Of a stretch of 64,000 nucleotides of DNA, positions 1 to 64,000 are shown one piece after another. Position 1 is the first letter of the stretch; every line of letters starts with the position of its first letter. Origin of the DNA: a bacterium (GTDB lineage: Bacteria > Cyanobacteriota > Vampirovibrionia > Obscuribacterales > Obscuribacteraceae). The translations under genes were made by a program, and so were the position numbers. Location of the stretch: assembly GCA_016124935.1 (NCBI GenBank), contig WGMS01000001.1, forward strand, positions 124,001 to 188,000, given 5' to 3'. Below the pieces are notes generated by a model, which was not told where the DNA came from, did no database searches, and saw nothing but the letters and a program-made list of their open reading frames with translations.

Positions 1-293
1 ATCTCCTGATACTGGAGTACGTTCTTACCTTTCAGAGAATCGGCAAGATTATTGAGACGCTGGCGAAACTTTTTTAAATTCCGAATTCCCTCGGTGAGAT
101 GTTTGTGGATATGCTTGAGAATGCACTGCTTTCCAGTATCCCTAGCCTTGGCCAGATAGACGGTGCTGATACTGCCTTCGCCGAGGAAGTCTATAATCTG
201 CCATTTTCCCTCGACGATCTTACCGACCAGGGGATCGGCTTCTCCGAATAAGGAAAGATCGCTTTTCGTTTTGTCGACTTCTTTCTCAGACAC
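1..293 (-). CDS. Ser/Thr protein kinase, N-terminal part (runs off the left edge)
   Basis: Reading the minus strand from a GTG at 293 gives about 97 open codons to the window edge. An in-frame TAA lies three codons upstream and a purine-rich GGCGGA lies about 10 bases before the GTG, so this is a plausible real start. The protein opens with about 20 polar residues, then PLVGKIVEGKWQIIDFLGEG, a glycine-loop region GEGSISTVYLAK (residues 38-49) and the probable ATP-anchoring lysine K60 in QCILKHI. This is the N-lobe of a Hanks-type kinase. The PLVGKIV lead-in resembles the PLIGKLIG of the kinase at 32727-34295. The HRD and DFG motifs would lie outside the window. The glycine loop lacks its third glycine, which some active kinases tolerate. 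The kinase assignment is fairly sure; the target is unknown. Confidence 0.75.
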   Translation of the reverse strand, partial: MSEKEVDKTKSDLSLFGEADPLVGKIVEGKWQIIDFLGEGSISTVYLAKARDTGKQCILKHIHKHLTEGIRNLKKFRQRLNNLADSLKGKNVLQYQE

Positions 294-353
294 TGATTCT
301 TATTCCGCCAGAAAGATACCCGTACTGATATCTTATACCCGGCCCTGAGAAAT

Positions 354-1250
354 TCAGGAGAATATATCGTTTACCTTGCGGTCGACAAAAGCGAACAGGT
401 CATTACCCTCGGCATGGACCGTCAGACGATCTCCCAGGGCGAAAGGATAGACTATGTGCGGACCATCGACGAAAATCGCCCCGGTACGCATCTGAGAAGT
501 TATGACCAGGGGCTTGGATTTAGGGACAAGACCATGAAGGAGCTGCCAATTATCACTGGGCCGCATATTGGGCTCACGCACCATAAACTGATACTGATCG
601 AATTCAATGGGCAGAACCCTGGCTCCGGCAGATCGAAGCGTACCGGTAGAACCGGCAGGCGATCCCACAAGGACACCGGAAGATCGATGTTCTTCTTGAA
701 TCTCATCCAGCTGCATGAAATAACGACTGGTGGCGGCAGGGCTGGTGTGAGCCACCAGAATCTCGTTCAAAGACCGCTGAGGCAAAACTTCCCCGTTCAA
801 TACCAGGCGCAGCCTGAGAATATTCACATACGAAAGGGTGTCGTCCATAATTTGATCCAGCAACGACGCGAAATTGTCCTGGTTGGCAAGACAGAAGTGG
901 CCGAAGCTTGATGACTGAGAAGAGTTGACGCCCAATAAAGGAACCTTATCGAGAGAATGGGAGGCATCCAGAAAGGTGCCGTCGCCGCCCACCGAAATCA
1001 TCAAGTCGATATTCTGAATATAGTGATCCAGCTCGGAGCGGGCGATGATGCGATAGGCTATGTTTCGCTTCGAAAGCTCGGCTTCCACCACCTCCATCGT
1101 GGCGATATGCTCGTTATGGGCCAGCTCGACACGCTCGACAACCTTGCTCTTCTCTTGAAGTAGCTTGAGGAATCTCGACTCGCGGTACTCTTCCGCCTGG
1201 ATCTGGTAAGTGGTCTTCTTGTGTAGAACGAGTACTTTTTGAACTTTCAA
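354..1250 (-). CDS. nadK: NAD kinase (ATP/polyphosphate-dependent NAD+ phosphorylation)
   Basis: NAD kinases convert NAD+ to NADP+ in the cytoplasm. The diagnostic GGDGT motif sits in LMISVGGDGTFLDASH, followed by a NEILV segment and by GSPAGSTGTLRSAGA, which corresponds to the GSTAY-type active-site loop. The open frame extends to an ATG at 1415, but I prefer the TTG at 1250. It follows GGGAG by 8 bases and begins LKVQKVLVLHKK, a normal family N-terminus, giving 298 residues; the extra 55 residues upstream look non-family. The TTG start also leaves about 180 bases between this gene and the divergent alaS for two promoters, whereas the ATG would leave 14. It lies downstream of nothing on its strand and upstream of the partial kinase gene. 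The family call is firm and the start is inferred. Confidence 0.85.
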   Translation of the reverse strand: MKVQKVLVLHKKTTYQIQAEEYRESRFLKLLQEKSKVVERVELAHNEHIATMEVVEAELSKRNIAYRIIARSELDHYIQNIDLMISVGGDGTFLDASHSLDKVPLLGVNSSQSSSFGHFCLANQDNFASLLDQIMDDTLSYVNILRLRLVLNGEVLPQRSLNEILVAHTSPAATSRYFMQLDEIQEEHRSSGVLVGSPAGSTGTLRSAGARVLPIEFDQYQFMVREPNMRPSDNWQLLHGLVPKSKPLVITSQMRTGAIFVDGPHIVYPFALGDRLTVHAEGNDLFAFVDRKVNDIFS

Positions 1251-1376
1251 GTCCAGGTCTCCCGTTTTGAAACTTCGAAGCCTACCAGAATCAGGTCTCA
1301 AATGCCAGACGGAGTAGGGCACTATGCAACGGTTCACATCGCTCAAAAAGGGCAAATAGGGCGCCCTCTTTTGGGT

Positions 1377-1382
1377 TATACT
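1377..1382 (+). promoter_or_regulatory. Possible -10 element for alaS
   Basis: TATACT lies 47 bases upstream of the alaS ATG, in the spacer between divergent nadK and alaS. No convincing -35 is seen at 16-18 bases. A short GC palindrome (AGGGCGCCCT, about 1358-1367) lies just upstream. An AAGGAGG ribosome site sits just before the ATG. Confidence 0.3.
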
Positions 1383-1429
1383 GAATTCTTCAGAAATCCC
1401 CTCTGTTAACATCAAACAAGGAGGACTCC

Positions 1430-4144
1430 ATGACTTTGTCAGGAGCCGAAATTCGGAGCAAATTCGTAAGCTTTTTCAAGGATAAGAAAGGGCATCTTCA
1501 CCTGCCCAGCTCGAGCCTTATCCCGGACAACCCCACCCTGCTTCTGACTTCGGCGGGCATGGTCCAGTTCGTTCCGATCTTCCTTGGCAACGCCAAACCG
1601 ACCAGCCCTCCCCGGGCGGTCACGGTGCAGAAGTGCGCCCGAGCCGGCGGCAAAGACTCCGACATCGAAAATATCGGTAGAACCACAAGACACCACAGCT
1701 TCTTTGAAATGCTGGGCAACTTCAGCTTCGGCGACTACTTCAAGAAAGAGATCATCCCCTGGTCCTGGGAATTCGTCACCGAGGATCTGGGTCTCGACAA
1801 AGAGAGATTAATCGTCACCATCTTCGAAGGAGATGCCGATGTGCCGGCTGACGAAGAGGCTTTCAAGCTCTGGCACGAAGTGGTCGGAGTTCCAAAAGAA
1901 CACATCTTTCGCATGTCGAAGAAAGACAATTTCTGGGGACCTCCCGGTCCCACAGGACCTTGCGGTCCATGTTCCGAAATCTACTATGACCGCGGTCCGG
2001 AATTCAGCAAGAAAAAGGACGCCGACCCCAATGTTATCGATCTCGATGACGATGATCGTTTTGTCGAGTTCTGGAACCTCGTCTTTATGGAACTCTTCAA
2101 AGACGAAGAGGGCAATTTCAAACCGCTCGAGAAAAAGAACGTCGATACCGGCATGGGACTCGATCGCACCGCGATGATTCTCCAGGGTAGACACAACACC
2201 TTCGAGACCGACTTGCTTCAACCAGTTTTAGATGAGGTCTGCAAAATTGCTTCGGTCAGATATCACGGCGGCATCATCAAAGGACTGCCTGTAACCCAGG
2301 ATGAGAAGAACGACAGCTATCTCAAAATCATTTGTGATCACGCCCGCTGTGTCACCTTCTTAATCGCCGACGGTGTCAGAACCAGCAATGTGGGCAGGGG
2401 CTATGTGCTTCGCTTCATCATCCGTCGGGCTGCTAGATTCGGCAGATTGCTGGGCATAGACAAACCATTTCTCTTCCGCCTTGTTCCGAAGATTCTGGAA
2501 ATCTATGGCGATGCTTATCCGGAGCTCAAAGATAACGAAGAGATCGTCACCCGCTCTATCAAAGAAGAAGAGGAGAGATTCTCAAAAACCATCGATAGAG
2601 GCATGCACATACTCGAACAGCTTCTTACCGAGAGCAAAGGCGGGGAGATTCCCGGCAAAGAGGCTTTCAATCTCTATGCTACATACGGTTTTCCTGTTGA
2701 GCTGACCAAAGAGATAGCCGAAGAGCACAAACTCGGCATCGACATGAAAGGCTTCGAAGCGGCAAGAAAAGAGCACGAAGAAGTCTCTTCGGTCAATAAA
2801 TTCAGCGTGGTCATGACCGGAGAAGAAGCACTCGGGGACGTTCTTCGCGAAAGCGGCGAAACAGAATTTACCGGCTATGACGGCACCACTGGCGAAGCCG
2901 AAGTGGTGGCAATTCTAAAAGAAGGTAAACCGGCCGAGTTCGTGCAAGAAGGCGAGGACGCCGATGTGGTATTGGACAGAACGCCATTTTATGCCGAATC
3001 CGGAGGACAACTCGGGGATCAAGGTGTACTCGAATCGGATGCCGGTAGCTTGAAAGTGCTTGATACCCAGAAGCACGAAGGTTTGATCATCCACAAAGTC
3101 AAAGGCATATCCGGCAGTATCGCCCTTGGTTCCAGAGTCTCTACTGCGGTCGACGCTCTGCGCCGGGCCTCCACCGTTCTGCACCACAGCACCGCCCACA
3201 TATTTCATTCAGCGGTGAGAGAACGCCTGGGTAGACATGTAGCCCAGGCAGGCTCCCAGGTCGGTCCCAACGCCATGCGCTTCGACTTCAGCTTCGAGCG
3301 CCAGCCTTCAAAAGAAGAACTCTCTGATATCGAGTCGATGATGAATCTGTGGGTCAGAGAGAACGCGCCGGTGGACACCCGGGTAATGAGCCTGGATGAA
3401 GCCAAACAGACCGGAGCGATAGCCATGTTCGGCGAGAAATACGGTGACCGGGTCAGAGTGGTCAGCATGGGCGACTTCAGTCTTGAGTTCTGCGGCGGCA
3501 CCCATGCCGGTAACACCGGAGACATCGGCCTTATAAAAATCGTCTCCGAAGGCAGTATCGCCTCTGGGGTCAGACGGGTCGAAGCCTACTCCGGCGAGAG
3601 AGCCTGGGACTATATCCAGAAACAGATAGACTATCTCGGGCAGGCTAGTGATCGCCTTAAGGTAACCCCGAAGGATCTGTCCTCTCAGATAGAGCGCCTG
3701 CAAGAGCAAATGAAGGCGAAGGACAAGCAGCTCGAAGAGCTGGAGAATAAACTCGCCATGGCAAAGCTGGGCGATCTTCTCGCCGCCTCCGAGAATTTAG
3801 GAAGCACCAGGCTGATTGTCTCGGAGCTGGAGGGAGTAAGCGCCGATTCGCTCAAATCCCTGGCATCTAATATCACCGAAAAAGGAGACGACTATGTCGT
3901 CCTCTTAGGAACCCCCCTGGCTGCCGACAAGGTCTCTCTGGTATGCGCCATCTCCAAGCCTCTGATTTCAAAAACCGGTAACGGCTTGAATGCCGGAAAG
4001 TTGGTCAAGGAAATTGCCACCATTTGTGGCGGCGGCGGCGGCGGTCGTCCCGAACTTGCCCAGGCCGGCGGTAAACAGCCAGAGAAGCTGAAAGAGGCTC
4101 TCAGCTTCGGTCGGGAAAAAGTGGCGGAATACCTGAAAGTGTAA
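1430..4144 (+). CDS. alaS: Alanine--tRNA ligase
   Basis: This class II synthetase charges tRNA-Ala; its editing domain clears mis-charged serine and glycine. Its 904 residues are slightly longer than the usual 870-880. The N-terminal catalytic core is typical, starting near SGAEIRSKFVSFF, with GPTGPCGPCSEIYYD and NVGRGYVLRFIIRRAARFG. The editing-site HxxxH is seen as LHHSTAHIFH near residue 585 and the partner Cys/His in FCGGTHAG near 688-692. The C-terminal glycine-rich C-Ala region ends GGGGGGRPELAQAGG. The ATG has a strong AAGGAGG site. It is followed after 25 bases by the RNase H-like gene and then an exported protein, probably one transcript. The identification is secure. Confidence 0.97.
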   Translation: MTLSGAEIRSKFVSFFKDKKGHLHLPSSSLIPDNPTLLLTSAGMVQFVPIFLGNAKPTSPPRAVTVQKCARAGGKDSDIENIGRTTRHHSFFEMLGNFSFGDYFKKEIIPWSWEFVTEDLGLDKERLIVTIFEGDADVPADEEAFKLWHEVVGVPKEHIFRMSKKDNFWGPPGPTGPCGPCSEIYYDRGPEFSKKKDADPNVIDLDDDDRFVEFWNLVFMELFKDEEGNFKPLEKKNVDTGMGLDRTAMILQGRHNTFETDLLQPVLDEVCKIASVRYHGGIIKGLPVTQDEKNDSYLKIICDHARCVTFLIADGVRTSNVGRGYVLRFIIRRAARFGRLLGIDKPFLFRLVPKILEIYGDAYPELKDNEEIVTRSIKEEEERFSKTIDRGMHILEQLLTESKGGEIPGKEAFNLYATYGFPVELTKEIAEEHKLGIDMKGFEAARKEHEEVSSVNKFSVVMTGEEALGDVLRESGETEFTGYDGTTGEAEVVAILKEGKPAEFVQEGEDADVVLDRTPFYAESGGQLGDQGVLESDAGSLKVLDTQKHEGLIIHKVKGISGSIALGSRVSTAVDALRRASTVLHHSTAHIFHSAVRERLGRHVAQAGSQVGPNAMRFDFSFERQPSKEELSDIESMMNLWVRENAPVDTRVMSLDEAKQTGAIAMFGEKYGDRVRVVSMGDFSLEFCGGTHAGNTGDIGLIKIVSEGSIASGVRRVEAYSGERAWDYIQKQIDYLGQASDRLKVTPKDLSSQIERLQEQMKAKDKQLEELENKLAMAKLGDLLAASENLGSTRLIVSELEGVSADSLKSLASNITEKGDDYVVLLGTPLAADKVSLVCAISKPLISKTGNGLNAGKLVKEIATICGGGGGGRPELAQAGGKQPEKLKEALSFGREKVAEYLKV

Positions 4145-4169
4145 TTCAAGAAGGAAGAGGTAAATCATA

Positions 4170-4589
4170 GTGACGAGCAGCAAAAGTGCAATAGTATATG
4201 CCGACGGCGGCTCCCGGGGGAATCCCGGACCTTCGGGGGCTGGCGCCCTGGTCAAGGACAAAGGCGGAGACGGTGCAACCATCGGTGAAGTCAACAAATT
4301 TCTCGGAGTCAACACCAATAATTTCGCCGAGTATACCGGCTTGATAATCGGTCTGGAAAAAGCTCTGGAACTGGGAGTCGACGACGTCGAAGTGAGAATG
4401 GACTCGGAGCTTATCGTCAAACAGATGCTCGGTCAGTACCGGGTCAAAAACCAGAACCTCAAACCTTTATATGAAACAGCCAAGGGATTGTCTCGTAAAT
4501 TCAGTCAGTTTCACATCGTCCATGTCGAACGGGCGCTGAACAAAGAAGCTGATAAACTGGCCAATCAGGCCATGGATCGCGGCCAGTAA
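4170..4589 (+). CDS. Ribonuclease HI-family protein
   Basis: This 139-residue protein has the RNase H fold of the short RnhA/YpdQ-like type. Visible acidic residues are D in YADGGSRGNPGPSGAG (near residue 11), E in NNFAEYTGLI, D in VRMDSELIVKQ and D in NKEADKLANQA, matching the DEDD set needed for two-metal cleavage of RNA in RNA-DNA hybrids. The GTG start follows GGAAGAGG by about 8 bases. It lies between alaS and an exported protein with short spacings, suggesting co-transcription. No N-terminal hybrid-binding domain is present. The enzyme class is well supported. Whether it is the main RNase HI or a paralogue with another substrate cannot be read from the sequence. Confidence 0.85.
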   Translation: MTSSKSAIVYADGGSRGNPGPSGAGALVKDKGGDGATIGEVNKFLGVNTNNFAEYTGLIIGLEKALELGVDDVEVRMDSELIVKQMLGQYRVKNQNLKPLYETAKGLSRKFSQFHIVHVERALNKEADKLANQAMDRGQ

Positions 4590-4613
4590 GAACAACAGAA
4601 CAAGGAGAAAACA

Positions 4614-5567
4614 GTGTCAGCAGCATCAACAAAGATCATCCGACAGGTCTATAAGAAGTCTCTTGCTCTCTGTCTGTCAGCTTTAATCGGAATATTCTGT
4701 CTTCTCCCGGCATCGGCTGCGGTGCCGCCGGTGAGAATCGCTGTGGTCTGCGGCGGTGGCAGCGGCATCGAGCAATCGATAGTCGACCGTATATCCGGGC
4801 AGCTCGAGATGAACAACAATGTCGCCCTCAGTACGGTCAATCCGGACTGGTATGTGGTATGCAACATCAAAGAGTTCATGGATCAGATGAGCGGACAGAT
4901 TCGCTATAACGGCACCGTTCTTGTAAAAACCGCCGGTGGTCAGGTTCTCTCTTCGGTGGCGGTGCAGCAATATAAGCAGGACTTCTCCCTCACTCCCGGT
5001 GCGCCCTTGAACAAAGCCCTGGTCGACAGCGCTGCCAGAGAAGCGATTCAGGGAGCGGCAGAAAGAGCGATGGGTCCCATCGAAAGAGCTGTACAGGTAG
5101 AGATTGACACCCGGGAAAAAATTGTCAGCGCCCAAATAATGGCGGACTCGGAAGAGTATGACGCCGCCATCAACTCGCTCAGACTGGTCAGCCCGGACTC
5201 TCCCCACTTCCAGAACGTGCGTGGTCTGATGGATGAATTTGCCGCTGAAAAGGCGGCTCTCGATAATCTCAAGAACGCCGAAGCCAATGCCGCCAAAGGC
5301 AAGTATTCGGCAGCGGTGGCGATGCTCAAGCAGATTCCTGCCAAATCCAGATATTCTAAAAAAGCCAGAGGTCTGATCGCCTCTTACAGTGCCCACTTGA
5401 AAGGCGCGCCCCAGAAGAGATTAGTTAAAAATAAGAGTACCAAAGGAACGAGCACCTCGGCCTCTTCCAAACAGGCCGAGTTGCAAGCTATGGACAAAGT
5501 CTTGAAGATGGAGAAGAAAGCGCTGGAAGACGCTCACGCCAAGGTCAAGAAACAACTGAACAAATAA
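4614..5567 (+). CDS. Exported protein with C-terminal helical repeats
   Basis: The GTG start follows AAGGAG. A signal peptide is clear: basic N-terminus, hydrophobic run around residues 20-35 and a likely cut after LPASAA. The next section (RIAVVCGGGSGIEQSIVDRI onward) could be a small alpha/beta domain akin to those in outer-membrane assembly proteins, but I do not recognise it. The second half holds TPR-like helix pairs, such as EEYDAAINSLRLVSPDSPHF and GKYSAAVAMLKQIPAKSRY. These resemble the C-terminal tails of the membrane kinases at 32727-34295 and 34319-38971. The end is lysine-rich and probably coiled-coil. The CsgG-domain gene follows after a 203-base gap. An envelope location is inferred; the function is unknown. 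Confidence 0.8.
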   Translation: MSAASTKIIRQVYKKSLALCLSALIGIFCLLPASAAVPPVRIAVVCGGGSGIEQSIVDRISGQLEMNNNVALSTVNPDWYVVCNIKEFMDQMSGQIRYNGTVLVKTAGGQVLSSVAVQQYKQDFSLTPGAPLNKALVDSAAREAIQGAAERAMGPIERAVQVEIDTREKIVSAQIMADSEEYDAAINSLRLVSPDSPHFQNVRGLMDEFAAEKAALDNLKNAEANAAKGKYSAAVAMLKQIPAKSRYSKKARGLIASYSAHLKGAPQKRLVKNKSTKGTSTSASSKQAELQAMDKVLKMEKKALEDAHAKVKKQLNK

Positions 5568-5770
5568 GTCGAACCAAAATAAAAAATCAAACAAACATGG
5601 TCTCTCCTAAATTACGGTTGTGAGCCTGTCTTTTCTGTATCATTTAATTCACATCAGGCAAAGTTGCCATTTATGATCTAAAGTGACCTGAGTAGACTCT
5701 TCTATCATCATAAATTTCGCAACGCGACCTCGATGTCGGGCGATCACCATCATTAGCAGGGGATAGGTAT

Positions 5771-6832
5771 ATGAACTTTCGAAAAATCGGCTCGGTCATT
5801 ATGACTCTTGCCTTTGTGATCACCACTCTGGTCTATGCGCCCCCGGCAAAAGCAGATGCCAAGCGGCGCGTAGCCGTACTGCCTTTTGAATACGGGGCGG
5901 TTCAGAGCTATGTCGGCACAGTCGACGTAGGTAAAGGTATCACCACTCTTCTAGTCACCAAACTGGTCAATGACGGAACCTTTTCGGTGGTTGAAAGACA
6001 GATCCTCGACCAGATTTTGAAAGAGCAAAACTTCTCGGTATCAGATAGAGCCGACAACTCCACCGCCATCAAAATCGGTAAACTCTTGAGCGTGGACGCC
6101 ATCGTCGTTGGAACCGTTACTCACTTCGGCTTCGAAAATTCGAGCATGAATGTCGGTGCCGGAATCGGCGCCGCCACCAGATACATCCCCTACGTAGGTG
6201 GGTTCGGTGGCTTCGGCGGCGGCATGAGAGTCAAAAAGGGTAAAGCGAAAGTGGCCATCGACGCTAGAATCGTCGACACCGCCACCGGAGAGATACTCGC
6301 TGCCACCCATGGCGACGGTGTATCCACCAGAAGCGGAGCTTCTCTATGGGGAGCAGGTGCCGATGTCGGATTCGACTCTTCCGGATTTGCTTCTTCGATA
6401 GCCGGGGAAGCTACCATGCAAGCGGTCGATGCTGTAGGTTCTCAGCTTATCGGCATGGCAAACCGCATTCCCGATAACAAATCCATCGCCCAGGCCGATG
6501 TCCAGGGCAAAGTTGCCGATGTCTCCGGTGACACAGTCATAGTCAACCTCGGCAAACAGAACGGACTTGCCGTAGGCAACAAACTGCATGTTGAGAGAGC
6601 CTACAAAACAATCCGTGACCCGGACAGCGGTAAAGTAATCAAAGAGATGTTCAAGACCGTTGCCACCATCGCCCTTACCGAAGTCGATGCCACCTCTTCC
6701 ACCGGTAAAATTTCCGATGGTACGGGAGTGAGAGTGGGCGATGTGGTCAAGAAAGTAACTGCCACCGTTACCGGTACCGTTCTCAGCTCTGATACCAAAG
6801 GAGCCGAATCGACCGAAGAATCGACTCAATAA
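5771..6832 (+). CDS. Exported CsgG-domain protein
   Basis: The 353-residue protein has a signal peptide (hydrophobic stretch, cut near PPAKADA). It then has a CsgG-type domain: RVAVLPFEYGAVQSYVG, a segment ending LVNDGTFSVVERQILDQI, and KIGKLLSVDAIVVGTVTHFG. In CsgG this fold forms the curli secretion channel; related domains occur in many outer-membrane lipoproteins and assembly factors. A glycine-rich stretch (around residues 140-155) follows, then a C-terminal beta-rich part (GKVADVSGDTVIVNLGKQNG) like the FlgT/CsgG-associated domain. No lipobox cysteine is visible, unlike true CsgG. No curli subunit genes are nearby. The domain call is good; a pore function is only a possibility. Confidence 0.8.
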   Translation: MNFRKIGSVIMTLAFVITTLVYAPPAKADAKRRVAVLPFEYGAVQSYVGTVDVGKGITTLLVTKLVNDGTFSVVERQILDQILKEQNFSVSDRADNSTAIKIGKLLSVDAIVVGTVTHFGFENSSMNVGAGIGAATRYIPYVGGFGGFGGGMRVKKGKAKVAIDARIVDTATGEILAATHGDGVSTRSGASLWGAGADVGFDSSGFASSIAGEATMQAVDAVGSQLIGMANRIPDNKSIAQADVQGKVADVSGDTVIVNLGKQNGLAVGNKLHVERAYKTIRDPDSGKVIKEMFKTVATIALTEVDATSSTGKISDGTGVRVGDVVKKVTATVTGTVLSSDTKGAESTEESTQ

Positions 6833-6891
6833 GGTCGGTGCAGATTACGAGAGTCGCAATAGTCCAAGTTGGTACTTATGAAGGAGAAGCC

Positions 6892-7404
6892 ATGAACATC
6901 ACTGCCAGACCAAGGACCACCGGGACTTTCGACTCTCCAGGGCAAAACGGACTCAGAGCGGCAACGGCGTGCAGCGTCGTTGCCGCTGTCCTTGCGATAT
7001 GCGCGTTTCAGGCAATGCCCTGCGCAGCCAAGTCTGAGCCGGACTACGAAAAGAAGTTGGAAAAAGGCTACCACGAACTCCAGATTGGCAATACTGATAA
7101 AGCGATCAAGCTATTCTCCTCTAAGGTAAGCAAATATCCGGAATCCGGAGCCTGCCACACCGCACTTGGACAAGCCTTGAAGAGGAAAGGAAAGTTATCC
7201 GAAGCCAAGGCCGAGTTCAGAAAAGCAACCGAAGTCGATCCCAAATACCCCTGGGGGCACTATTACCTGGGCGTTTCCTGCGAGCAGGACAAAGAGTGGA
7301 AATCGGCGGCGGAATCCTTCCAGAAATATGTAGATCTAGAACCGGAAGGAGGAAAAAGAAAAGCTGTGGAAGAGAGAGTAACTCACTGCAAAAACCAGAT
7401 TTAG
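6892..7404 (+). CDS. Exported TPR protein
   Basis: The ATG at 6892 follows AAGGAGAAGCC and is preferred over the upstream in-frame start at 6838. The 170-residue product has a signal-like segment (VVAAVLAICAFQAMPCAAKS). About three TPR helix pairs follow: DYEKKLEKGYHELQIGNTDK, ESGACHTALGQALKRKGKLS and PWGHYYLGVSCEQDKEWKSA. TPRs bind partner proteins, so a scaffold role outside the cytoplasmic membrane is likely. A cysteine at the end of the hydrophobic segment (PCAAK) leaves open lipidation, but the sequence before it is not a good lipobox. It lies between the CsgG-domain gene and the aminotransferase, 60 and 27 bases away. Confidence 0.8.
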   Translation: MNITARPRTTGTFDSPGQNGLRAATACSVVAAVLAICAFQAMPCAAKSEPDYEKKLEKGYHELQIGNTDKAIKLFSSKVSKYPESGACHTALGQALKRKGKLSEAKAEFRKATEVDPKYPWGHYYLGVSCEQDKEWKSAAESFQKYVDLEPEGGKRKAVEERVTHCKNQI

Positions 7405-7430
7405 AACCACTAATACAAAGGGAGCGAATC

Positions 7431-8384
7431 GTGTCCGAGAATAAGTCCTATGCATTTTTCCAGGGAGAGATAGTCCCCGAAGAGGATGCGAAGATAAGCA
7501 TCAGAACCCATGCTCTTCAGTACGGCACCGGAGTCTTCGAAGGGATTCGAGCCTACTGGAACGAAGAAAAGAATGAACTTTTCGTGTTTCGCATGAAAGA
7601 GCACTATCTGCGGATGCTGGACAACATAAAAATCTTGCACATCGAGTGCAAGCATTCGGCAGAAGAGCTGTGTGATCTCACCATCGAATTGCTCAAGAAA
7701 AACAATCCTAAAACCGACACCTATATAAGACCCTTCGCCTACAAAGCGAGCATAATGGTCGGTCCCGGTCTTCAGAACAATCCATCCGAATTCTTCATCT
7801 ATACGGTACCTTTCGGCGCCTATTTCAAAGCCGAAGACGGACTGAAAGTGATGGTCTCCAGCTGGCGGCGGGTCGATGACAACGCCATTCCGCCACGGGC
7901 CAAAATCTCGGGAGCCTACGCCAATACCGCCCTGGCCAAGACCGATGCGTATAACATGGGCTTCGACGACTGTATCGTCCTCGACCAGAACGGACATGTC
8001 GCAGAAGGCTCCGCCATGAATATCTATATGGTCAAGAACGGAGAGCTGATAACACCTCCTAGCTACGAAAACATTCTGGTCGGTATCACCAGGAATACCA
8101 TCGCCGAGTTTGCCGATAAAGAGTTCGGTATCAAAGTCAAAGAGAGAAAGATAGACAGAAGCGAAATCTACACAGCCGACGAACTCTTCTTCTGTGGCAC
8201 CGGCGCCCAGGTCGTACCCGTGGTGGAAGTCGACAAGCGTAAAATAGCCGATGGTAAAATGGGCGCTACCACCAAGCGAATTCTCGACGCCTATGAAGCA
8301 ATAACCCACGGCAAGATGGATGCCTACAGCCATTGGCTCACGCCTGTTTATGCCTCAGCCGGAAACAAAATCGGAGCCAGATAA
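7431..8384 (+). CDS. ilvE: Branched-chain amino acid aminotransferase
   Basis: This PLP-dependent fold-type IV transaminase catalyses the last step of valine, leucine and isoleucine synthesis. It has 317 residues, the normal length. Motifs include RTHALQYGTGVFEGIRAY near the N-terminus, the catalytic lysine in PRAKISGAYANTALAK, the phosphate-contact region EGSAMNIYMVKNG and the late GTGAQVVPV. The open frame extends upstream to 7296 over the TPR gene, but the GTG at 7431 has a GGGAGCG site just before it and begins at the proper family position. A short exported-protein gene starts 14 bases after its stop. The call is firm; a D-amino-acid or lyase activity within the same fold is unlikely given the motifs. 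Confidence 0.93.
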   Translation: MSENKSYAFFQGEIVPEEDAKISIRTHALQYGTGVFEGIRAYWNEEKNELFVFRMKEHYLRMLDNIKILHIECKHSAEELCDLTIELLKKNNPKTDTYIRPFAYKASIMVGPGLQNNPSEFFIYTVPFGAYFKAEDGLKVMVSSWRRVDDNAIPPRAKISGAYANTALAKTDAYNMGFDDCIVLDQNGHVAEGSAMNIYMVKNGELITPPSYENILVGITRNTIAEFADKEFGIKVKERKIDRSEIYTADELFFCGTGAQVVPVVEVDKRKIADGKMGATTKRILDAYEAITHGKMDAYSHWLTPVYASAGNKIGAR

Positions 8385-8398
8385 GTCATAATAAGATT

Positions 8399-8857
8399 AT
8401 GAACAAAAAAATCTTCCTCTTAATCTCGCTTCTAGCAATGGTGGCATTCACAGCGACGCCGGCCCAGGCAGGAGGCTACAAGCCTAGCGATATCTATAAA
8501 CAATATCTCGCCAGGGTCTACTACGCCAGAAGTCTCTACGAGCTGGCGCCTTATTTTATCGAGCGAACCCGAAACAACATGCTCAGCCTGCAGGGTGAAG
8601 CTGCCGAGAAACAGCTACAGAAGCTCAAGAAGAGTTACATCGGCAAGTTTACCGTCAATAAGGAAGAGGTTGTTGGTGACATGGCTTTCATAGATGCCAA
8701 CGGCTACGCCAAGGACTGGGATCAAGTAACCAAGGCCAAGGTTCGAGTTGAGATGCTGCGAGAAGCAGGTGCCTGGAAAATAAAGCACCATTCTTGGACA
8801 GGCAAAGTAAGTCCGCCTAAAGGACAAATCGGCAGGAAGAAGAAATCTTATCGCTGA
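8399..8857 (+). CDS. Small exported protein of unknown function
   Basis: The product is 152 residues and starts at the ATG at 8399; the longer frame from 8333 overlaps ilvE and lacks a ribosome site. A textbook signal peptide (KKIFLLISLLAMVAFTATPA) is cut near AQAGG. The mature part is basic and alternates helix-like stretches (AEKQLQKLKKSYIGKFTV) with a beta-rich end (ADKY-less, DMAFIDANGYAKDWDQ; EMLREAGAWKIKHHSWTGK). This pattern resembles small SnoaL/DUF4878-like lipid or ligand-binding folds, which is speculative. Last gene of its run; convergent with the Pcm-like gene. Confidence 0.7.
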   Translation: MNKKIFLLISLLAMVAFTATPAQAGGYKPSDIYKQYLARVYYARSLYELAPYFIERTRNNMLSLQGEAAEKQLQKLKKSYIGKFTVNKEEVVGDMAFIDANGYAKDWDQVTKAKVRVEMLREAGAWKIKHHSWTGKVSPPKGQIGRKKKSYR

Positions 8858-8861
8858 ATTA

Positions 8862-8885
8862 ACTTAAGTGCTTAAATGCTTAAGT
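8862..8885. terminator. AT-rich inverted repeat between convergent genes
   Basis: ACTTAAG (8862-8868) and CTTAAGT (8879-8885) are a perfect inverted repeat with a 10-base loop. They lie between the stops of the convergent genes at 8857 and 8891. The stem is AT-rich and no long T-run follows on either strand, so it would be a weak terminator at best. Confidence 0.3.
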
Positions 8886-8890
8886 CCTGA

Positions 8891-9652
8891 CTAATTCTCC
8901 GAACCATGCACCATTGGTACGAAGCGAACGGGAATAAGCTGTTTCTCTTTTGTCACGCCATTTTCTCTGGTGATAAGAACCAGCCACTGCAGGTCTCCCT
9001 TGCCTACAGGCAATATCATCTTGCCGCCTTCTTTGAGCTGATTAACTAAAGCTTGCGGTATCTCATTCGGTGCGGCGGTGACGATAATAGCGTCGAACGG
9101 GGCCTGGTCAGGCCATCCTTTATAGCCATCGCCCACCCGAATCACGACATTATCAACAGAAAGAGCATCGAGAGCCAGCCTCGCCCTATTAGCCAGTGCC
9201 TCCAGAATCTCTATAGAATAGACCTTCTTGACCAGTTTCGACAGTATCGCAGCCTGATATCCCGAGCCGGTGCCAACTTCGAGAACTCTGTCTTCGGGCG
9301 CCAATTGTAAGACCTCGGTCATGTAAGCAACCACATAAGGTTGCGAAATCGTCTGCTTCAAACCGATGGGAAGCGCGTTGTCTTCATAGCTCGAGTCTCT
9401 TATGGACTCAGGCACGAATAAATGCCGCGGTGTTTCTCTGAGCGCTTTCAAAACAGTCTCATTGGCTATTCCTTTGCTGCGAAGATCGGCAACAAGTTGA
9501 TCGTTCTGTCTATCGTACTTGAGTTGAATCGCTTCAGCCTCCCCTTCACCGTCAGTTTTGACTTTCTCCTGAGCACAACCGCTTGAAGCGAAAGAAAGCA
9601 TGCCCAGTGCGGTCATGCCCCCCAGGAACTTCCGCCAGTTGAAAAAATGCAT
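8891..9652 (-). CDS. pcm: Exported protein-L-isoaspartate O-methyltransferase-like protein
   Basis: Pcm uses S-adenosylmethionine to methylate isoaspartate in aged proteins, starting their repair. The core is clear: LRETPRHLFVPESIR, the substrate region LPIGLKQTISQPYVVAYMT, the SAM-binding loop VLEVGTGSGYQAAIL, and FDAIIVTAAPNEIP. Unusually, the 253-residue protein carries about 45 extra N-terminal residues containing a hydrophobic segment (GGMTALGMLSFASSGCAQ) that reads as a signal peptide, possibly a lipoprotein signal with cysteine after SSG. Classical Pcm is cytoplasmic, so this copy may act in the envelope, where SAM supply would be a puzzle. The enzyme family is sure; export is predicted by eye only. 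Confidence 0.88.
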   Translation of the reverse strand: MHFFNWRKFLGGMTALGMLSFASSGCAQEKVKTDGEGEAEAIQLKYDRQNDQLVADLRSKGIANETVLKALRETPRHLFVPESIRDSSYEDNALPIGLKQTISQPYVVAYMTEVLQLAPEDRVLEVGTGSGYQAAILSKLVKKVYSIEILEALANRARLALDALSVDNVVIRVGDGYKGWPDQAPFDAIIVTAAPNEIPQALVNQLKEGGKMILPVGKGDLQWLVLITRENGVTKEKQLIPVRFVPMVHGSEN

Positions 9653-9728
9653 CCACTGTCCTCCGGCATGAACCCGCCGATCTACAGTTTAGCAAAGAAG
9701 TGCCGTGATTCGACTCGACTTTTCGGTG

Positions 9729-10376
9729 TTACTTCTGGGCAATTCGCTTCATATCGGAAGCAACAGCGCTTCTTAAATTGGCGATCACGTTAGGCATGGT
9801 GCTCTTGAGCTGTTTATCTACGATCATTCTCGGGACAAAAAGCCCGCCGTCGATGTGTTTAGCATAGGTGACCCGGGTGTACTTGCCACCGTCAACGGGC
9901 TCCAGGAACCAGAAACCATCATTTGCTTTGAAGGCTCCGCTGGCGCGACTCCACTCCATCTGGTGCGGCTCGCTCTCTACCACATGGAGAACATAATCAT
10001 ACTTCACCAGTCCACCAAGGGAGACGACCTCGAATTCTACTTTCTTACGGTTATCCTTCTGGTCTAGTAGACGAATTTTTTTGAGGTTGGAGAAGACACT
10101 GGGTGCCTTGTCATAATCGGTCAGATAGGACCAGACATGCTCCGGACTGGATTTGATCATGGCCCTTGTCACATGAAACTCACGATCACCTATCTTCACT
10201 TTTTCCTGAACAATCTGACCACCGGAAAGCTGAGCGTCGCGGGTAACCGCGGCAACCTTCTTATAGTCCGTCGAGATTGCAACACTCTCTTGCGCTGCGG
10301 TCAAGGAGATTAATGCAGCCATACTTAAGGCAACCATCGCAAGCTTTCTGCTGCTTCTCTTTTCTGGTGTTTCCAT
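9729..10376 (-). CDS. Exported SRPBCC (START-like) domain protein
   Basis: The 215-residue protein has a signal peptide (KLAMVALSMAALISLTAAQE). A SRPBCC ligand-binding domain follows: the entry strand REFHVTRAMIKSSPEHVWSY, then LTDYDKAPSVFSNLKKIRLL, WSRASGAFKANDGFWFLEPV and a long C-terminal helix (ANLRSAVASDMKRIAQ). Such domains bind lipids or other hydrophobic ligands; many are annotated cyclase/dehydrase-like or polyketide cyclase. It is in line with the Pcm-like gene downstream (76 bases), both exported, so a shared transcript is possible. No catalytic residues can be assigned. Ligand unknown. Confidence 0.82.
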   Translation of the reverse strand: METPEKRSSRKLAMVALSMAALISLTAAQESVAISTDYKKVAAVTRDAQLSGGQIVQEKVKIGDREFHVTRAMIKSSPEHVWSYLTDYDKAPSVFSNLKKIRLLDQKDNRKKVEFEVVSLGGLVKYDYVLHVVESEPHQMEWSRASGAFKANDGFWFLEPVDGGKYTRVTYAKHIDGGLFVPRMIVDKQLKSTMPNVIANLRSAVASDMKRIAQK

Positions 10377-10710
10377 ATTTCAATGCACCTGCGGATCTTT
10401 GTATCTTTGGATCTTCGTACTTTAAAAAATCGAGCCGAACAGCAATCAGGTTGTGCATACCCCAGAAGAACCAGTCAACGGACTTCATTCGAGGAACAAC
10501 CGTCAATTTCAAAAAACGATAAACTTACTTAGAAGAGCCTTTCTAGAATGGCAACTTTTCTTGAAGACGCGGTCAGTGCCTAACTGTTCCCGAAACAGAA
10601 ATTTATTCTTACCGTGCTGTCAATGAACCATCCGGAGAAAACTCTGTCAAAATATTGCCGATAAACCTTATAAAATAGCTAGGTCCCAAGAAAGAAAAAG
10701 AGGAAGTCCG
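10377..10710. other. Intergenic region between divergent genes
   Basis: This stretch of 334 bases separates the SRPBCC gene (minus) from the Gly-rich exported protein gene (plus). No gene is supported; two opposed frames of about 80 codons here look random. A TATAAAAT run near 10671-10678 is a candidate -10 for the plus-strand gene, and AGAGGAAG precedes its ATG. Confidence 0.4.
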
Positions 10711-11463
10711 ATGGCAGCGAAGTCCAGTTCCATAACCGGGAAGCATAGAAAAGGCTTGATTTCCGGACTCTGCCTGGGCATGCTAATGATTCTCCAGCTC
10801 CATACAGAAGCATTGGCTACGGACTTTTCGAAAAATCCCTTCGCCGATTCCCAAAAAAGACTGGAAGGGCTCGGGTCCTACACCACTATTCTCAACGCCG
10901 GTCAGGCTCAAAGCTCCCCCTCGACAACTCCCTCGGTTATCATCGGCGCCCCTTCGCCCTTGCTAGGCGCCCCGGATGCCACCACTAGCAATGCCGGTAT
11001 TTTCAACAGAGCCCTCAGGGGCTATGCTGGTTTTAATTCAGGCTTCTCAGGCTTTTCAAGCTTCAATCCATATTTAAGCGGTTACAGAGGCGGCTTTGGT
11101 GGTTACGGAGGCTGGGGCGGCTATTCAGGCTGGCATGGTTGGGGTGGTCATAGCGGCTGGAGGAACTGGGGAGGATACGGCGGCTATGGCGGCTGGGGCT
11201 TCGATTCTGCCGGTCCGGCCTGGTCTGCCGGCTATGGTCCGTTCAACGAAATGGGTGGGACCTATTTCCATCAAAGCAGTCCCAGCAAAGCTTCTGGCAA
11301 CTATTACGCGCCATCCACCACCGATTCCAGCGCTTCGGGAAACTATTATTCTTCGAACAGCCCTCCGGTCAGCATGCCGATCAAACCCTATACTACTCCG
11401 GACAACTACTGGGGTCAGTCCGGCAGTCCCTTACCCAAAGATATCAACAAAGTGCCCTGGTAG
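10711..11463 (+). CDS. Exported Gly/Trp/Tyr-rich low-complexity protein
   Basis: The ATG has GAGGAA 8 bases upstream. A basic N-terminus and hydrophobic segment (SGLCLGMLMILQLHTEALAT) form a signal peptide. The middle (about residues 110-175) is an imperfect repeat of Gly with Trp, Tyr, His and Phe, of the type GGYGGWGGYSGWHGWGGHSG, followed by a Ser/Pro/Tyr-rich tail. Such composition suggests an unfolded or self-associating surface or matrix protein. No enzymatic motif is seen. It stands alone, with a convergent TPR gene ending 5 bases beyond its stop. The coding call is safe; the role is unknown. Confidence 0.78.
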   Translation: MAAKSSSITGKHRKGLISGLCLGMLMILQLHTEALATDFSKNPFADSQKRLEGLGSYTTILNAGQAQSSPSTTPSVIIGAPSPLLGAPDATTSNAGIFNRALRGYAGFNSGFSGFSSFNPYLSGYRGGFGGYGGWGGYSGWHGWGGHSGWRNWGGYGGYGGWGFDSAGPAWSAGYGPFNEMGGTYFHQSSPSKASGNYYAPSTTDSSASGNYYSSNSPPVSMPIKPYTTPDNYWGQSGSPLPKDINKVPW

Positions 11464-11468
11464 AGGCT

Positions 11469-12134
11469 TCAATCACGCTTCACGGCATTTTTTTTCAGGT
11501 TGTCCAGCTCGTTTTCAAGACTTTTTGTCTCAGCATGGGCTGCACCCAGCTTCTTTCTCTTGATAGAAAGGGCTTGTTCCAGCACATCTATCGCGTCGGT
11601 CTGCCTTCCCTGCCGAGCGTAGACTTTGGACAACCAGGCTAATTCGTCCGCTATATGAGGGTCTTCGGGTTTACCGGATTTATATGAATAGCGAGTATCG
11701 AGGGCCCTTTCAAAATAATGCCCTGCTTCGGAGAGCTTGTCCTGGTTAAAGCAGCAAACGCCCAGATTAAAACATGTATTGGCAATGCGCGGATCGCGCT
11801 CAGAGAGAAGGTCTTCACGCATAGACAGAGCAAGAACAAGATAAGATTCAGCCTCCTTCCATTGTTGCTGCTCCATATGAACTCCAGCTAGAGCATTGAT
11901 ACTAGAGGCCATCTCTTTGGAGCGATTGCCGAAACTTTTGGATTCAAGTAAGGAGCGCTCGAAAAATGCCTCTGCCTTTTTGTACTCTTTCTTCTGCATA
12001 CAGATACCGCCCTGATTGATCATAGAAGCCCAGCGAGCGTTATAACTCTGGGCTTCAGCCGAAGCGGTATAGAAGGCGAATGCTATCGCTATCAGGAGCG
12101 TTGTCAGAGCGATGGGTAGAGAGGAGATTATCAA
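11469..12134 (-). CDS. Exported TPR protein, translationally coupled
   Basis: The frame is open to 12230, inside the upstream gene, but a TTG at 12134 overlaps that gene's TGA as TTGA. Starting there gives 221 residues beginning with a clean signal peptide (IISSLPIALTTLLIAIAFAF, cut near ASAEA). Four or five TPR units follow, for example AEAFFERSLLESKSFGNRSK, WKEAESYLVLALSMREDLLS, LSEAGHYFERALDTRYSYKS and AIDVLEQALSIKRKKLGAAH, the last of the kinesin-light-chain type. It is a likely protein-interaction scaffold outside the membrane. The start is inferred from the overlap and the signal peptide; the TPR call is firm. Confidence 0.8.
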   Translation of the reverse strand: MIISSLPIALTTLLIAIAFAFYTASAEAQSYNARWASMINQGGICMQKKEYKKAEAFFERSLLESKSFGNRSKEMASSINALAGVHMEQQQWKEAESYLVLALSMREDLLSERDPRIANTCFNLGVCCFNQDKLSEAGHYFERALDTRYSYKSGKPEDPHIADELAWLSKVYARQGRQTDAIDVLEQALSIKRKKLGAAHAETKSLENELDNLKKNAVKRD

Positions 12135-12829
12135 CTCGTCGGAATCGTCGGAATTGTCGGAACTGCTGGAACCCCGGAGAACATCGAAGGCACAAAACCA
12201 GGAATCGGCGGTGGCGAGAGAATATTCCATTGAATAGATTCCAGGGTCTCGGCCACCACCTGGGCAACTGAATCCATTGAGTCTGCCGGAATAGAGAAGT
12301 GGATCTCGTCCACCTTAAGACCGTCACAGCGAGAGTCTACGAAAAGACTGATATGCATTCGCTCCTGGTTGATGTCGGACCAGAATACGAATAAGACGTT
12401 CTTGGAATTGATCGTTCTAACTTCGGCGCTCTCTATCTTGATAGGAATCATAGAGGCGATGTCAGGCTCGGTCTGGCATCTAGCCGTCACGGCAATCGGT
12501 CCGAGAACATCGGCTATAGGAGCCAGCCTTTCCGGAGAAACCGACTGGGGGCTTGAAACCAGACGAAAGAACTCATTGGCGATGCCGTCATCCACACTGA
12601 AGCCCCGGTGCCAGAAATCGAGCACGACTTCCCTGTCAGCCCTGAGGCGAAAACGGCGAAAAACCTGATTGCAACAGGAGACTTCTCCCGACAGCACAGT
12701 CGACTTACGGCACTCTTCGAAGGCAGAGAGCCTGACAAAGTTTACGCTATCCAGTATCCCACCCGACTTTTTGCTGGTGTCATCGCAATGGCTTGCAAAA
12801 TCGAGTTCTCCTAAAGCCTTTTCAATCAT
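12131..12829 (-). CDS. Protein of unknown function, coupled to the TPR gene
   Basis: This 232-residue frame starts at an ATG preceded by AAGG. It has no signal peptide or membrane segment and I recognise no family. Visible traits are a mixed alpha/beta composition, four cysteines in the first half, a segment LFVFWSDINQERMHISLFVD that looks like paired beta strands, and a proline-rich end made of PTIP-type repeats. Those repeats come from a short tandem DNA repeat near 12137-12170. The stop overlaps the TTG of the following exported TPR gene, so the two are likely made together. It may be a cytoplasmic partner, but this is only a guess from position. Confidence 0.65.
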   Translation of the reverse strand: MIEKALGELDFASHCDDTSKKSGGILDSVNFVRLSAFEECRKSTVLSGEVSCCNQVFRRFRLRADREVVLDFWHRGFSVDDGIANEFFRLVSSPQSVSPERLAPIADVLGPIAVTARCQTEPDIASMIPIKIESAEVRTINSKNVLFVFWSDINQERMHISLFVDSRCDGLKVDEIHFSIPADSMDSVAQVVAETLESIQWNILSPPPIPGFVPSMFSGVPAVPTIPTIPTS

Positions 12830-13124
12830 CCTTAATACCTGAACAGCCCAACCACAACCTGTGAGATACCGCGAATTCCTTACGTCTCTTGCCTGCCTAC
12901 CATCTCATTAAAGCGACGTTCGAGACAACCGTAAAATCCCCACGGCAAAGGGTCAAATGAAAGCTAGTTTATAAAACGGTCTTCTAAGGGGCAAAGTGAT
13001 GAAACAGTTCTCCATACTTGCTAGGCTCAAGTTCCCCGCAAATGTATAATCTTCATTAAAATCGAGACGTTTAAGAAAAATTCTTGATTAAGTACCGCAG
13101 CATAAAATCGAGAAAGCCGCCTCT
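12830..13124. promoter_or_regulatory. Spacer between divergent genes; candidate rel promoter
   Basis: No gene is supported in these 295 bases between the unknown gene (minus) and rel (plus). TAAAAT at 13103-13108 lies 16 bases before the rel ATG, which would place the transcript start about 10 bases before the ATG. No Shine-Dalgarno sequence is visible. No good -35 was found at the usual spacing. Confidence 0.35.
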
Positions 13125-15398
13125 ATGCAACAGACCTTTGAAAAACCGCTTATAGACTTGCTCAAAGCCCAGGGTCGAGATCCAAAAGATGTAGCGGTTG
13201 TTCAAAAGGCTTATGATTTCGCCCACAAAGCCCATGATGGGCAACTGAGGAAGTCAGAGGATCCTTATATTATTCATCCGGTCGAGGTAGCCGAGATACT
13301 GGCCAACCTGGAATCCGATGTTCCGACACTCTGTGCAGCACTTCTCCACGATGTCCTCGAAGACTGCGATGTTACCTCCAAAGAGATGGAGAAAGAGTTC
13401 GGACCGGACATCGTAAAAATAGTCGAGGGTGTCACCAAGCTTGGCAAGTTCAGCTTCAGCTCTAAAGAAGAGCGCCAGGCCGAGAACTTCCGCAAGCTCA
13501 TTGTCGCTATAGCCGAAGACTTTCGGGTTGTCCTTGTAAAAATGGCTGACCGCCTGCACAACATGCGCACTCTCCAGCATATGCTGCCTCATAAACAGGT
13601 GGAGATCTCCAAAGAGACCCTCGAAATCTATGCACCACTGGCAAACCGCTTCGGTCTTGGAGAGATGAAGTGGGAGCTTGAAGACCTCGCCCTCAAATAT
13701 GTTCACCCTGATGAGTTCCAAAAGCTGCAGAAACTGGTGATTAATTCACGAGAAGAGCGAGAAGACCTGATTCAGCATGTAATCTCCAAATTGGAAGAGG
13801 AGATAAAGCATCGGGGCATAAACGCCAACATATACGGCAGACCGAAGCATCTTTTCGGAATCTGGCTGAAGATGAAGAAACAGGCCAAGACATTCGAAGA
13901 GCTTTATGATGTGCTCGGGATAAGAATCATCGTAGACTCGGCAAGCGATAAGAATTTCTGCGAAATAGGCAAAGACCCCGACACCCACAAATGCTACGAG
14001 GTCATGGGAATAGTTCACGCCCTTTTCACACCCATACCCGGACGTTTCAAAGACTACATCGCCATGCCGAAATTCAACGGCTACCAGTCTCTGCATACCG
14101 CCGTAATCGGTCCCAACGGCAGACCGGTGGAAATCCAGATTCGTACCCGTCGCATGGATCACGTCGCCGAATACGGGATAGCAGCCCACTGGCGCTATAA
14201 AGAATCCGGCACATCGGAAAAGTCCGAAGACGGCAACGACAGGAAACTAGCCTGGCTTAGACAACTGGTGGACTGGCGTCAAGATCTGGCCGATGCCCAG
14301 GAATATATGGAAGAGGTCAAAATCGATCTCTTCTCCGACCAGACTTTCGTGTTCAGCCCCCGGGGCGACGTCATGGACCTGCCGACGGGCTCGACACCTA
14401 TCGACTTCGCCTACAGAATCCACACAGCGGTAGGTCATCGCTGTGCCGGCGCTAAAATCAACGATCGCATCATGCCACTTAATACGGTGCTCAAAAACGG
14501 CGATATCGTCGAGATCATCACCACAAAAGTTCAACAACCCAAAATGGACTGGCTCAATTTCGCCAAAACCCATGGCGCCAAAAGCAAGATCCGCCAGTGG
14601 TTCAAAAAGCACCACAGGGACGAGCATATCCAACAAGGACGCCAGATGCTGGAAGCCGAGCTTGGCAAGAACGTCTTAGATGAATTTTTGAAAAACGACG
14701 AAAGGGTAAACGACGTCGGCAAGAAACTCAACCTGCGAAAACCAGAAGACATACTTGCCGCCATCGGTTACGGCGACATAACCGTCGCTCAGATAACCCA
14801 CAAATTGAGGGAATACGAAAAGCAGAAGGAAGTCGAACTAAAAGGCTATGTCCTTCCTACCCCTCAAGAAGTCAAACCGAAAGATGTCGGTGGACTGGGA
14901 GGACTATTGCATCACCTGGCGAAATGCTGTCAGCCTGTTCCGGGAGAAGAGATTGCCGGGGTGGTAACCAGGGGCAGTGGCATAGCCGTTCATAGAGTCG
15001 ATTGCGCCAACCTCCTGAAAGTCGATGAAGACAGGAGAATGTCGGTAGACTGGTCCTCAGAAAGGTCGACTACTTATCCTGCCTGCCTCAAGGTAGAATG
15101 CCTTGATAGAGTCGGTATCGCCGGCGATATCTTGAAAAAAGTATCGGATAACAAAGTCAACCTCAAAGACCTCAGAGTGGAGACAAAGAAAGACCAGAAG
15201 TCGGCCATGATCATGTTGATTGTGGAAGTGAATCATATCGAGCAGCTCACTCAAGTGTCGCGGGCGATCTCTCAGATATCCGATGTCATCAGGGTGATCA
15301 GGAAAGACCATCATAAGAAAGCGCCGGTCAAGCAGAAAACCCAGAAAAACAATGTCACCCCGATACGCAATAAACGCGCCCAGGCAGACGGTAAATGA
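13125..15398 (+). CDS. Bifunctional (p)ppGpp synthetase/hydrolase, RelA/SpoT family
   Basis: This 757-residue protein is the stringent-response enzyme that makes and degrades (p)ppGpp. Domains in order: HD hydrolase (HPVEVAEIL, ALLHDVLEDC near residue 74, VKMADRLHNMRTL), so hydrolysis is likely intact; synthetase from about 236 (RPKHLFGIWLKMKKQ, YDVLGIRIIVD, FKDYIAMPKFNGYQSLHT, VEIQIRTRRMDHVAEYGIAA); TGS near 405-466 (VFSPRGDVMDLPTGSTPIDF); zinc-finger-like region (HHLAKCCQPVPGEEI); and a C-terminal ACT domain (680-735). A single long Rel of this type is usual outside gamma- and betaproteobacteria. The stop overlaps the rdgB start (ATGA), tying ppGpp control to nucleotide clean-up. The assignment is secure. 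Confidence 0.95.
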   Translation: MQQTFEKPLIDLLKAQGRDPKDVAVVQKAYDFAHKAHDGQLRKSEDPYIIHPVEVAEILANLESDVPTLCAALLHDVLEDCDVTSKEMEKEFGPDIVKIVEGVTKLGKFSFSSKEERQAENFRKLIVAIAEDFRVVLVKMADRLHNMRTLQHMLPHKQVEISKETLEIYAPLANRFGLGEMKWELEDLALKYVHPDEFQKLQKLVINSREEREDLIQHVISKLEEEIKHRGINANIYGRPKHLFGIWLKMKKQAKTFEELYDVLGIRIIVDSASDKNFCEIGKDPDTHKCYEVMGIVHALFTPIPGRFKDYIAMPKFNGYQSLHTAVIGPNGRPVEIQIRTRRMDHVAEYGIAAHWRYKESGTSEKSEDGNDRKLAWLRQLVDWRQDLADAQEYMEEVKIDLFSDQTFVFSPRGDVMDLPTGSTPIDFAYRIHTAVGHRCAGAKINDRIMPLNTVLKNGDIVEIITTKVQQPKMDWLNFAKTHGAKSKIRQWFKKHHRDEHIQQGRQMLEAELGKNVLDEFLKNDERVNDVGKKLNLRKPEDILAAIGYGDITVAQITHKLREYEKQKEVELKGYVLPTPQEVKPKDVGGLGGLLHHLAKCCQPVPGEEIAGVVTRGSGIAVHRVDCANLLKVDEDRRMSVDWSSERSTTYPACLKVECLDRVGIAGDILKKVSDNKVNLKDLRVETKKDQKSAMIMLIVEVNHIEQLTQVSRAISQISDVIRVIRKDHHKKAPVKQKTQKNNVTPIRNKRAQADGK

Positions 15399-15988
15399 AC
15401 CTGGCACTAACTCTGGGAACCAAAAATCCAGGTAAGCTCAAAGAGTTCGAAGAGCTGTCCAGGGACTGTCCCTGGCTGGAGCTGGTTCTGGCTCCTGCCG
15501 ATTTCGACCCGAAGGAGACCGGCAATACATATATAGAGAACGCCTTTATCAAAGCATTGGCGGCCGCGGAAGCCTCGGGCAGACTGTCGGCCGCCGACGA
15601 TTCCGGTCTCGAAGTAGACGCCCTGGAAGGCAGACCCGGTCTTTATTCGGCTCGCTATTGCGAAGGTTCCGATGCCCTGGGTAGAGCCAAACTTCTAAAA
15701 GAGCTTGAAGGCAAGGAAAACCGCTGCGCCCGGTTCGTATGCGCCATCGTTCTCTGCCAGCCCGGTAGTAAAGAGCCGATTTTTCAAACCGAGCAATACT
15801 GGACAGGGCGCATAAGCCTTACTGAGCAAGGCACTCAAGGATTCGGCTTCGATCCGGTTTTTCTGCCTTTAGAAAAAGATGTAACAGCCGCTCAAATTTC
15901 CGCAAAAGAAAAAAATCTACTCTCTCACCGGGGACAAGCATGGCGTCAGACCTTGAGGTTTTTAGAGAAAAACTTCATCAATCCATGA
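15395..15988 (+). CDS. rdgB: RdgB/HAM1-family XTP/dITP pyrophosphatase
   Basis: This Maf/HAM1-superfamily enzyme hydrolyses non-canonical purine nucleoside triphosphates (dITP, XTP) to monophosphates, keeping them out of DNA. Its 197 residues are the family length. Motifs are TLGTKNPGKLKEFEEL at the N-terminus, AADDSGLEVDALEGRPGLYS with the metal-binding acidic residues, GFGFDPVFLP, and LSHRGQAWRQ near the end, which stands for the usual SHRGKA. The K-to-Q change there is a small departure from consensus. The ATG overlaps the rel stop codon as ATGA, so translation is coupled. The function call is strong. Confidence 0.92.
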   Translation: MNLALTLGTKNPGKLKEFEELSRDCPWLELVLAPADFDPKETGNTYIENAFIKALAAAEASGRLSAADDSGLEVDALEGRPGLYSARYCEGSDALGRAKLLKELEGKENRCARFVCAIVLCQPGSKEPIFQTEQYWTGRISLTEQGTQGFGFDPVFLPLEKDVTAAQISAKEKNLLSHRGQAWRQTLRFLEKNFINP

Positions 15989-16131
15989 GCAAACGGACAT
16001 ATACAAACTCAGTTCACAAGAGCTAAAGTGTTTCCTCGTCAACATAATCTCTTGAAAGAGAAAAAAAAACAGTTGATTCCTTCAAGAGCCACGAACGCTC
16101 GTCGGGAAAGTATCAATGAAAGGAGCCCAGC

Positions 16132-16377
16132 TTGACGGACTTTGTCACAAGCACATCAAACCAGATGTCTCTGCCCAATGACACAGATTGGCAGGATAAA
16201 GCCTATGCAAGAAAGCCTGAAGAGAGCGATCGAGAGATAGATCTGAAAAACGCTTTCGATTGGCTTATGTCTGAAGACCATGCCGATAATCAGGTCAAGG
16301 AGAGACGCTGTGACCTGCTCATCTGGCTGCTTAATCTGGAGCTCAGATTGAGCCCCTACGTCGAAGAGCCTGCCTGA
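16132..16377 (+). CDS. Small acidic protein of unknown function
   Basis: A TTG start is set by AAAGGAG 6 bases upstream, one of the best ribosome sites in the window. The 81-residue product has no signal or membrane segment. It is rich in Asp/Glu and ends in an amphipathic helical stretch (CDLLIWLLNLELRLSPYVEE) after ERRCD. It lies between rdgB (143 bases upstream) and the UbiD-family gene (111 bases downstream). The strong ribosome site makes a real gene likely. No family is recognised. Confidence 0.6.
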   Translation: MTDFVTSTSNQMSLPNDTDWQDKAYARKPEESDREIDLKNAFDWLMSEDHADNQVKERRCDLLIWLLNLELRLSPYVEEPA

Positions 16378-16488
16378 TATTCATCGTTCTGTAAACTTAG
16401 TGGACTGATTCGACCAGGGACGGATCTGGACTCTTTCCAGGCGCTAAAATGACAGGCGTCCAGAGCAGATCTAATACCGGGTAGAAGC

Positions 16489-18057
16489 ATGGCCTACACA
16501 GATTTGAGAGAGTTCATCGAGGCTCTCAGAAACGACAACGAACTCTATGAAATAGACACACCGGTCTCCACAGACCTGGAAATCGCCGAGATCACTGATA
16601 GAGTCAGCAAATCAAAGGGCGCTTCAAACAAAGCTCTGCTCTTCAACAACGTGGAAGGCTACGATATTCCCGTTTTAATCAATGCCTTCGGCTCCCAGAA
16701 ACGGATCTGCCGCGCCCTGGAAGTGGATGATCTCGATGAAATCGCCGCTCGCATCCGCAAACTGATCAAACCGAAAGTACCGGAGTCTTTGGTAGATAAG
16801 CTCTCGATGCTGCCGACGATTCTAGAAGTCGGTCGTTTTCCGCCAAAATTAGTGCGGGGCAACGCTCCCTGCCAGGAAGTGGTCATAACCGATCCCAACC
16901 AGCCGATGCTGGACAAACTGCCGATTATCAAATGCTGGCCGGACGACGGTGGTCCCTTCGTCACCCTGGGCGTTGTTATAACCCGGGATCCGAAATCCGG
17001 ACATCGCAACCTGGGCGTCTATCGCCTGCAAAAATTCGATAACGTCACCACCGGCATGCACTGGCACAAGCACCATGACGGAGCCAGGCACTTCGAAGAC
17101 AAACGTCGCCAGACCAAAGACGGCAATCAGCCTGAAGAGCCACCGAACTTCGGCACCTTCTTTGAAAAGGAAGGCTATCAAAAACCAGGCACTCGCCTCG
17201 AAGTAGCCGTGGTTCTTGGTGCCGAGCCGGCGGTCACCTATTCGGCCACCGCCCCTCTGCCCCCGGATATCGACGAATTGATCTTTGCCGGCTTCCTTCG
17301 TCAAAGCCCGGTGAAGCTAACCAAATGCAAGACCGTCGACCTGGAAGTACCGGCGAACGCAGAGATTGTTATCGAAGGTTATGTAGAACAAGATGACCTG
17401 AGAACCGAAGGTCCCTTCGGAGACCACACCGGATTCTATAGCCTGGCAGGTATCTTCCCCACATTCCATGTAACCGCGGTCACCCATCGCCAGAATCCTA
17501 TTTATCAAACCACCATAGTAGGCAAACCGCCCCAGGAAGACTGCTATCTGGGCAAAGCCACCGAAAGAGCCTTCTTACCCATGGTGCAGATGCTGGTGCC
17601 CGAGATTGTCGATATGAATCTGCCCTGGGAGGGCGTTTTCCACAACTGTGTGATCGTCTCTATAGACAAGCGTTTCCCCGGTCATGCCCGCAAGGTAATG
17701 AGCGCCATCTGGGGTCTGGGTCAGCTCATGTTCACCAAGTTCGCCATCGTGGTAGATAAAGAGGTCGACGTCCAGAACCTCTCCGAGGTGGCATTGAACG
17801 TTTTCGGCAACACCGACCCCAAACGAGATATGATGTTTGTGGAAGGTCCCCTGGACATCCTCGACCATGCCTGCCCCATCCTGGGTTATGGTTCCAAAGT
17901 CGGCATCGACGCCACCAGAAAATGGGAAGCGGAAGGCTTCCACCGGCCATGGCCCGAGCCCATTGTGATGTCAGAGGAAATAAGATCCATGGTGGAATCC
18001 AAATGGTCGAAATATGGCTTTGCCGCAGGCAAATTGCAAGAAGCGACAAAATCTTGA
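16489..18057 (+). CDS. UbiD-family prenylated-FMN decarboxylase
   Basis: UbiD enzymes remove or exchange carboxyl groups on aromatic or unsaturated acids using prenylated FMN made by a UbiX partner. The 522-residue length fits. Recognisable stretches are YTDLREFIEALRNDNELYEI at the start, VEGYVEQDDLRTEGPFGDHT with the active-site Glu/Arg region, GFYSLAGIFPTFHVTAVTHR, ERAFLPMVQMLVPEIVDM and HARKVMSAIWGLGQLMFTK. No UbiX gene is in the window. Because mqnE lies at 42145-43356, this could be the late decarboxylase of the futalosine menaquinone route (MqnL-like), but generic UbiD roles are equally open. Its stop overlaps the TTG of the next gene (TTGA). Confidence 0.88.
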   Translation: MAYTDLREFIEALRNDNELYEIDTPVSTDLEIAEITDRVSKSKGASNKALLFNNVEGYDIPVLINAFGSQKRICRALEVDDLDEIAARIRKLIKPKVPESLVDKLSMLPTILEVGRFPPKLVRGNAPCQEVVITDPNQPMLDKLPIIKCWPDDGGPFVTLGVVITRDPKSGHRNLGVYRLQKFDNVTTGMHWHKHHDGARHFEDKRRQTKDGNQPEEPPNFGTFFEKEGYQKPGTRLEVAVVLGAEPAVTYSATAPLPPDIDELIFAGFLRQSPVKLTKCKTVDLEVPANAEIVIEGYVEQDDLRTEGPFGDHTGFYSLAGIFPTFHVTAVTHRQNPIYQTTIVGKPPQEDCYLGKATERAFLPMVQMLVPEIVDMNLPWEGVFHNCVIVSIDKRFPGHARKVMSAIWGLGQLMFTKFAIVVDKEVDVQNLSEVALNVFGNTDPKRDMMFVEGPLDILDHACPILGYGSKVGIDATRKWEAEGFHRPWPEPIVMSEEIRSMVESKWSKYGFAAGKLQEATKS

Positions 18058-19469
18058 CGAATCCGAATCCGAATCAGAAATCCACCTCGAAACCCGGTCC
18101 TATCGCAAAAACAATACTTATTCTCCTTTCGCTTTTGATACTTCAGGTATCCCAAATTTTTCCTGGCGAAGAAGCGCTGGCAGAAGAGAGCGCTTCCTTT
18201 AAAGCAGCGCTGAAATCGTCTACTGATTTTTTCAAGAAAGGAAACATCCAGGCTGCCTTCAACTACTGCAACCAGGCCCTGGAGCTGAACCCAAAATCCG
18301 CCGACGCGCTTCTCATTCGAGGCTGGCTTCTGCTCAACGCCAACAAACCGGACCGAGCAGTGGAAGAATTCAACAAAGTCCTGAAAGTCGATCCCAATAA
18401 CGTAAACGCCTACAAATCCAGGGGACTTGTCTATCGTCAGTTAAAAGAGTTCGAGCGCTCCTCCATCGATCTAGACAAAGCAAAGAAACTGGACCCCACC
18501 GATGTGGAAGCCAATTATCTCCATGCCATGGGAGACATTCTGAACGGCAATCATGAGCTGGCTATAGAAAATTTGAACACCGCCATAAAATATGGCTCCA
18601 ATCATCCAAGATTGAATCATCTCTACTACTGGCGTGGCCGCACAAGACAGATGATGGAAGACCACAAAGGAGCCGTAGAAGACCTGACCAAGTGCCTGGA
18701 TCTCTCCAGTTCCAACTTTCAATCTAAGATCAAGCCGGATCCCAAATATGACCTGAGCACTCTGTTTTTCAGAGTTTCAATCTACACTGAAAAATCAGAT
18801 TCCATATTCGGACAACTGGAAAGAGCCCAGAGCTATCTTGCCCTGGGAGAGTACGCAAAAGCCGCCGCAGACTATACCGCCGTTCTAGCCCTCAATCCGG
18901 AAGATGTGATTATGTACGAGGAGAGAGGTTATGCCTACCTCCTCGACGGTCAGTATCAAAATTCTCTCAAAGACTTCAATCGAGCCCTTCTGCATGGTTC
19001 CCACTCCACCGACCTCTATCTGAGGATGGCGGCGGCGAACTACTGCCTGGGCAAATATGATCGGGTTCCCGGCACCCTCGAAACCTGGTTCAAAAGAGAA
19101 GGCTATGTTTCGCAAGATTCGCCCCTGGCAATTGCCCTTTCCTATTCTTCTTATATAAGAACGAAAAGATTCGAAGAAGCTCATCTATATCTGAAGAAGG
19201 TCGGCGCCAAAATTCCTGCCAAAGAGGCATGGCACCTCAAATGTTTCCTGGTGCTGAAGAAGAGCCTCTGTTGTTCCGGTCTTATGAAAGAAGCCGGCAA
19301 GCCCACAGACAAGGCATGGGCCCAGGCTCATTTTCTAGCAGGCAATTTTTACACCCTCACTAAGTCCCCTGCCAAAGCCAGAAAGCAATATGAAGATGTC
19401 ATGCTGTCGGCTGATAAACGCTCTACCGAGATGGCGGTTGCCAGGCAAGAATTGAAGCGTATTCAGTAA
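18054..19469 (+). CDS. Exported TPR protein coupled to the UbiD-family gene
   Basis: The frame is open from 17922 within the UbiD gene, but the TTG at 18054 overlaps the UbiD stop as TTGA and gives 471 residues with a proper signal segment (IAKTILILLSLLILQVSQIF). At least eight TPR units follow, several canonical: NIQAAFNYCNQALELNPKSA, DRAVEEFNKVLKVDPNNVNA, ERSSIDLDKAKKLDPTDVEA and YAKAAADYTAVLALNPEDVI. TPR solenoids of this size usually hold protein complexes together. No C-terminal enzymatic domain is seen. Coupling to a cytoplasmic decarboxylase is odd and may be only a transcriptional accident. The fold is certain and the start is inferred. Confidence 0.85.
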   Translation: MTNPNPNQKSTSKPGPIAKTILILLSLLILQVSQIFPGEEALAEESASFKAALKSSTDFFKKGNIQAAFNYCNQALELNPKSADALLIRGWLLLNANKPDRAVEEFNKVLKVDPNNVNAYKSRGLVYRQLKEFERSSIDLDKAKKLDPTDVEANYLHAMGDILNGNHELAIENLNTAIKYGSNHPRLNHLYYWRGRTRQMMEDHKGAVEDLTKCLDLSSSNFQSKIKPDPKYDLSTLFFRVSIYTEKSDSIFGQLERAQSYLALGEYAKAAADYTAVLALNPEDVIMYEERGYAYLLDGQYQNSLKDFNRALLHGSHSTDLYLRMAAANYCLGKYDRVPGTLETWFKREGYVSQDSPLAIALSYSSYIRTKRFEEAHLYLKKVGAKIPAKEAWHLKCFLVLKKSLCCSGLMKEAGKPTDKAWAQAHFLAGNFYTLTKSPAKARKQYEDVMLSADKRSTEMAVARQELKRIQ

Positions 19470-19615
19470 CTTTCATTAAATAGGGTTTTCAAGAGGAATA
19501 AATTTCCCGGATCCGCGTTGAAAGTGATATTAACCGGGCATAAGAATTGTACGAACTCGATCGACTGAACGATCACCAACCACATCGCTCCCGGCGAGTT
19601 CTAGTCTGTACTTCG

Positions 19616-19621
19616 TATAAT
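19616..19621 (+). promoter_or_regulatory. Consensus -10 element close to the ctpA start
   Basis: A perfect TATAAT ends 14 bases before the ATG at 19636. A transcript starting 6-8 bases downstream would begin near the in-frame GTG at 19627 or leave only about 8 bases of leader. No Shine-Dalgarno sequence is present, which points to leaderless or near-leaderless translation. The -35 region is not convincing. Confidence 0.5.
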
Positions 19622-19635
19622 CAAGAGTGTGCGTA

Positions 19636-20838
19636 ATGAAACAGCTCAAACGCATGTTAGGTCTTTTCATGCTTGTTTCACTGGTGACAGTGTCACTGTA
19701 CCAGCCTGCCCAGGGTCATAAAAACCACCCGCGGGAAATCTATCACAAGGCATGGCAACTGGTGAATGACTCCTATTACGAAGACGGCTTCAACGGCGTC
19801 GACTGGAAAAAGCTCGAGCACAAGTTCGACAGCAAGATCCAGACAGTGGAAGATGCTCACAAATACATCAAAGTGATGCTCAAAACCCTCAACGACCCCT
19901 ACACCAGATTTCTAGATCCCAAAGCGTACAAAGATGAGAGCGACGCCATCGACGCGAAGATAGTCGGTATCGGGATCAACCTTATGCAGAAAAACGCCCG
20001 CTTGATGATCACCAAGACCATCGAAGAAGGTCCTGCCGAAGAAGCCGGCGTCAGAGCCGGAGACGAGATCATCGGGATCGATGGTAAAACCGCCATCGGT
20101 ATCACCCCCGAACAAGCGGCGGAGAGAATCCGTGGTCAAGCAGGCACCCCGGTTGCTCTCAAACTCAGAGAGAAGACCGGCGCAGAAAAGGACGTCAACA
20201 TAACCAGACGCGAAATCATCATCAGAGCCGTTAAAGCTACCATGCTGCCCAACAACATCGGCAAAATTCAGCTCTCCACCTTTATCTCAAGTGATGCGGC
20301 TCGTGAGTTTCGCATTGCACTCAAGAAGCTTCAAAGAGCCGACGGTTTAGTCATAGACCTGAGAGACAACCCAGGCGGACTCCTCTCCAACGCTCTCGAA
20401 ATAGCCGACATGCTCCTCGAACGTGGTGCCATAGTCAGTACCATATCGAGAACCGGTCAACACACTGATATCGCCTCTGGTGTTCCGATCACTCACCAAC
20501 CCATAGTCGTCCTCGTCGACCAGGAGAGCGCCAGCGCCAGTGAAATCCTCGCCAGCGCGCTGAGAGACAACAACCGCGCCAAGCTCGTAGGCACCAAGAC
20601 CTACGGAAAAGGTCTCGTCCAGGAGATAAACAGACTTCCCGGCGGTGCAGCTGTTCACATCACCGTGTCCCGCTATCTCACCCCGAGCGGCTCCGACATC
20701 AACAAGGTCGGTGTTGCACCGGACATCACCGTCAGCCGTAAAGAAGAGCAACTCTCCGCAGCGGTCTCGCATCTGAGAGAGAAAATCGCCAGCCTCAAAA
20801 ATCCTATCCGCACCAGCAGCTTGAGCTACAGCAGATAA
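19636..20838 (+). CDS. ctpA: S41-family carboxy-terminal processing protease
   Basis: This is a periplasmic PDZ serine protease that trims C-termini of exported proteins. A signal peptide (RMLGLFMLVSLVTVSLYQPA) is followed by an N-terminal helical region and a PDZ domain (NLMQKNARLMITKTIEEGPA, AGVRAGDEIIGIDGKTA). The catalytic core is GLVIDLRDNPGGLL, the nucleophile serine in DQESASASEILASALRDN and the general-base lysine in VGTKTYGKGLVQEI, the Ser/Lys dyad of this family. The start may be the GTG at 19627 (403 residues) or the ATG at 19636 (400). The next gene encodes an exported repeat protein, a possible substrate by position only. The enzyme call is very secure. Confidence 0.94.
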   Translation: MKQLKRMLGLFMLVSLVTVSLYQPAQGHKNHPREIYHKAWQLVNDSYYEDGFNGVDWKKLEHKFDSKIQTVEDAHKYIKVMLKTLNDPYTRFLDPKAYKDESDAIDAKIVGIGINLMQKNARLMITKTIEEGPAEEAGVRAGDEIIGIDGKTAIGITPEQAAERIRGQAGTPVALKLREKTGAEKDVNITRREIIIRAVKATMLPNNIGKIQLSTFISSDAAREFRIALKKLQRADGLVIDLRDNPGGLLSNALEIADMLLERGAIVSTISRTGQHTDIASGVPITHQPIVVLVDQESASASEILASALRDNNRAKLVGTKTYGKGLVQEINRLPGGAAVHITVSRYLTPSGSDINKVGVAPDITVSRKEEQLSAAVSHLREKIASLKNPIRTSSLSYSR

Positions 20839-20887
20839 GCATCTAGCCAGGTCAGGTCAGGAAAGAGCAAGCAGATCCTGTAAAAAG

Positions 20888-20912
20888 TTGACATAATAGA
20901 AATAAATGTCAA
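20888..20912. promoter_or_regulatory. Inverted repeat overlapping a -35-like hexamer
   Basis: TTGACAT (20888-20894) and ATGTCAA (20906-20912) form a perfect 7-base inverted repeat around an 11-base AT-rich centre. The left arm contains the -35 consensus TTGACA, but there is no good -10 at 16-18 bases. The layout suits a regulator-binding site ahead of the repeat-protein gene. Confidence 0.35.
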
Positions 20913-20954
20913 GATAGGGAGAAAGCACATCGAAGATGATGCTTATACGCCTTA

Positions 20955-20975
20955 CTAGATCTAGATCGTGCACGA
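20955..20975. promoter_or_regulatory. Two adjacent perfect palindromes before the repeat-protein gene
   Basis: CTAGATCTAG (20955-20964) and TCGTGCACGA (20966-20975) are both perfect 10-base palindromes, one base apart, ending 10 bases before the ATG at 20986. They could be operator half-turns or a leader hairpin. The second contains the alternative in-frame GTG at 20968. Confidence 0.35.
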
Positions 20976-20985
20976 GTTCTGTGTC

Positions 20986-22251
20986 ATGAAGAAAACCATC
21001 CGATTTATCTCGACTTTAGCGCTTGTGAGCCTGACCTTATCTGTCGGGTTCACTCAACCACCGGCTCTAGCCCAGGGCGACCCCAGCCAGGTCAGACAGG
21101 ATGATTCCACCGGTCAATCGGGTTGGATACAGCCTTCTATAGATAACAGCTCCGGTTCAGATTCCACCGGTCAATCGGGCTGGATGCAGCCTTCTAACGA
21201 CAGCTCCGCTGCTGATGCCGATCAATCGGGTTGGACGCAGCCTTCTAACGACAGCTCCGCTGCTGATGCCGGTCAATCCGGCTGGACTCAGCCTTCTAGT
21301 AACAGCTCCGCTGCTGATGCCGGTCAATCGGGTTGGACTCAGCCTGGCAATGGCAGCTCCGCTGCTGATGCCGGTCAATCGGGTTGGACCCAGCCTGGCA
21401 ATAACAGCTCCGCTGCCACGGGACAATCGGGTTGGACCCAGCCTGGCAATAACAGCTCCGCTGCTGATGCCGGTCAATCGGGTTGGACCCAGCCTGGCAA
21501 TAACAGCTCCGCTGCCACGGGACAATCGGGTTGGACCCAGCCTGGCAATAACAGCTCCGCTGCCATCGGACAGTCGGGTTGGACGCAGCCTGGCAATAGC
21601 AGCTCCGCTGGTGCTCCCACCATAACCGGTCAGTCAGGATGGACCGAGCCGACGAATGATTCAGGATCAGGGCAGCAGAAGGCACCCCTTCTAGGAGAGG
21701 TGCTGCAACAAGAACAACAGACCAATACAGGCGCGATCTCGAACCAGATACCAAATATGGGTATGGGTGTTCCTATGGGTGGGATGCCGATGCAACAGGG
21801 CATGGGCGCTGCCCCCATGGGTGGAATGCCTGTGGGTGCTCCTATGGGTGGAATGCCTATGGGTGGAATGCCTATGGGTGCTCCTATGGGTGGAATGCCT
21901 ATGCAACAGGGCATGGGTATGGATGGAAGCGGAATGGGCGCTATGGGAGCCATGGGTATGATGGGCGCCGGCGGTGGCGGCAATCTGGCCGGCACTGTAA
22001 TCAACATGCTCATGAATGTCATGCCGAACGGCACAAACATGCAACCTGGTGCCACCACCACAAATGGCACCATGACGGGTATGCCGGTTCAGCAAGTGAG
22101 ACCTAGCACTATCAATCGCGTCCCAGGGGCAACGACAGTAAGAAGATCCGCTCATACAGTCAATCGCAGTGTCTCCAGCGGAGTCAATCGCGGCATCAGG
22201 CGTAGTATCAACCAGAGCCTCAATCGCAGCATGAGAATGCTGAACTTCTAA
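20986..22251 (+). CDS. Exported protein with eleven GQSGW repeats and a Met/Gly-rich middle
   Basis: The start is the ATG at 20986, which opens a signal peptide (MKKTIRFISTLALVSLTLSV, cut near ALAQG); an in-frame GTG at 20968 is possible. Residues about 43-228 hold eleven tandem units of 16-19 residues of the form GQSGWTQPGNNSSAADA. A Gln-rich bridge follows, then a block of MGGMPMGAP-type repeats (about 260-325), a small Gly-rich segment and a basic tail rich in Asn, Arg and Ser. The units look like surface-exposed adhesive or matrix repeats: polar, with one invariant Trp. No anchor (LPXTG, lipobox, late membrane segment) is visible. It follows ctpA and converges with a TPR gene whose stop it overlaps. 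The function is unknown. Confidence 0.85.
   Translation: MKKTIRFISTLALVSLTLSVGFTQPPALAQGDPSQVRQDDSTGQSGWIQPSIDNSSGSDSTGQSGWMQPSNDSSAADADQSGWTQPSNDSSAADAGQSGWTQPSSNSSAADAGQSGWTQPGNGSSAADAGQSGWTQPGNNSSAATGQSGWTQPGNNSSAADAGQSGWTQPGNNSSAATGQSGWTQPGNNSSAAIGQSGWTQPGNSSSAGAPTITGQSGWTEPTNDSGSGQQKAPLLGEVLQQEQQTNTGAISNQIPNMGMGVPMGGMPMQQGMGAAPMGGMPVGAPMGGMPMGGMPMGAPMGGMPMQQGMGMDGSGMGAMGAMGMMGAGGGGNLAGTVINMLMNVMPNGTNMQPGATTTNGTMTGMPVQQVRPSTINRVPGATTVRRSAHTVNRSVSSGVNRGIRRSINQSLNRSMRMLNF
21112..21669 (+). repeat. Tandem repeat array, 11 units of about 48-57 bases
   Basis: Each unit encodes GQSGW[TIM][QE]P followed by a Ser/Asn/Ala linker. Units 5-9 are nearly identical at DNA level and alternate ADA and AT linkers, so the array probably expands and contracts by recombination. 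Because unit lengths are multiples of three, all six frames stay open for long stretches, producing false frames. Confidence 0.9.
21757..21963 (+). repeat. Met/Gly-rich short repeats (MGGMPMG type)
   Basis: Units of ATGGGTGGAATGCCT and ATGGGTGCTCCT recur in register within the exported repeat-protein gene, encoding MGGMP and MGAP motifs. The block is distinct from the upstream GQSGW array and would give a flexible, methionine-rich stretch. Confidence 0.75.
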
Positions 22252-23435
22252 TTTTTCATGTTTTCGATCTGACCACCGACAAAGTCCAGGGCGGTATTGA
22301 CCATATCTATGGTTTCATTGAAGTTCGCCGTATGTCGAGCTCTTAGAGAATCCGGAACAAGCCGCACCGCATCCGAGATCTTGAGCTGGAAAACATAAGA
22401 ACAAGCTAGCTGCTGCAACAAAGAATACTCCAATTTCGTATCCAGAGACCCAGAACCTTTCATAAGATCCAGGGCAATCGAAAGATATTTCTCTGATGTG
22501 CGGAAATCCTGACAGTTGAGATTAGCCAGACCAAGACCGATCAAACTGCCCACAGTATAGGGACTCTCTTTGCCCCAGCGCCGCTGGGCCAACTCCAGTG
22601 CATCGCTATAGATATCCCTCGCCTCAGTGTTCTTACCGGTAGAAAGCTTCACCGTACCAAGCCGATCTAAGGCATAGATATTCCAGGCATGGACAGGCGG
22701 AAGTGAAGATTTGAGGACGCCCACACACTCTTCTGCGCAAGGCTCCGCTCTTGAGAGGCGACCCTGTTTGATATAGACTGTGGAGAGGTTGAGCAGAGTA
22801 AGGCCGTATTCCGGATGTCCACTGCCGACTATGGCTTCCTGCATCTCCAGCGCTTGCCTGGCAAGAACCTCTGCAGGAGCGAATTTGCCCAGCTGGCTAT
22901 AGCAAAAACTCAACTGATTCATGGACTGAGCCAGTTCGGAATGTTTACCACCCAGCAAGCTCCTGCGCATGCCAAAACTCTTTGATAGCTTCGCTTCGCC
23001 CTGATCGAGCTTATTGGACCTCACATCATTCAGTCCCTGCATGGCGATGGTGTCGGCCACCTGAACGGAATAAGGACCGCAAGCTTGCCTTGCTGTCTCG
23101 AGGGCGTGCTCCAGTTTCTCTTCGGCGGCGCTGAACTGATCGAGGCTGGTGAGCGCCTCGCCCAGCCGTGTCCTTACCTGGGCTAATTCCTCGATAGAAT
23201 TATCCGACTTATTGAGTTTTTCGTACTCTTTCTCGGCTTCTTCCAGATTTTGTCTGGCGCTGTCACTCAAATCCAGCTTAATCTCCGAATTACCAAGCCA
23301 CAGAAGGGCTCCGGCATAATCTTTACTACCCTTCGAAGAATTGTCCCTGGCAGCCCTGAAAGCCACCCGAGCCGCCGCATATTCGCCGTCGTCGAGGTGC
23401 TGCAGACCTTGTTCCAGGGATTTTTTTGAAGACAT
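22248..23435 (-). CDS. Cytoplasmic TPR protein (kinesin-light-chain type repeats)
   Basis: The 395-residue protein has no signal peptide and begins SSKKSLEQGLQHLDDGEYAA. Seven or more TPRs of the 42-residue KLC/TPR_12 type follow: FSAAEEKLEHALETARQACG, LDQGEAKLSKSFGMRRSLLG, FAPAEVLARQALEMQEAIVG, LSRAEPCAEECVGVLKSSLP and NTEARDIYSDALELAQRRWG. It is divergent from the VWA-PP2C-kinase triad across an 87-base spacer, so it may share regulation with that module and could act as its scaffold; this is positional inference. Its stop overlaps the convergent repeat-protein stop by 4 bases. Confidence 0.85.
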   Translation of the reverse strand: MSSKKSLEQGLQHLDDGEYAAARVAFRAARDNSSKGSKDYAGALLWLGNSEIKLDLSDSARQNLEEAEKEYEKLNKSDNSIEELAQVRTRLGEALTSLDQFSAAEEKLEHALETARQACGPYSVQVADTIAMQGLNDVRSNKLDQGEAKLSKSFGMRRSLLGGKHSELAQSMNQLSFCYSQLGKFAPAEVLARQALEMQEAIVGSGHPEYGLTLLNLSTVYIKQGRLSRAEPCAEECVGVLKSSLPPVHAWNIYALDRLGTVKLSTGKNTEARDIYSDALELAQRRWGKESPYTVGSLIGLGLANLNCQDFRTSEKYLSIALDLMKGSGSLDTKLEYSLLQQLACSYVFQLKISDAVRLVPDSLRARHTANFNETIDMVNTALDFVGGQIENMKN

Positions 23436-23473
23436 AAGTTCGCTCCGGAGCTAATCAAGTACTTTCAGTATTA

Positions 23474-23503
23474 TTGATGATCTGAAAAAATAAAGCATGT
23501 AAT
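23474..23503 (+). promoter_or_regulatory. Candidate promoter of the VWA-PP2C-kinase operon
   Basis: TTGATG (23474-23479) and TGTAAT (23498-23503) are spaced by 18 bases. The predicted transcript start near 23510 leaves about 13 bases before the ATG at 23523, with no Shine-Dalgarno sequence. Confidence 0.4.
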
Positions 23504-23522
23504 TCCGACCATTAATTCAAAT

Positions 23523-24365
23523 ATGCCATATATCGCAGAAATTAGTAGAACCCATCCATCTTGTTTTGTTTTTCTTATTGACCAGTCCGGCTCGATGCAG
23601 GACCCCTTCGGCTCCGTTTCGGGACTGAAAACCAAAGCTATGGGAGTCGCCGACGCCATCAACAGACTTTTGCAAAATCTGGTAATCAAATGCACAAAAT
23701 CCGAAGGGATTCGTGACTATTACCATGTCTCGGTAATTGGTTATGGTGGCAAGGGCGTAGGTCCGGCATTCACCGGCTCTTTAAAAGGCAAAGAGCTGGT
23801 CAAGATAAGTGAGATCGGAAACAACCCGGCCCGCCTGGAAGAACGTAAACGCACCGTAGAAGACAGCCGCGGCGAGATGGTGGAGCAGACTTTCAAATTC
23901 CCCATATGGTTCGAGCCAACGTCCTACGGCGGCACTCCTATGAACGCCGCAATTCAAAAAGCCACCTCCAACGTGGTCAACTGGCTGGCGGACCATCCCG
24001 ACTGCTTTCCTCCAATTGTAATCAATATCTCGGATGGTGAATCGACCGATGGAGACCCCTTCCAGTCCGCTTATGACCTTATGACCCTGTCGAGTTCCGA
24101 TGGGGAAGTTCTGCTCTTCAATCTGCATATTTCTTCTTCTAACCACAGACCGATTGAGTATCCGGATAATCCGGACTATTTACCGGACCAACAGGCTAAG
24201 CTGCTGTTCTCGATGTCCAGTACGCTGCCGGAATATATGAGAACCATGGTTGAGAAAGAAGGCATCCCGGTTTCATACAATACCCGGGGCTTCGTTTTCA
24301 ATGCCGATCTGGTATCAGTGATTCGTTTTCTCGATATCGGCACCAGACCAAGCAACATGCGATAG
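23523..24365 (+). CDS. TerY-like von Willebrand factor A domain protein
   Basis: The 280-residue protein is essentially one VWA domain. The metal-ion site is visible: FVFLIDQSGSM (D20, S22, S24), a Thr in YGGTPMNAAIQKA and an Asp in VINISDGESTDGD. Such domains bind partners through a bound divalent metal. Gene order VWA, PP2C phosphatase, Ser/Thr kinase on one strand with 17- and 10-base spacings is that of the TerY-phosphorylation triad described alongside tellurite-resistance (Ter) genes. There are no TerB/C/D/Z genes here. The ATG has no ribosome site but sits close behind a candidate promoter. The domain call is strong; a role as phospho-regulated adaptor follows from the known triads. 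Confidence 0.88.
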   Translation: MPYIAEISRTHPSCFVFLIDQSGSMQDPFGSVSGLKTKAMGVADAINRLLQNLVIKCTKSEGIRDYYHVSVIGYGGKGVGPAFTGSLKGKELVKISEIGNNPARLEERKRTVEDSRGEMVEQTFKFPIWFEPTSYGGTPMNAAIQKATSNVVNWLADHPDCFPPIVINISDGESTDGDPFQSAYDLMTLSSSDGEVLLFNLHISSSNHRPIEYPDNPDYLPDQQAKLLFSMSSTLPEYMRTMVEKEGIPVSYNTRGFVFNADLVSVIRFLDIGTRPSNMR

Positions 24366-24382
24366 CGAACGCACTAACGAAA

Positions 24383-25108
24383 ATGACCTTCTTGAAATAC
24401 GACGCTTATAAAATGCAAAAAGCCGGCAACAGCGCGGAAGAATACGAAGACGGCTATTCTATAAAAGAGATAAACGACGAGGAAGTTCGTTTCGCCATTG
24501 CCGATGGCGCCACCGAAAGCTCTTTCTCAGGCATCTGGGCCTCTCTACTCTGTGAAGGCTACACCGAAAGCATTCCTATCTCCCAGCTGAAAGAGAGCTG
24601 GCTCGCAAAAGTGGACGCTCTGGAATTACCCTGGTACGCCAGGGAAAAAGCGGAGCAGGGAGCCTGGGCTGCTTATTTAGGAGCCAGCTTCTTTTCTGGA
24701 AAAAGCAATCGTCTCGAGATTCAAGCCTATGGAGACTGCAATATCTTCCAGATTCGGGAAGGCAATCTTTTGAAAGCTTTCCCACTCACAAGAAGCTCTG
24801 AATTCGGCAGCACACCAGCCCTGTTATCGAGCCTGGATCAAAAACAAGAGTGTGATGATGATTTTCAAAATATAGATTATCACTGGCTTCAAGGTGACAA
24901 CTTTCTGCTCATGACCGACGCTCTAGCAGCATGGTTCTTGAACGAAATCGAGAGCAAAGGCGACGGATTCAATCGTGTTCTCGCGATAGGCAATCAAGAA
25001 GAGTTCGAGAAGCTGGTTAATGAAGAGAGAGAAAAAAGAGATCCGGAAAAAGGTCCGCGCTTGAAAAATGATGATGTCACCCTTATCAAAATAGAGTTAG
25101 AGTCTTAG
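24383..25108 (+). CDS. PP2C-type protein phosphatase
   Basis: The 241-residue protein is a compact PP2C domain. Metal-binding motifs are present in order: FAIADGATESSFSG (D41, standing for the DGMGG motif), AYGDCNIFQIREGN, LLMTDALAAWFL and the late KNDDVTLIKIEL. It should remove phosphate from Ser/Thr, most simply reversing the kinase encoded immediately downstream. The first motif has Ala-Thr instead of the usual Met/Val-Gly-Gly, a variant common in bacterial PP2Cs of VWA/kinase clusters. It starts 17 bases after the VWA stop, and the kinase begins 10 bases after its own stop, so the three are one operon. No membrane segment is present, so a soluble enzyme is expected. Confidence 0.85.
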   Translation: MTFLKYDAYKMQKAGNSAEEYEDGYSIKEINDEEVRFAIADGATESSFSGIWASLLCEGYTESIPISQLKESWLAKVDALELPWYAREKAEQGAWAAYLGASFFSGKSNRLEIQAYGDCNIFQIREGNLLKAFPLTRSSEFGSTPALLSSLDQKQECDDDFQNIDYHWLQGDNFLLMTDALAAWFLNEIESKGDGFNRVLAIGNQEEFEKLVNEEREKRDPEKGPRLKNDDVTLIKIELES

Positions 25109-25118
25109 AGTCTGGAAT

Positions 25119-26588
25119 ATGTTCATCAACCTGGCCAACCACACCGATGCCTCCCTCAAGATCATTCAACTTGCCCACCAGCTAACAAATGATCTCGGAC
25201 ATTCCATAACCGGCACCGAGCATCTATTTCTGGGGATTCTTGCCGACCAGAACTGCTCTCCTTCCAGAATTCTGAGGTCCATGGGAATAACCTATAAGAA
25301 GGCGGAAGAGGAAGCTATAAGACTTCTAGGTAGAGAAAAGAGGCTGAACAACCACGACTACGTATTCACCCCCAGGGCCAAGGCGCTCATTAATCTAGCC
25401 GGAGAAGAGACCGCAAGAGGGGAGGACCCCCATCGCGTAGAGCCCGAGGACATGATGCTGGCGCTTTTGAGAATGAAACGCTGCACTGCCCATAAAATCA
25501 TGCATGCTCTAGATCTTGATGTCGAGCTGATCTTGTCCAGACTCAAAGTGATACCACGCGACACCCTGACCGGAAACACCACCAGTGATCAACTCACCGA
25601 GCTGCACCGAAAAGTATGCGCCGGAGAATTCTTCAGCGAGGATAAAATCGAGGAAGAAAGCCCGGATCCGATGATCGGATACATAGTGGATCAAAAGTAC
25701 GAGATCCTGGAAGTCATCGGTCGTGGTGGCATGGGAGTAGTATACAAAGTCAGGCATCTTATTCTGGATCGTTTTTTCGCCATCAAAATTCTCCATCCTT
25801 ATCTAGCTTCCGACGTCACCAACAAACGACGCTTCCAGCGTGAAGCCCAGGCCGCAAGCCGCTTGACTCATCCCAATCTAGCCACGGTATTCGACTGGGA
25901 TCTTCTCCCCGATGGTCGCCCTTATCTGATCATGTACTATATCGAAGGGATCAAACTATCGGATCTTATCGGCTGCCAGGATAGAATTCCTCTTTCTATC
26001 TGGATGTCGATTTTCATTCAAATCTGCAACGCTCTTGCCCACGCCCACAACCAGGGTGTGATTCACCGGGATTTGAAGCCGGGCAACATCATTCTGGCAA
26101 GAGAAGGCAATGTCACCCACTTCGTCAAAATTGTCGATTTCGGCATAGCCAAATTATTGATGGATTCAAAAGAAGAAAAAGACGAAAGTAAATTGAAGAA
26201 AGAGCGAGAACTGACCAAAACCGGAGAGGTCTTCGGCAGCCCGCTCTACATGAGCCCTGAACAATGTCTGGGTCGGACTATCGACAATCGCTCCGATATC
26301 TACGGACTGGGTTGTGTCATCTACGAGGTCTTGACCAGCGCGCCACCGTTTTGTTGTGACAGCCTCTATGAGACCATGAAGGCTCAGATTTCAGACCCGC
26401 CCGCACCGATAAGCGAGCTATCGGTGTTTGATGAGAAGATCCCGGCGGAGTTGGAGAGACTCACCCTCGAGTGCTTGAACAAGAACCCCGAAGACAGGCC
26501 CCAGTCCATGGAAGCACTGGGAGCAATGTTGTCGAGAATCAACAAGATCTACTATCGCAAAGGCGAGGAAGAAGAGCTAGTCTACTGA
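25119..26588 (+). CDS. Ser/Thr protein kinase with N-terminal Clp-N domain
   Basis: Residues about 8-145 form a Clp repeat (Clp-N) domain, with both halves visible (TGTEHLFLGILADQNCSPSR; VEPEDMMLALLRMKRCTAHK). This fold recognises substrates or adaptors in ClpA/ClpC. A linker leads to a Hanks kinase (about 194-475): glycine loop IGRGGMGVVYK, K223 in FFAIKILH, catalytic HRD at 316-318 (GVIHRDLKPGNI), DFG at 340-342 and SPLYMSPEQC in the activation segment. All catalytic residues are intact. There is no membrane segment. It closes the VWA-PP2C-kinase operon and converges with hflX (4 bases between stops). The domain fusion suggests kinase targeting by a degron-like signal; that is inference. 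Confidence 0.93.
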   Translation: MFINLANHTDASLKIIQLAHQLTNDLGHSITGTEHLFLGILADQNCSPSRILRSMGITYKKAEEEAIRLLGREKRLNNHDYVFTPRAKALINLAGEETARGEDPHRVEPEDMMLALLRMKRCTAHKIMHALDLDVELILSRLKVIPRDTLTGNTTSDQLTELHRKVCAGEFFSEDKIEEESPDPMIGYIVDQKYEILEVIGRGGMGVVYKVRHLILDRFFAIKILHPYLASDVTNKRRFQREAQAASRLTHPNLATVFDWDLLPDGRPYLIMYYIEGIKLSDLIGCQDRIPLSIWMSIFIQICNALAHAHNQGVIHRDLKPGNIILAREGNVTHFVKIVDFGIAKLLMDSKEEKDESKLKKERELTKTGEVFGSPLYMSPEQCLGRTIDNRSDIYGLGCVIYEVLTSAPPFCCDSLYETMKAQISDPPAPISELSVFDEKIPAELERLTLECLNKNPEDRPQSMEALGAMLSRINKIYYRKGEEEELVY

Positions 26589-26592
26589 TTCT

Positions 26593-28359
26593 TCAAGCAC
26601 TGGAACGCTGCCTGTCCGGTCTTACATCCTGTATCACGGTTTGAATCTTGGAAAGAAGGCTTCCAAGACCGATTCTGCTGGTGGCCGAAGTAATCACCGG
26701 ATTCGGTACCTGGGGCATAAGCCATTCCAGATCCTCTCTTCTGACCTGATCGGCCTTGTTCAAAACAGTGATGATAGGCTTATCTACAGCCCCCAGCTCG
26801 CTCAAGACATCGAAGACCGAAACGATGTGCTCCAGTACATTAGGATGGCTGGCGTCGACCACATGCACCAGAACATCGGCGACGGCTACCTCTTCGAGAG
26901 TGGCTCTGAAAGAGGCTATCAGTGAAGTCGGCAATTTCTTGATGAAGCCCACCGTATCGGATATCAGAACCGGGCTGTGATCAGGCAGGGTGGTTCTTCT
27001 GGTGGTCGGATCAAGAGTGGCGAATAGCTTGTTTTCGACAAAAACGTCGGATTTGGTGAGAGCGTTCAATAGTGTCGATTTGCCAGAGTTCGTATAACCG
27101 GTAAGAGCCACCGTCGGCACATTCTGGGTGTTACGCTGCCTTCTCTGGGTATCTCGATAGTTGCGAATGCGTTCGGTCTCTTTTTCCAGCTGATTGATAC
27201 GCGACCGAATTCTTCTTCGATCTATTTCGAGCTTGGTTTCACCCGGTCCCCGGGTGCCGATGCCACCGCCAAGACGGCTGAGAACTTCGCCTTTGCCCAC
27301 CAGCCGCGGGTAGAGATACTTGAGCTGGGCAAGCTCCACCTGCAGCTTACCTTCTTTTGTGCGGGCACGCTGGGCGAAAATATCGAGAATCAGTTCGGTT
27401 CGATCGAGGACCTTGACACCGATCATCTCCTCCATCCGCTTTTGTTGATTCGGAGTCAACTCAGAATCGACTACAACCAGATTGGCTCCCATCTCCTGGA
27501 CTAATAGCGCCACTTCCTGAACCTTACCGGAACCGAGGAAATGACCGGGGTGCGGCTTCTGTCTCGACTGGGTCACCCTGGTGCAGATGGTGGCGCCAGC
27601 GGTTCGGACGAGCTGAGCAAGCTCATCAAGATCGTCTTCAATCTGCCAGGCGTCCGAACCTTCGGAAATGAGCGCCACAAGCACTGCTCGCTCTTCTCCC
27701 TCAGCTACTTTGAGACCTGGGGCTCTGGTGCTGAACTCCTGCTCGAGCGATCCGATAAGTTGCTCGAAATCATCCTCCTGGGCTCCACGCGGAGTAACCG
27801 GCGGCAACATCTTCCATAAACGCCCATCGGAATCTCTACCCGGCAAAAGATGAGCGATATGAACAACATCGGCCAGCTTGGCATGTTCGCCCCGGGCTCG
27901 ACTGAACCTGCCATCAGGATCGACTTTGATCTGAGCCAGCAAATCAAGTCTGTTTCTGGCCAGACACTGCAAACTCTCTTTGGTGAAAACTTCGGAAGGC
28001 TTATCCTTGCCCGCTATCTCTTCCTGACCTTCACCCAGCCTCGGTGTGGTCTTCGCACTCAACTGGGTGCTTATGATGCGGTGCCCGCATAGACGACCGG
28101 GTCCCACCCTCAAGCCGCGTAGCTCGGGCATGTTGACTTTACCAGGATTGCCTACGGTGACATTGACAATCTGGCCTCGCCTGTTTACTACTACTGATAC
28201 TGGATAACCAGTGTTGTGTGATATTTCCGCTACCGAATCGGCTAAATCCAGGGTAAGGATCTTGTCTTTGGGAATTCTTTTGGAAAGAATCTTGTTGAGC
28301 TGTTTCAGTTCTGACTTTTTAAGTCCTTTGACATTGCCTAAATCAAGCTTGCCTTGCAA
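26593..28359 (-). CDS. hflX: Ribosome-associated GTPase HflX
   Basis: HflX splits stalled ribosomes in other bacteria. The 588-residue protein has the HflX N-terminal domain (GSGKVQEVALLVQEMGANLV, VDSELTPNQQKRMEEMIGVK, DRTELILDIFAQRARTKEGK), the linker LGGGIGTRGPGETKLEIDRR and a G domain with VALTGYTNSGKSTLLNAL (G1), TTLPDHSPVLISDTVGFI (G3) and TVLNKADQV (G4). It is longer than the usual 400-440 residues because of an extra N-terminal domain of about 190 residues (ELKQLNKILSKRIPKDKILT, GLRVGPGRLCGHRI), a form I associate with Cyanobacteria-related HflX. The TTG start has AGGAGG 10 bases upstream, which settles it. A promoter is marked separately. Confidence 0.93.
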   Translation of the reverse strand: MQGKLDLGNVKGLKKSELKQLNKILSKRIPKDKILTLDLADSVAEISHNTGYPVSVVVNRRGQIVNVTVGNPGKVNMPELRGLRVGPGRLCGHRIISTQLSAKTTPRLGEGQEEIAGKDKPSEVFTKESLQCLARNRLDLLAQIKVDPDGRFSRARGEHAKLADVVHIAHLLPGRDSDGRLWKMLPPVTPRGAQEDDFEQLIGSLEQEFSTRAPGLKVAEGEERAVLVALISEGSDAWQIEDDLDELAQLVRTAGATICTRVTQSRQKPHPGHFLGSGKVQEVALLVQEMGANLVVVDSELTPNQQKRMEEMIGVKVLDRTELILDIFAQRARTKEGKLQVELAQLKYLYPRLVGKGEVLSRLGGGIGTRGPGETKLEIDRRRIRSRINQLEKETERIRNYRDTQRRQRNTQNVPTVALTGYTNSGKSTLLNALTKSDVFVENKLFATLDPTTRRTTLPDHSPVLISDTVGFIKKLPTSLIASFRATLEEVAVADVLVHVVDASHPNVLEHIVSVFDVLSELGAVDKPIITVLNKADQVRREDLEWLMPQVPNPVITSATSRIGLGSLLSKIQTVIQDVRPDRQRSSA

Positions 28360-28727
28360 ATGAAGATGACCTCCTGGAGTGGGGTTTTACAAGATTATTG
28401 AAAGCGGATTGTATTTGGTAAGTCTCACACTGCAATCATACCCTTATTTATCAGCAAATTCACCCTTAATTAATCTGCCCGGGTTAATTTCAAGCCCCAA
28501 GAGGGCAGCGGATAGAGAGGATTGACCTTGCCGAAAAGCCGGGTGCCGATAACTAGAATTGCCCGAAGCCATTGTTATCGTTGCATTCTGGCGATCATCA
28601 CCTCCCTGCCGTCTCGACGCTCCACTTCGGAACCCCAAAGATATCGAATCCTTATACAATAGGAGAGTCGGTCTATCGATGATAGAGGCAAAGAATAGAA
28701 CCAAAGACTGTGCTGTAGGAAAGAACT
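28360..28727. other. Intergenic region between divergent hflX and an exported-protein gene
   Basis: These 368 bases hold the hflX promoter (marked separately) and probably that of the plus-strand gene, for which TACAAT at 28655-28660 is a possible -10 without a clear -35. Frames of about 100 codons on both strands here overlap the neighbouring genes and lack supporting features. Confidence 0.4.
28408..28435 (-). promoter_or_regulatory. hflX: Candidate hflX promoter
   Basis: On the minus strand TTGCAG (28435-28430) and TACAAT (28413-28408) are 16 bases apart. The predicted start near 28401 leaves a leader of about 40 bases that contains the AGGAGG (28375-28370) serving the TTG start at 28359. 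Confidence 0.5.
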
Positions 28728-29426
28728 GTGAAATCGATTTATCGCTTGAGAACATTTTTTTTGGTCGGACTCCTGGCAGGATTTCTTTTATCAGCTATAA
28801 CACCGGGCTCAATTGTCTTCGCCCAGGAGTTGCCGCCGGAACCAGTCGTCGATGGTCAGCCCCCGGCAGGCGAAATACCTCCTGAACCCGGTGAGAGCCA
28901 GACTCAAGCTCAGGCTCCGGTGGACGATCATCAGGTAGCCGAAGGTCCGATGGCGGTAGAAAGACAGCAGCTGTACAACCAGATTCAGGCAGCCAAGGCG
29001 AGCGGAATCGGAATCCAGAACTATATGATGGCTTTCGAATATATAGAAACCATGGCAAAGAAAGGCGAGAGTGAAGAGGCGATCAAAAAGAGAATGGTGC
29101 CTCTGGTTTCGGCCCTGGCCGGCCAGCTAAAAACAAGAGAAGAGATAAAAACCAGAGCCGCTACCGCTGCGGTGAGTCAATCAAATGGTGCCGGTGGAGG
29201 CGGAGAGTTGCTTGCACCGGGTCAGAGTATTCCGGATAAGCTCAGGATGTGGGGCGGCATGGGCGGTGCCCAGACCGAGGACCTTATAAAAAGAGCTATG
29301 CAGGAACAAGGTGCGGGCGGTCTTTCCGGTCAATTGCCCAAAGGCATCGACAAGAATATGATCCGGGAGAAGCTCAAAGATCCCCGCATTCAAGAGATGA
29401 TCAGAAAGTACCAGGCTAATCACTGA
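28728..29426 (+). CDS. Exported protein of unknown function, Pro/Glu-rich then helical
   Basis: The GTG start follows AGGAAAG by 6 bases. A signal peptide is clear (LRTFFLVGLLAGFLLSAITP, cut near VFAQE). Residues about 34-75 are rich in Pro, Glu and Gln (an extended spacer). The rest is mostly helical with Gln/Lys/Glu-rich stretches (QQLYNQIQAAKASGIGIQNY; MAKKGESEEAIKKRMVPLVS). It ends in a conserved-looking basic helix, KDPRIQEMIRKYQ. No enzyme motif or anchor is present. It converges with the FAD oxidase gene 24 bases away. Coding status is well supported by signal peptide and ribosome site; the family is not recognised. Confidence 0.75.
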   Translation: MKSIYRLRTFFLVGLLAGFLLSAITPGSIVFAQELPPEPVVDGQPPAGEIPPEPGESQTQAQAPVDDHQVAEGPMAVERQQLYNQIQAAKASGIGIQNYMMAFEYIETMAKKGESEEAIKKRMVPLVSALAGQLKTREEIKTRAATAAVSQSNGAGGGGELLAPGQSIPDKLRMWGGMGGAQTEDLIKRAMQEQGAGGLSGQLPKGIDKNMIREKLKDPRIQEMIRKYQANH

Positions 29427-29450
29427 TAATCTATTGGTGGAGCTTAAATA

Positions 29451-30908
29451 TCAACAGCGGTCGGTCAGGATTTTGTGCCGGATCAAAGGACGACTACCGG
29501 ACTCGCCGCAAATCTTGGCGGTAGGCAGAACCTTGCTGGGGTTCAGTTTAAATGAAGGATCAAACACTTCCTTAATCCTCTCTTGAATCTCCAGGTCCTT
29601 AGCATTGAAGACAAGCGGCATCTCCAGAACTTTCTCCACACCGATGCCATGTTCACCGGACAGGGTGCCGCCCAGATCCACACAGAGCTTGAGGATCTCG
29701 CTTGCCGCTTCCACCACCCTTTTAACCTCGTCTTCTCTGTCCCGATGATAGAGCAGACAGGGGTGCATATTGCCGTCACCGGCATGATAAACATTGGCGA
29801 TCAGAAGGTCATAACGCCTGGAGATCTCGCCGATGGCAGCGATGGCACGGGCGAGTTTAGAACGCGGGATTACACCGTCCAGAACATAGCCATGGGGAGC
29901 GATTCTTCCAAGAGCACCAAAAGAACGCTTCCTGGCTCGCCATATGTCCTGGCGCTCGCTCTCGTTCTTTGCCCAGCTCACGTCATCTACCTGATTTCTA
30001 GAAAGACAGCTTTCCACAAGTTGCTTTTGAATATCGATTCCGGCTCTTGCTCCGTCCAACTCTATGATCAAAAGCGCCTCGGCCTCTCGATTCAACCCCA
30101 GGTGTAGATAGTCTTCGACAGCGTTCAAAGTCAACTTGTCGATCATTTCCATAGCGGCAGGGATGACGCCTGCTGCCACTATATCCGATACCGCCTGACC
30201 GCATCCTTCTATGGTAGGAAAATAGGCGAGCATAGTCTCAACCGCTTTAGGAGCCACCGTCAGCTTGAGCACCGCTTCAGTCACCACAGCCAGAGTGCCC
30301 TCCGAGCCCACTATCAAGCCAAGAAGATCCAGATCGGCGCAATAACGTGTCTGGCCACCGACATCAATAATGGTGCCATCATAAAGCACCGCTCTCACTC
30401 CTAAAACATGACTGGTAGTCATCCCGTACTTCAAACAATGAGGACCGCCGGCGTTCTCGGCGATATTGCCGCCTATGGTGGAAGCAATTTGACTGGAGGG
30501 ATCCGGGGCAAAGTAAAGACCGAAAGGCGAAGCCGCCTGGGAAACAGAGACATTGGTGGCACCACATTCCACCAGTGCTGTGCGCTCATCGGGATCGACC
30601 GAAATCACCCGGTTCATTCTGGTGAGACTCAAACTGATACCACCCTGGATGGTGGTGCTGCCCCCGGAAAGCCCGGTTCCAGCACCTCGCGGGCTTACAG
30701 CAATGCCATAATCGCTTGCGATTCTCATCACACCGGCCACCGCTTCGGTCGAACCGGGTAGAACGACCAGATCGGGTCGAGCCATATCCAGGGTTTCGGC
30801 ATCGCACTCGTAAACAGCCAGGTCTTCGGGCTGGTAGAGAACATAACGCTCTCCCACCACCGCCTCGAGGGCGCTTATCAACTGTTTCAATTCGCCTTTG
30901 CCTTCCAT
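29451..30908 (-). CDS. glcD: FAD-linked oxidase, glycolate oxidase GlcD / D-lactate dehydrogenase type
   Basis: The 485-residue protein belongs to the VAO/PCMH flavin family. The FAD-binding half shows VVLPGSTEAVAGVMRIASDY, VSPRGAGTGLSGGSTTIQGG and SSQIASTIGGNIAENAGGPH. The C-terminal half shows the substrate/metal region YHAGDGNMHPCLLYH and GGTLSGEHGIGVEK, characteristic of GlcD and D-lactate or D-2-hydroxyglutarate dehydrogenases. It oxidises a D-2-hydroxyacid, probably passing electrons to the quinone pool, but the partner subunits GlcE and GlcF are not adjacent. The exact substrate cannot be decided from sequence. It stands as a single gene with an ATG start. Confidence 0.88.
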   Translation of the reverse strand: MEGKGELKQLISALEAVVGERYVLYQPEDLAVYECDAETLDMARPDLVVLPGSTEAVAGVMRIASDYGIAVSPRGAGTGLSGGSTTIQGGISLSLTRMNRVISVDPDERTALVECGATNVSVSQAASPFGLYFAPDPSSQIASTIGGNIAENAGGPHCLKYGMTTSHVLGVRAVLYDGTIIDVGGQTRYCADLDLLGLIVGSEGTLAVVTEAVLKLTVAPKAVETMLAYFPTIEGCGQAVSDIVAAGVIPAAMEMIDKLTLNAVEDYLHLGLNREAEALLIIELDGARAGIDIQKQLVESCLSRNQVDDVSWAKNESERQDIWRARKRSFGALGRIAPHGYVLDGVIPRSKLARAIAAIGEISRRYDLLIANVYHAGDGNMHPCLLYHRDREDEVKRVVEAASEILKLCVDLGGTLSGEHGIGVEKVLEMPLVFNAKDLEIQERIKEVFDPSFKLNPSKVLPTAKICGESGSRPLIRHKILTDRC

Positions 30909-30959
30909 GATCCTAAGATCATAGCTCAGATAAAGCGCTAGAGATCAACCGATCAGAAT

Positions 30960-31769
30960 TCAACGCTGCTGGCGCAGGGTCTCGTTGTCGTTAGTCGTAT
31001 AGCGGAAGCCCTGCATATTATTGCAGTTCCAGAGAAAAGTCCCGGTCTTATCCACGGTCATCCGGCGAGACCCCTGGGGAAACGCCAGTATAGGATTACC
31101 GTTCATAGACTTGAGCACACCGAAGATCATGGTGTTGAAAATAAGATTGGGCGAGCGCTGGACAAGCTGAACATTGGTTATCTGTCCATTTCTGGTGACG
31201 GTGTAAGATACCCGGGCAGTCAGAGGCTGCGAGCGCTTGAAGGCGACCTTGGCAAGATTGGCGTATTTTAGATATATAGATTCCGCCACCCTTTTGTGCC
31301 ACTCGTCCCAGGCAAGCTTCATCTGCCCCACGGACTCAGGATCCTGGGCCTGCATTTGCTGAGGCGGAGGAGCCATGTTGACCGGTTGCTGCGGCATCAT
31401 CGCAGGCTGGGCCGGCTGGGCCTGCATGGGCTGGCCGAAGCCGCCGCCGGAATCATCCGCCTGGAGGTTGAAAGGAGCGGGAGTCTCGGGCATGGCTGTC
31501 TGGGACTTAAAAGAATCTGCCGGGGCGTCGAAAGAGTCGTTATCTCCAAAAGGATCGCCCGCATTATTTATATCCTGCCTCGAAAGACTCGGACCGCCTT
31601 CGTTGATTTTGTCATCGAGGGAGGCGCTACCGCGTAATGGAGCGCTCTTCTTGGCTCTCTGGGCACTGGCATCTTGAACGCCAATCATAGCGAACAAAAC
31701 TATCAGAAGAGTCGAGACGAAAGTAAGACGTTTTAGTAAGTTGCCTTTGTTGCTGAATGATTTAAACAT
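30960..31769 (-). CDS. Exported protein with a TonB C-terminal-like domain
   Basis: The 269-residue protein has an N-terminal hydrophobic segment (KRLTFVSTLLIVLFAMIGVQ) ending DASAQ, which reads as a cleavable signal rather than a permanent anchor. A polar spacer rich in Gln, Pro and Met follows (about residues 95-145). The C-terminal 110 residues look like a TonB-C/energy-transducer fold: WDEWHKRVAESIYLKYANLA, ARVSYTVTRNGQITNVQLVQ, then a short helix and final strands (PQGSRRMTVDKTGTFLWNC). ExbB/ExbD genes are not nearby and the protein seems untethered, so a classical TonB role is doubtful; a cell-wall-binding role is an alternative. The domain call is moderate. Confidence 0.75.
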   Translation of the reverse strand: MFKSFSNKGNLLKRLTFVSTLLIVLFAMIGVQDASAQRAKKSAPLRGSASLDDKINEGGPSLSRQDINNAGDPFGDNDSFDAPADSFKSQTAMPETPAPFNLQADDSGGGFGQPMQAQPAQPAMMPQQPVNMAPPPQQMQAQDPESVGQMKLAWDEWHKRVAESIYLKYANLAKVAFKRSQPLTARVSYTVTRNGQITNVQLVQRSPNLIFNTMIFGVLKSMNGNPILAFPQGSRRMTVDKTGTFLWNCNNMQGFRYTTNDNETLRQQR

Positions 31770-31907
31770 GATTGCTGGTCGCGGATTGAGAAGGTAAGAT
31801 GGCGGTTCTAAAAAGAAATATGAGTTGTCATTAATATCCCCATATGCTTAATGTACTGCATATTTCAAAAAAGTAAATTCGCAATCGCCGCATAAAAGGA
31901 CATTTTT

Positions 31908-32705
31908 ATGAATTTAACCCTGCCCTCCTCAAAAGTCGGTGTCATAGACAGTCATGCCCATGTGATGCGGGAATATTTCAAAGAGAGCCGGGAAGAAGTC
32001 ATAGAGAGGGCTTTCGACAGCAATGTCCGGGTACTGATAAACCCGGCGGTGACCGTGGCTGATTTCGACGAGTTGAGGGGTCTGGCTGAAAGCTACGACA
32101 ACATTTTTTTCGCTCTGGGTCAGCATCCCCACGACGCCAAAGACTGGAAAGACGAGTACGCAGATAGAATTCTCGAAGCGGGCAAACATCCTAAGATGGT
32201 GGCTGTCGGGGAGTGTGGTCTTGATTTTTACTATGAGAATTCGGAAAAAGAGATCCAGATGAAGGTCTTTCGTCAACAGGTAAGACTGGCAAAAGCTCTT
32301 AGAAAACCGGTCATAGTGCATTGCCGGGACGCCTGGCAGGAAGCTTTCAGCATTTTGCAGGAAGAGAAGGACGATAGCCTGACCGGGGTCTTCCATTGTT
32401 TCACAGGCGGTCCCGAGATGATTCCGACCATAGAAGAGCTTGATTTCTATGTCTCTTATTCGGGCATCGTCACCTTCAAAAACGCCCTCGAGATCCAGGC
32501 CAGTGTGAGCGTCGTCAAAATGGACCGCATTCTTGCCGAGACCGACTGTCCTTTCCTTGCCCCCCAGGCGGTCCGGGGCAAGCAGAACGAACCTTCTTTC
32601 GTCTGGTGGACTGTGGCGAAACTAACAGAACTTCTCGATACGGATCTTGATACCATGGCGGCAACTTGTCTGGAGAACACCAGAAGACTGTTCAAGCTTC
32701 CCTGA
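31908..32705 (+). CDS. tatD: TatD-family metal-dependent deoxyribonuclease
   Basis: This 265-residue amidohydrolase-fold protein has the TatD metal site: VIDSHAHVM (H16, H18), VGECGLDFYY (bridging Glu), VIVHCRDAWQEAF, GVFHCFTGGPE and LAETDCPFLAPQ (Asp). TatD proteins are 3'-5' exonucleases linked to DNA repair and oxidative damage; other members have unknown substrates. The length is normal. The ATG at 31908 has no clear Shine-Dalgarno sequence, only AAAAGGACAT. It is divergent from the TonB-C-like gene and convergent with a kinase gene (21 bases between stops). The family assignment is secure; naming among TatD paralogues is less so. Confidence 0.9.
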   Translation: MNLTLPSSKVGVIDSHAHVMREYFKESREEVIERAFDSNVRVLINPAVTVADFDELRGLAESYDNIFFALGQHPHDAKDWKDEYADRILEAGKHPKMVAVGECGLDFYYENSEKEIQMKVFRQQVRLAKALRKPVIVHCRDAWQEAFSILQEEKDDSLTGVFHCFTGGPEMIPTIEELDFYVSYSGIVTFKNALEIQASVSVVKMDRILAETDCPFLAPQAVRGKQNEPSFVWWTVAKLTELLDTDLDTMAATCLENTRRLFKLP

Positions 32706-32726
32706 CTAGAAGGCTGCTAGGTCGTC

Positions 32727-34295
32727 CTACTTGATGCGTGCTCGATATCGCTTCTTGAGGTTGTCGACCTCTTTTCTCAAGACCGGGTCATCGCTCACTT
32801 TATCCAGATATTCAATACCTGCCTGAAAGTCTTTTGTGCGCGCCGATTTTTTGGCCAGCGCCAGATAGGAATGGTCGAGTTTTTTCTGATATTCCTGGGA
32901 CAATCCGTTGGTCTTTTTGACATTTTCAAGAATTTGAACACAGCCTTCAAAATTGTTCTGTTGAAGCAACTGGTTGGCGATGCGGGTATCATTCCAACTT
33001 GCGTATGTCTGTACCATGAATGTGACGGAGAGTATAACGACGGTCAAATAAACCGCTGCCTTGAAATGGCTCATGTTAATGGGCAGCTTCTTCTTTTTCT
33101 TAACTGCGGCAAATTCGGTAGTGCTCCTGGCCCAATCATAGCTGGGATCAAGCCGGCTCATCGCCTCTTCCGGAGAATTCGGTGAAGTCGCCTTATTGCC
33201 GAATCCATCTACGCTTTTCTTGGTTTGACCGGGCATGGCGATGCCGGCAGAATCGCTGAAAGGGATCCAGTCTTCAACCGGTTTCTCTTCTTCTTCGGTG
33301 GCTTTCTTGACGTTGCGACCGACACAGACAGCCTCTATCTCTTTCCAGAACTCCTCGGCATCGTTGTGCCTGTCATCAGCGCTCTTTTGAAGAGCCTTTG
33401 AGATTACATTACTGAGCCCTGGTGGAAAGGTCATGTTGGGAGACATGGCCCCTATGGACGGTGCCTCTTTGTTGACATGCATAAGCATAAGAGCCATCAA
33501 ATCGTCGGCGGCAAAAGGACGTTGGCCAGTCAAAACCTCGGAAAATACGACTCCCAGACTGTAGATATCCGATCGCAGATCGACATCGGCGCCTTTGCAC
33601 TGTTCCGGGCTCATATAAGCAGGACTGCCGCAGACTTTCCCTTCCAGGGTGAGAGAGGCTGACTGGCCGCCGGCCTCGCCCCACATTTTTGCGACACCGA
33701 AGTCCACCACCCTCACCGAATTATGACCGATCAGATCCTTCGAGTTCGGCGGTTTATTCACATCTACATCTTGCAAAACAATATTATCAGGTTTCAAATC
33801 TCGGTGGATAACCCTGTTTTTATGTGCTTCGGAGACACCTTCACAGACCTGCTTCATAAGAGGCAAGGCCTCTTTGACGGTCAGATGACCTCGCTTGCGA
33901 ATCAGCTCGGCAAGGGTGATACCATCAAGGAACTCCGTGACGATGTAAGGCTGTCCATCCGGCATCACGCCAAAATCGAAAAGGCTGATGATATTAGTAT
34001 GGTGCAGGCTGCTTACTGCTTTAGCTTCCCGATGGAATCTTTTTACGGACTCCTCTTTTGAACCGAGGAACTGGTGCAACATCTTAAGAGCCATCTCCCG
34101 TCCGGTAGACTCTTGAATCACTTTGTAGACAACAGCCATAGATCCTTTACCGGCGTGACAGAGCACTCTGTATTTATCCCCGATCAACTTGCCGATCAAA
34201 GGATCATTGCCGACCGAAATCAGCTTGCCACCATCAGTGGGACACTTATCCTTATCTTCAGAAAAATGAATGTTGCATTCCAGACAGAGCTTCAT
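32727..34295 (-). CDS. Membrane-anchored Ser/Thr protein kinase with N-terminal zinc ribbon
   Basis: The 522-residue protein begins with a probable zinc ribbon (LCLECNIHFSEDKDKCPTDG; only three cysteines are seen, so metal binding is unsure). The Hanks kinase domain (about 40-330) has AGKGSMAVVYK, K71, the HRD motif at 164-166 and DFG at 198-200, all intact. A charged linker leads to one membrane segment near 413-434 (YLTVVILSVTFMVQTYASW). The last 88 residues, presumably outside, form TPR-like helices (NQLLQQNNFEGCVQILENVK) resembling the tail of the giant kinase upstream. It starts 23 bases after that gene's stop, so the two are co-transcribed. It is probably an envelope-sensing kinase. Confidence 0.92.
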   Translation of the reverse strand: MKLCLECNIHFSEDKDKCPTDGGKLISVGNDPLIGKLIGDKYRVLCHAGKGSMAVVYKVIQESTGREMALKMLHQFLGSKEESVKRFHREAKAVSSLHHTNIISLFDFGVMPDGQPYIVTEFLDGITLAELIRKRGHLTVKEALPLMKQVCEGVSEAHKNRVIHRDLKPDNIVLQDVDVNKPPNSKDLIGHNSVRVVDFGVAKMWGEAGGQSASLTLEGKVCGSPAYMSPEQCKGADVDLRSDIYSLGVVFSEVLTGQRPFAADDLMALMLMHVNKEAPSIGAMSPNMTFPPGLSNVISKALQKSADDRHNDAEEFWKEIEAVCVGRNVKKATEEEEKPVEDWIPFSDSAGIAMPGQTKKSVDGFGNKATSPNSPEEAMSRLDPSYDWARSTTEFAAVKKKKKLPINMSHFKAAVYLTVVILSVTFMVQTYASWNDTRIANQLLQQNNFEGCVQILENVKKTNGLSQEYQKKLDHSYLALAKKSARTKDFQAGIEYLDKVSDDPVLRKEVDNLKKRYRARIK

Positions 34296-34318
34296 AGTTC
34301 AAAACAGTATCTTGAATA

Positions 34319-37300
34319 CTACCTCCGTTTGGAACGACGCTTTGATCGCCGACTGTTGCTGCTCTTCTTGCTGCTATATTGATCTATTAATTCCTTCGCC
34401 TCATCGAAGTGACTGGAATCCTTCGGAACTTTCTTCAACTCCTTAATAGCTGCCGCCGTATTATCATTCTTAGCCTGATATTTAGCGATGGCGATGTAAA
34501 TTTCGTCCAGCTTGTTCTCTAACTTAGGCGTCAAGCCGACTTCGGAGTTATACTTCTCCAGCATGTCCCGGGCTTTGGAAAGCTGCCCCCTGCCTACCAG
34601 TTCGCTGGACTCTGCAAGAACTTCCTCGTCCCTGGCGCTGTCCTCATCCTTGCCACCACCACCGACACCGGATGTCATCTTGGAGAGCATCGAACCAATT
34701 CCACCGAACCAACCCTGGTTCACACCTAGAAATCCGATCAGTCCCAGAACAGCCACCACCAAAAGCGGGGTCTTGACATCAAAACCAAGTCCGCTCTGTT
34801 TAGACCGCAGGCGATCAGAAGTCCGTTTTGATCCCTTAGCTTCCGCTTCTGCCATGTGGGCCAGACGATTGGTGCTGATACTCTCGAGACTCTCAAGTGA
34901 ATAAGGGGAATCAGACATTGTCGACATATTGGAAGGAGCAGTCGAGCTGGTCATACCATAAGATTCCTGCGGCATATCCGCTTCGTCATGACCAGAGAAG
35001 CCTTGCGCTCCAGCTTCTTCTAGAATTCTATTTACGGCATCTCGACGCTGTCCGCCCGAAAACACAGAGGGAGTTGGGTCCATGCCGCCAGGCAATTCGA
35101 CATTATCCAGCCTGCTGGAATTGAGGTCCAACTTCTCGTTCAATGCTGCGATTCTGGCGTTTACCGCATCCTGACCGTATTTATCTCCCTGGGGATTCAT
35201 ACTGGGCATTCGTCCGGAAGAAGCGATTGCACTCGCATCGCTGAAACCTCTGGCACTTTGAAGACTCTCCCGGGGATTGGCATCCTCACCGCCCAACCTC
35301 ATCGAATCGCCGGAGGCATCCTGCATCATCTCGTTCACCATACTCGATGACAGTTGATAGGCACCACTTCTGGTGGAGCTCTCCGGGGCATTGCTTGCTG
35401 CCTCGAGCAGTCGACTCAAAGCATCGGATGTGGATGTCGATGCTGAAGCCTTGACGGATGATTTGCTCAATTCCGTCTTCTGCATTCCCATCTTTCCTCC
35501 CCCTGAATAAGCCCCGCCTGGAGCATCATCTTCATCATCGTTCATAGAAAGAGCAGCCGACAGTTTGGCGGCAGCAGCACTGATGCCCTGGGGTTTCTCC
35601 TCTTCAGGCTCGTCATCGATTCCACCACCGAGCAAATTGCCTTCTCCGCCACCGGCCACCGAATCGAGCCACTTGTCGACAGCATCGGAGATCTCGTTGG
35701 TGGCAGCCGGCATCTTCGGCTGCGATGAGGACGAGGACGAGGACGAGGACGAAGACGAAGCGCCTATGCCTCCACCCATGGTGTCATCGGGAAACATATC
35801 ATCCACCGCAGATGCAATCGGATTGGTTGCCTCAGGCATGCGACCTTTCAGTCCACTGTTACTTGCTGCACCGGTCTGACTTTTTAGAAAATCGCCAAGA
35901 GCCTGGGGAGCATCGTCCTCGCTCACTTTGCTCTTAGCTTGGCCGGCGCCGAAATTGACCTTCTGGCCTTTGCTGATATCCAGGGTCTGAAATTCGGAAT
36001 TCTCGTCGTCTCCACCGCTAAAAAGATCGAGCGGATTGACGGACTTCTCTTCGACCCCTTTCTCTATCGACCCTTTCTCTCCGGAAAGTAATCTATCGGC
36101 TTCTTCAGTCATGCTGCTCAAAAGCGAGCCAAGACCGGTGCTCGGCACCTTCTTCTCGCCACCGTCGCTGCTCGAGTCGCTCTCACTTGCAAAACCCGAA
36201 CCGAGCAGTCCATCGTCGGCATCGAGAGGATTCGGTATCGAAGGCACAACCCCGTCTTTGGCTTTATCGACTTCGGAGACACTTTTGGTATCCAGGGAAG
36301 AGGAATAGTCCTCCATCACATTTCCCTGAACAGGAGAATCAAATTCACCGCTCTCCTTCTTGACCTTCTCCAGCTCTTTTTTGAGATCGCTGAGAGACAT
36401 TTTTTCCGGTGCCGAGCTTTTTGCCGGCTCTGGTGCGGTTTCCAGCCTGGCTTCTGGTTCGGTCTCGGTCTCGGAGAGGCCTTTGCTGTCAGGAGAAACT
36501 GCCGCGTTCTCAGGCGAAGCGGCGTTCAAAGCAGGGCCGGGGCTGGCCGGCGGCTCCACCGGAGATGCCGGTGTCGGCGCACCTGGTGCAGTTTGCCCAG
36601 GCGGCATCATCTGCTGAGGTGGAATCTGTTGATATGGTCCCGGCATTTGAGGATATCCCGGAGGAGGAACCATCCCCTGGGGAGGCATATACGGAGGCAT
36701 CTGAGGATACTGTCCGGGCATCATGCCGGACGGCGGCATCTGACCGGGCGGCCAGGACATGTTTTGAGCCTGGGCAGGGTCATAGCCATGGGGCGGCATC
36801 GGATAGCCCGGCGGGTAGGGACCCGGATGAGGGGGGTAGCCGGGAGGAACCTGGTAAGGCGGACCATATGAATAGGGAGGCATCTGCCCGGGTTGCATGG
36901 GAGTGCCGCTGGGCCACGGTCCGGATAGGCTCGGGTCAGGTTTCAGCGTATCGCCCACAGGAATACTGGTGGGCTCGAAATTGCCTGTTTTCAGTGCTTC
37001 TACTTCATCCTCCCAGCTGATTTTGGAGAGCTTGTCTCCGCCACCGGGACTGCCTTTCTCCAGTTTTGTAGGTAGATTGCCATCTAAATCCGATTCCGGA
37101 CGTTTGACTTTCTTGACCTTCTTAATCACCTTCTTGATGGTTTTGACCCCGGGCTTGGCGGTGGGGTCGGTGGCGGCTCTGGCAGCGGAGCCCGCTGTCG
37201 TCGATGAAGAACTGCCGGCAACAGGGGAGCCGGAGCTCGAGCTTCCAGGTCTGGAAGCAGGAGCCTGACCGGCTGGAGAGCCGGCAGGTCGCTGAACACC

Positions 37301-38971
37301 AGGAGTCGCCGGTTTACCCATGGGTCGGACAGGTGTTCCCGGCTTGCTAATGCCTTTTGCAGGAGTGGCAGGTCTTAGCGGAGCTTCTACCTGCTTTTCC
37401 TTAGGAGGCACATAGCTGTAGACGGAAGGAGGTCTGGCTTCGGTCTTTGGAGAGTCCGCCATTTCTGGTTTCGAGGCAACTGCCGTCGGTTTCTTGACCT
37501 CGGATGTAGGCTTGACCAGAGCTGACAATCTGCCAAGAGACTGGCTGCCCAATGGAGCCGCCGTGTTAAGTCCTGAAGGAGAGGCGGAAGGAGGAGTTGA
37601 GGAACTGGAAGCTGGACCGGCAGCGGGACGGGCAGGAGTCGGATTTGTAGCTGGAGTCGTCGTGGCAGGTGCGTTCGGTCTGGCAGGGGATGAGGGACTG
37701 GCCGGCTGCGGAGCCGGAGGTCTGGCACTGGCAGATGGTGGTGGTACCTTGACAGGTGCTGGAGAACCCTCTGAATCGGATTTCGGTTTCGGCATCGGAG
37801 GCGGCGGAGCCTTCGGTCTTGTTGGAGGCAGAGGCGGTGGTCCGGAATTTCTAGGGGGTCCGCCTGCTGGACAGGGAGGCGGAGGAGCAGAGCTCGAAAT
37901 TCCTGGAGACGGCGGTGGTGCAGCCTTGGCCTGTGGTGTCGGAGGAGCCTTCCCTTCTCCGGCATCCATAAACAACTCGGGCATATCCTCGGGACCGGCC
38001 GCAAATTTGGGCTTCTTGGGCTCCGGCTCGATCAATCTTTCTGTGGGGAGAAACTCATGTTGTTCGAAAGGTTTATTATCCACTGAAATCACATTCCTAG
38101 TTGAGTTTTTTTTTCCGAAATCTGTCTTTTCGCAAGCGGCTTCCAGCTCCAGCACAAGCTGTTTGATAGAAGGTTGCCTGTCATTAGGATTTTTAGAAAG
38201 CGCCTTGGCTACTACCGCTTCGACTTCCGGAGGAAAGTCGACAGCCGGATTCACGGTTTTCATCAGGGGCGGCTGCTCAGTAACCGTCTTGTACATGAGC
38301 TTGGTGAGATCCGGAGCGACAAAGGGACGTCTGCCGGTGAACATCTCGAAAAGAATTACCGCCAAGGAATATAGATCGGAACGAAAGTCCAGTTCGAAAC
38401 CCTGACACTGTTCCGGGCTCATATAAGCAGGACTGCCGGCCACGGTCTGAGGTTTCTGAAATCTGGCTCTCTGTGCGCTTTCAGCCGGAGTATCGGCGAT
38501 GCCGAAATCCAGTACTTTGGCGTAATCTCTTCTTTCACTCGCTTCGAGAACAACGTTCTCGGGTTTCATATCCCTGTGAATCAGCCCCTGCTCATGGGCA
38601 TGGGAGAGGGCCTCGCAAATTTGCTTGAAGATGCTCAAGACTCGGTGTGGTGGCAGAGAACCTTGTTCTTTGAGGAGGTCACCGAGGGTGACTCCTTCCA
38701 GATAATCCATGACCAGGTAAGGCTGTCCATCGTCGGTGGTACCTGATTCCCATACGGTGATGATATGCGGATGTCTCAGTTTCTCCGCCGCCTTCAACTC
38801 TCGAATCAGCCTATCTAAAGAAGCACGATCGAGACCGATGTAACTGTCGATCACCTTGATTGCCACCACACCACCCATCATCAAACGGGTGGCTTTATAC
38901 ACAGTTCCGGAAGAACCTTTGCCGATGACGGAATCGACAACATAGCGATCATTGATCATGTCACCAATCAA
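34319..38971 (-). CDS. Giant membrane-anchored Ser/Thr protein kinase (1,550 residues)
   Basis: A TTG start is fixed by AGGAGG 7 bases upstream. The kinase domain occupies about residues 8-275: IGKGSSGTVYK, K39 in VVAIKVID, HRD at 132-134, DFG at 155-157 and GSPAYMSPEQC; all catalytic residues are present. It is followed by about 1,100 residues of low complexity: Pro/Ala/Ser-rich, Pro/Gly/Tyr/Met-rich (MPPYMPPQGMVPPPGY type), acidic Ser-rich segments and a serine run. A single membrane segment lies near 1402-1419, and a final TPR-like region (about 1440-1535) ends in a very basic tail. The layout puts the kinase inside and the helical repeats outside. It is first in a two-kinase operon. The linker could be a phosphorylation platform, by inference. 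Confidence 0.93.
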   Translation of the reverse strand: MIGDMINDRYVVDSVIGKGSSGTVYKATRLMMGGVVAIKVIDSYIGLDRASLDRLIRELKAAEKLRHPHIITVWESGTTDDGQPYLVMDYLEGVTLGDLLKEQGSLPPHRVLSIFKQICEALSHAHEQGLIHRDMKPENVVLEASERRDYAKVLDFGIADTPAESAQRARFQKPQTVAGSPAYMSPEQCQGFELDFRSDLYSLAVILFEMFTGRRPFVAPDLTKLMYKTVTEQPPLMKTVNPAVDFPPEVEAVVAKALSKNPNDRQPSIKQLVLELEAACEKTDFGKKNSTRNVISVDNKPFEQHEFLPTERLIEPEPKKPKFAAGPEDMPELFMDAGEGKAPPTPQAKAAPPPSPGISSSAPPPPCPAGGPPRNSGPPPLPPTRPKAPPPPMPKPKSDSEGSPAPVKVPPPSASARPPAPQPASPSSPARPNAPATTTPATNPTPARPAAGPASSSSTPPSASPSGLNTAAPLGSQSLGRLSALVKPTSEVKKPTAVASKPEMADSPKTEARPPSVYSYVPPKEKQVEAPLRPATPAKGISKPGTPVRPMGKPATPGVQRPAGSPAGQAPASRPGSSSSGSPVAGSSSSTTAGSAARAATDPTAKPGVKTIKKVIKKVKKVKRPESDLDGNLPTKLEKGSPGGGDKLSKISWEDEVEALKTGNFEPTSIPVGDTLKPDPSLSGPWPSGTPMQPGQMPPYSYGPPYQVPPGYPPHPGPYPPGYPMPPHGYDPAQAQNMSWPPGQMPPSGMMPGQYPQMPPYMPPQGMVPPPGYPQMPGPYQQIPPQQMMPPGQTAPGAPTPASPVEPPASPGPALNAASPENAAVSPDSKGLSETETEPEARLETAPEPAKSSAPEKMSLSDLKKELEKVKKESGEFDSPVQGNVMEDYSSSLDTKSVSEVDKAKDGVVPSIPNPLDADDGLLGSGFASESDSSSDGGEKKVPSTGLGSLLSSMTEEADRLLSGEKGSIEKGVEEKSVNPLDLFSGGDDENSEFQTLDISKGQKVNFGAGQAKSKVSEDDAPQALGDFLKSQTGAASNSGLKGRMPEATNPIASAVDDMFPDDTMGGGIGASSSSSSSSSSSSQPKMPAATNEISDAVDKWLDSVAGGGEGNLLGGGIDDEPEEEKPQGISAAAAKLSAALSMNDDEDDAPGGAYSGGGKMGMQKTELSKSSVKASASTSTSDALSRLLEAASNAPESSTRSGAYQLSSSMVNEMMQDASGDSMRLGGEDANPRESLQSARGFSDASAIASSGRMPSMNPQGDKYGQDAVNARIAALNEKLDLNSSRLDNVELPGGMDPTPSVFSGGQRRDAVNRILEEAGAQGFSGHDEADMPQESYGMTSSTAPSNMSTMSDSPYSLESLESISTNRLAHMAEAEAKGSKRTSDRLRSKQSGLGFDVKTPLLVVAVLGLIGFLGVNQGWFGGIGSMLSKMTSGVGGGGKDEDSARDEEVLAESSELVGRGQLSKARDMLEKYNSEVGLTPKLENKLDEIYIAIAKYQAKNDNTAAAIKELKKVPKDSSHFDEAKELIDQYSSKKSSNSRRSKRRSKRR
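35727..35760 (+). repeat. GAGGAC hexanucleotide microsatellite
   Basis: Four perfect GAGGAC copies followed by GAAGACGAAG encode a run of serines in the giant kinase linker (read on the minus strand). Units of six bases keep the frame, so slippage would change linker length without breaking the protein. Confidence 0.8.
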
Positions 38972-39379
38972 GATTGGTCCTCCTGCGCTGCCGTGAAAGG
39001 TCTAATCGACTGATCGACGGATAGATGGATGATTCCATATGTCCCAGCGCTCAACTCCCTTTTGCCTTCTAACCCTGATGTCTCTGCCAAATTTACAGAC
39101 CAGAATATCCGGAACTCTTAGAATTAATTACCCGCTCCGGTTTCAACCGGCAGAAAGATTCTTTATCGGACGCAATCAACCCAGTCTCTCCAGCCTCTCT
39201 AGCCTTTCTTGCTTATTCGAGATCGCTATCTTGCCGAAATGACAAAACTGACCGGAAAAATCGTCAGGTTCATGGCCCTCGATGGTCCTTAATTGTATTC
39301 CCCTATTTGCTATTTAAAACACATAAATTGAAATATAAGCTTTATCTTTCTACGAGAAACTTGCAAAAAAACTTGAGCG
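38972..39379. other. Intergenic region between dprA and the giant kinase gene
   Basis: About 408 bases without a supported gene. A 67-codon plus-strand frame at 39039-39242 has no ribosome site and no recognisable features. The part next to the kinase should carry its promoter, but I see no good match. AGGAGGACC just before the TTG at 38971 is its ribosome site. CTCTCCAGCCTCTCTAGCC near 39185-39205 is a short degenerate repeat. Confidence 0.4.
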
Positions 39380-40537
39380 CTAGCTGTCGGGACGGGAGAA
39401 CCATTCACCCGGATGTCTCTCGACAACCCCGGCAAGCTCCAGGATCGTGAGAGTTGCAGATAGCTGGCCGGCGGCCATACCGACTTCGTGACAGATCTGG
39501 TCGAAGTGAACCGGCTCGGAGCTGAGGAGATCGAATACTTCCTTTTCTCTACCGAAAAGCTCCACCACAGTGGGTACATTTCGTTCTCTTTTACCCGGCA
39601 CCCAACCGAGATGGTCCAGGATGTCTTCGGGCTTGACGACCAACTGGGCGACGGTTTTTGCGATTAACTGATTGGTACCCGCCGACATAGCACCATCGAC
39701 TCTTCCTGGTATGGCAAACACGCATCGACTCTGACCGAAGGCGAGGTTTGCCGTTATTAGTGCCCCGGAAGATGCACCAGCCTCCACCACTAGAAGAGCA
39801 TCGGACATACCGCTTACGATTCGGTTTCTAGCAGGAAATCGCCACTTTTCCGGCGGTGTTCCGGGAAAAAACTCCGACAGCACCGCTCCGGCTTCCTGTT
39901 CTATGAGCTTCTCGTAGAGCGGTCGGTTAGCAGACGGATAACAAAAGTCGACTCCGGAGGCGAGCACCGCCACGGTCTTACCCCCGGCCTCAAGAGCACC
40001 CCAGTGAGCAAGAGAATCTACGCCAACTGCCATACCACTAACTATGGTGGCTCCGGAAGCGGCCAGCTCCCGGGAAAAATCCTTGGCCAACTTTCGTCCG
40101 TAAGAAGTGGGTTTGCGGGTGCCGACGATAGCTATGGTAGCCCTGAGATCCTGGGGATCCAGTCTTCCTTTCATGTAGAGAACTCTGGGTGAATTGTGAA
40201 TATGCCGGAGTTTCGCTGGATAGAGAGGATGAGTAAAAGGCAGCGCCGTTACCGCTTTATCCTTCAGAATCGCCATCAGCTTGTCTGAATCGGCCTTCTC
40301 TTTCTGGGAAAGGAAGCTGTCCACCACTTCTGTTTTGAAAAGACGAGAGGCGATAAGATCTCGTCTGTCCTGAGCGAAAAAATTTATCAGATTCTCGAAA
40401 CGATCGAGAATGTTTTTGAATTGATCATCATTTATTTTCAGACCTTGCATCTGGCTGAAGACAAGCCAACAAGCCAGCTCTTCTTCACTGAAATGAAGCT
40501 CTTCTGCAAAATCATGCGCTTTGTCCGTAGATGCCAT
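39380..40537 (-). CDS. dprA: DNA-processing protein DprA
   Basis: DprA loads RecA onto incoming single-stranded DNA during natural transformation. The Rossmann-fold core is evident: TIAIVGTRKPTSYGRKLAKD, ATIVSGMAVGVDSLAHWGAL, FPARNRIVSGMSDALLVVEA and GSGALITANLAFGQ-like SSGALITANLAFGQSRCVFA. An N-terminal helical region and a C-terminal winged-helix (FDQICHEVGMAAGQLSATLT) are also present. The frame extends to a TTG at 40570. I choose the ATG at 40537, which gives 385 residues and has GGAG upstream, though the TTG is possible. No other competence genes are in the window; dprA is widespread, so transformation ability cannot be concluded. Confidence 0.92.
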   Translation of the reverse strand: MASTDKAHDFAEELHFSEEELACWLVFSQMQGLKINDDQFKNILDRFENLINFFAQDRRDLIASRLFKTEVVDSFLSQKEKADSDKLMAILKDKAVTALPFTHPLYPAKLRHIHNSPRVLYMKGRLDPQDLRATIAIVGTRKPTSYGRKLAKDFSRELAASGATIVSGMAVGVDSLAHWGALEAGGKTVAVLASGVDFCYPSANRPLYEKLIEQEAGAVLSEFFPGTPPEKWRFPARNRIVSGMSDALLVVEAGASSGALITANLAFGQSRCVFAIPGRVDGAMSAGTNQLIAKTVAQLVVKPEDILDHLGWVPGKRERNVPTVVELFGREKEVFDLLSSEPVHFDQICHEVGMAAGQLSATLTILELAGVVERHPGEWFSRPDS

Positions 40538-40702
40538 CGGCACTTCCCAACTCCGGATCCTTGTCTGCAACCAGTTAAATAGTATAGTCGCTCGGAGAAA
40601 ACTGTACTATGCAGAAAATCATCCAGTTAAGCAACGATCCAAGATTTGTCAGTTGATGTTAGCATTGAACGAGAAAGCCTTTTTTAGTATTACAGATTGC
40701 CA

Positions 40703-40708
40703 TATAAT
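40703..40708 (+). promoter_or_regulatory. Consensus -10 element just before the TPR-PDZ gene
   Basis: A perfect TATAAT ends 12 bases before the ATG at 40721. The expected transcript start (about 40715) leaves roughly 6 bases of leader and no Shine-Dalgarno sequence. The arrangement is close to that before ctpA. Confidence 0.5.
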
Positions 40709-40720
40709 ACAGCCTCTTTT

Positions 40721-42148
40721 ATGTACAGCTTGAACCGCTCTAAACGCTGGAATATCAACTTCAGACTGACCGCTATCACAACTGTGTTGTTCTTGTCGGC
40801 TCCGGTCAAGCCTGCTCTAGCGGCGGAGAGCAACAAAGACAAGATTACTCGAATCGAGAAGGTACTTTTCTTCAAGACCTATTCATCCGAATCGATAGAC
40901 AAACGGGTCGAAAGACTGGAGAAGCGATTCTTCGGAGAGCCTATGGAAGGCTCATTAGATCCGAGAATCGAGAGAATCTACGATCTGGCTCGCCCGCAGA
41001 TCGAAGCGGCGGAAAAAAGTACGGCACCGGTAGTGGAGAGCACCTCCGACCCGGAACCTGAGGTCAAAGAGCCGACACCCGAAGACAGAGAGAGAGAAGC
41101 GCGAAAAGCGGCAGTGCAGAAAGCCCGCGAAGAAGAGATTGAGAGCTTGATGAAAGACGGTATCAGCTTCTGGAAAGCCCGGGATGCCCGCCATGCCATG
41201 GACCGTTTCGACCAGGTCATTCGCCTCGACCCGAGAAACTCGGAAGCCTACTTCAGTCGCGGAGTTATCTTCGAAGCCAACGGTCAACTGGATAAAGCGC
41301 TTGCTTCTTACAACCAGGCCAACTTCATAAACCCTGATAGACTGGACTTCAAAGAAGCTATCACCGTGGTCAAGAAAGCGCTGGAGAAGGGTGGCAATCA
41401 AGATCAAATGGCGGTGGAAGCGGCCGAGGCCTTTAAGCGAAAAGAGTATCTTTCGGCTCTCGACCTCTATAAACAACTGGAAGAGAAGTACCCTAAAAAT
41501 GCCAAGTACAAATACAATATAGGCACCATCTATCTTCTAATCAAAAGCCCGGAGCAGGCTCTCGGTTACTACGAAAAGGCAAAGAAGGCCGACCCGAAGC
41601 AACCCAAGTATAAAGAGGCCTACAAAAAACTGGCCGATACTCTAAAAGCGAAATCAACCGAACTGGACAAAAGAAACGCGGCCTGGGATAAACGCATGGC
41701 GCTGGAACAGAAACACAGATCCAAAAAAGGAACAGGAAGCAAGCCTGTCACTCAGACGCCCCCTCAGACGCAGTCACAAATGCCGGTCCAGAGACCAGGA
41801 CCTATGCCGGGCTATCAACAACAGCCGCCACCACAGCAGCAAATGCAACAGCCTGGGCCGATCGCGCAACAAGCACCGGCGGAGACTCCCGCTCTGGTCA
41901 AACAGGTGCTCTCCTCCCTGGGATTGATTGTCAATTCCAGCCCTAATGGTATCGTTATCAATACCGTAGGCATCGGTTCCCGAGCAGCCAAATCTGGTAT
42001 CAAAATAGGTGATGTCATCCTTTCTGTCAACGGCGTCAATGTGCAAAGCACTACCCAGCTTGCCCTCTTGCTCAGCAAGATTCCAAACGGTCAGAAAGGG
42101 CAGCTACTGGTCAAAAGACAGGGACAGGTAGGGCAGATTATGTTCTAG
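40721..42148 (+). CDS. Exported protein with TPRs and a C-terminal PDZ domain
   Basis: I choose the ATG at 40721 over an in-frame ATG at 40697, because a TATAAT lies between them. The 475-residue product has a signal segment (FRLTAITTVLFLSAPVKPAL). A charged region follows with a RVERLEKRFFGEP-type motif that I associate with exported repeat proteins of Cyanobacteria-related bacteria. Two TPR blocks come next (HAMDRFDQVIRLDPRNSEAY; AALDLYKQLEEKYPKNAK-like, seen as SALDLYKQLEEKYPKNAKYK), then a Pro/Gln-rich linker (about 340-385) and a PDZ domain (NTVGIGSRAAKSGIKIGDVI, LLSKIPNGQKGQLLVKRQGQ). It probably binds exported proteins or peptides. Its stop overlaps the convergent mqnE stop by 4 bases. 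Confidence 0.85.
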   Translation: MYSLNRSKRWNINFRLTAITTVLFLSAPVKPALAAESNKDKITRIEKVLFFKTYSSESIDKRVERLEKRFFGEPMEGSLDPRIERIYDLARPQIEAAEKSTAPVVESTSDPEPEVKEPTPEDREREARKAAVQKAREEEIESLMKDGISFWKARDARHAMDRFDQVIRLDPRNSEAYFSRGVIFEANGQLDKALASYNQANFINPDRLDFKEAITVVKKALEKGGNQDQMAVEAAEAFKRKEYLSALDLYKQLEEKYPKNAKYKYNIGTIYLLIKSPEQALGYYEKAKKADPKQPKYKEAYKKLADTLKAKSTELDKRNAAWDKRMALEQKHRSKKGTGSKPVTQTPPQTQSQMPVQRPGPMPGYQQQPPPQQQMQQPGPIAQQAPAETPALVKQVLSSLGLIVNSSPNGIVINTVGIGSRAAKSGIKIGDVILSVNGVNVQSTTQLALLLSKIPNGQKGQLLVKRQGQVGQIMF

Positions 42149-43356
42149 ACGGACAGCAGAGACTCAATCCTGGATCTATTCTTATTCTTGAGAGTTTCAA
42201 AGTCTTGATCGGCGAGCGCCTCTACACCGCCATTCGATTCGACCACGCGCTTGATGTTGTACACGGTGTCTCTTTCGACGGGGGTATAGCCGGCTCCTGC
42301 GATGAGCTCCTCCATCTTCTCTTTGGCGAGTTGCAGGGGAGTCTTGGCGCCAGCGGCATGGGTGATTTTCTCTTGCAAAATGGTCCCGTCCAGATCATCG
42401 GCACCAAAAGAGAGAGCGGCCTGGGCAAGTTCCTGACCGAGTTGTATCCAGTAAGCTTTGATATGCGGGAAGTTGTCGAGCAACAGCCTGGAGACCGCGA
42501 TATCGCGAAGCAGATCTTCGTTGGAAGGCTCCTTTACTTCATCGGCTATATTGGTACCTTCGTAATAGCACTTGAGCGGGATGAAACACATGAACCCACC
42601 CGACTTATCCTGCTGCTCCCGCAGTAGAAGCATGTGATCGACTTTGTTCTCGACATTCTCTCCGATGCCGGTGAGCATGGTAGCGGTGGTTTTCAGGCCA
42701 AGTCCATGGGCGATTCCGTGAATCTCGAGCCAGGTCGAAGCCGGTGTTTTCTTGACCGCCATTCTCTCCCGCACTGCTTCATCGAAGATTTCGGCGCCAC
42801 CACCGGGCATAGAACCGAGACCGGCATCGATCAAACGCTTGAGGGTCTCTTCATAGCTGATTCCTTCGAGGTTGGATAGATACTCAATCTCCACCGCAGT
42901 CATAGCCTTCAAATGGATATGAGGATGCTTCGCTTTTATAGTCCGGATGATATCTTCGTAGTAGCTCAGGTTGGTTATCGGATTCAGTCCACCCACCATA
43001 TGAATTTCGTTGATACCAAGGGAGATGCCATTCTCGGCCTGCTCCAGCACCTCTTCCATTGTCCAGGTATAGCTGTCATTTCCCGGATTCGCATAGGAAC
43101 AGAAGCGACAGGTTTCAACACAGAAATTGGTCGGATTAAGGTGCATGTTATGGATGTAATAAACATAGTTCTCCCGGCCGTCTCCTGCCTTGCGCCGACG
43201 GGCGAATTCTGCCAGCGCACCCACCGCAAGAAGATCAGGTTCGTTATACAGCCGAATCGCATCATCCCTGGTGATGCGCTCTCCCCTCGAGACTTTCTCG
43301 GCTATGTCTGCGATTCCCTTGTTCTCGCTAACGATCTGTTCGATGACCTGAATCAT
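42145..43356 (-). CDS. mqnE: Aminofutalosine synthase MqnE (radical SAM)
   Basis: MqnE joins 3-[(1-carboxyvinyl)oxy]benzoate with S-adenosylmethionine to make aminofutalosine, the second step of the futalosine route to menaquinone. The 403-residue protein has the radical SAM cluster CxxxCxxC as C79, C83 and C86 (NPTNFCVETCRFCSYA). It also has EIHMVGGLNP, HLKAMTAVEIEYL, LGSMPGGGAEIFDEAVRERM, RLLLDNFPHIKAYWIQLGQE and, near the end, AGYTPVERDTVYN, a set I recognise as MqnE rather than MqnC or CofH. No other mqn genes are adjacent; the UbiD-family gene at 16489 is a possible late-pathway partner. It implies menaquinone-based respiration. The assignment is strong. Confidence 0.92.
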   Translation of the reverse strand: MIQVIEQIVSENKGIADIAEKVSRGERITRDDAIRLYNEPDLLAVGALAEFARRRKAGDGRENYVYYIHNMHLNPTNFCVETCRFCSYANPGNDSYTWTMEEVLEQAENGISLGINEIHMVGGLNPITNLSYYEDIIRTIKAKHPHIHLKAMTAVEIEYLSNLEGISYEETLKRLIDAGLGSMPGGGAEIFDEAVRERMAVKKTPASTWLEIHGIAHGLGLKTTATMLTGIGENVENKVDHMLLLREQQDKSGGFMCFIPLKCYYEGTNIADEVKEPSNEDLLRDIAVSRLLLDNFPHIKAYWIQLGQELAQAALSFGADDLDGTILQEKITHAAGAKTPLQLAKEKMEELIAGAGYTPVERDTVYNIKRVVESNGGVEALADQDFETLKNKNRSRIESLLSV

Positions 43357-43454
43357 TTTCGGACCTCAAAATATCTAAGGATAAGCTAGATCCTAGCACG
43401 CACAGGCTGCTTTGACCGGTAAATAGATGGAGTGTTAAGAGTCGCCTTAAACGG

Positions 43455-44276
43455 CTAGGTCTCGAATCCGGGACGGTTCAGGGTGACCGAAATCGAGCGG
43501 ATCGCAAAGGCAAGATAGCCGATTGTCAGCAGGACGGAAACCATAGTCCACAGGGGCACGAAGAATCCGGTCAGACGCTGGAGGAAATCGAGGGTTATAA
43601 CCGGCAGCAGGGCGACTGTGGAGAGTCGCGCCGCCTGGACGAACTGCAATGGTCGCCGCAACACCCCCGAGAGCACAAAGGCGAGCAGTCCATAAAGAAA
43701 AACTTGAATGGCAATCAAGAAAAAACTGGTCGAAAAAAGCGCCAGGAACACAGCCAATCCTGACCAGACTTTAATCTGCCCGAGACTTTTCAAGAAGTCC
43801 TGAGGAAATAGAGGGGTCTTCCAGTTTCCGGAAAGGTCGATTGTCTCTCTTCTCCCACCGAATTGAAGCACCTCTTTGTCTCGGATGAAAAACATGCCGT
43901 TCAAATCCGGATCGGGCATAGGAGCATCTTCCCGCAGATCGAAAATCATAAAAGGCTTACCCTTGCCTTTATATCGAGGGTCTTCGACCACATAGGGAGA
44001 ACGCCGGTTCATAGAGAGCTTTCCTTCGTCAAGGTTCAACTGCGGCGCCTGACGGACTATGGGCACGATGAAATCATCCAGATACGCGGATAGATGAAAC
44101 TGAAAGACTGCTGCAATGATCAAGGAATATAGACCGAGAACCACCATTAGAAATCTGAAGCCCACCCCCTGCCAACTCTGGGCTACTTCATTGTAGAAGT
44201 CCCTGGAAAACCAAGAGAGATAAACACCCTGTAGAGGCGAGAACAATTTAGAAATCGCGCTGCTTTTCATTATCAT
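43455..44276 (-). CDS. Membrane protein, DUF1189-like
   Basis: The 273-residue protein has one hydrophobic segment near residues 40-65 (FLMVVLGLYSLIIAAVFQFH) and at least three in the last 110 residues (VFLALFSTSFFLIAIQVFLY; STVALLPVITLDFLQRLTGF; VSVLLTIGYLAFAIRSIS). A soluble loop of about 110 residues between them contains paired strands (YKGKGKPFMIFDLREDA). The N-terminal YLSWFSRDFYNEVAQSWQGV and this layout resemble DUF1189 proteins, whose function is unknown. The start overlaps the stop of the acetyltransferase gene (ATGA), and that gene overlaps the one before, so three genes form a tight operon. The family call is moderate. Confidence 0.75.
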   Translation of the reverse strand: MIMKSSAISKLFSPLQGVYLSWFSRDFYNEVAQSWQGVGFRFLMVVLGLYSLIIAAVFQFHLSAYLDDFIVPIVRQAPQLNLDEGKLSMNRRSPYVVEDPRYKGKGKPFMIFDLREDAPMPDPDLNGMFFIRDKEVLQFGGRRETIDLSGNWKTPLFPQDFLKSLGQIKVWSGLAVFLALFSTSFFLIAIQVFLYGLLAFVLSGVLRRPLQFVQAARLSTVALLPVITLDFLQRLTGFFVPLWTMVSVLLTIGYLAFAIRSISVTLNRPGFET

Positions 44277-44872
44277 TCAAGGTCTTCATGCAGATATTTA
44301 TCAAGTTCCCAATCCCAACATTCGTTGGTAAGGGATGTAAGGATGTGATCTTTCCACTGGCCATCGAGATACAGGTAGTCCCGGGCGTAGCCTTCTACGG
44401 TAAAGCCCAGCCTCCTCAATACTTTACCTGACTTTTCGTTTGTGGGAATGTAATTCGCCATCACCCGATGCATATTTTTTTCAGTGAACATATAATCTAT
44501 GGCGGCGTCCAGAGCCTCGGTCATATAGCCCCTGCCCTGAAAGTCCTGGTCCAGTCCATAGCCAAGCACACAATAATAGGCCGCTCTGCGAACGATACCG
44601 CTGAAACTGACTGTGCCCACCACAATCTCCTCGTTACCCTTCTCGAAGATGAATAGCCTCATGGACTGGTCGTTATAGTACTCGACGATATTTCTCTCCA
44701 GCTCCTCAGCCCAGTAGATCTCGCTGAAGGATTCTTTGGTGAAGGTAGCGTAAAAAGGCTGAAGATAGTCTCTGTTCTTGAGATGATAGCGAGCCGATTT
44801 AATCGCTTCCTCCGGATGACACATCCGGACTAGAAGACGCTCCGTATCAATCACCGGCAATTCGAGCTGCAT
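44273..44872 (-). CDS. GNAT-family N-acetyltransferase, RimJ/RimL type
   Basis: GNAT enzymes transfer acetyl from acetyl-CoA to amines. The 199-residue protein starts with the family lead-in (VIDTERLLVRMCHPEEAIKS). It shows IVGTVSFSG-like VVGTVSFSGIVRRAAYYCVL, the acetyl-CoA loop YGLDQDFQGRGYMTEALDAA and MHRVMANYIPTNEKSGKVLR with the typical C-terminal strand LGFTVEGYARDYLYLDGQWK. This set is typical of RimJ/RimL/SpeG-like members that acetylate ribosomal or other protein N-termini. It overlaps the upstream gene by 22 bases and the downstream gene by 4 bases. The substrate is unknown. Confidence 0.88.
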   Translation of the reverse strand: MQLELPVIDTERLLVRMCHPEEAIKSARYHLKNRDYLQPFYATFTKESFSEIYWAEELERNIVEYYNDQSMRLFIFEKGNEEIVVGTVSFSGIVRRAAYYCVLGYGLDQDFQGRGYMTEALDAAIDYMFTEKNMHRVMANYIPTNEKSGKVLRRLGFTVEGYARDYLYLDGQWKDHILTSLTNECWDWELDKYLHEDLE

Positions 44873-46368
44873 TTTTCGACCTCCTCATTTATGCTCCCGA
44901 TTCGAAGGGGCTCTTGCATGGCCAGATCACTGACATGCTCCAGCACCCGCCTGTGAATAGCATGAATAATCTGATCGGACCATAGCCTCCAGTAAAGTGG
45001 TGGTCCCATATGATTCTGATACCAGGTCGTGCCCGAAAGAAGCGTGCCACCATTATCAGTGCGCTCTAGCTGGAACTGACCCTTTTTAGATACCAGATAG
45101 CCCTCCATATGCGGTGGATGAATGTCTTTGTAGGGGGAGAACTCCTTCATAGGCAGAGCCTGCTCGCGAACCGAAAAACGGAGCACTTCGGGTTCTCTCC
45201 ACACGGTAATAGGCTCGACAAAAGTGCCGGTGGAAAATATGCAATGCCGGACCGCGCCCGGCCCCCGACCATAAATCTTAGCCTCTATAGGATACGCAAC
45301 CCCGGCCTTGAAAATCAGCTCGGAATCCGCCGGTTCAGGCAGCCTGGAGAAAGCGACCACATGCTTCCATACCACCTCCGGTGGTGCGTCTACCCGCGTA
45401 GATGTGGTGACTTCATACAGTGGTGAGCGCGGCTCTGCATTAACCTCAATAAGCATTATCAAAGGCACCAGCAGCAAGAATCCGCCCAATAGCCTGGGTA
45501 ACTCACGATTGCCGTGGTGGCGCTTCTGAATATAGTATGCAAGCAAGCCTCCTCCGGCCGCGATTACAGCGGCTATCGGAGCCGCCATCAGAAGACAGAC
45601 AATCCCTTCGAAGGCGAAGATAAGAAGAGCGGCATAGACTATAGCCATGCTTGTCAGAGAGACTGCCAGACAAGCGATCATAGATCGTCTTTCTCTAGCG
45701 GCAAAAATAAGCGGTGCCGCGATGGAAATAACAAAGGGAAGGGCGACGAATAGTCCGTATCCGTAAGAGCCAAAAACAAGAACAGAGAGATAGACCAGCA
45801 CCAGTGTCGGTAGTATCGGTGCGGAGGCAGCCACCAGAAAATTCACTAGTCTGGAATAGTCTCCTTCTCCCGAAACTCTCTCCTTCACGACTTCGGTAGA
45901 GGCAGAGGAATCTGCTCTGCGAACGATTGCGCTATCAATATCGTCGATGCGCTTCAGTTCGCCGCTCTCTTCTTCATGCTCTATCGAAGGAACCCAGGAG
46001 AGGATCTTGAAGAAAACCAGATTCAAAAGAGGAACATAGAAAAAGATCAAGAGCCATGGCGCCAACTGAGCCGCTCTCAATCTTCTAATCGTAAGCACCG
46101 AACCTGTCCAGGCGAAAGGCAGAGAAAGAGCCAGCATGGTCAGGTAAAACTGGATATCATTGCCGGAAGCGCGGGAGGCGGTGGCATAGCCGGGCGCGAA
46201 ATACTCCAGAATCGTCCAGCTCTTGTGGAAGAAAGTGCTGCTGACAAAGTAATCCAGACAGAACTTTAGCACCACTAAAATAGAGCCGAGGGTTACATAT
46301 TTAGCCCTGCCGATGGTGCCATCCCATCGCCACAGGTCAGAAGCTTCGATTTTGAGCGGTAGTTTCAA
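44851..46368 (-). CDS. Membrane protein: DUF805-like N-terminus fused to an SRPBCC domain
   Basis: The start is a TTG with GGAA upstream (505 residues). Residues about 10-130 contain WRWDGTIGRAKYVTLGSILV and several membrane helices, resembling the DUF805 pattern (FxGRIGR...). Four or five more hydrophobic helices follow (residues 175-320). The C-terminal 180 residues read as an SRPBCC ligand-binding domain: VTTSTRVDAPPEVVWKHVVA, IYGRGPGAVRHCIFSTGTFV and a closing helix WSDQIIHAIHRRVLEHVSDL. The combination of a multi-pass membrane region and a cytoplasmic or external lipid-binding module is uncommon. It is first in a three-gene overlapping operon. The function is unknown. Confidence 0.75.
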   Translation of the reverse strand: MKLPLKIEASDLWRWDGTIGRAKYVTLGSILVVLKFCLDYFVSSTFFHKSWTILEYFAPGYATASRASGNDIQFYLTMLALSLPFAWTGSVLTIRRLRAAQLAPWLLIFFYVPLLNLVFFKILSWVPSIEHEEESGELKRIDDIDSAIVRRADSSASTEVVKERVSGEGDYSRLVNFLVAASAPILPTLVLVYLSVLVFGSYGYGLFVALPFVISIAAPLIFAARERRSMIACLAVSLTSMAIVYAALLIFAFEGIVCLLMAAPIAAVIAAGGGLLAYYIQKRHHGNRELPRLLGGFLLLVPLIMLIEVNAEPRSPLYEVTTSTRVDAPPEVVWKHVVAFSRLPEPADSELIFKAGVAYPIEAKIYGRGPGAVRHCIFSTGTFVEPITVWREPEVLRFSVREQALPMKEFSPYKDIHPPHMEGYLVSKKGQFQLERTDNGGTLLSGTTWYQNHMGPPLYWRLWSDQIIHAIHRRVLEHVSDLAMQEPLRIGSINEEVEKCSSNCR

Positions 46369-46437
46369 AGGGCTATTCCAATATTGAATACAATACCGCC
46401 TCCGAACACAAACTACTATTTCTTTTGAAAAATCATT

Positions 46438-47199
46438 TTAATAGCCTGAATCAACCCAGAAGTTGCCCTTTCCTCTACCCTGGGCCAATCTGGCTTCAAG
46501 ACTGGCAAGAATCTCCCTGGCAGGCTTGGCCCCTTCGTGGGAGCCGGCTGGATTCTGTTTAACCGCATCACTATTCGATTTTTTATTATCGGCTTCCGGA
46601 CTGAAGTCAATAGTGTGGTTGACAGCTATATCAAGATCCAGTTCATTGACGGCAACGGCCGCATCATCATGAAACATCGGAATACCGGGCAAAGTGTACT
46701 CATCTTCGAGTTCCTCCATCGGGTCGACCTGATAGTTGACGCCGCTTAGAGTAATACGCTCATCATCGTCGAAAAGATCTTCTTCGGGCTTGCTGAAGGC
46801 TAAAAACGTATCTTCCATATCCGGGAAGCTATCGAGAACGACCGGGTCGGCTTCCTGCTCAACTCTTCTCATCTCGACTATCCGACGATTCAGCTCCACT
46901 GTATCAAAAGAGCCAGAATCGGTTATCTCGTCACCGCGGAACCATTTGTTGATAGCCTGGCTATCACGCTTGCGAATCGTGTCGCAGTTACCGGTTTCCA
47001 TTTCCTGGGTGATGCGCTTGCGCACGCTGGCGAGGTCATAGCTGCCTGTGGTTGTCGAGGAACCGTTGCGGCTCTTGAGACGAGCCAGGCGTTCCCGCGT
47101 CCGCTCAATCTCGCTCCAGTCGGTGGATTCGTCCTTAGCCAGATTGCCGTCAACTTTGGCGGTAAATCTCTTCCAAACATACTTAAACTTGTCAAACAC
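46438..47199 (-). CDS. Acidic cytoplasmic protein of unknown function
   Basis: A GTG start follows GAGGGACG. The 253-residue protein has no signal or membrane segment. The first third is basic and helical (MFDKFKYVWKRFTAKVDGNL, RERLARLKSRNGSS). The middle is acidic and probably disordered (SKPEEDLFDDDERITLSG; DPMEELEDEYTLPG). The C-terminus holds a helix AREILASLEARLAQG. I recognise no family. It lies 145 bases downstream of the NurA gene on the same strand and may be the last gene of that group, so a link to DNA metabolism or signalling is possible by position only. Confidence 0.65.
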   Translation of the reverse strand: MFDKFKYVWKRFTAKVDGNLAKDESTDWSEIERTRERLARLKSRNGSSTTTGSYDLASVRKRITQEMETGNCDTIRKRDSQAINKWFRGDEITDSGSFDTVELNRRIVEMRRVEQEADPVVLDSFPDMEDTFLAFSKPEEDLFDDDERITLSGVNYQVDPMEELEDEYTLPGIPMFHDDAAVAVNELDLDIAVNHTIDFSPEADNKKSNSDAVKQNPAGSHEGAKPAREILASLEARLAQGRGKGNFWVDSGY

Positions 47200-47344
47200 T
47201 ATACTCGTCCCTCAGATATAGCCCAGCCCTTCGCTTCTGCCAGGGAACCGTCCTCTCAAGCGTCAACGGTCTCTATTGACAAGACTTTACTTCAACCACC
47301 CTGGAAATAAATGGGGAAAATACGTAGCAATTTCTTTTGATACT

Positions 47345-48532
47345 TCAGACAAAACCCCTGCGCTTGTTGCGCTCTTTGGGGCTCAATTGCACCGGTCGGC
47401 CGCCCAGTCCGACAAGATGACGGGTGATCAGCTCGAAAAATCGGTCCCGGTCAGCCCCTTTTATAACAGCCAGGTGATGGGCTTCGGCCAGGGCAACTGG
47501 ATAGCCCATACCTTTTTCGACCTGGGAGCGCACCGCCGCCATGGCGAAACGAAAAAGCTCCTCGTCTTCGCTCAGATACTTGGGCATCTCCAGACGAGCA
47601 ACCTCACTTTCGAAGCGAGCATAGAGAAAACATGCCTGACAGTCACTGTCCACCAGTCTGGCAGTTTTGGTAGCGGAGAGAAAAAGCGAGGAGATCTGAT
47701 TGAGAGCAAGGCGGCCGCCATAAAGAGCCCGGTCGGTGAGGGGCCAGATTCGCGAGCAGGGAAAGTCTTCTTCATTGAGATGACCGCAATGGCTCTTGCA
47801 ATCACTTAGATCGTAGGGACAGATAAAAGTCCGCAGCATATTTACCACATCGGAGCTTCTACTATGCGAGATATAGCCCACCAGAGGAATTCTTCTCTGC
47901 TTCAATCCTTTCAAAAGCGCTTCGATTCGCTCTATGAAACTCTCCTGATACCCTTCGGTCATCTTGTCCAGGGACCAGGGAATGATTGAACCATCGAATA
48001 AGGCAAGCACAGGCAGCCCTCGCTCCGCGGCTTCGGTAGATTTACTTGCCAGGATCTCCAGTTCGAAAACCGTGCGTTCCAGGGAGACATAGAGTTCATC
48101 GATATGAATCCTGCGACGATCTACCAGGGGGTAGAGATCTTCCGGACGATGGTAAAGCTGGGGACTGCTCTCGAGAAGCGGCCGGTGTTTCTGACCATAG
48201 GAAATAAGCGCTGAACCGGCATTGAGAAGGTAGCAACTATGGACCTCATGATGACTCGGCATAATCTGGGAGCCATCCACCGCCACCACGGTGTATTTGC
48301 TGAGGTCTTTATCGATATCTCGGATCTCGGCAAAAGCACTGAGACAATCCGCCACGGGCCAGAGGACCTGAGCAGCGTTCCTTGCCATGGCATCCACGAA
48401 AGCATCCTGATTGATGGCTGCTTCATCAAAAGAGCTAAGCGCATTCTCAAGCACCGGTCTGTCGTTCTCTTCCTTAAGAGAATCGACTCCGACCTCCACT
48501 ATCTGGGTCAGCAATTTTGAGAAATCGAGCAT
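47345..48532 (-). CDS. nurA: NurA-domain 5'-3' nuclease
   Basis: NurA is a Mn-dependent 5'-3' exonuclease that works with the HerA helicase in archaeal DNA end resection; bacterial versions occur too. The RNase H-like NurA core is visible: TVVAVDGSQIMPSHHEV (metal-binding D86), a second acidic motif in LPVLALFDGSIIPWSL and later KTARLVDSDCQACFLY and YPVALAEAHHLAVIKGADRD. Four Cys/His in DLSDCKSHCGHLNEEDFPC may form a zinc site not usual in NurA. The ATG follows immediately after the stop of the GGDEF/pseudokinase-like gene (adjacent TAA-ATG), so the two are co-translated. No HerA (FtsK/HerA ATPase) gene is in the window. Confidence 0.85.
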   Translation of the reverse strand: MLDFSKLLTQIVEVGVDSLKEENDRPVLENALSSFDEAAINQDAFVDAMARNAAQVLWPVADCLSAFAEIRDIDKDLSKYTVVAVDGSQIMPSHHEVHSCYLLNAGSALISYGQKHRPLLESSPQLYHRPEDLYPLVDRRRIHIDELYVSLERTVFELEILASKSTEAAERGLPVLALFDGSIIPWSLDKMTEGYQESFIERIEALLKGLKQRRIPLVGYISHSRSSDVVNMLRTFICPYDLSDCKSHCGHLNEEDFPCSRIWPLTDRALYGGRLALNQISSLFLSATKTARLVDSDCQACFLYARFESEVARLEMPKYLSEDEELFRFAMAAVRSQVEKGMGYPVALAEAHHLAVIKGADRDRFFELITRHLVGLGGRPVQLSPKERNKRRGFV

Positions 48533-50026
48533 TTAACCCTGGGCGTCGACCGTGGTTCGGTCTTTGAAGAGGTCTTTCAGCTTTGAGAAAGTATTATAGC
48601 CGTGCAAGCCGTCCTTGTGCAAAGCGGGCGAGGGGGACTCTGTCACCTGCTTGAGAATCGCCTCCACCTCTATGGCGAGCTCTCTGGCTTCGGCGCTCTT
48701 TTGAAGATCGGGGGTCGAAGTCAAACGATAGACATAGTTAAGAAAGTCGACAACCGTGGCAGGATGAATTCTATCCCCACTGTCGCCGGCTTTATGGAGA
48801 CGATCGCCCTCCCGGATGATCTCCACAAGAGGACAGAGTTCGTGGTTGAGGAGATAGACTGCCTCGGGCTCGGTGGGCTCTGCCACCAGTAAGATCAGGT
48901 TAGAGAATCGGTCCAGAGTGATGGGAGGAACCAGGGATTTGAGGTAAGCGATGGCACCGCATAATCTGAAGAGCACATGCCTTATCGAATAAGGCTCGGT
49001 AGCGACGGTGGCAAGCCCGGACAAGCAAGGAAGAGGCTCCAGGCTGAGACATTTTATGTAAGCCGGCACCACATTGACTAGATAGAGCCTGTTATCAGCG
49101 ATATGAAAATCCAACAGTTCGGAGCCCCGGACACTGCTGTTGCCCAATCCCTGGATCTGCCTAAGGAAACGCACCAGGGCGAGCTTTGTGGGGGGGCTCA
49201 ATTCTATCTTCCCTTCCGGATCATAGAGGGTTCTGAGAGCAACTATCCGAGCCGGAGCCCAGCGATCGCGCCCCAAGACCAGATCGAGATCGAGCTTGCT
49301 CGACTCGACCGAGCGCCAGTGTTCTCTCTCTTCACCGAATTCGTATCGAGACATCCAGTCGGATAGAGAGCCTCGAAAGAGTTTACCGTTCTCACTAGAA
49401 CCGGACTCCTCTATTTGCGCATCTGAAGCAATCTTAAAACCGACAGCCGAAAGAATCCCCCCCACATCGCCATACCCCTCATCTACACAAGAGCCCACCA
49501 CCGTGATCTTGCAACTGGGATGGAGGGTAAAGGGTCCTGCTTCAAAGCGAGTGTCGGCTAGAATCTCGACAATTCGCGCCACCGCTTTACGACAAAATGC
49601 CTCTGGCGTATCAGGCATCAAAATAAGATATTCACCGAGCATGTTCGAAAACAGACGGTCGGATTTGCGCAGCATCCTGCATATTTCGGCTTTGCAATGG
49701 GAATCCAGACCTTTAGCCAGATTAATTTCGGATGTTTCGGCCAGGTTCTCGATCTCCAGCACGTCGATTCTAGCCAGGGAAAATTCCCGGTTGCTCTTGG
49801 AACTTGCCTTGATGGCAGAGGCTATATGCTTTTGAAAACGCTTCAAACTGGATGTGATGATCGAATCAAGATCCTGATTATTTTCCGGAGCAAGATAACG
49901 CCGGCGCTCCAGGACAAAGCCCCGCGCTTCGTCCCGGGCTTCTTCTTTTAGGCTCTCTGCTTCGATATCCGGGATCTGCTCCGGATCTGGGAACGCTGTC
50001 AAATCTCTATTTCTTGACCAACTCAA
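48533..50026 (-). CDS. Protein with degenerate GGDEF-like and pseudokinase-like regions
   Basis: The frame is open to 50422 but overlaps the divergent regulator gene. I place the start at the TTG at 50026 (497 residues), which is uncertain; a TTG at 50002 is an alternative. Residues about 55-190 read like a nucleotide-cyclase fold: RMLRKSDRLFSNMLGEYLIL aligns with the region around the GGDEF signature, but GGDEF itself is replaced by MLGEY, so cyclase activity is unlikely. The C-terminal half resembles a kinase C-lobe: LFRLCGAIAYLKSLVPPITL, LDRFSNLILL in place of HRDLKPxNILL and VYLLNHEL in place of the DFG strand, with catalytic residues missing. A regulatory, signal-binding role is inferred. 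It is directly followed by NurA. Confidence 0.7.
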   Translation of the reverse strand: MSWSRNRDLTAFPDPEQIPDIEAESLKEEARDEARGFVLERRRYLAPENNQDLDSIITSSLKRFQKHIASAIKASSKSNREFSLARIDVLEIENLAETSEINLAKGLDSHCKAEICRMLRKSDRLFSNMLGEYLILMPDTPEAFCRKAVARIVEILADTRFEAGPFTLHPSCKITVVGSCVDEGYGDVGGILSAVGFKIASDAQIEESGSSENGKLFRGSLSDWMSRYEFGEEREHWRSVESSKLDLDLVLGRDRWAPARIVALRTLYDPEGKIELSPPTKLALVRFLRQIQGLGNSSVRGSELLDFHIADNRLYLVNVVPAYIKCLSLEPLPCLSGLATVATEPYSIRHVLFRLCGAIAYLKSLVPPITLDRFSNLILLVAEPTEPEAVYLLNHELCPLVEIIREGDRLHKAGDSGDRIHPATVVDFLNYVYRLTSTPDLQKSAEARELAIEVEAILKQVTESPSPALHKDGLHGYNTFSKLKDLFKDRTTVDAQG

Positions 50027-50155
50027 GGGATTCTCGGATGAGCTCTTATATAGATTATGCCATCCCGGCAAGATTCTAAAAGGTCCGAAAATACCCGGGA
50101 CCTCTGCTACAATCAAAAACCGTCCACCAAGCCTGTATATAAGAGTGACATACCC

Positions 50156-50617
50156 ATGGCAAGAACGCGCAGTCCCATCCCCAGCGACCTGGTCCTGGAA
50201 TCGACCCTGGCAAGCAGATTGAACCAGTTGAGACAGTTCCGCAATCTTTCCAAAAAAGAGCTGGCCCAGGCTGTGCGTATGAGCGAAGAGAGAATCGACG
50301 ATATCGAATCCGGCCTTGAAACCTGGTTGTCTTCGGCAGAAAGACAGATCATCGCCAAGGCGCTCTATATAGATCCAAACCTCTTGAAAGAGGTGGAATA
50401 CAGACCTGCCGATACCTCTCACCCTTCTTACGCCTCTATGTCCGAAGAGATAAATACATCCCTGACCGATTCGATTCTGGCAGGAATGCGAGACCTGGCC
50501 TGTCCTCAGTGCGGCAATACCCTGAGGTGCAGTGTTCAGAAACGGGTCGATATCAATGGCGAGGTTATAGATTTCGCCAAGGCCTTTTGCCAGATCTGCC
50601 CCTTCACCCTCAAATAG
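50156..50617 (+). CDS. Xre-type HTH protein with C-terminal zinc ribbon
   Basis: The ATG at 50156 is used; upstream codons from 50057 lack a start signal. The 153-residue protein has an Xre/Cro-type helix-turn-helix in its first half (LASRLNQLRQFRNLSKKELA, QAVRMSEERIDDIESGLETW). A C-terminal domain has paired cysteines (LACPQCGNTLRC and FCQICPFT) that should bind zinc. It probably binds DNA and may control itself and the divergent GGDEF/pseudokinase-NurA operon, with about 130 bases between starts. Convergent with the Clp-N domain gene, 26 bases apart. The domain calls are good; target and ligand are unknown. Confidence 0.82.
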   Translation: MARTRSPIPSDLVLESTLASRLNQLRQFRNLSKKELAQAVRMSEERIDDIESGLETWLSSAERQIIAKALYIDPNLLKEVEYRPADTSHPSYASMSEEINTSLTDSILAGMRDLACPQCGNTLRCSVQKRVDINGEVIDFAKAFCQICPFTLK

Positions 50618-50643
50618 ACGGCACCGGATACGGTTTTAACTGA

Positions 50644-51786
50644 TCAGCTCTGGCTTACCGAGCGCTTTTCGAAGCAGTCTTTGACCGTTACTTTCAATCT
50701 CTCTTTAAGTTCTGCCAGGCGCTGGGTGATTTCGATACGGCGCTTCTGCAATCCGAGCATCTGCTGCTTTCTGTGATCATCCATCGCTTCTATGAACAGC
50801 TCATGCAGGGCTATTTCTTCACCCTGGGTCCACCAGAGATCCTCTATAACAGCTCCGATCTCGTCATACTCAGCCTCGTCCATCATCTGGTCGAATAGGC
50901 GATACTCGTTGGAGAAGACATACTCTATGGCGGAGCGAACTTCTTCTCTAACGTGCTGGGCGGCCGAAGACACAATGGAAGCGAGCAGTTCCTGATCGAG
51001 GGGGCCGCTCCGGTCGGTGAGCATGTCGAGGGATTCTTCCAGGAGATAGCGGCGGAAGGCGACCTGGGACCAGAGGAAATCGGAGAAATAGGCAACACAG
51101 ACACGATGCACTATCTCGGCCCGTCCGGGAAGATTGTTGATTCTCAAACCGCTGCGGTGAGCGAGGGCTTGCAGAGAGCGAACCGATGTGTAGGAGCGAT
51201 CTATCAACTCTCTCAATCCAGAGACCATAGAGTTGCGCATGCCGGGTAGCTCGCGATAAACGCTCAGTTCCGCCGCCATCATATGAAGAATTTCCCGGCG
51301 CAGGAAAGTCAGATTGGCGCCAAGGTCATCAAATAGTTTGGTGGAGGTGGCATCGGGCAGATCTATTAAGGCAAGAAGCAGATGAACAGGCTCGATGTCC
51401 GGCTGACCGAAGAACAGAGAATAATCGAAAGATCGAATCAGGGCTTGAACCACCAGATCGCTGAAGCCGATTGGATGATCGACAGACTGGGGTGGCACCG
51501 CCGGAGAAGGGAAACCGCTTTCGACCACGTCGGGTCTGTCTGTGTACAACAACTCGGACTCGACCTGGTCTCGGAACTGACGGTCGACCTCTTGACGAAT
51601 GGTGTCCGCATCCAGCTTCATACTGGCCAGGACGACTCCGGCAACGGTATCTTCGTCCACTGCCAGAGCGGTCAAAAGATGTTCGGTACAGACATATCTG
51701 TGCCCGGTGTTCAGGCACTCAGCCATGGCCTGCTGAATTACATTCAGATATGATTCGCCGGCTCTCTCAAAAACCGAGTCAATCAT
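50644..51786 (-). CDS. Clp-N domain protein without an ATPase module
   Basis: The ATG at 51786 has GGAGG 5-6 bases upstream, which settles it against the in-frame TTG at 51798. The N-terminal 150 residues of 380 form a Clp repeat domain: AESYLNVIQQAMAECL-like start, TGHRYVCTEHLLTALAVDED in the first half and IEPVHLLLALIDLPDATSTK in the second. The rest is helical, ends in a likely coiled coil (HRKQQMLGLQKRRIEITQRL) and has no Walker motif, so it is not ClpA/ClpC. It could act as an adaptor or decoy for Clp substrates, or be related to the Clp-N kinase at 25119-26588. Function unknown. Confidence 0.8.
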   Translation of the reverse strand: MIDSVFERAGESYLNVIQQAMAECLNTGHRYVCTEHLLTALAVDEDTVAGVVLASMKLDADTIRQEVDRQFRDQVESELLYTDRPDVVESGFPSPAVPPQSVDHPIGFSDLVVQALIRSFDYSLFFGQPDIEPVHLLLALIDLPDATSTKLFDDLGANLTFLRREILHMMAAELSVYRELPGMRNSMVSGLRELIDRSYTSVRSLQALAHRSGLRINNLPGRAEIVHRVCVAYFSDFLWSQVAFRRYLLEESLDMLTDRSGPLDQELLASIVSSAAQHVREEVRSAIEYVFSNEYRLFDQMMDEAEYDEIGAVIEDLWWTQGEEIALHELFIEAMDDHRKQQMLGLQKRRIEITQRLAELKERLKVTVKDCFEKRSVSQS

Positions 51787-51926
51787 GAAGGCCTCCAATT
51801 AATTTATGCTTACCCTAACTCAGTAGAATGAAATACTACTTGCTTGATTACCTGTTAGCAACCTGAAAACAATTATCTACGTGTACAATTCAGATTCACA
51901 ACCCCAGTATCCGGCGGAGACAGGTC

Positions 51927-52733
51927 TTGAAAATCCTTATTGCAAATGATGACGGCATATTCGCACCAGGCATAAGAGCCCTGGCGAAGCGCCTTTCCGA
52001 GGAGAAGAAGTACGAAGTCTATGTGGTCGCACCGGATCGAGAACGCAGCGCCACCGGGCATTCCCTCACATTACACAAACCTTTACGAGTCCAGGAAGTC
52101 GATATAGAGGCGGATGTCGTGAAAGCATGGTGCACCACCGGCACCCCCAGTGATTCCGTCAAACTCGCCATAAGCGTACTCTTGAAGACCGAGCCCGATC
52201 TGGTTATAGCCGGTATCAACAACGGATCTAATATGGGATCGGAGATTCTCTACTCCGGAACCGTGGCAGCCGCCATGGAGGGCACGTTCTCGGGAATTCG
52301 CAGCATGGCGGTGAGTATGGTCAGGGAAGGACAGCCGCCAAAATTTGCCGCCGCCGCCGAATTCATCGCTCGCTTTCTCAATTGTTATGACCCGATGAGC
52401 CTTTCTCCAAAAATTCTTGTAAACATAAACATCCCGAGTATCGATTTCGAAGAGCTAGAAGGGGTATCGATAACCGAACTTGGAATCAGGCAATACAACG
52501 ACTGGTTCGAACACCGTCATGACCCGCGTGGCAATGACTACTACTGGCTGGCCGGTCACGCCATAAAAGAGGGAGAGAGAGAGACCAGCGATGCCTGGGC
52601 CGTGCACCACAACCGTGTTTCTATCACCCCTGTCTCTTTTCAGATGACCGACCGCGAAGCGATGGAGACATTGAAAGGATTTGAAAAGCTCGGGCAGATA
52701 GTAAACGGCGAAGACAAAGCCAGGACGAAATGA
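51927..52733 (+). CDS. surE: 5'/3'-nucleotidase SurE
   Basis: SurE dephosphorylates nucleoside 5'- and 3'-monophosphates and aids stationary-phase survival. The 268 residues begin with the metal site KILIANDDGIFAPGIRAL (N7, D8, D9), followed by VVAPDRERSATGHSLTLHKP, WCTTGTPSDSVKLAI, LVIAGINNGSNMGSEILYSG (the Asn-rich metal-binding segment) and a TVAAAMEGTFSGI segment. All are standard. The TTG start follows GGCGGAG. The stop overlaps the next gene's ATG (ATGA), so the membrane protein that follows is translationally coupled. The identification is secure. Confidence 0.94.
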   Translation: MKILIANDDGIFAPGIRALAKRLSEEKKYEVYVVAPDRERSATGHSLTLHKPLRVQEVDIEADVVKAWCTTGTPSDSVKLAISVLLKTEPDLVIAGINNGSNMGSEILYSGTVAAAMEGTFSGIRSMAVSMVREGQPPKFAAAAEFIARFLNCYDPMSLSPKILVNINIPSIDFEELEGVSITELGIRQYNDWFEHRHDPRGNDYYWLAGHAIKEGERETSDAWAVHHNRVSITPVSFQMTDREAMETLKGFEKLGQIVNGEDKARTK

Positions 52734-53509
52734 TGAGCACAGTTCAGAAAGGCGCGATAGCCATTCGCAACAGTGGGCTCGATCCGGACTCAGCCCTGTC
52801 CAGGTTCTTTCGAGATCAAGACTGGACAGTCAAAACCGGGATTGGTGGCATATTCAATGCGCTTGCCCTGGCTCTTTTCTGTGTCAATCCGCTTCTCTTC
52901 CCGGTTAGCGTGTGCTTGCTGGCAATGGTGCAGGGTTATGCGTTGAGGACATTGAGAGCGTACATTAAAGATGAAAGTGGCCCCATGCCGCCATGGAACG
53001 ACTGGTTCGATCTGTTTGTGTCGGGGATGAGCTGGATCGCGATAATGGTGCTGTTCGGATTTTTTCTGATGACCTTCTCTATGGGATGCATGATAGGGGG
53101 TATTCTCGCCCAATCAAGCAAATCGATGGATCCGAACTTTGTGCTCTGGGCAGGCTGCACCATGGCTGGTATCAAACTGATCGGAGCCTGGTTGGCATTC
53201 TTTCTAGCCGTTCTCATGGCTAACTTTGCAGCGGAAGAGTCGATGCCTGCCGGTTTCGCTTATTTCAAAGTATTGAAGCGTATGCTGCTTGCTCCCGGAG
53301 ACTTCCTGTGCGCCTGGATGATCGGCGTAGGACTGCAACTGATGTTTTTCATCCTTCCCTGCATAACAATCATTGGCATATTTCTTCTGCCAACTTCCAT
53401 GTTTACCGCCCAGATACTTTCCGCCATCATCATGGCCCAGGCGTGGCGTTCCGCTTCACCGGTCGATTCTGATCGAGCGACCGATGCTGAACCTGGAGCG
53501 GATAAATAG
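52730..53509 (+). CDS. Multi-pass membrane protein, DUF4013-like
   Basis: The 259-residue protein has about five or six membrane segments: FNALALALFCVNPLLFPVSV, AIMVLFGFFLMTFSMGCMIG, GIKLIGAWLAFFLAVLMANF, a segment near LCAWMIGVGLQLMFFILPCI and TIIGIFLLPTSMFTAQIL. A cytoplasmic motif GPMPPWNDWFDLFVSGM is the feature that suggests DUF4013 (uncharacterised membrane proteins with PxPxW in this place). The ATG overlaps the surE stop. Partners and function are unknown; no transporter signature is seen. The membrane assignment is sure and the family tentative. Confidence 0.78.
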   Translation: MMSTVQKGAIAIRNSGLDPDSALSRFFRDQDWTVKTGIGGIFNALALALFCVNPLLFPVSVCLLAMVQGYALRTLRAYIKDESGPMPPWNDWFDLFVSGMSWIAIMVLFGFFLMTFSMGCMIGGILAQSSKSMDPNFVLWAGCTMAGIKLIGAWLAFFLAVLMANFAAEESMPAGFAYFKVLKRMLLAPGDFLCAWMIGVGLQLMFFILPCITIIGIFLLPTSMFTAQILSAIIMAQAWRSASPVDSDRATDAEPGADK

Positions 53510-53530
53510 CCATCGGAGCTCCTTTATCTC

Positions 53531-54001
53531 TTATTGCACGTAGCCCAGAAGTTGGCGGCAAGAAGCCATATTAGCCGAAATAGTCTCAACAACATCCTGA
53601 TCCAGACAGCCCGGATTAGACTCTGCTACGACCATAGCTTTCTCATAACAGACAAGAGCCTCTTCGTGTTTATCTAACTGAGCCAGCACAGCACCGAGAT
53701 TATTGTAGGTCGGACCCAACTCCGGATGATCATGTCTCATCGATACCCGCGCCAACTCGAGGGAACGCTTGTATAAAACTTCGGCTGCTTCAATGAAACC
53801 ATGCTCGTAGTGCATGTCGGCAATTTTAGAGTAGGCGTTCGCCGAAAATGGAGCATACTCACCGGCAATCGCAACACTCAATTCGGCCCATTTGACCCCG
53901 AGAGGCAAAGCCCTTTCGATCATACCTCTATCGTAGAAGTAGTCGAACATTCCGGAGACTATCCGGCAGCGTAAAGTCAGCATCCATTTGGGTTGGTCCA
54001 T
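53531..54001 (-). CDS. Small TPR protein
   Basis: The 156-residue protein has no signal peptide and three to four kinesin-light-chain-type TPRs: RGMIERALPLGVKWAELSVA, FIEAAEVLYKRSLELARVSM, DHPELGPTYNNLGAVLAQLD and HEEALVCYEKAMVVAESNPG. The start is an ATG without strong ribosome signal. It converges with the DUF4013-like gene. It is likely cytoplasmic and a protein-binding module. The transposase-derived gene lies upstream on the same strand, 136 bases away. Confidence 0.78.
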   Translation of the reverse strand: MDQPKWMLTLRCRIVSGMFDYFYDRGMIERALPLGVKWAELSVAIAGEYAPFSANAYSKIADMHYEHGFIEAAEVLYKRSLELARVSMRHDHPELGPTYNNLGAVLAQLDKHEEALVCYEKAMVVAESNPGCLDQDVVETISANMASCRQLLGYVQ

Positions 54002-54137
54002 CGCTCACTCATTCATTCCGTCCGCACTTGAAAACCTCTATGCGTAGTATATTCCTAAATCCGAGCAATTACCAGCTTTTTTTCTGTGCGAATAAAGAGA
54101 CAGACAACCGGTATACGGAAATTCTCCCTGCCCGATA

Positions 54138-54839
54138 CTAAAAATAGAGCAGAAACGGCGAGAAGCACTCGAAGATATCTCGCCTCAACATAGGGCTTCC
54201 CCGAACGAAACAGCCTATAAGGCGAAGTGGCGTTAGCTCTGATGACCTTTCCCTTAGTGCGTACTCAAAAGCATACACTTGCGAGTATTTCCTGCTGACA
54301 CCATGAAAAACATCCAACAAGTAAACAATGAAAGAACAGGCTCTGCTCACCATCTCCCGACTCAAAACTGTTTTACACCGCGGCTGAGGAGGCTCTCCCT
54401 CTGAACTTGCCTTGAACAAAGCGGGCTTCAAAAAAGAACAAGGAACCGCTAAAGCTCCCTCTGCCTCAAAAGTGAGATTGTATAGACTGCTGCCCAGCAC
54501 CATCCTTATTTTGTGCAGCATAAACCAGGTGGTGGCGTAACTCCGATCCAACAATAAGGCCTGCGCGACGGCAGAATGACTATCTTCCTCGCGAAAAGAC
54601 AAAATTGCTTTAACCCATGCCCTCAGATTGCGCACGCCATGAAGAAAAGTCCCTGAGGTGGCAGACACCTGTTTTCTACAAGTGCGACACTGAAGGAGTC
54701 CCCGGGTCTTTATCCTTGAGTAGTGGCTCCCTTCGCATCGAGGACATTTAAATCCCTCCGCCCAGCGCAGTTTTTCTAGTAGCTTTCGAAAGTCCTCGTT
54801 TGACTCGGCTCTCTTGAGAAGGGCATTCAAATCATCCAT
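54138..54839 (-). CDS. IS1595-type transposase-derived protein lacking a recognisable catalytic core
   Basis: The ATG at 54839 has GGAGGTGAG upstream; a TTG at 54842 is equally possible. The first 105 residues match the N-terminal part of IS1595/ISXO2 transposases: a zinc ribbon with C32, C35, C51 and C54 (FKCPRCEGSHYSRI; LQCRTCRKQVSATSG), then a HTH region (SAVAQALLLDRSYATTWFML). Where IS1595 proteins have the first catalytic Asp (VExDET), this protein reads LYNLTFEAEGALAV, and no DDE core follows; the remaining 110 residues are unrelated and Arg/Cys/Phe-rich. No inverted repeats or target duplications were found. It is either a decayed remnant or a domesticated DNA-binding protein. The intact ribosome site and open frame favour the latter weakly. 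Confidence 0.6.
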   Translation of the reverse strand: MDDLNALLKRAESNEDFRKLLEKLRWAEGFKCPRCEGSHYSRIKTRGLLQCRTCRKQVSATSGTFLHGVRNLRAWVKAILSFREEDSHSAVAQALLLDRSYATTWFMLHKIRMVLGSSLYNLTFEAEGALAVPCSFLKPALFKASSEGEPPQPRCKTVLSREMVSRACSFIVYLLDVFHGVSRKYSQVYAFEYALRERSSELTPLRLIGCFVRGSPMLRRDIFECFSPFLLYF

Positions 54840-55086
54840 CAATACTCACCTCCCGTTCCTCTATAAAAAACGTCGATACAAGAGATGAGGTTCAATTGCT
54901 CCTATTGAACGAGGGGGCGAAAGTGTCAAGGACAAGAACAAAAAACTACTCTTTCGATCACTCAGCTGGCCTTTACTCCTCCAGCTGAGCGAACGATAGA
55001 GTAATATTTCAATATTCTAGGAGAAGGGTAATCGCTTAAATTTCGGGAATAAAGAATAGATTGTCGCCGAGTGCTTCCTATCAACG

Positions 55087-55737
55087 ATGACGAAGAGATC
55101 TATCCTCACCTTCATAACCGGTCTATTCGTACTGACGATATTCGGACTGGGTGCACTTCTCATTTGGATAAGCAAACCGGAGAATTACACTTCGCTGGTG
55201 ATGACCTCGCGGGAGAAGGCACCGGACACAGCCAACCCGAAAAAAGCTCAGCTGCGCAATCTCAGTTTTACTTACCCGGGCAACTGGAATATCTCAGGGG
55301 ACGGCGAGAACATGGTCTCCGTAGAGACTCCCGGCTCTAGCGGCGTCAAGTTCATCTACTATCCGGCAAACGAAGGTCTGGAATTGGATTCGGCTGAGAC
55401 AGAGGAGTTCATGGACAAAATCGTCGAAGACCAGATGAAAGAAAGCCGGGCTGGCAAATACTCGAACCAGACCATGCAGACAGACCTCGGTAAAGAGAGC
55501 AAAGTCAAAGGATGGGGCAAGATGAAAGGCTACGGCAGAAAGTACAAGCTCACCATCGACTCCAGTGAATCAAGCCATCTGCCTTACAAATTCCAGGTAA
55601 CCACAACCAACTTCATAGCAAAAGCCGATAGAGATCTACTCCTGATTCAAGAATTCATCTATGACTCTACTAGCGAGATAACCGCACCCGGATTCGAACA
55701 GATAAAATCGACGATTGCGATTGAAACATCAGATTGA
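55087..55737 (+). CDS. Exported or membrane-anchored protein, PsbP/DcrB-like by eye
   Basis: The 216-residue protein starts with a short basic segment and a hydrophobic helix (SILTFITGLFVLTIFGLGAL) that serves as a signal anchor or uncleaved signal. The rest is a soluble domain with alternating strands: LRNLSFTYPGNWNISGDGEN, MVSVETPGSSGVKFIYYPAN and KVKGWGKMKGYGRKYKLTID, followed by LLLIQEFIYDSTSE. The opening FxYPxxW pattern recalls PsbP/DcrB/MOG1-fold lipoproteins, but the similarity is weak. The ATG lacks a clear ribosome site. No gene close by suggests a function. Confidence 0.65.
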   Translation: MTKRSILTFITGLFVLTIFGLGALLIWISKPENYTSLVMTSREKAPDTANPKKAQLRNLSFTYPGNWNISGDGENMVSVETPGSSGVKFIYYPANEGLELDSAETEEFMDKIVEDQMKESRAGKYSNQTMQTDLGKESKVKGWGKMKGYGRKYKLTIDSSESSHLPYKFQVTTTNFIAKADRDLLLIQEFIYDSTSEITAPGFEQIKSTIAIETSD

Positions 55738-55805
55738 CACAATAGATAGAAAGCGAACCTGGTTGCAGATCTAACAAGCAAGGAAGAGGGGATGAAAAAC
55801 AGATC

Positions 55806-56594
55806 ATGGATCTTAAATTGAAGAAGAAGACAGCCCTGGTTACAGGATCCACAGCCGGCATTGGCTTTGCGATCGCCAGACTGCTGGCAGCAGAAGGTGC
55901 CGATGTAGTAATCACCGGAAGAAGCCGAGAACGGGTCGACAAGGCTTTAGAAGCACTGGCAGATTCCGGAGCGCTTCTGCGCGGCATCGAAGCCGACCTT
56001 GGCACCGCAAGCGGTATCGCTACAGTCATCGATGAACTGCCACAGGTAGATATTCTCGTCAATAATGTGGGCATCTACGAGCCAAAAGATTTCTTCACCA
56101 TTGAAGATGAAAGCTGGACTAAGATGTTCGAAGTAAATGTAATGAGTGGCGTCCGGCTGAGCCGACACTACATGAAAAATATGCTTAATAACAACTGGGG
56201 AAGGGTGCTTTTCATATCGAGCGAATCCGGTGTAAACATCCCTGCCGAAATGATTCACTATGGCATGTCTAAAACAGCCCAGATAGCCGTAGCGCGCGGG
56301 CTGGCGGAACTGACGGCAGGCACAGGCGTAACCGTAAATTCCGTACTGCCCGGTCCAACTCGCTCCGAAGGAGTAGAGGATTTCATCCGGGACATGGCTC
56401 GCAACAATGGCATCACTGAAGAAGCTGTCGAGAAGGACTTCTTCGAAAAAATTCGCCCATCATCACTAATCAAGCGCTTTGCCTCTTGTGAAGAAGTGGC
56501 GAATATGGTGGCTTATCTATCCAGTGACCTGGCCTCTGCCACCAACGGAGCGGCTGTTCGCGTAGAGGGCGGCTGTATTCGCAGCGCAATCTGA
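55806..56594 (+). CDS. Short-chain dehydrogenase/reductase (SDR)
   Basis: The 262-residue protein is a classical SDR with an N-terminal NAD(P)-binding Rossmann motif (TGSTAGIGFAIARLLAAEGA), the NNVG strand (VDILVNNVGIYEP, replacing the usual NNAG), a catalytic Ser in VLFISSESGVNIP and YGMSKTA with the active-site Tyr and Lys (YxxxK). Position and spacing are right for a functional oxidoreductase. ADVVITGRSRERVD suggests NADP preference. The start ATG is preceded by GAGGGG at 16 bases. Substrate unknown; this subgroup is often annotated as 3-ketoacyl reductase-like. It stands alone on the strand, 14 bases before the PDZ gene. Confidence 0.9.
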   Translation: MDLKLKKKTALVTGSTAGIGFAIARLLAAEGADVVITGRSRERVDKALEALADSGALLRGIEADLGTASGIATVIDELPQVDILVNNVGIYEPKDFFTIEDESWTKMFEVNVMSGVRLSRHYMKNMLNNNWGRVLFISSESGVNIPAEMIHYGMSKTAQIAVARGLAELTAGTGVTVNSVLPGPTRSEGVEDFIRDMARNNGITEEAVEKDFFEKIRPSSLIKRFASCEEVANMVAYLSSDLASATNGAAVRVEGGCIRSAI

Positions 56595-56608
56595 TTTATT
56601 CATCCTTT

Positions 56609-57565
56609 ATGAAAGAGATAACGAAAAAATTCCATTCAGGTCGGCTCTCAGGTCTTCAACCTGCCTCCCTGGCAATTTTCTTTTCTCTGTCATTCTGCCA
56701 TCAACCTTCGTGTTACGTTCTAGCACAAGACGAAACCTCTGAGACGCCCCCTTTTAAGTCGCAATTAGTTGCATCGCAAGAATCCGAGACGCTCCTGTCC
56801 GCGGTCGAACTCGCCCACTTATTCTCACCGGCAGGACTTTCATGGGGAGCGACAGCCAAATCGGCTCATCCAGTAGTATTAGTGGTGGCACCCGGCTCTC
56901 GAGCGGCTGATGCTGGTATCAAAGAAGGCTCAATTCTCATTGAAATTGACGGAGTCGACACCAGATTTTTGGGCTACCAAAGCCTCTTCGATCTACTTTG
57001 GGAGCACAAAGGTATCCCCTGCCCGATTCTCCTTAAGGATACTGCCGATTCGGCACCACGAACAGTAGTGCTGGTTGTGCCGGGAGGGCGATTCGTAAAC
57101 AGAATCAAGACACAGAATACCGAGAACAAAAATGCGAAAGTAGTTGATTCGACAAGACATTTTGATGTCCCTTATATAGTAGCCAGTGAAACTCTATCCA
57201 CACCAATGCTTCTGGAATTCACGGACAACTCGGACAAATACAAGCCTTTATCAAAAGAAATTTTTGCCGAGGTCACAGACACCGAGACCGGTAAGAAATT
57301 CCCCTCGATCAAACACCGGATGGAGAGCGTCGACTCACCACTAGCGAAGCACTTCCAGGTCCAGGATGTGCCGACGTATGTCTTCGTTGTCAGCCAGTTC
57401 TCTCGGCTGAGCGAAGGAGAAGACATAATTAGAACTGAAATGAGCGAGAAAGAGCTGGTCGATCGCCTGAACAGACTCCGGGTGGACTGGTATGTGAGAA
57501 AAACCGGCACAGGAGAGTTCCTGGGCATAGAACCGCCAATTCGGATGCAGCGGCGCCAGAGATAA
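56609..57565 (+). CDS. Exported PDZ-domain protein
   Basis: The 318-residue protein has a signal segment (GLQPASLAIFFSLSFCHQPS, cut near YVLAQ). A PDZ domain is clear in residues about 75-150: LSWGATAKSAHPVVLVVAPG, SRAADAGIKEGSILIEIDGV and RFLGYQSLFDLLWEHKGIPC. The C-terminal 140 residues are strand-rich and unassigned, ending in a basic tail (GIEPPIRMQRRQR). No Ser/His protease residues stand out, so this is a binding protein rather than a protease. It may share a transcript with the SDR gene 14 bases upstream. It lacks a ribosome site. An envelope location is likely. Confidence 0.78.
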   Translation: MKEITKKFHSGRLSGLQPASLAIFFSLSFCHQPSCYVLAQDETSETPPFKSQLVASQESETLLSAVELAHLFSPAGLSWGATAKSAHPVVLVVAPGSRAADAGIKEGSILIEIDGVDTRFLGYQSLFDLLWEHKGIPCPILLKDTADSAPRTVVLVVPGGRFVNRIKTQNTENKNAKVVDSTRHFDVPYIVASETLSTPMLLEFTDNSDKYKPLSKEIFAEVTDTETGKKFPSIKHRMESVDSPLAKHFQVQDVPTYVFVVSQFSRLSEGEDIIRTEMSEKELVDRLNRLRVDWYVRKTGTGEFLGIEPPIRMQRRQR

Positions 57566-57675
57566 AAGCGAAAAGCGAGATTGCGAAACACCTTCCGCAA
57601 TCTTCCCATGACAGCTCGGCATCGAATCGAGACCCCTTTGCTATCAGGAAAGGGTAGCCAACGCGAGGTGTAGAA

Positions 57676-58383
57676 ATGCGATTGAAGCACAAATTGAAAA
57701 AGTCTGAAAAAATATCAACGATATCATCGGTCAGTCTTGCCCTGGCGGCAAGTCTTGTCACTGGGCTGATGACCACTCCGGCAGCGCTTTCCCTGGAGAG
57801 TGACAGCCCGGTAATTTTGAGCACGGAGATTCTCTCTTTGCTGGACAAAAACAAAACTGCCACTCTTAATGCCTCGGGTGAGCTGGTTGATGAAAACGGC
57901 AAAATCATCGGTGTGATAACCGCTGTCGACCCATCCGTCACCGTGGTCAAGAAAGAACACCCCATGGCAGTTATCATCAACGACAAAAGCGATCGTGTCA
58001 TGGCCGCTTCTCTCTACAACCGGATCGCATTTCTAAAAAGTCTGGTAGTGGACGAATCGAACAAAGGTCATGTAGCTACCGACCAGGTCCCCACTGTCAT
58101 AGAAAGTCTCGATAAAACAGAAAAAGAGCTCAACGCAAAGGTAAAATCAGGCAAAGACCTGACCTTCGCCGAAGCGATTGCAATAGGCGAGAGATTGGAT
58201 CAGACTGCTAACAGCCTCAAGCGAGCCAAGCGTTTTCGCCTGCATACCGAAGAGCTTGCACCGATGGTGGTGGTTTCTCCCAAGGAGCCCACGATCAAAC
58301 GATTGACAATCTTCAGTGTCACCACCGACAAGAACGGTGATACCACAACCAGCAGCTCCAGCATAGAAACGAAAGCTTACTGA
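57676..58383 (+). CDS. Exported protein of unknown function
   Basis: The ATG has GAGGTG upstream. The 235-residue product has a Lys-rich start and a hydrophobic signal segment (ISSVSLALAASLVTGLMTTP, cut near ALSLE). The mature part has a strand-rich N-terminal third (LLDKNKTATLNASGELVDEN) with GKIIGVITA, a helical middle (AEAIAIGERLDQTANSLKRA) and a Ser/Thr-rich end. No motif is recognised. It is followed by a strong hairpin (58405-58437) and a convergent membrane-protein gene. Real by signal peptide and ribosome site; function unknown. Confidence 0.72.
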   Translation: MRLKHKLKKSEKISTISSVSLALAASLVTGLMTTPAALSLESDSPVILSTEILSLLDKNKTATLNASGELVDENGKIIGVITAVDPSVTVVKKEHPMAVIINDKSDRVMAASLYNRIAFLKSLVVDESNKGHVATDQVPTVIESLDKTEKELNAKVKSGKDLTFAEAIAIGERLDQTANSLKRAKRFRLHTEELAPMVVVSPKEPTIKRLTIFSVTTDKNGDTTTSSSSIETKAY

Positions 58384-58404
58384 TAGTGTTTTTCGCAAAG
58401 TCGA

Positions 58405-58437
58405 AGAAGGCGGTCGAGCGCGTATCGGCCGTCTTCT
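58405..58437. terminator. 13-bp stem-loop between convergent genes
   Basis: Bases 58405-58417 pair with 58425-58437 over 13 positions (two are G-T wobbles) with a 7-base loop. It lies between the stops of genes ending at 58383 (plus) and 58440 (minus), the right place for a shared terminator. No run of T follows immediately on either strand, so termination efficiency is uncertain. Confidence 0.5.
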
Positions 58438-58439
58438 CT

Positions 58440-58910
58440 TCAACTAAAGAGTTTCGGGGGATTTTGCAAGAAAGAGCAATAGTCTATGCTCTGGGCAATT
58501 CCAAGCAAAGCGATCGGAACAACTATGACAAGAGCCACCACCCGCAGCAACCTCCTGGTATTGAAGGCGATCCAGAAGGCAAGAAAAGAAGGGGCAATCA
58601 GAACGGCGAACCAGACCAGGGGATGAACATCGCTCAGCGAAAATTGAGACGAGACCCTCACTGCCCCTTCGGTCCTGACGGCTAACGCTCCGGCATCCAG
58701 CGCCTCATGCCCGGCTCTCATGGTGCTGGCACTATAGGCAGCACCAACCAGACCGATAAATAAAGTCAGGATAGCCCCGACCTTAGCAACAGAGAAGGTC
58801 TTTTCCTCCGTTTTCAGATACCTGAAGAATTGAAGCAGCGCAAAGGTTCCTACCACAATATCAACGATGCCGGTGATCAAAAGCGAAGCGAATAAGTCTA
58901 TGACCTGCAT
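58440..58910 (-). CDS. Small membrane protein with four predicted helices
   Basis: The 156-residue protein has hydrophobic segments at the N-terminus (LFASLLITGIVDIVVGTFAL), near residues 45-62 (VGAILTLFIGLVGAAYSAST), around 100-118 (PLVWFAVLIAPSFLAFWIAF) and 122-142 (LLRVVALVIVVPIALLGIAQ). Short polar loops lie between. No signature of a transporter or enzyme is seen and no family is recognised. It starts at an ATG and lies divergent from the TPR lipoprotein-like gene at 59009 across a 98-base spacer. Real by membrane pattern; function unknown. Confidence 0.68.
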   Translation of the reverse strand: MQVIDLFASLLITGIVDIVVGTFALLQFFRYLKTEEKTFSVAKVGAILTLFIGLVGAAYSASTMRAGHEALDAGALAVRTEGAVRVSSQFSLSDVHPLVWFAVLIAPSFLAFWIAFNTRRLLRVVALVIVVPIALLGIAQSIDYCSFLQNPPKLFS

Positions 58911-59008
58911 CGAAAAGTCTTCTCCAGAGCATCTGTCGAATCAACCGGTAAAATCGGTCTGCAATTGTTACCATTATTCCGATCCTTACCGATGATACAA
59001 TTATTTGA

Positions 59009-60547
59009 ATGAGTCCACAAGAATTCAGATCATCGCCGGAAATTCGTTTTCTGCTTGCTCTCTGCCTGGGTCTATCGCTTGGTATATCCGTCTTTGCCGG
59101 AGGCTGCGGTCTGACCAGCAAGGCAGATTTAAGAGAAGCCAGGAAGAGCCTTAATGATGGCCATTTCGAAGAAGCAGAGAAACAAGCCGGCGACGCCATC
59201 GGCGCTGATAAGAACCTGGGCGAAGCCTATTTTATAAGGGCAGAGGCTCGATACTTCCAGAATGACATGTATAGCGCCGGCAGGGACTACTCCCATGCCA
59301 TCGCCCATGGTTATGACACCACCGAATGTCATCTACGTCGAGCCAATATCAATCACTGGATAGGCAGAATACGCGCGGCCATAACCGACTACCTGGCGGC
59401 AGCCAGAGGAGACCTTCCGGAGCAGAAGAAGAAAGAGCTCTATATCAACCTCTCCGACGCCGAGTTTCGGGTGGGAGAAGTCGAGAAGTCCCTGGAATAC
59501 GCAGAGAAAGCCCTCGAACTGGAGCCTGACAATCCTGTAGCCCTGGCAAACAAAGCCTTCGCTCTCTTCAGTATGAAAAGGCAAAGAGAGGCGAACACCG
59601 CCATCGACGGCGCCATAAAACATTGCGCCAAACAGGGAGATTCGGAAAACGCCAGAGAAAACGAGATCGACTTTCATGTTCTGAGAAAGGAGATTCTAGA
59701 CAGCCTCGGCCGCAGCAAAGAAGCTTTAGAAGAAAGAGCTAAAGTGCAAGAGTTGTTCGACAGAAAGCTTCACTTCTTGAGTCGACCGGAAAGAGCACAG
59801 CGTCTTATGTGGAGCAAAAACAACGAACTCTACACCAGGCATTTCGAATTTGCTTCCGATCTTGCACCCTCTGTGCTAAACGCTTATGCAAAATCGGCGG
59901 AAGACTTAACAAATTATATAGAAAAGAGCTATCATCCCCTGGACGAAGCAAAAGTATCGGTGCTGATTCTGCCCGACGAAGAGACGCTGTCTGCATTTAG
60001 CGAAAAAGACTATAGAGGAAAAATCCACGCATCGGGAGTTTATTCAGCACCGCTGAATCTGATAGCGGTAGCTGCCGGAAAAAATCTCGATCGCTCCGCG
60101 TTACACTATCTGCTTTTCAGAGCGACCGATCGCTGCGGCAATCTGGTTCACGAGAGATGGTCCAGGGGCGGTCTCGGGAAGCTGTTTCAATACGCCTACG
60201 GTTCGGACTCAACTGACGAAAACTCGGCAAATAGCCAGTCAGGGTATCTGGATCTGGAGAAGGCAAAGAAGAGAATCACAGAGGTCAAATCGAAGCAGGA
60301 ACTGAAGAAGCTGGACCCGATGAGAATCGCCAATTGCATGAGCCCCTATGATGAACAGGTAAATGACGGCCTGGTCATGGCAACATTTCTGCTTCACCAG
60401 AACAAGCTGACGACCTATCTGCAGCTTGCCTACCAGGGTCACAGAAAGGGCTATGCCACCCTGGTCGAAGCCGCCTTCGACAGAAAGATAGAAGAGCTGT
60501 TGCCTCAATGGAGAGCTTTTCTCAAAGAGATTGAAGCGCGTTACTGA
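59009..60547 (+). CDS. Exported TPR protein with a degenerate peptidase-like C-terminus
   Basis: The 512-residue protein has a signal segment (LLALCLGLSLGISVFAGGCG) whose C after AGG suggests possible lipidation. Five or six TPRs follow (HFEEAEKQAGDAIGADKNLG; VEKSLEYAEKALELEPDNPV; QREANTAIDGAIKHCAKQGD). The C-terminal 230 residues resemble the peptidase-MA/DUF1570 type: AKVSVLILPDEETLSAFSEK, SGVYSAPLNLIAVAAG and ALHYLLFRATDRC in the place where HExxH would be, so the zinc ligands seem lost. It probably works as a binding protein at the membrane. The stop overlaps the convergent DUF2059 gene by 7 bases. Lipidation and peptidase kinship are inferred. Confidence 0.8.
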   Translation: MSPQEFRSSPEIRFLLALCLGLSLGISVFAGGCGLTSKADLREARKSLNDGHFEEAEKQAGDAIGADKNLGEAYFIRAEARYFQNDMYSAGRDYSHAIAHGYDTTECHLRRANINHWIGRIRAAITDYLAAARGDLPEQKKKELYINLSDAEFRVGEVEKSLEYAEKALELEPDNPVALANKAFALFSMKRQREANTAIDGAIKHCAKQGDSENARENEIDFHVLRKEILDSLGRSKEALEERAKVQELFDRKLHFLSRPERAQRLMWSKNNELYTRHFEFASDLAPSVLNAYAKSAEDLTNYIEKSYHPLDEAKVSVLILPDEETLSAFSEKDYRGKIHASGVYSAPLNLIAVAAGKNLDRSALHYLLFRATDRCGNLVHERWSRGGLGKLFQYAYGSDSTDENSANSQSGYLDLEKAKKRITEVKSKQELKKLDPMRIANCMSPYDEQVNDGLVMATFLLHQNKLTTYLQLAYQGHRKGYATLVEAAFDRKIEELLPQWRAFLKEIEARY

Positions 60548-61137
60548 TTGACGGTCTTTTTCTTATCGAGGACAACCTCATTTACGGCTGCCTGCATCGC
60601 CTGGTTCAATTTTGGAACGACATCGGTCATGGTGCGTTTAATTATGACATCGGCCATCTTCGGGGTCTGCTCCACCAGCTTTTTCCCGGTTTCGGTTTTG
60701 TAGAAGGCGATCATCTGCTTCAGTTCATCCGCGCTAAACTCCCTGGCAAAGGCGGCAATCATCAGGGTCTTTATCTCTGACACCAGATCGACATCCTTCT
60801 CCAGAACTTCTTTCAAGGCGATGGCGATTCGCTCCCGGCGGCGGAACTCATTCTCGTCTTTCGAGGTCACAGAGCTGGAGAGCTGCTCGGCAAAGACAAC
60901 CAGTTTCAGCTGCTTGTCGGCTATCTCTCTCAACTCGCGATCGATGCCACCCAATCGACAGGCTTCCTTTGCCAACTCCAGTTTCTCGGCACCGGCATCG
61001 ATAGTGGATGCGGATTTGGAAGCGGAGGCGGAATTAGATGCGGAGGAAGAGAGCTCTTGCGCCCGGGTCGCCGGACAAGACAGGACTGGCAGCATCAGGA
61101 AAGTCAGAAATAATCTAATCGAATTCGCGGTAATCAT
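60541..61137 (-). CDS. Exported DUF2059 protein (second of a tandem pair)
   Basis: The 198-residue protein has a signal peptide (IRLFLTFLMLPVLSCPATRA). A Ser/Ala-rich stretch follows (SSSASNSASASKSAS), then a helical DUF2059 domain with the diagnostic segment FAREFSADELKQMIAFYKTE, followed by GKKLVEQTPKMADVIIKRTM. The ATG follows directly on the stop of the preceding gene (TAGATG), so the pair is translated together. DUF2059 proteins are periplasmic and of unknown function; they occur next to envelope genes in many bacteria. Only modest likeness to the first paralogue is seen, mainly in the core segment. Confidence 0.82.
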   Translation of the reverse strand: MITANSIRLFLTFLMLPVLSCPATRAQELSSSASNSASASKSASTIDAGAEKLELAKEACRLGGIDRELREIADKQLKLVVFAEQLSSSVTSKDENEFRRRERIAIALKEVLEKDVDLVSEIKTLMIAAFAREFSADELKQMIAFYKTETGKKLVEQTPKMADVIIKRTMTDVVPKLNQAMQAAVNEVVLDKKKTVNQ

Positions 61138-61785
61138 CTAGATCTTAGACTCCTCCGCTTCTTTAGCCCTGGCCGCATCCATATCTTCCAGTCGTTTCCG
61201 CAAGCTACTTTTGATGCGGGGGTTGACCCGCTCCTTCAACTCCACCACAAGCTCCTTGATCATGCGAGGCGTGATCGCTTTCGACTTTCTACCGGCCTCT
61301 GTGCCGAAGAATGCTTTCATCGCCTCCAGATCTTCTTGACTGAAAAACTGATCGTAGATATCGATATAAATCTCTTTATAGGACCGATAGTACTCTTCCT
61401 TAAAATGTGCAGATAGATTCTCGGTGAGCTTCCTTGCCTGTTCCCGGGCTTTCTCCTCTTGTTCGGCTGTGCTCAATGTGGTGTTTGCGCTAAAATCCCT
61501 TAAGGAAAGCTTGTATAGGTCTGCGCTGATTTTTTTGAGGCAGGCTGTCCACATACGGTCGATGGTATTATCCAGATTGGCCAGATCGAGAACCTCTTTG
61601 ATCAGTGCCAATTTAGAAGGAGCAATGGATTGTCCGCTCTTTTTAGAATCGTTGGCTACCGCCGGCAATACCGTCGAAAAACCAACTAATACCGCCATCG
61701 CAAAACAGCAAAAACCACCGAACAAGCGGCCGGGCCTATCTATGCAAGAGTTCTTTCTCACGTTCCAATTCACGCTCGTTCTCAC
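61138..61785 (-). CDS. Exported DUF2059 protein (first of a tandem pair)
   Basis: The 215-residue frame begins at a GTG at 61785 that overlaps the end of the proline-heptad gene by 50 bases; two further in-frame GTGs are possible starts. A hydrophobic signal segment (LFGGFCCFAMAVLVGFSTVL, cut near AVAND) precedes a mostly helical domain. The DUF2059 core is seen in DQFFSQEDLEAMKAFFGTEA with GRKSKAITPRMIKELVVELK. The overlap with both neighbours indicates a single operon. Function unknown; a periplasmic role is expected. Confidence 0.8.
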   Translation of the reverse strand: MRTSVNWNVRKNSCIDRPGRLFGGFCCFAMAVLVGFSTVLPAVANDSKKSGQSIAPSKLALIKEVLDLANLDNTIDRMWTACLKKISADLYKLSLRDFSANTTLSTAEQEEKAREQARKLTENLSAHFKEEYYRSYKEIYIDIYDQFFSQEDLEAMKAFFGTEAGRKSKAITPRMIKELVVELKERVNPRIKSSLRKRLEDMDAARAKEAEESKI

Positions 61786-62842
61786 TGATCTGATCCGACA
61801 TCGTATTCATTCTTCTGCGCACCGCCAGTGCCACTATAACAGAGCCGATTATGATAGACACCGCAATTGATATTGTGATCATGAATATTATCGACTTGAG
61901 TTCGCTTATCTGAAGAGCCAGACTCTTGACCTCTTTGTGTAGAGAAGAAATCGGCTCGGAAAGCGTACCTACCGGTCCGGATATCTCCTGCAAAGGCTTG
62001 CGCACACCGGCCATCTCGGTAGAGAGACTGGAGAGTTGGGTCTCGACCCCGTGAATGCGCTGTTCCAGAGAGGCTATCGGAGGGTTGAGTTTGCCGATAT
62101 TGCCGGAGAGTCCATCGAGGGGCTGCTTGATCTCCTGTATAGGCCTGGCCAGATCACTGATAGGTCTCTTCAATTCAGTGATCGGTCGCTTCAAACCGGA
62201 GATGGGCTCGCTCAGGCTCCCCACCGGCTGCTTGAGCTCGTTAAGCGGCTTCTTCAAATCTTCCAGGCTGCCGGAGATTCCTGTCAGTGGCTGCTCGAGG
62301 CTGGTTATCGGTCTCTCCAATTTTTCCAGCGGGTCATTGAGCTGCTGGATAGGTGTCTCGAGCTTGTTGATCGGTCGAATCAGCTCTTTCAACCGTTTCT
62401 CCAGACGCATTAATGGCTGCAGGGAAAACGTGCTGCCCAGGGGATCGACTACCTTCTTCAGCAGTTTCTCTTCCAACTTCAAAGGATTGAGAATGTACTT
62501 CGAGTCTTTCTTATTCTCGTTTCCTGAATCGGCAGAGTCAGAGGATTTTTCGAATTTTTCGGACTTTTCCTTAAACTCGCCTTCCGCTGACTCTACTTGA
62601 TGTTTGACATGCTGCTCGGCATAGACATCTCGGCTGGAGGCGATCTCTTCTGTCTTTGTCCGTGAGCCGGTTTCGGAATCGGTTTCTCTCTCAGGCACCG
62701 GCTTGGACACAGAAGCCAAGGCATCATCGAAAGGATCACTAAAAGATTCAGCAAGTGCGACCGTGGTGGCTAAAGTGAAAGAAAAGCTGAAAGCGGTCAG
62801 TAACCCTATCAATCTGGTAGCCGGTCCGGCTTTGCATTTCAT
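61736..62842 (-). CDS. Exported/membrane protein with fifteen proline-containing heptads
   Basis: The 368-residue protein has a signal segment (LIGLLTAFSFSFTLATTVAL, cut near ALAES). An acidic Ser/Glu/Lys-rich region follows (35-115), then a repeat region (158-262) of fifteen 7-residue units of the form [ILV]xx[LI]xx[PSNR], most ending in proline, such as ISGLKRP, ITELKRP and ISDLARP. After it come a short helical part, a membrane segment near 315-338 (FMITISIAVSIIIGSVIVAL) and a charged coiled tail inside. The repeat gives a hydrophobic residue every 3-4 positions as in coiled coils, yet proline every seventh prevents a normal long helix. It is first gene of the operon with two DUF2059 genes. 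Function unknown. Confidence 0.82.
   Translation of the reverse strand: MKCKAGPATRLIGLLTAFSFSFTLATTVALAESFSDPFDDALASVSKPVPERETDSETGSRTKTEEIASSRDVYAEQHVKHQVESAEGEFKEKSEKFEKSSDSADSGNENKKDSKYILNPLKLEEKLLKKVVDPLGSTFSLQPLMRLEKRLKELIRPINKLETPIQQLNDPLEKLERPITSLEQPLTGISGSLEDLKKPLNELKQPVGSLSEPISGLKRPITELKRPISDLARPIQEIKQPLDGLSGNIGKLNPPIASLEQRIHGVETQLSSLSTEMAGVRKPLQEISGPVGTLSEPISSLHKEVKSLALQISELKSIIFMITISIAVSIIIGSVIVALAVRRRMNTMSDQISENERELEREKELLHR
62057..62371 (-). repeat. Proline-heptad coding repeat (15 units of 21 bases)
   Basis: Fifteen units of 21 bases encode heptads with hydrophobic residues at positions 1 and 4 and usually proline at 7. DNA identity between units is low, so the repeat is old and held by selection on protein rather than by recent duplication. 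Confidence 0.85.
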
Positions 62843-62928
62843 AGGCAGATTCCTAATTTAGCTGGCGGAGAGACTCTATTCTAACGGCAGCACCTATTGA
62901 AAACCTGATATGTGTCTCAGGAAGAGGC

Positions 62929-63954
62929 TCAGAACACCGGCACGGTCTGGGACTCCCCAACACCAGCGGCTTTGACGAGCTTTTCCACCTGGTTACGATC
63001 CGCTCCGCTGAGTTCACCGCGCCCCAGAACCACCACCGGCTCGCGTCTCACAGGCGCCCCCAGAAAGAGAAGATGATGTTCGAGCCAACTGTCGATAAAC
63101 TCCACCACTTTCTCCGGAAGCTGATTCTCTTCCAAAACCAGGTGCTCACTGGCGGCGGCGATTAGAAGCTGTTTGTCCGGGGTCGAAAGCTGGTTGAATA
63201 TACCGGCGGAAGCGAGCGGCTTGGACAATCGATCGTAAAGTCCCTGGATGATCAAAGTGGGAACATCCCTTATTTTCCTGGCGTTGCCCGGGGTGGCGCG
63301 CATCAATCGAAGATAGCGATAAGCCTCTTTAATTGTAAGAGTCAACCGGGTCTTGCCTCCATGTTTCCAGTAATGACGCAATTCACCACAGCTGGTGGCA
63401 TGCTTGATCACCCACTCACTGGCGAAGCCGGGCTCGCCCAGGACTCTATCGACCAGACCCCGAGCGGTTATTCCCGGCACCTGAAAAATGCGCCAGGCCG
63501 GAGCCGAAGCGATGACCGCATCCGCCAGATAAGGATACTCTGCAGCCAGTCGAATCACCACGGCACCCCCCATGGATTCACCCACCAGTACCGTCTTGGC
63601 TTCAGGCTGGGTGGCTCGCAAATGTTCGAGCAGTGCCCTTAAATCTACCAGGCTGGCTCTAAAATCCATCCGGTGATAGCCCAATTGCTCCCGCCGTTCA
63701 CCAAAGCCTCTCAAATCCGAAGCAAAAACACCATAGCCCCGGGCGGCAAAACTCTCCCCCAGGGCAGAAAATGCCCTGGCTGAAAGTCCGAAGGCATGAA
63801 CACAAACCAGATTGACCCCTCGCAAACTGGATTGGGACCAGTGCAGAACATCGAAGTGCCGACTTTGCGAATGACCACAGGCAGAATCTCTGCAGATCTC
63901 GCTCATCCCAGCATCCGGGCAGAACAGGAGATAAGGAGAAACCGGATCTTTCAT
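62929..63954 (-). CDS. Alpha/beta hydrolase
   Basis: The 341-residue protein shows the fold's marks: VHAFGLSARAFSALGESFAA (oxyanion region), GVFASDLRGFGERR, the nucleophile elbow VLVGESMGGAVVIRLAAEYP (GxSxG), an Asp in LIIQGLYDRLSKPL and a late His in AASEHLVLEENQLP. The catalytic triad is therefore complete. Overall it resembles monoacylglycerol-lipase or esterase members. The first 40 residues contain several cysteines. The C-terminal 40 residues extend beyond the fold. AGGAAAG precedes the ATG by 4 bases. Substrate unknown. A gene on the same strand probably ends at 63963, just upstream. Confidence 0.88.
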   Translation of the reverse strand: MKDPVSPYLLFCPDAGMSEICRDSACGHSQSRHFDVLHWSQSSLRGVNLVCVHAFGLSARAFSALGESFAARGYGVFASDLRGFGERREQLGYHRMDFRASLVDLRALLEHLRATQPEAKTVLVGESMGGAVVIRLAAEYPYLADAVIASAPAWRIFQVPGITARGLVDRVLGEPGFASEWVIKHATSCGELRHYWKHGGKTRLTLTIKEAYRYLRLMRATPGNARKIRDVPTLIIQGLYDRLSKPLASAGIFNQLSTPDKQLLIAAASEHLVLEENQLPEKVVEFIDSWLEHHLLFLGAPVRREPVVVLGRGELSGADRNQVEKLVKAAGVGESQTVPVF

Positions 63955-63962
63955 CGTCTTTC

Positions 63963-64000
63963 CTAATCGGCAACCTTCAACTGACGCTTCAATGATATCA
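63963..64000 (-). CDS. Possible C-terminal end of a gene entering from the right
   Basis: On the minus strand an open frame crosses the right edge and ends with LKRQLKVAD and a TAG at 63965-63963, 8 bases before the alpha/beta hydrolase ATG. Twelve codons cannot establish a gene; the spacing to the next gene makes a co-transcribed upstream gene plausible. Confidence 0.3.
   Translation of the reverse strand, partial: ISLKRQLKVAD

Follow-up and report, generated by a model that had tools for sequence, protein, structure and literature searches.

TerY-P systems are broadly defined as a TerY protein, a Ser/Thr kinase and a PP2C phosphatase (PMC4978471), and their kinases bear a C-terminal zinc ribbon or OB-fold that is thought to bind nucleic acid (PMC11090510). 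Stand-alone TerY-P triads have already been described (PMC11090510, PMC7699616), and the roles reported for them are in defence or alongside restriction systems (PMC11090510, PMC7699616, PMC4978471).

The locus analysed here lies in a metagenome-assembled genome of Candidatus Obscuribacterales (4.4 Mb, assembly 89% complete). The Obscuribacterales are non-photosynthetic relatives of cyanobacteria. In the following, the window is the whole stretch of DNA that was analysed (64,000 nucleotides), and it contains these features:

20968-22251, forward strand: protein that looks secreted, containing GQSGWTQPGNNSSAA-type repeats as well as a region rich in Met and Gly
22248-23435, reverse strand: TPR protein, a divergent resident neighbour (from synteny in relatives without the triad)
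23523-24365, forward strand: VWA gene encoding a TerY-type stand-alone protein, 280 aa (from PADLOC TerY)
24383-25108, forward strand: PP2C phosphatase gene of TerY-P type, 241 aa (from PADLOC PP2C)
25119-26588, forward strand: gene of a soluble Clp-N/Hanks kinase fusion, 489 aa (from Pfam and a structure model)
25119-25553, forward strand: Clp-N coding part of the kinase gene, residues 1-145
26593-28359, reverse strand: HflX GTPase, a convergent resident neighbour and boundary of the insertion (from Pfam and synteny with ctpA across the family)

The VWA and PP2C genes and their setting

The triad runs in the order VWA, PP2C, kinase on the forward strand, with intergenic spacings of 17 and 10 bases in the ORF calls; the initial annotation, made from the letters alone, had placed such a tandem at 23523-26588, and the ORFs were recovered there. 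No transmembrane segment is apparent in any of the three proteins (the top 19-residue hydropathy, 1.4, occurs in the kinase), and all three are probably cytosolic. A scan of the locus for promoters and terminators gave signal at chance level only, and the genes immediately flanking the triad include no nuclease and no other recognised defence gene. The TPR gene had been considered a possible part of the module. This did not hold up: in at least 14 relatives with no triad here, a TPR gene is present all the same, in the order ubiD, ctpA, S-rich genes, TPR (reverse) and hflX (reverse), which makes it a resident of the locus outside the module. The protein encoded at 20968-22251 has fast-evolving relatives at the same position within the family.

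The VWA protein matches the PADLOC TerY profile PDLC02224 over its full length (residues 1-280; 352 bits, 5e-106), and the metal site (MIDAS) that had been read from its sequence is indeed intact, with D20-Q-S-G-S24, T138 and D171 invariant across eight diverse homologues. Homologues were found in 30 of 50 family genomes and also in many phyla, while a search of the PDB with the VWA profile returned no sequence relative at 0.01. The PP2C matches PDLC02222 over residues 13-240 (121 bits, 1.4e-35) and carries the motifs EEYED at 19, ADGATE at 40, TDALAAW at 178 and NDDVT at 229, the acidic motifs being intact, as had been noted, and invariant in five orthologues. It evolves fast: between this genome (G000) and its relative G033 identity is 81% for the VWA protein, 78% for HflX and 55% for the kinase, and only 40% for the PP2C. 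The VWA-PP2C pairing is nevertheless kept in relatives and in other phyla, and judged by their profile matches both proteins are members of the TerY-P families.

The TerY-like nature of the triad, likewise proposed at the outset, was borne out by these PADLOC matches and by comparison with 80 homologous loci from many phyla, which were obtained by scanning GTDB genomes with the VWA profile. In 61 of the 80 a kinase of the STK_OB family (PADLOC PDLC02223) lies near the VWA gene, mostly as the third gene and starting ~1600 bases past the VWA start. The initial annotation had also rated the absence of Ter genes as unusual, and only half of this claim stands: the TerD family (PF02342) gave no match genome-wide in the 89% complete assembly, but such a lack is ordinary, given that stand-alone triads are on record and that STK_OB accompanies the VWA gene at most of the surveyed loci. 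In the broad sense the locus is a TerY-P system, as a TerY-family VWA gene, an adjacent TerY-P-type PP2C gene and a Ser/Thr kinase gene share an operon; it falls outside the strict definition (PADLOC STK_OB, or the zinc-ribbon kinase of CoCoNuT), its kinase being of another family.

The kinase and its Clp-N region

The kinase consists of a double Clp-N region (residues 1-145), a variable linker (146-190) and a PknB-like kinase domain (193-467), with Pfam matches to Pkinase (1e-47) and Clp_N (9.5e-10). Its HRD and DFG motifs, which had been called intact, are present as HRDLKPGN at 316 and DFG at 340, together with GRGGMG at 201, the catalytic lysine in AIK at 221, and SPEQ at 379. Residues 187-475 match NCBIfam PknB with 286 bits, and PknB (6i2p) is the top Foldseek match of the kinase region; the whole-kinase AlphaFold model built from five sequences was poor (pLDDT 54), and this match was applied to the kinase half only. 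STK_OB was not among the best 25 of 36 profile matches, and the orthologous kinases at L141 and L151 gave no STK_OB match at 1e-5. Pfam detected no domain C-terminal of residue 467, and the kinase has neither an OB-fold nor a zinc ribbon. On these profile comparisons the kinase is PknB-like and outside the STK_OB family, and yet it starts 1596 bases past the VWA start, which is the position of STK_OB in typical loci. What is unusual about this locus is thus the family of its kinase, a Clp-N/PknB-like protein in the STK_OB slot.

A two-half Clp-N fold at the N-terminus had been postulated from sequence, and structure prediction agreed: the AlphaFold model of the Clp-N region (32 Clp-N sequences; pLDDT 88, pTM 0.86) has eight helices in two repeats, among PDB entries it is closest to 5gui, the N-domain of ClpC1 (TM 0.90, rmsd 1.5), and a Clp-N profile search is in accord with the fold (1.7e-32). 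Pfam detects the first half only, while an NCBIfam ClpB match spans residues 9-157. As modelled, residues 1-145 form a genuine double Clp-N domain. In an alignment of six of these kinases the linker is variable, while Clp-N and the kinase domain are conserved, as is a helix in the second repeat with the invariant sequence RCTAxKxxHALD, which is absent from the aligned ClpC sequences.

The N-domain of ClpC docks adaptors, clients and phospho-arginine (5hbn, 2y1r), the last through the glutamates of two GTEH motifs (in B. subtilis ClpC, E32 and E106). The first of these (E34 here) is retained in all six kinases, whereas the second site reads E, I, D, E, E and I, and phospho-arginine reading via both sites was rejected on this lack of conservation. 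As the second glutamate is not kept and the RCTAxKxxHALD helix is not found in the aligned ClpC sequences, the ligand of this Clp-N region probably differs from that of ClpC. It is plausible that the region has a specific docking ligand, and likewise that it recruits degrons or components of the Clp machinery to the kinase. A ClpS gene is present in the genome; a search for McsB gave no match, but control genomes likewise gave none.

Clp-N domains and Hanks kinases also occur elsewhere in these genomes. The source genome encodes about 85 Hanks kinase domains, and the window itself holds a kinase with a zinc-ribbon-like N-terminal start (32727-34295) and one of 1550 aa (34319-38971). A 384-aa protein with two Clp-N repeats (50644-51798, reverse strand; Pfam Clp_N 1.2e-17) has no detected AAA+ or kinase domain. 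Such Clp-N-only proteins are greatly expanded in Obscuribacterales, and a single example comes from a different family within the class (L117:4731-8858, L120:7449-12311, L116:4910-8130, L119:6061-8270, L118:7039-8448, L249:1477-2844); some are many-repeat chains of up to 1620 aa, and in some genomes the genes lie near clpC.

Distribution and history of the triad

The Clp-N kinase was found at two of the 80 TerY loci, both in Obscuribacterales, and in six of 53 genomes of the order, where it occupies the third slot of a triad in five only. Among 244 evenly sampled Cyanobacteriota genomes searched at 1e-24 no further Clp-N kinase fusion was seen, the remaining matches being frames of 701-853 aa and one 455-aa Clp-N repeat protein; neither of two matches outside Obscuribacterales that were read through is a kinase, one being ClpC and the other a protein of Clp-N repeats. 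At a Planctomycetaceae locus (L199) VWA-PP2C also has a Hanks kinase next to it, but this kinase is unrelated, lacking Clp-N and following a sigma-factor-like gene. In the literature searched, no Clp-N kinase is described.

In most relatives the neighbour of the VWA gene is STK_OB, a divergent gene whose product begins WPxPQDYNEA, and three of these score 365-422 bits; several relatives encode more than one STK_OB protein of 1300-1490 aa. Genus g23 has a split triad, with VWA-PP2C (L044-L048) and STK_OB-VWA without PP2C (L059-L064) at separate loci, the former adjoining a methyltransferase-aminotransferase fusion. At L069:1802-14703, TerY, PP2C and two STK_OB genes lie beside ZorA- and ZorB-like genes (a Zorya-like motor pair) and a gene for a 1589-aa ATPase.

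The triad sits between TPR and hflX in this genome and in G033, G040, G023 and G006. Across these five genomes of three genera the gene order is the same, the gaps are 2-49 bases and synonymous divergence is saturated, so that dN/dS of the triad is not computable. The co-occurrence of the three genes in related genomes was thereby confirmed: beyond this genome they recur together in four more, which belong to two additional genera, and their association is not due to chance. In a tree of HflX and CtpA a sixth genome, G004, is sister to the five (support 0.997). There the S-rich gene is followed immediately by the gene of an intact Clp-N kinase (L114:7900-9348), and the genome has no TerY gene and no STK_OB match at 1e-30. 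This state is exactly as expected if TPR-VWA-PP2C had been deleted, the alternative being a late arrival of VWA-PP2C. The VWA tree of the five genomes branches as the HflX and CtpA tree does, and the five VWAs group with STK_OB-neighboured VWAs (G014, G030, G037), with a support of 0.58 for the nearest branch. In the unrooted kinase tree G000 and G004 stand apart from the other kinases, in line with expectation, and the single conflict, a weak one, lies within genus g24. According to these trees, the triad is vertically inherited in one Obscuribacterales clade.

Possible function and relation to known systems

The explanation I prefer, though it has only about an even chance of being right, is a lineage-specific TerY-P phosphorylation switch in which the kinase, and with it the recognition module, was exchanged. 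The TerY and PP2C matches, the slot of the kinase, the gene order in five genomes, the congruent trees, the Clp-N fold, its conserved helix and the ClpS gene were counted in its favour; the lone kinase of G004, the many Hanks domains, the unlinked STK_OB and the unconserved second glutamate were counted against it. In such a switch Clp-N would take over from the OB-fold or zinc ribbon as the recognition module, the kinase might dock through it on Clp clients, degrons or adaptors (e.g. ClpS), and the input signal would then be protein-quality stress rather than nucleic acid. The docked kinase would phosphorylate the VWA protein and perhaps other proteins, the PP2C would reverse the phosphorylation and reset the state, and the VWA protein could relay the output by metal-dependent binding at its metal site. 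That the switch was rewired in this way from nucleic acid to protein-quality sensing, with a Ser/Thr kinase reading Clp degrons or adaptors as its input, is a tentative and somewhat doubtful step further. The initial annotation had proposed that Clp-N brings substrate, degron or Clp protease components to the kinase, and this remains a reasonable hypothesis.

Alternatively, the Clp-N kinase may be independent and downstream by chance, with VWA and PP2C working with an unlinked STK_OB elsewhere in the genome, which appears rather unlikely. The genome does encode a single STK_OB (1435 aa; L111:6383-10690, reverse strand) with no TerY or PP2C gene adjoining, other genomes of the clade encode several, and genus g23 keeps VWA-PP2C and STK_OB-VWA at different loci. 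Local synteny is generally high, and since G004 retains the kinase but neither VWA nor PP2C, this protein can act outside the triad. Against this stand the tight, same-strand arrangement with the kinase in the canonical third slot, maintained across five genomes whose synonymous divergence is saturated, and the block missing from G004, which is contiguous and fits a single deletion. As G004 also lacks an STK_OB match, it offers no example of such a pairing.

Somewhat less probable still is an anti-phage defence module of the kind reported for stand-alone TerY-P, in which Clp-N would sense a phage-induced protein state. TerY, PP2C and kinase count as PADLOC defence families, ClpN repeats are fused to vWA in predicted conflict systems (PMC7159879), and STK_OB-containing TerY-P protects against T7-like phages according to PMC7699616, which reports Gao et al. 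(2020). The vertical inheritance of the triad, its fixed site between ctpA and hflX, the lack of a directly adjoining defence gene and the lack of an effector domain within it speak against this role. A metal or tellurite stress switch of Ter type is highly improbable, as no TerD-family protein was found in the genome at its 89% completeness, even though the TerY-type VWA has an intact MIDAS and metal sensing by a phosphorylation switch has been hypothesised for TerY-P (PMC11090510).

If the kinase was indeed exchanged as a whole while VWA and PP2C were kept, this would separate a conserved core from an exchangeable input, and with a Ser/Thr kinase and a recognition domain of the ClpC type in one polypeptide, phosphorylation signalling would be tied to regulated proteolysis. 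Compared with the TerY-P triads (Anantharaman 2012; Gao 2020; CoCoNuT-associated), the locus is alike in its VWA and PP2C families, its gene order with the kinase third and its tight operon, but their kinase is STK_OB or has a zinc ribbon, whereas here it is PknB-like with an N-terminal Clp-N and there are no nuclease or helicase neighbours. The catalytic domain resembles that of PknB-type Hanks kinases with PP2C partners (PknB/PstP), yet this kinase has neither a transmembrane segment nor PASTA domains and instead has the Clp-N region and a VWA partner. With the ClpC/ClpB N-domain and stand-alone Clp-N proteins (plant ClpT1/T2, mycobacterial ClpC2) it shares a double Clp-N without an AAA+ unfoldase, but here this is fused to a kinase that looks active, and the sequence of the second repeat is replaced by RCTAxKxxHALD. 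Finally, the FtsH ternary vWA-MoxR conflict systems also join Clp-N to a vWA-based system; there Clp-N is on the vWA protein, together with MoxR and ubiquitin-like conjugation, whereas here it is on the kinase of a TerY-P-like triad (PMC7159879).
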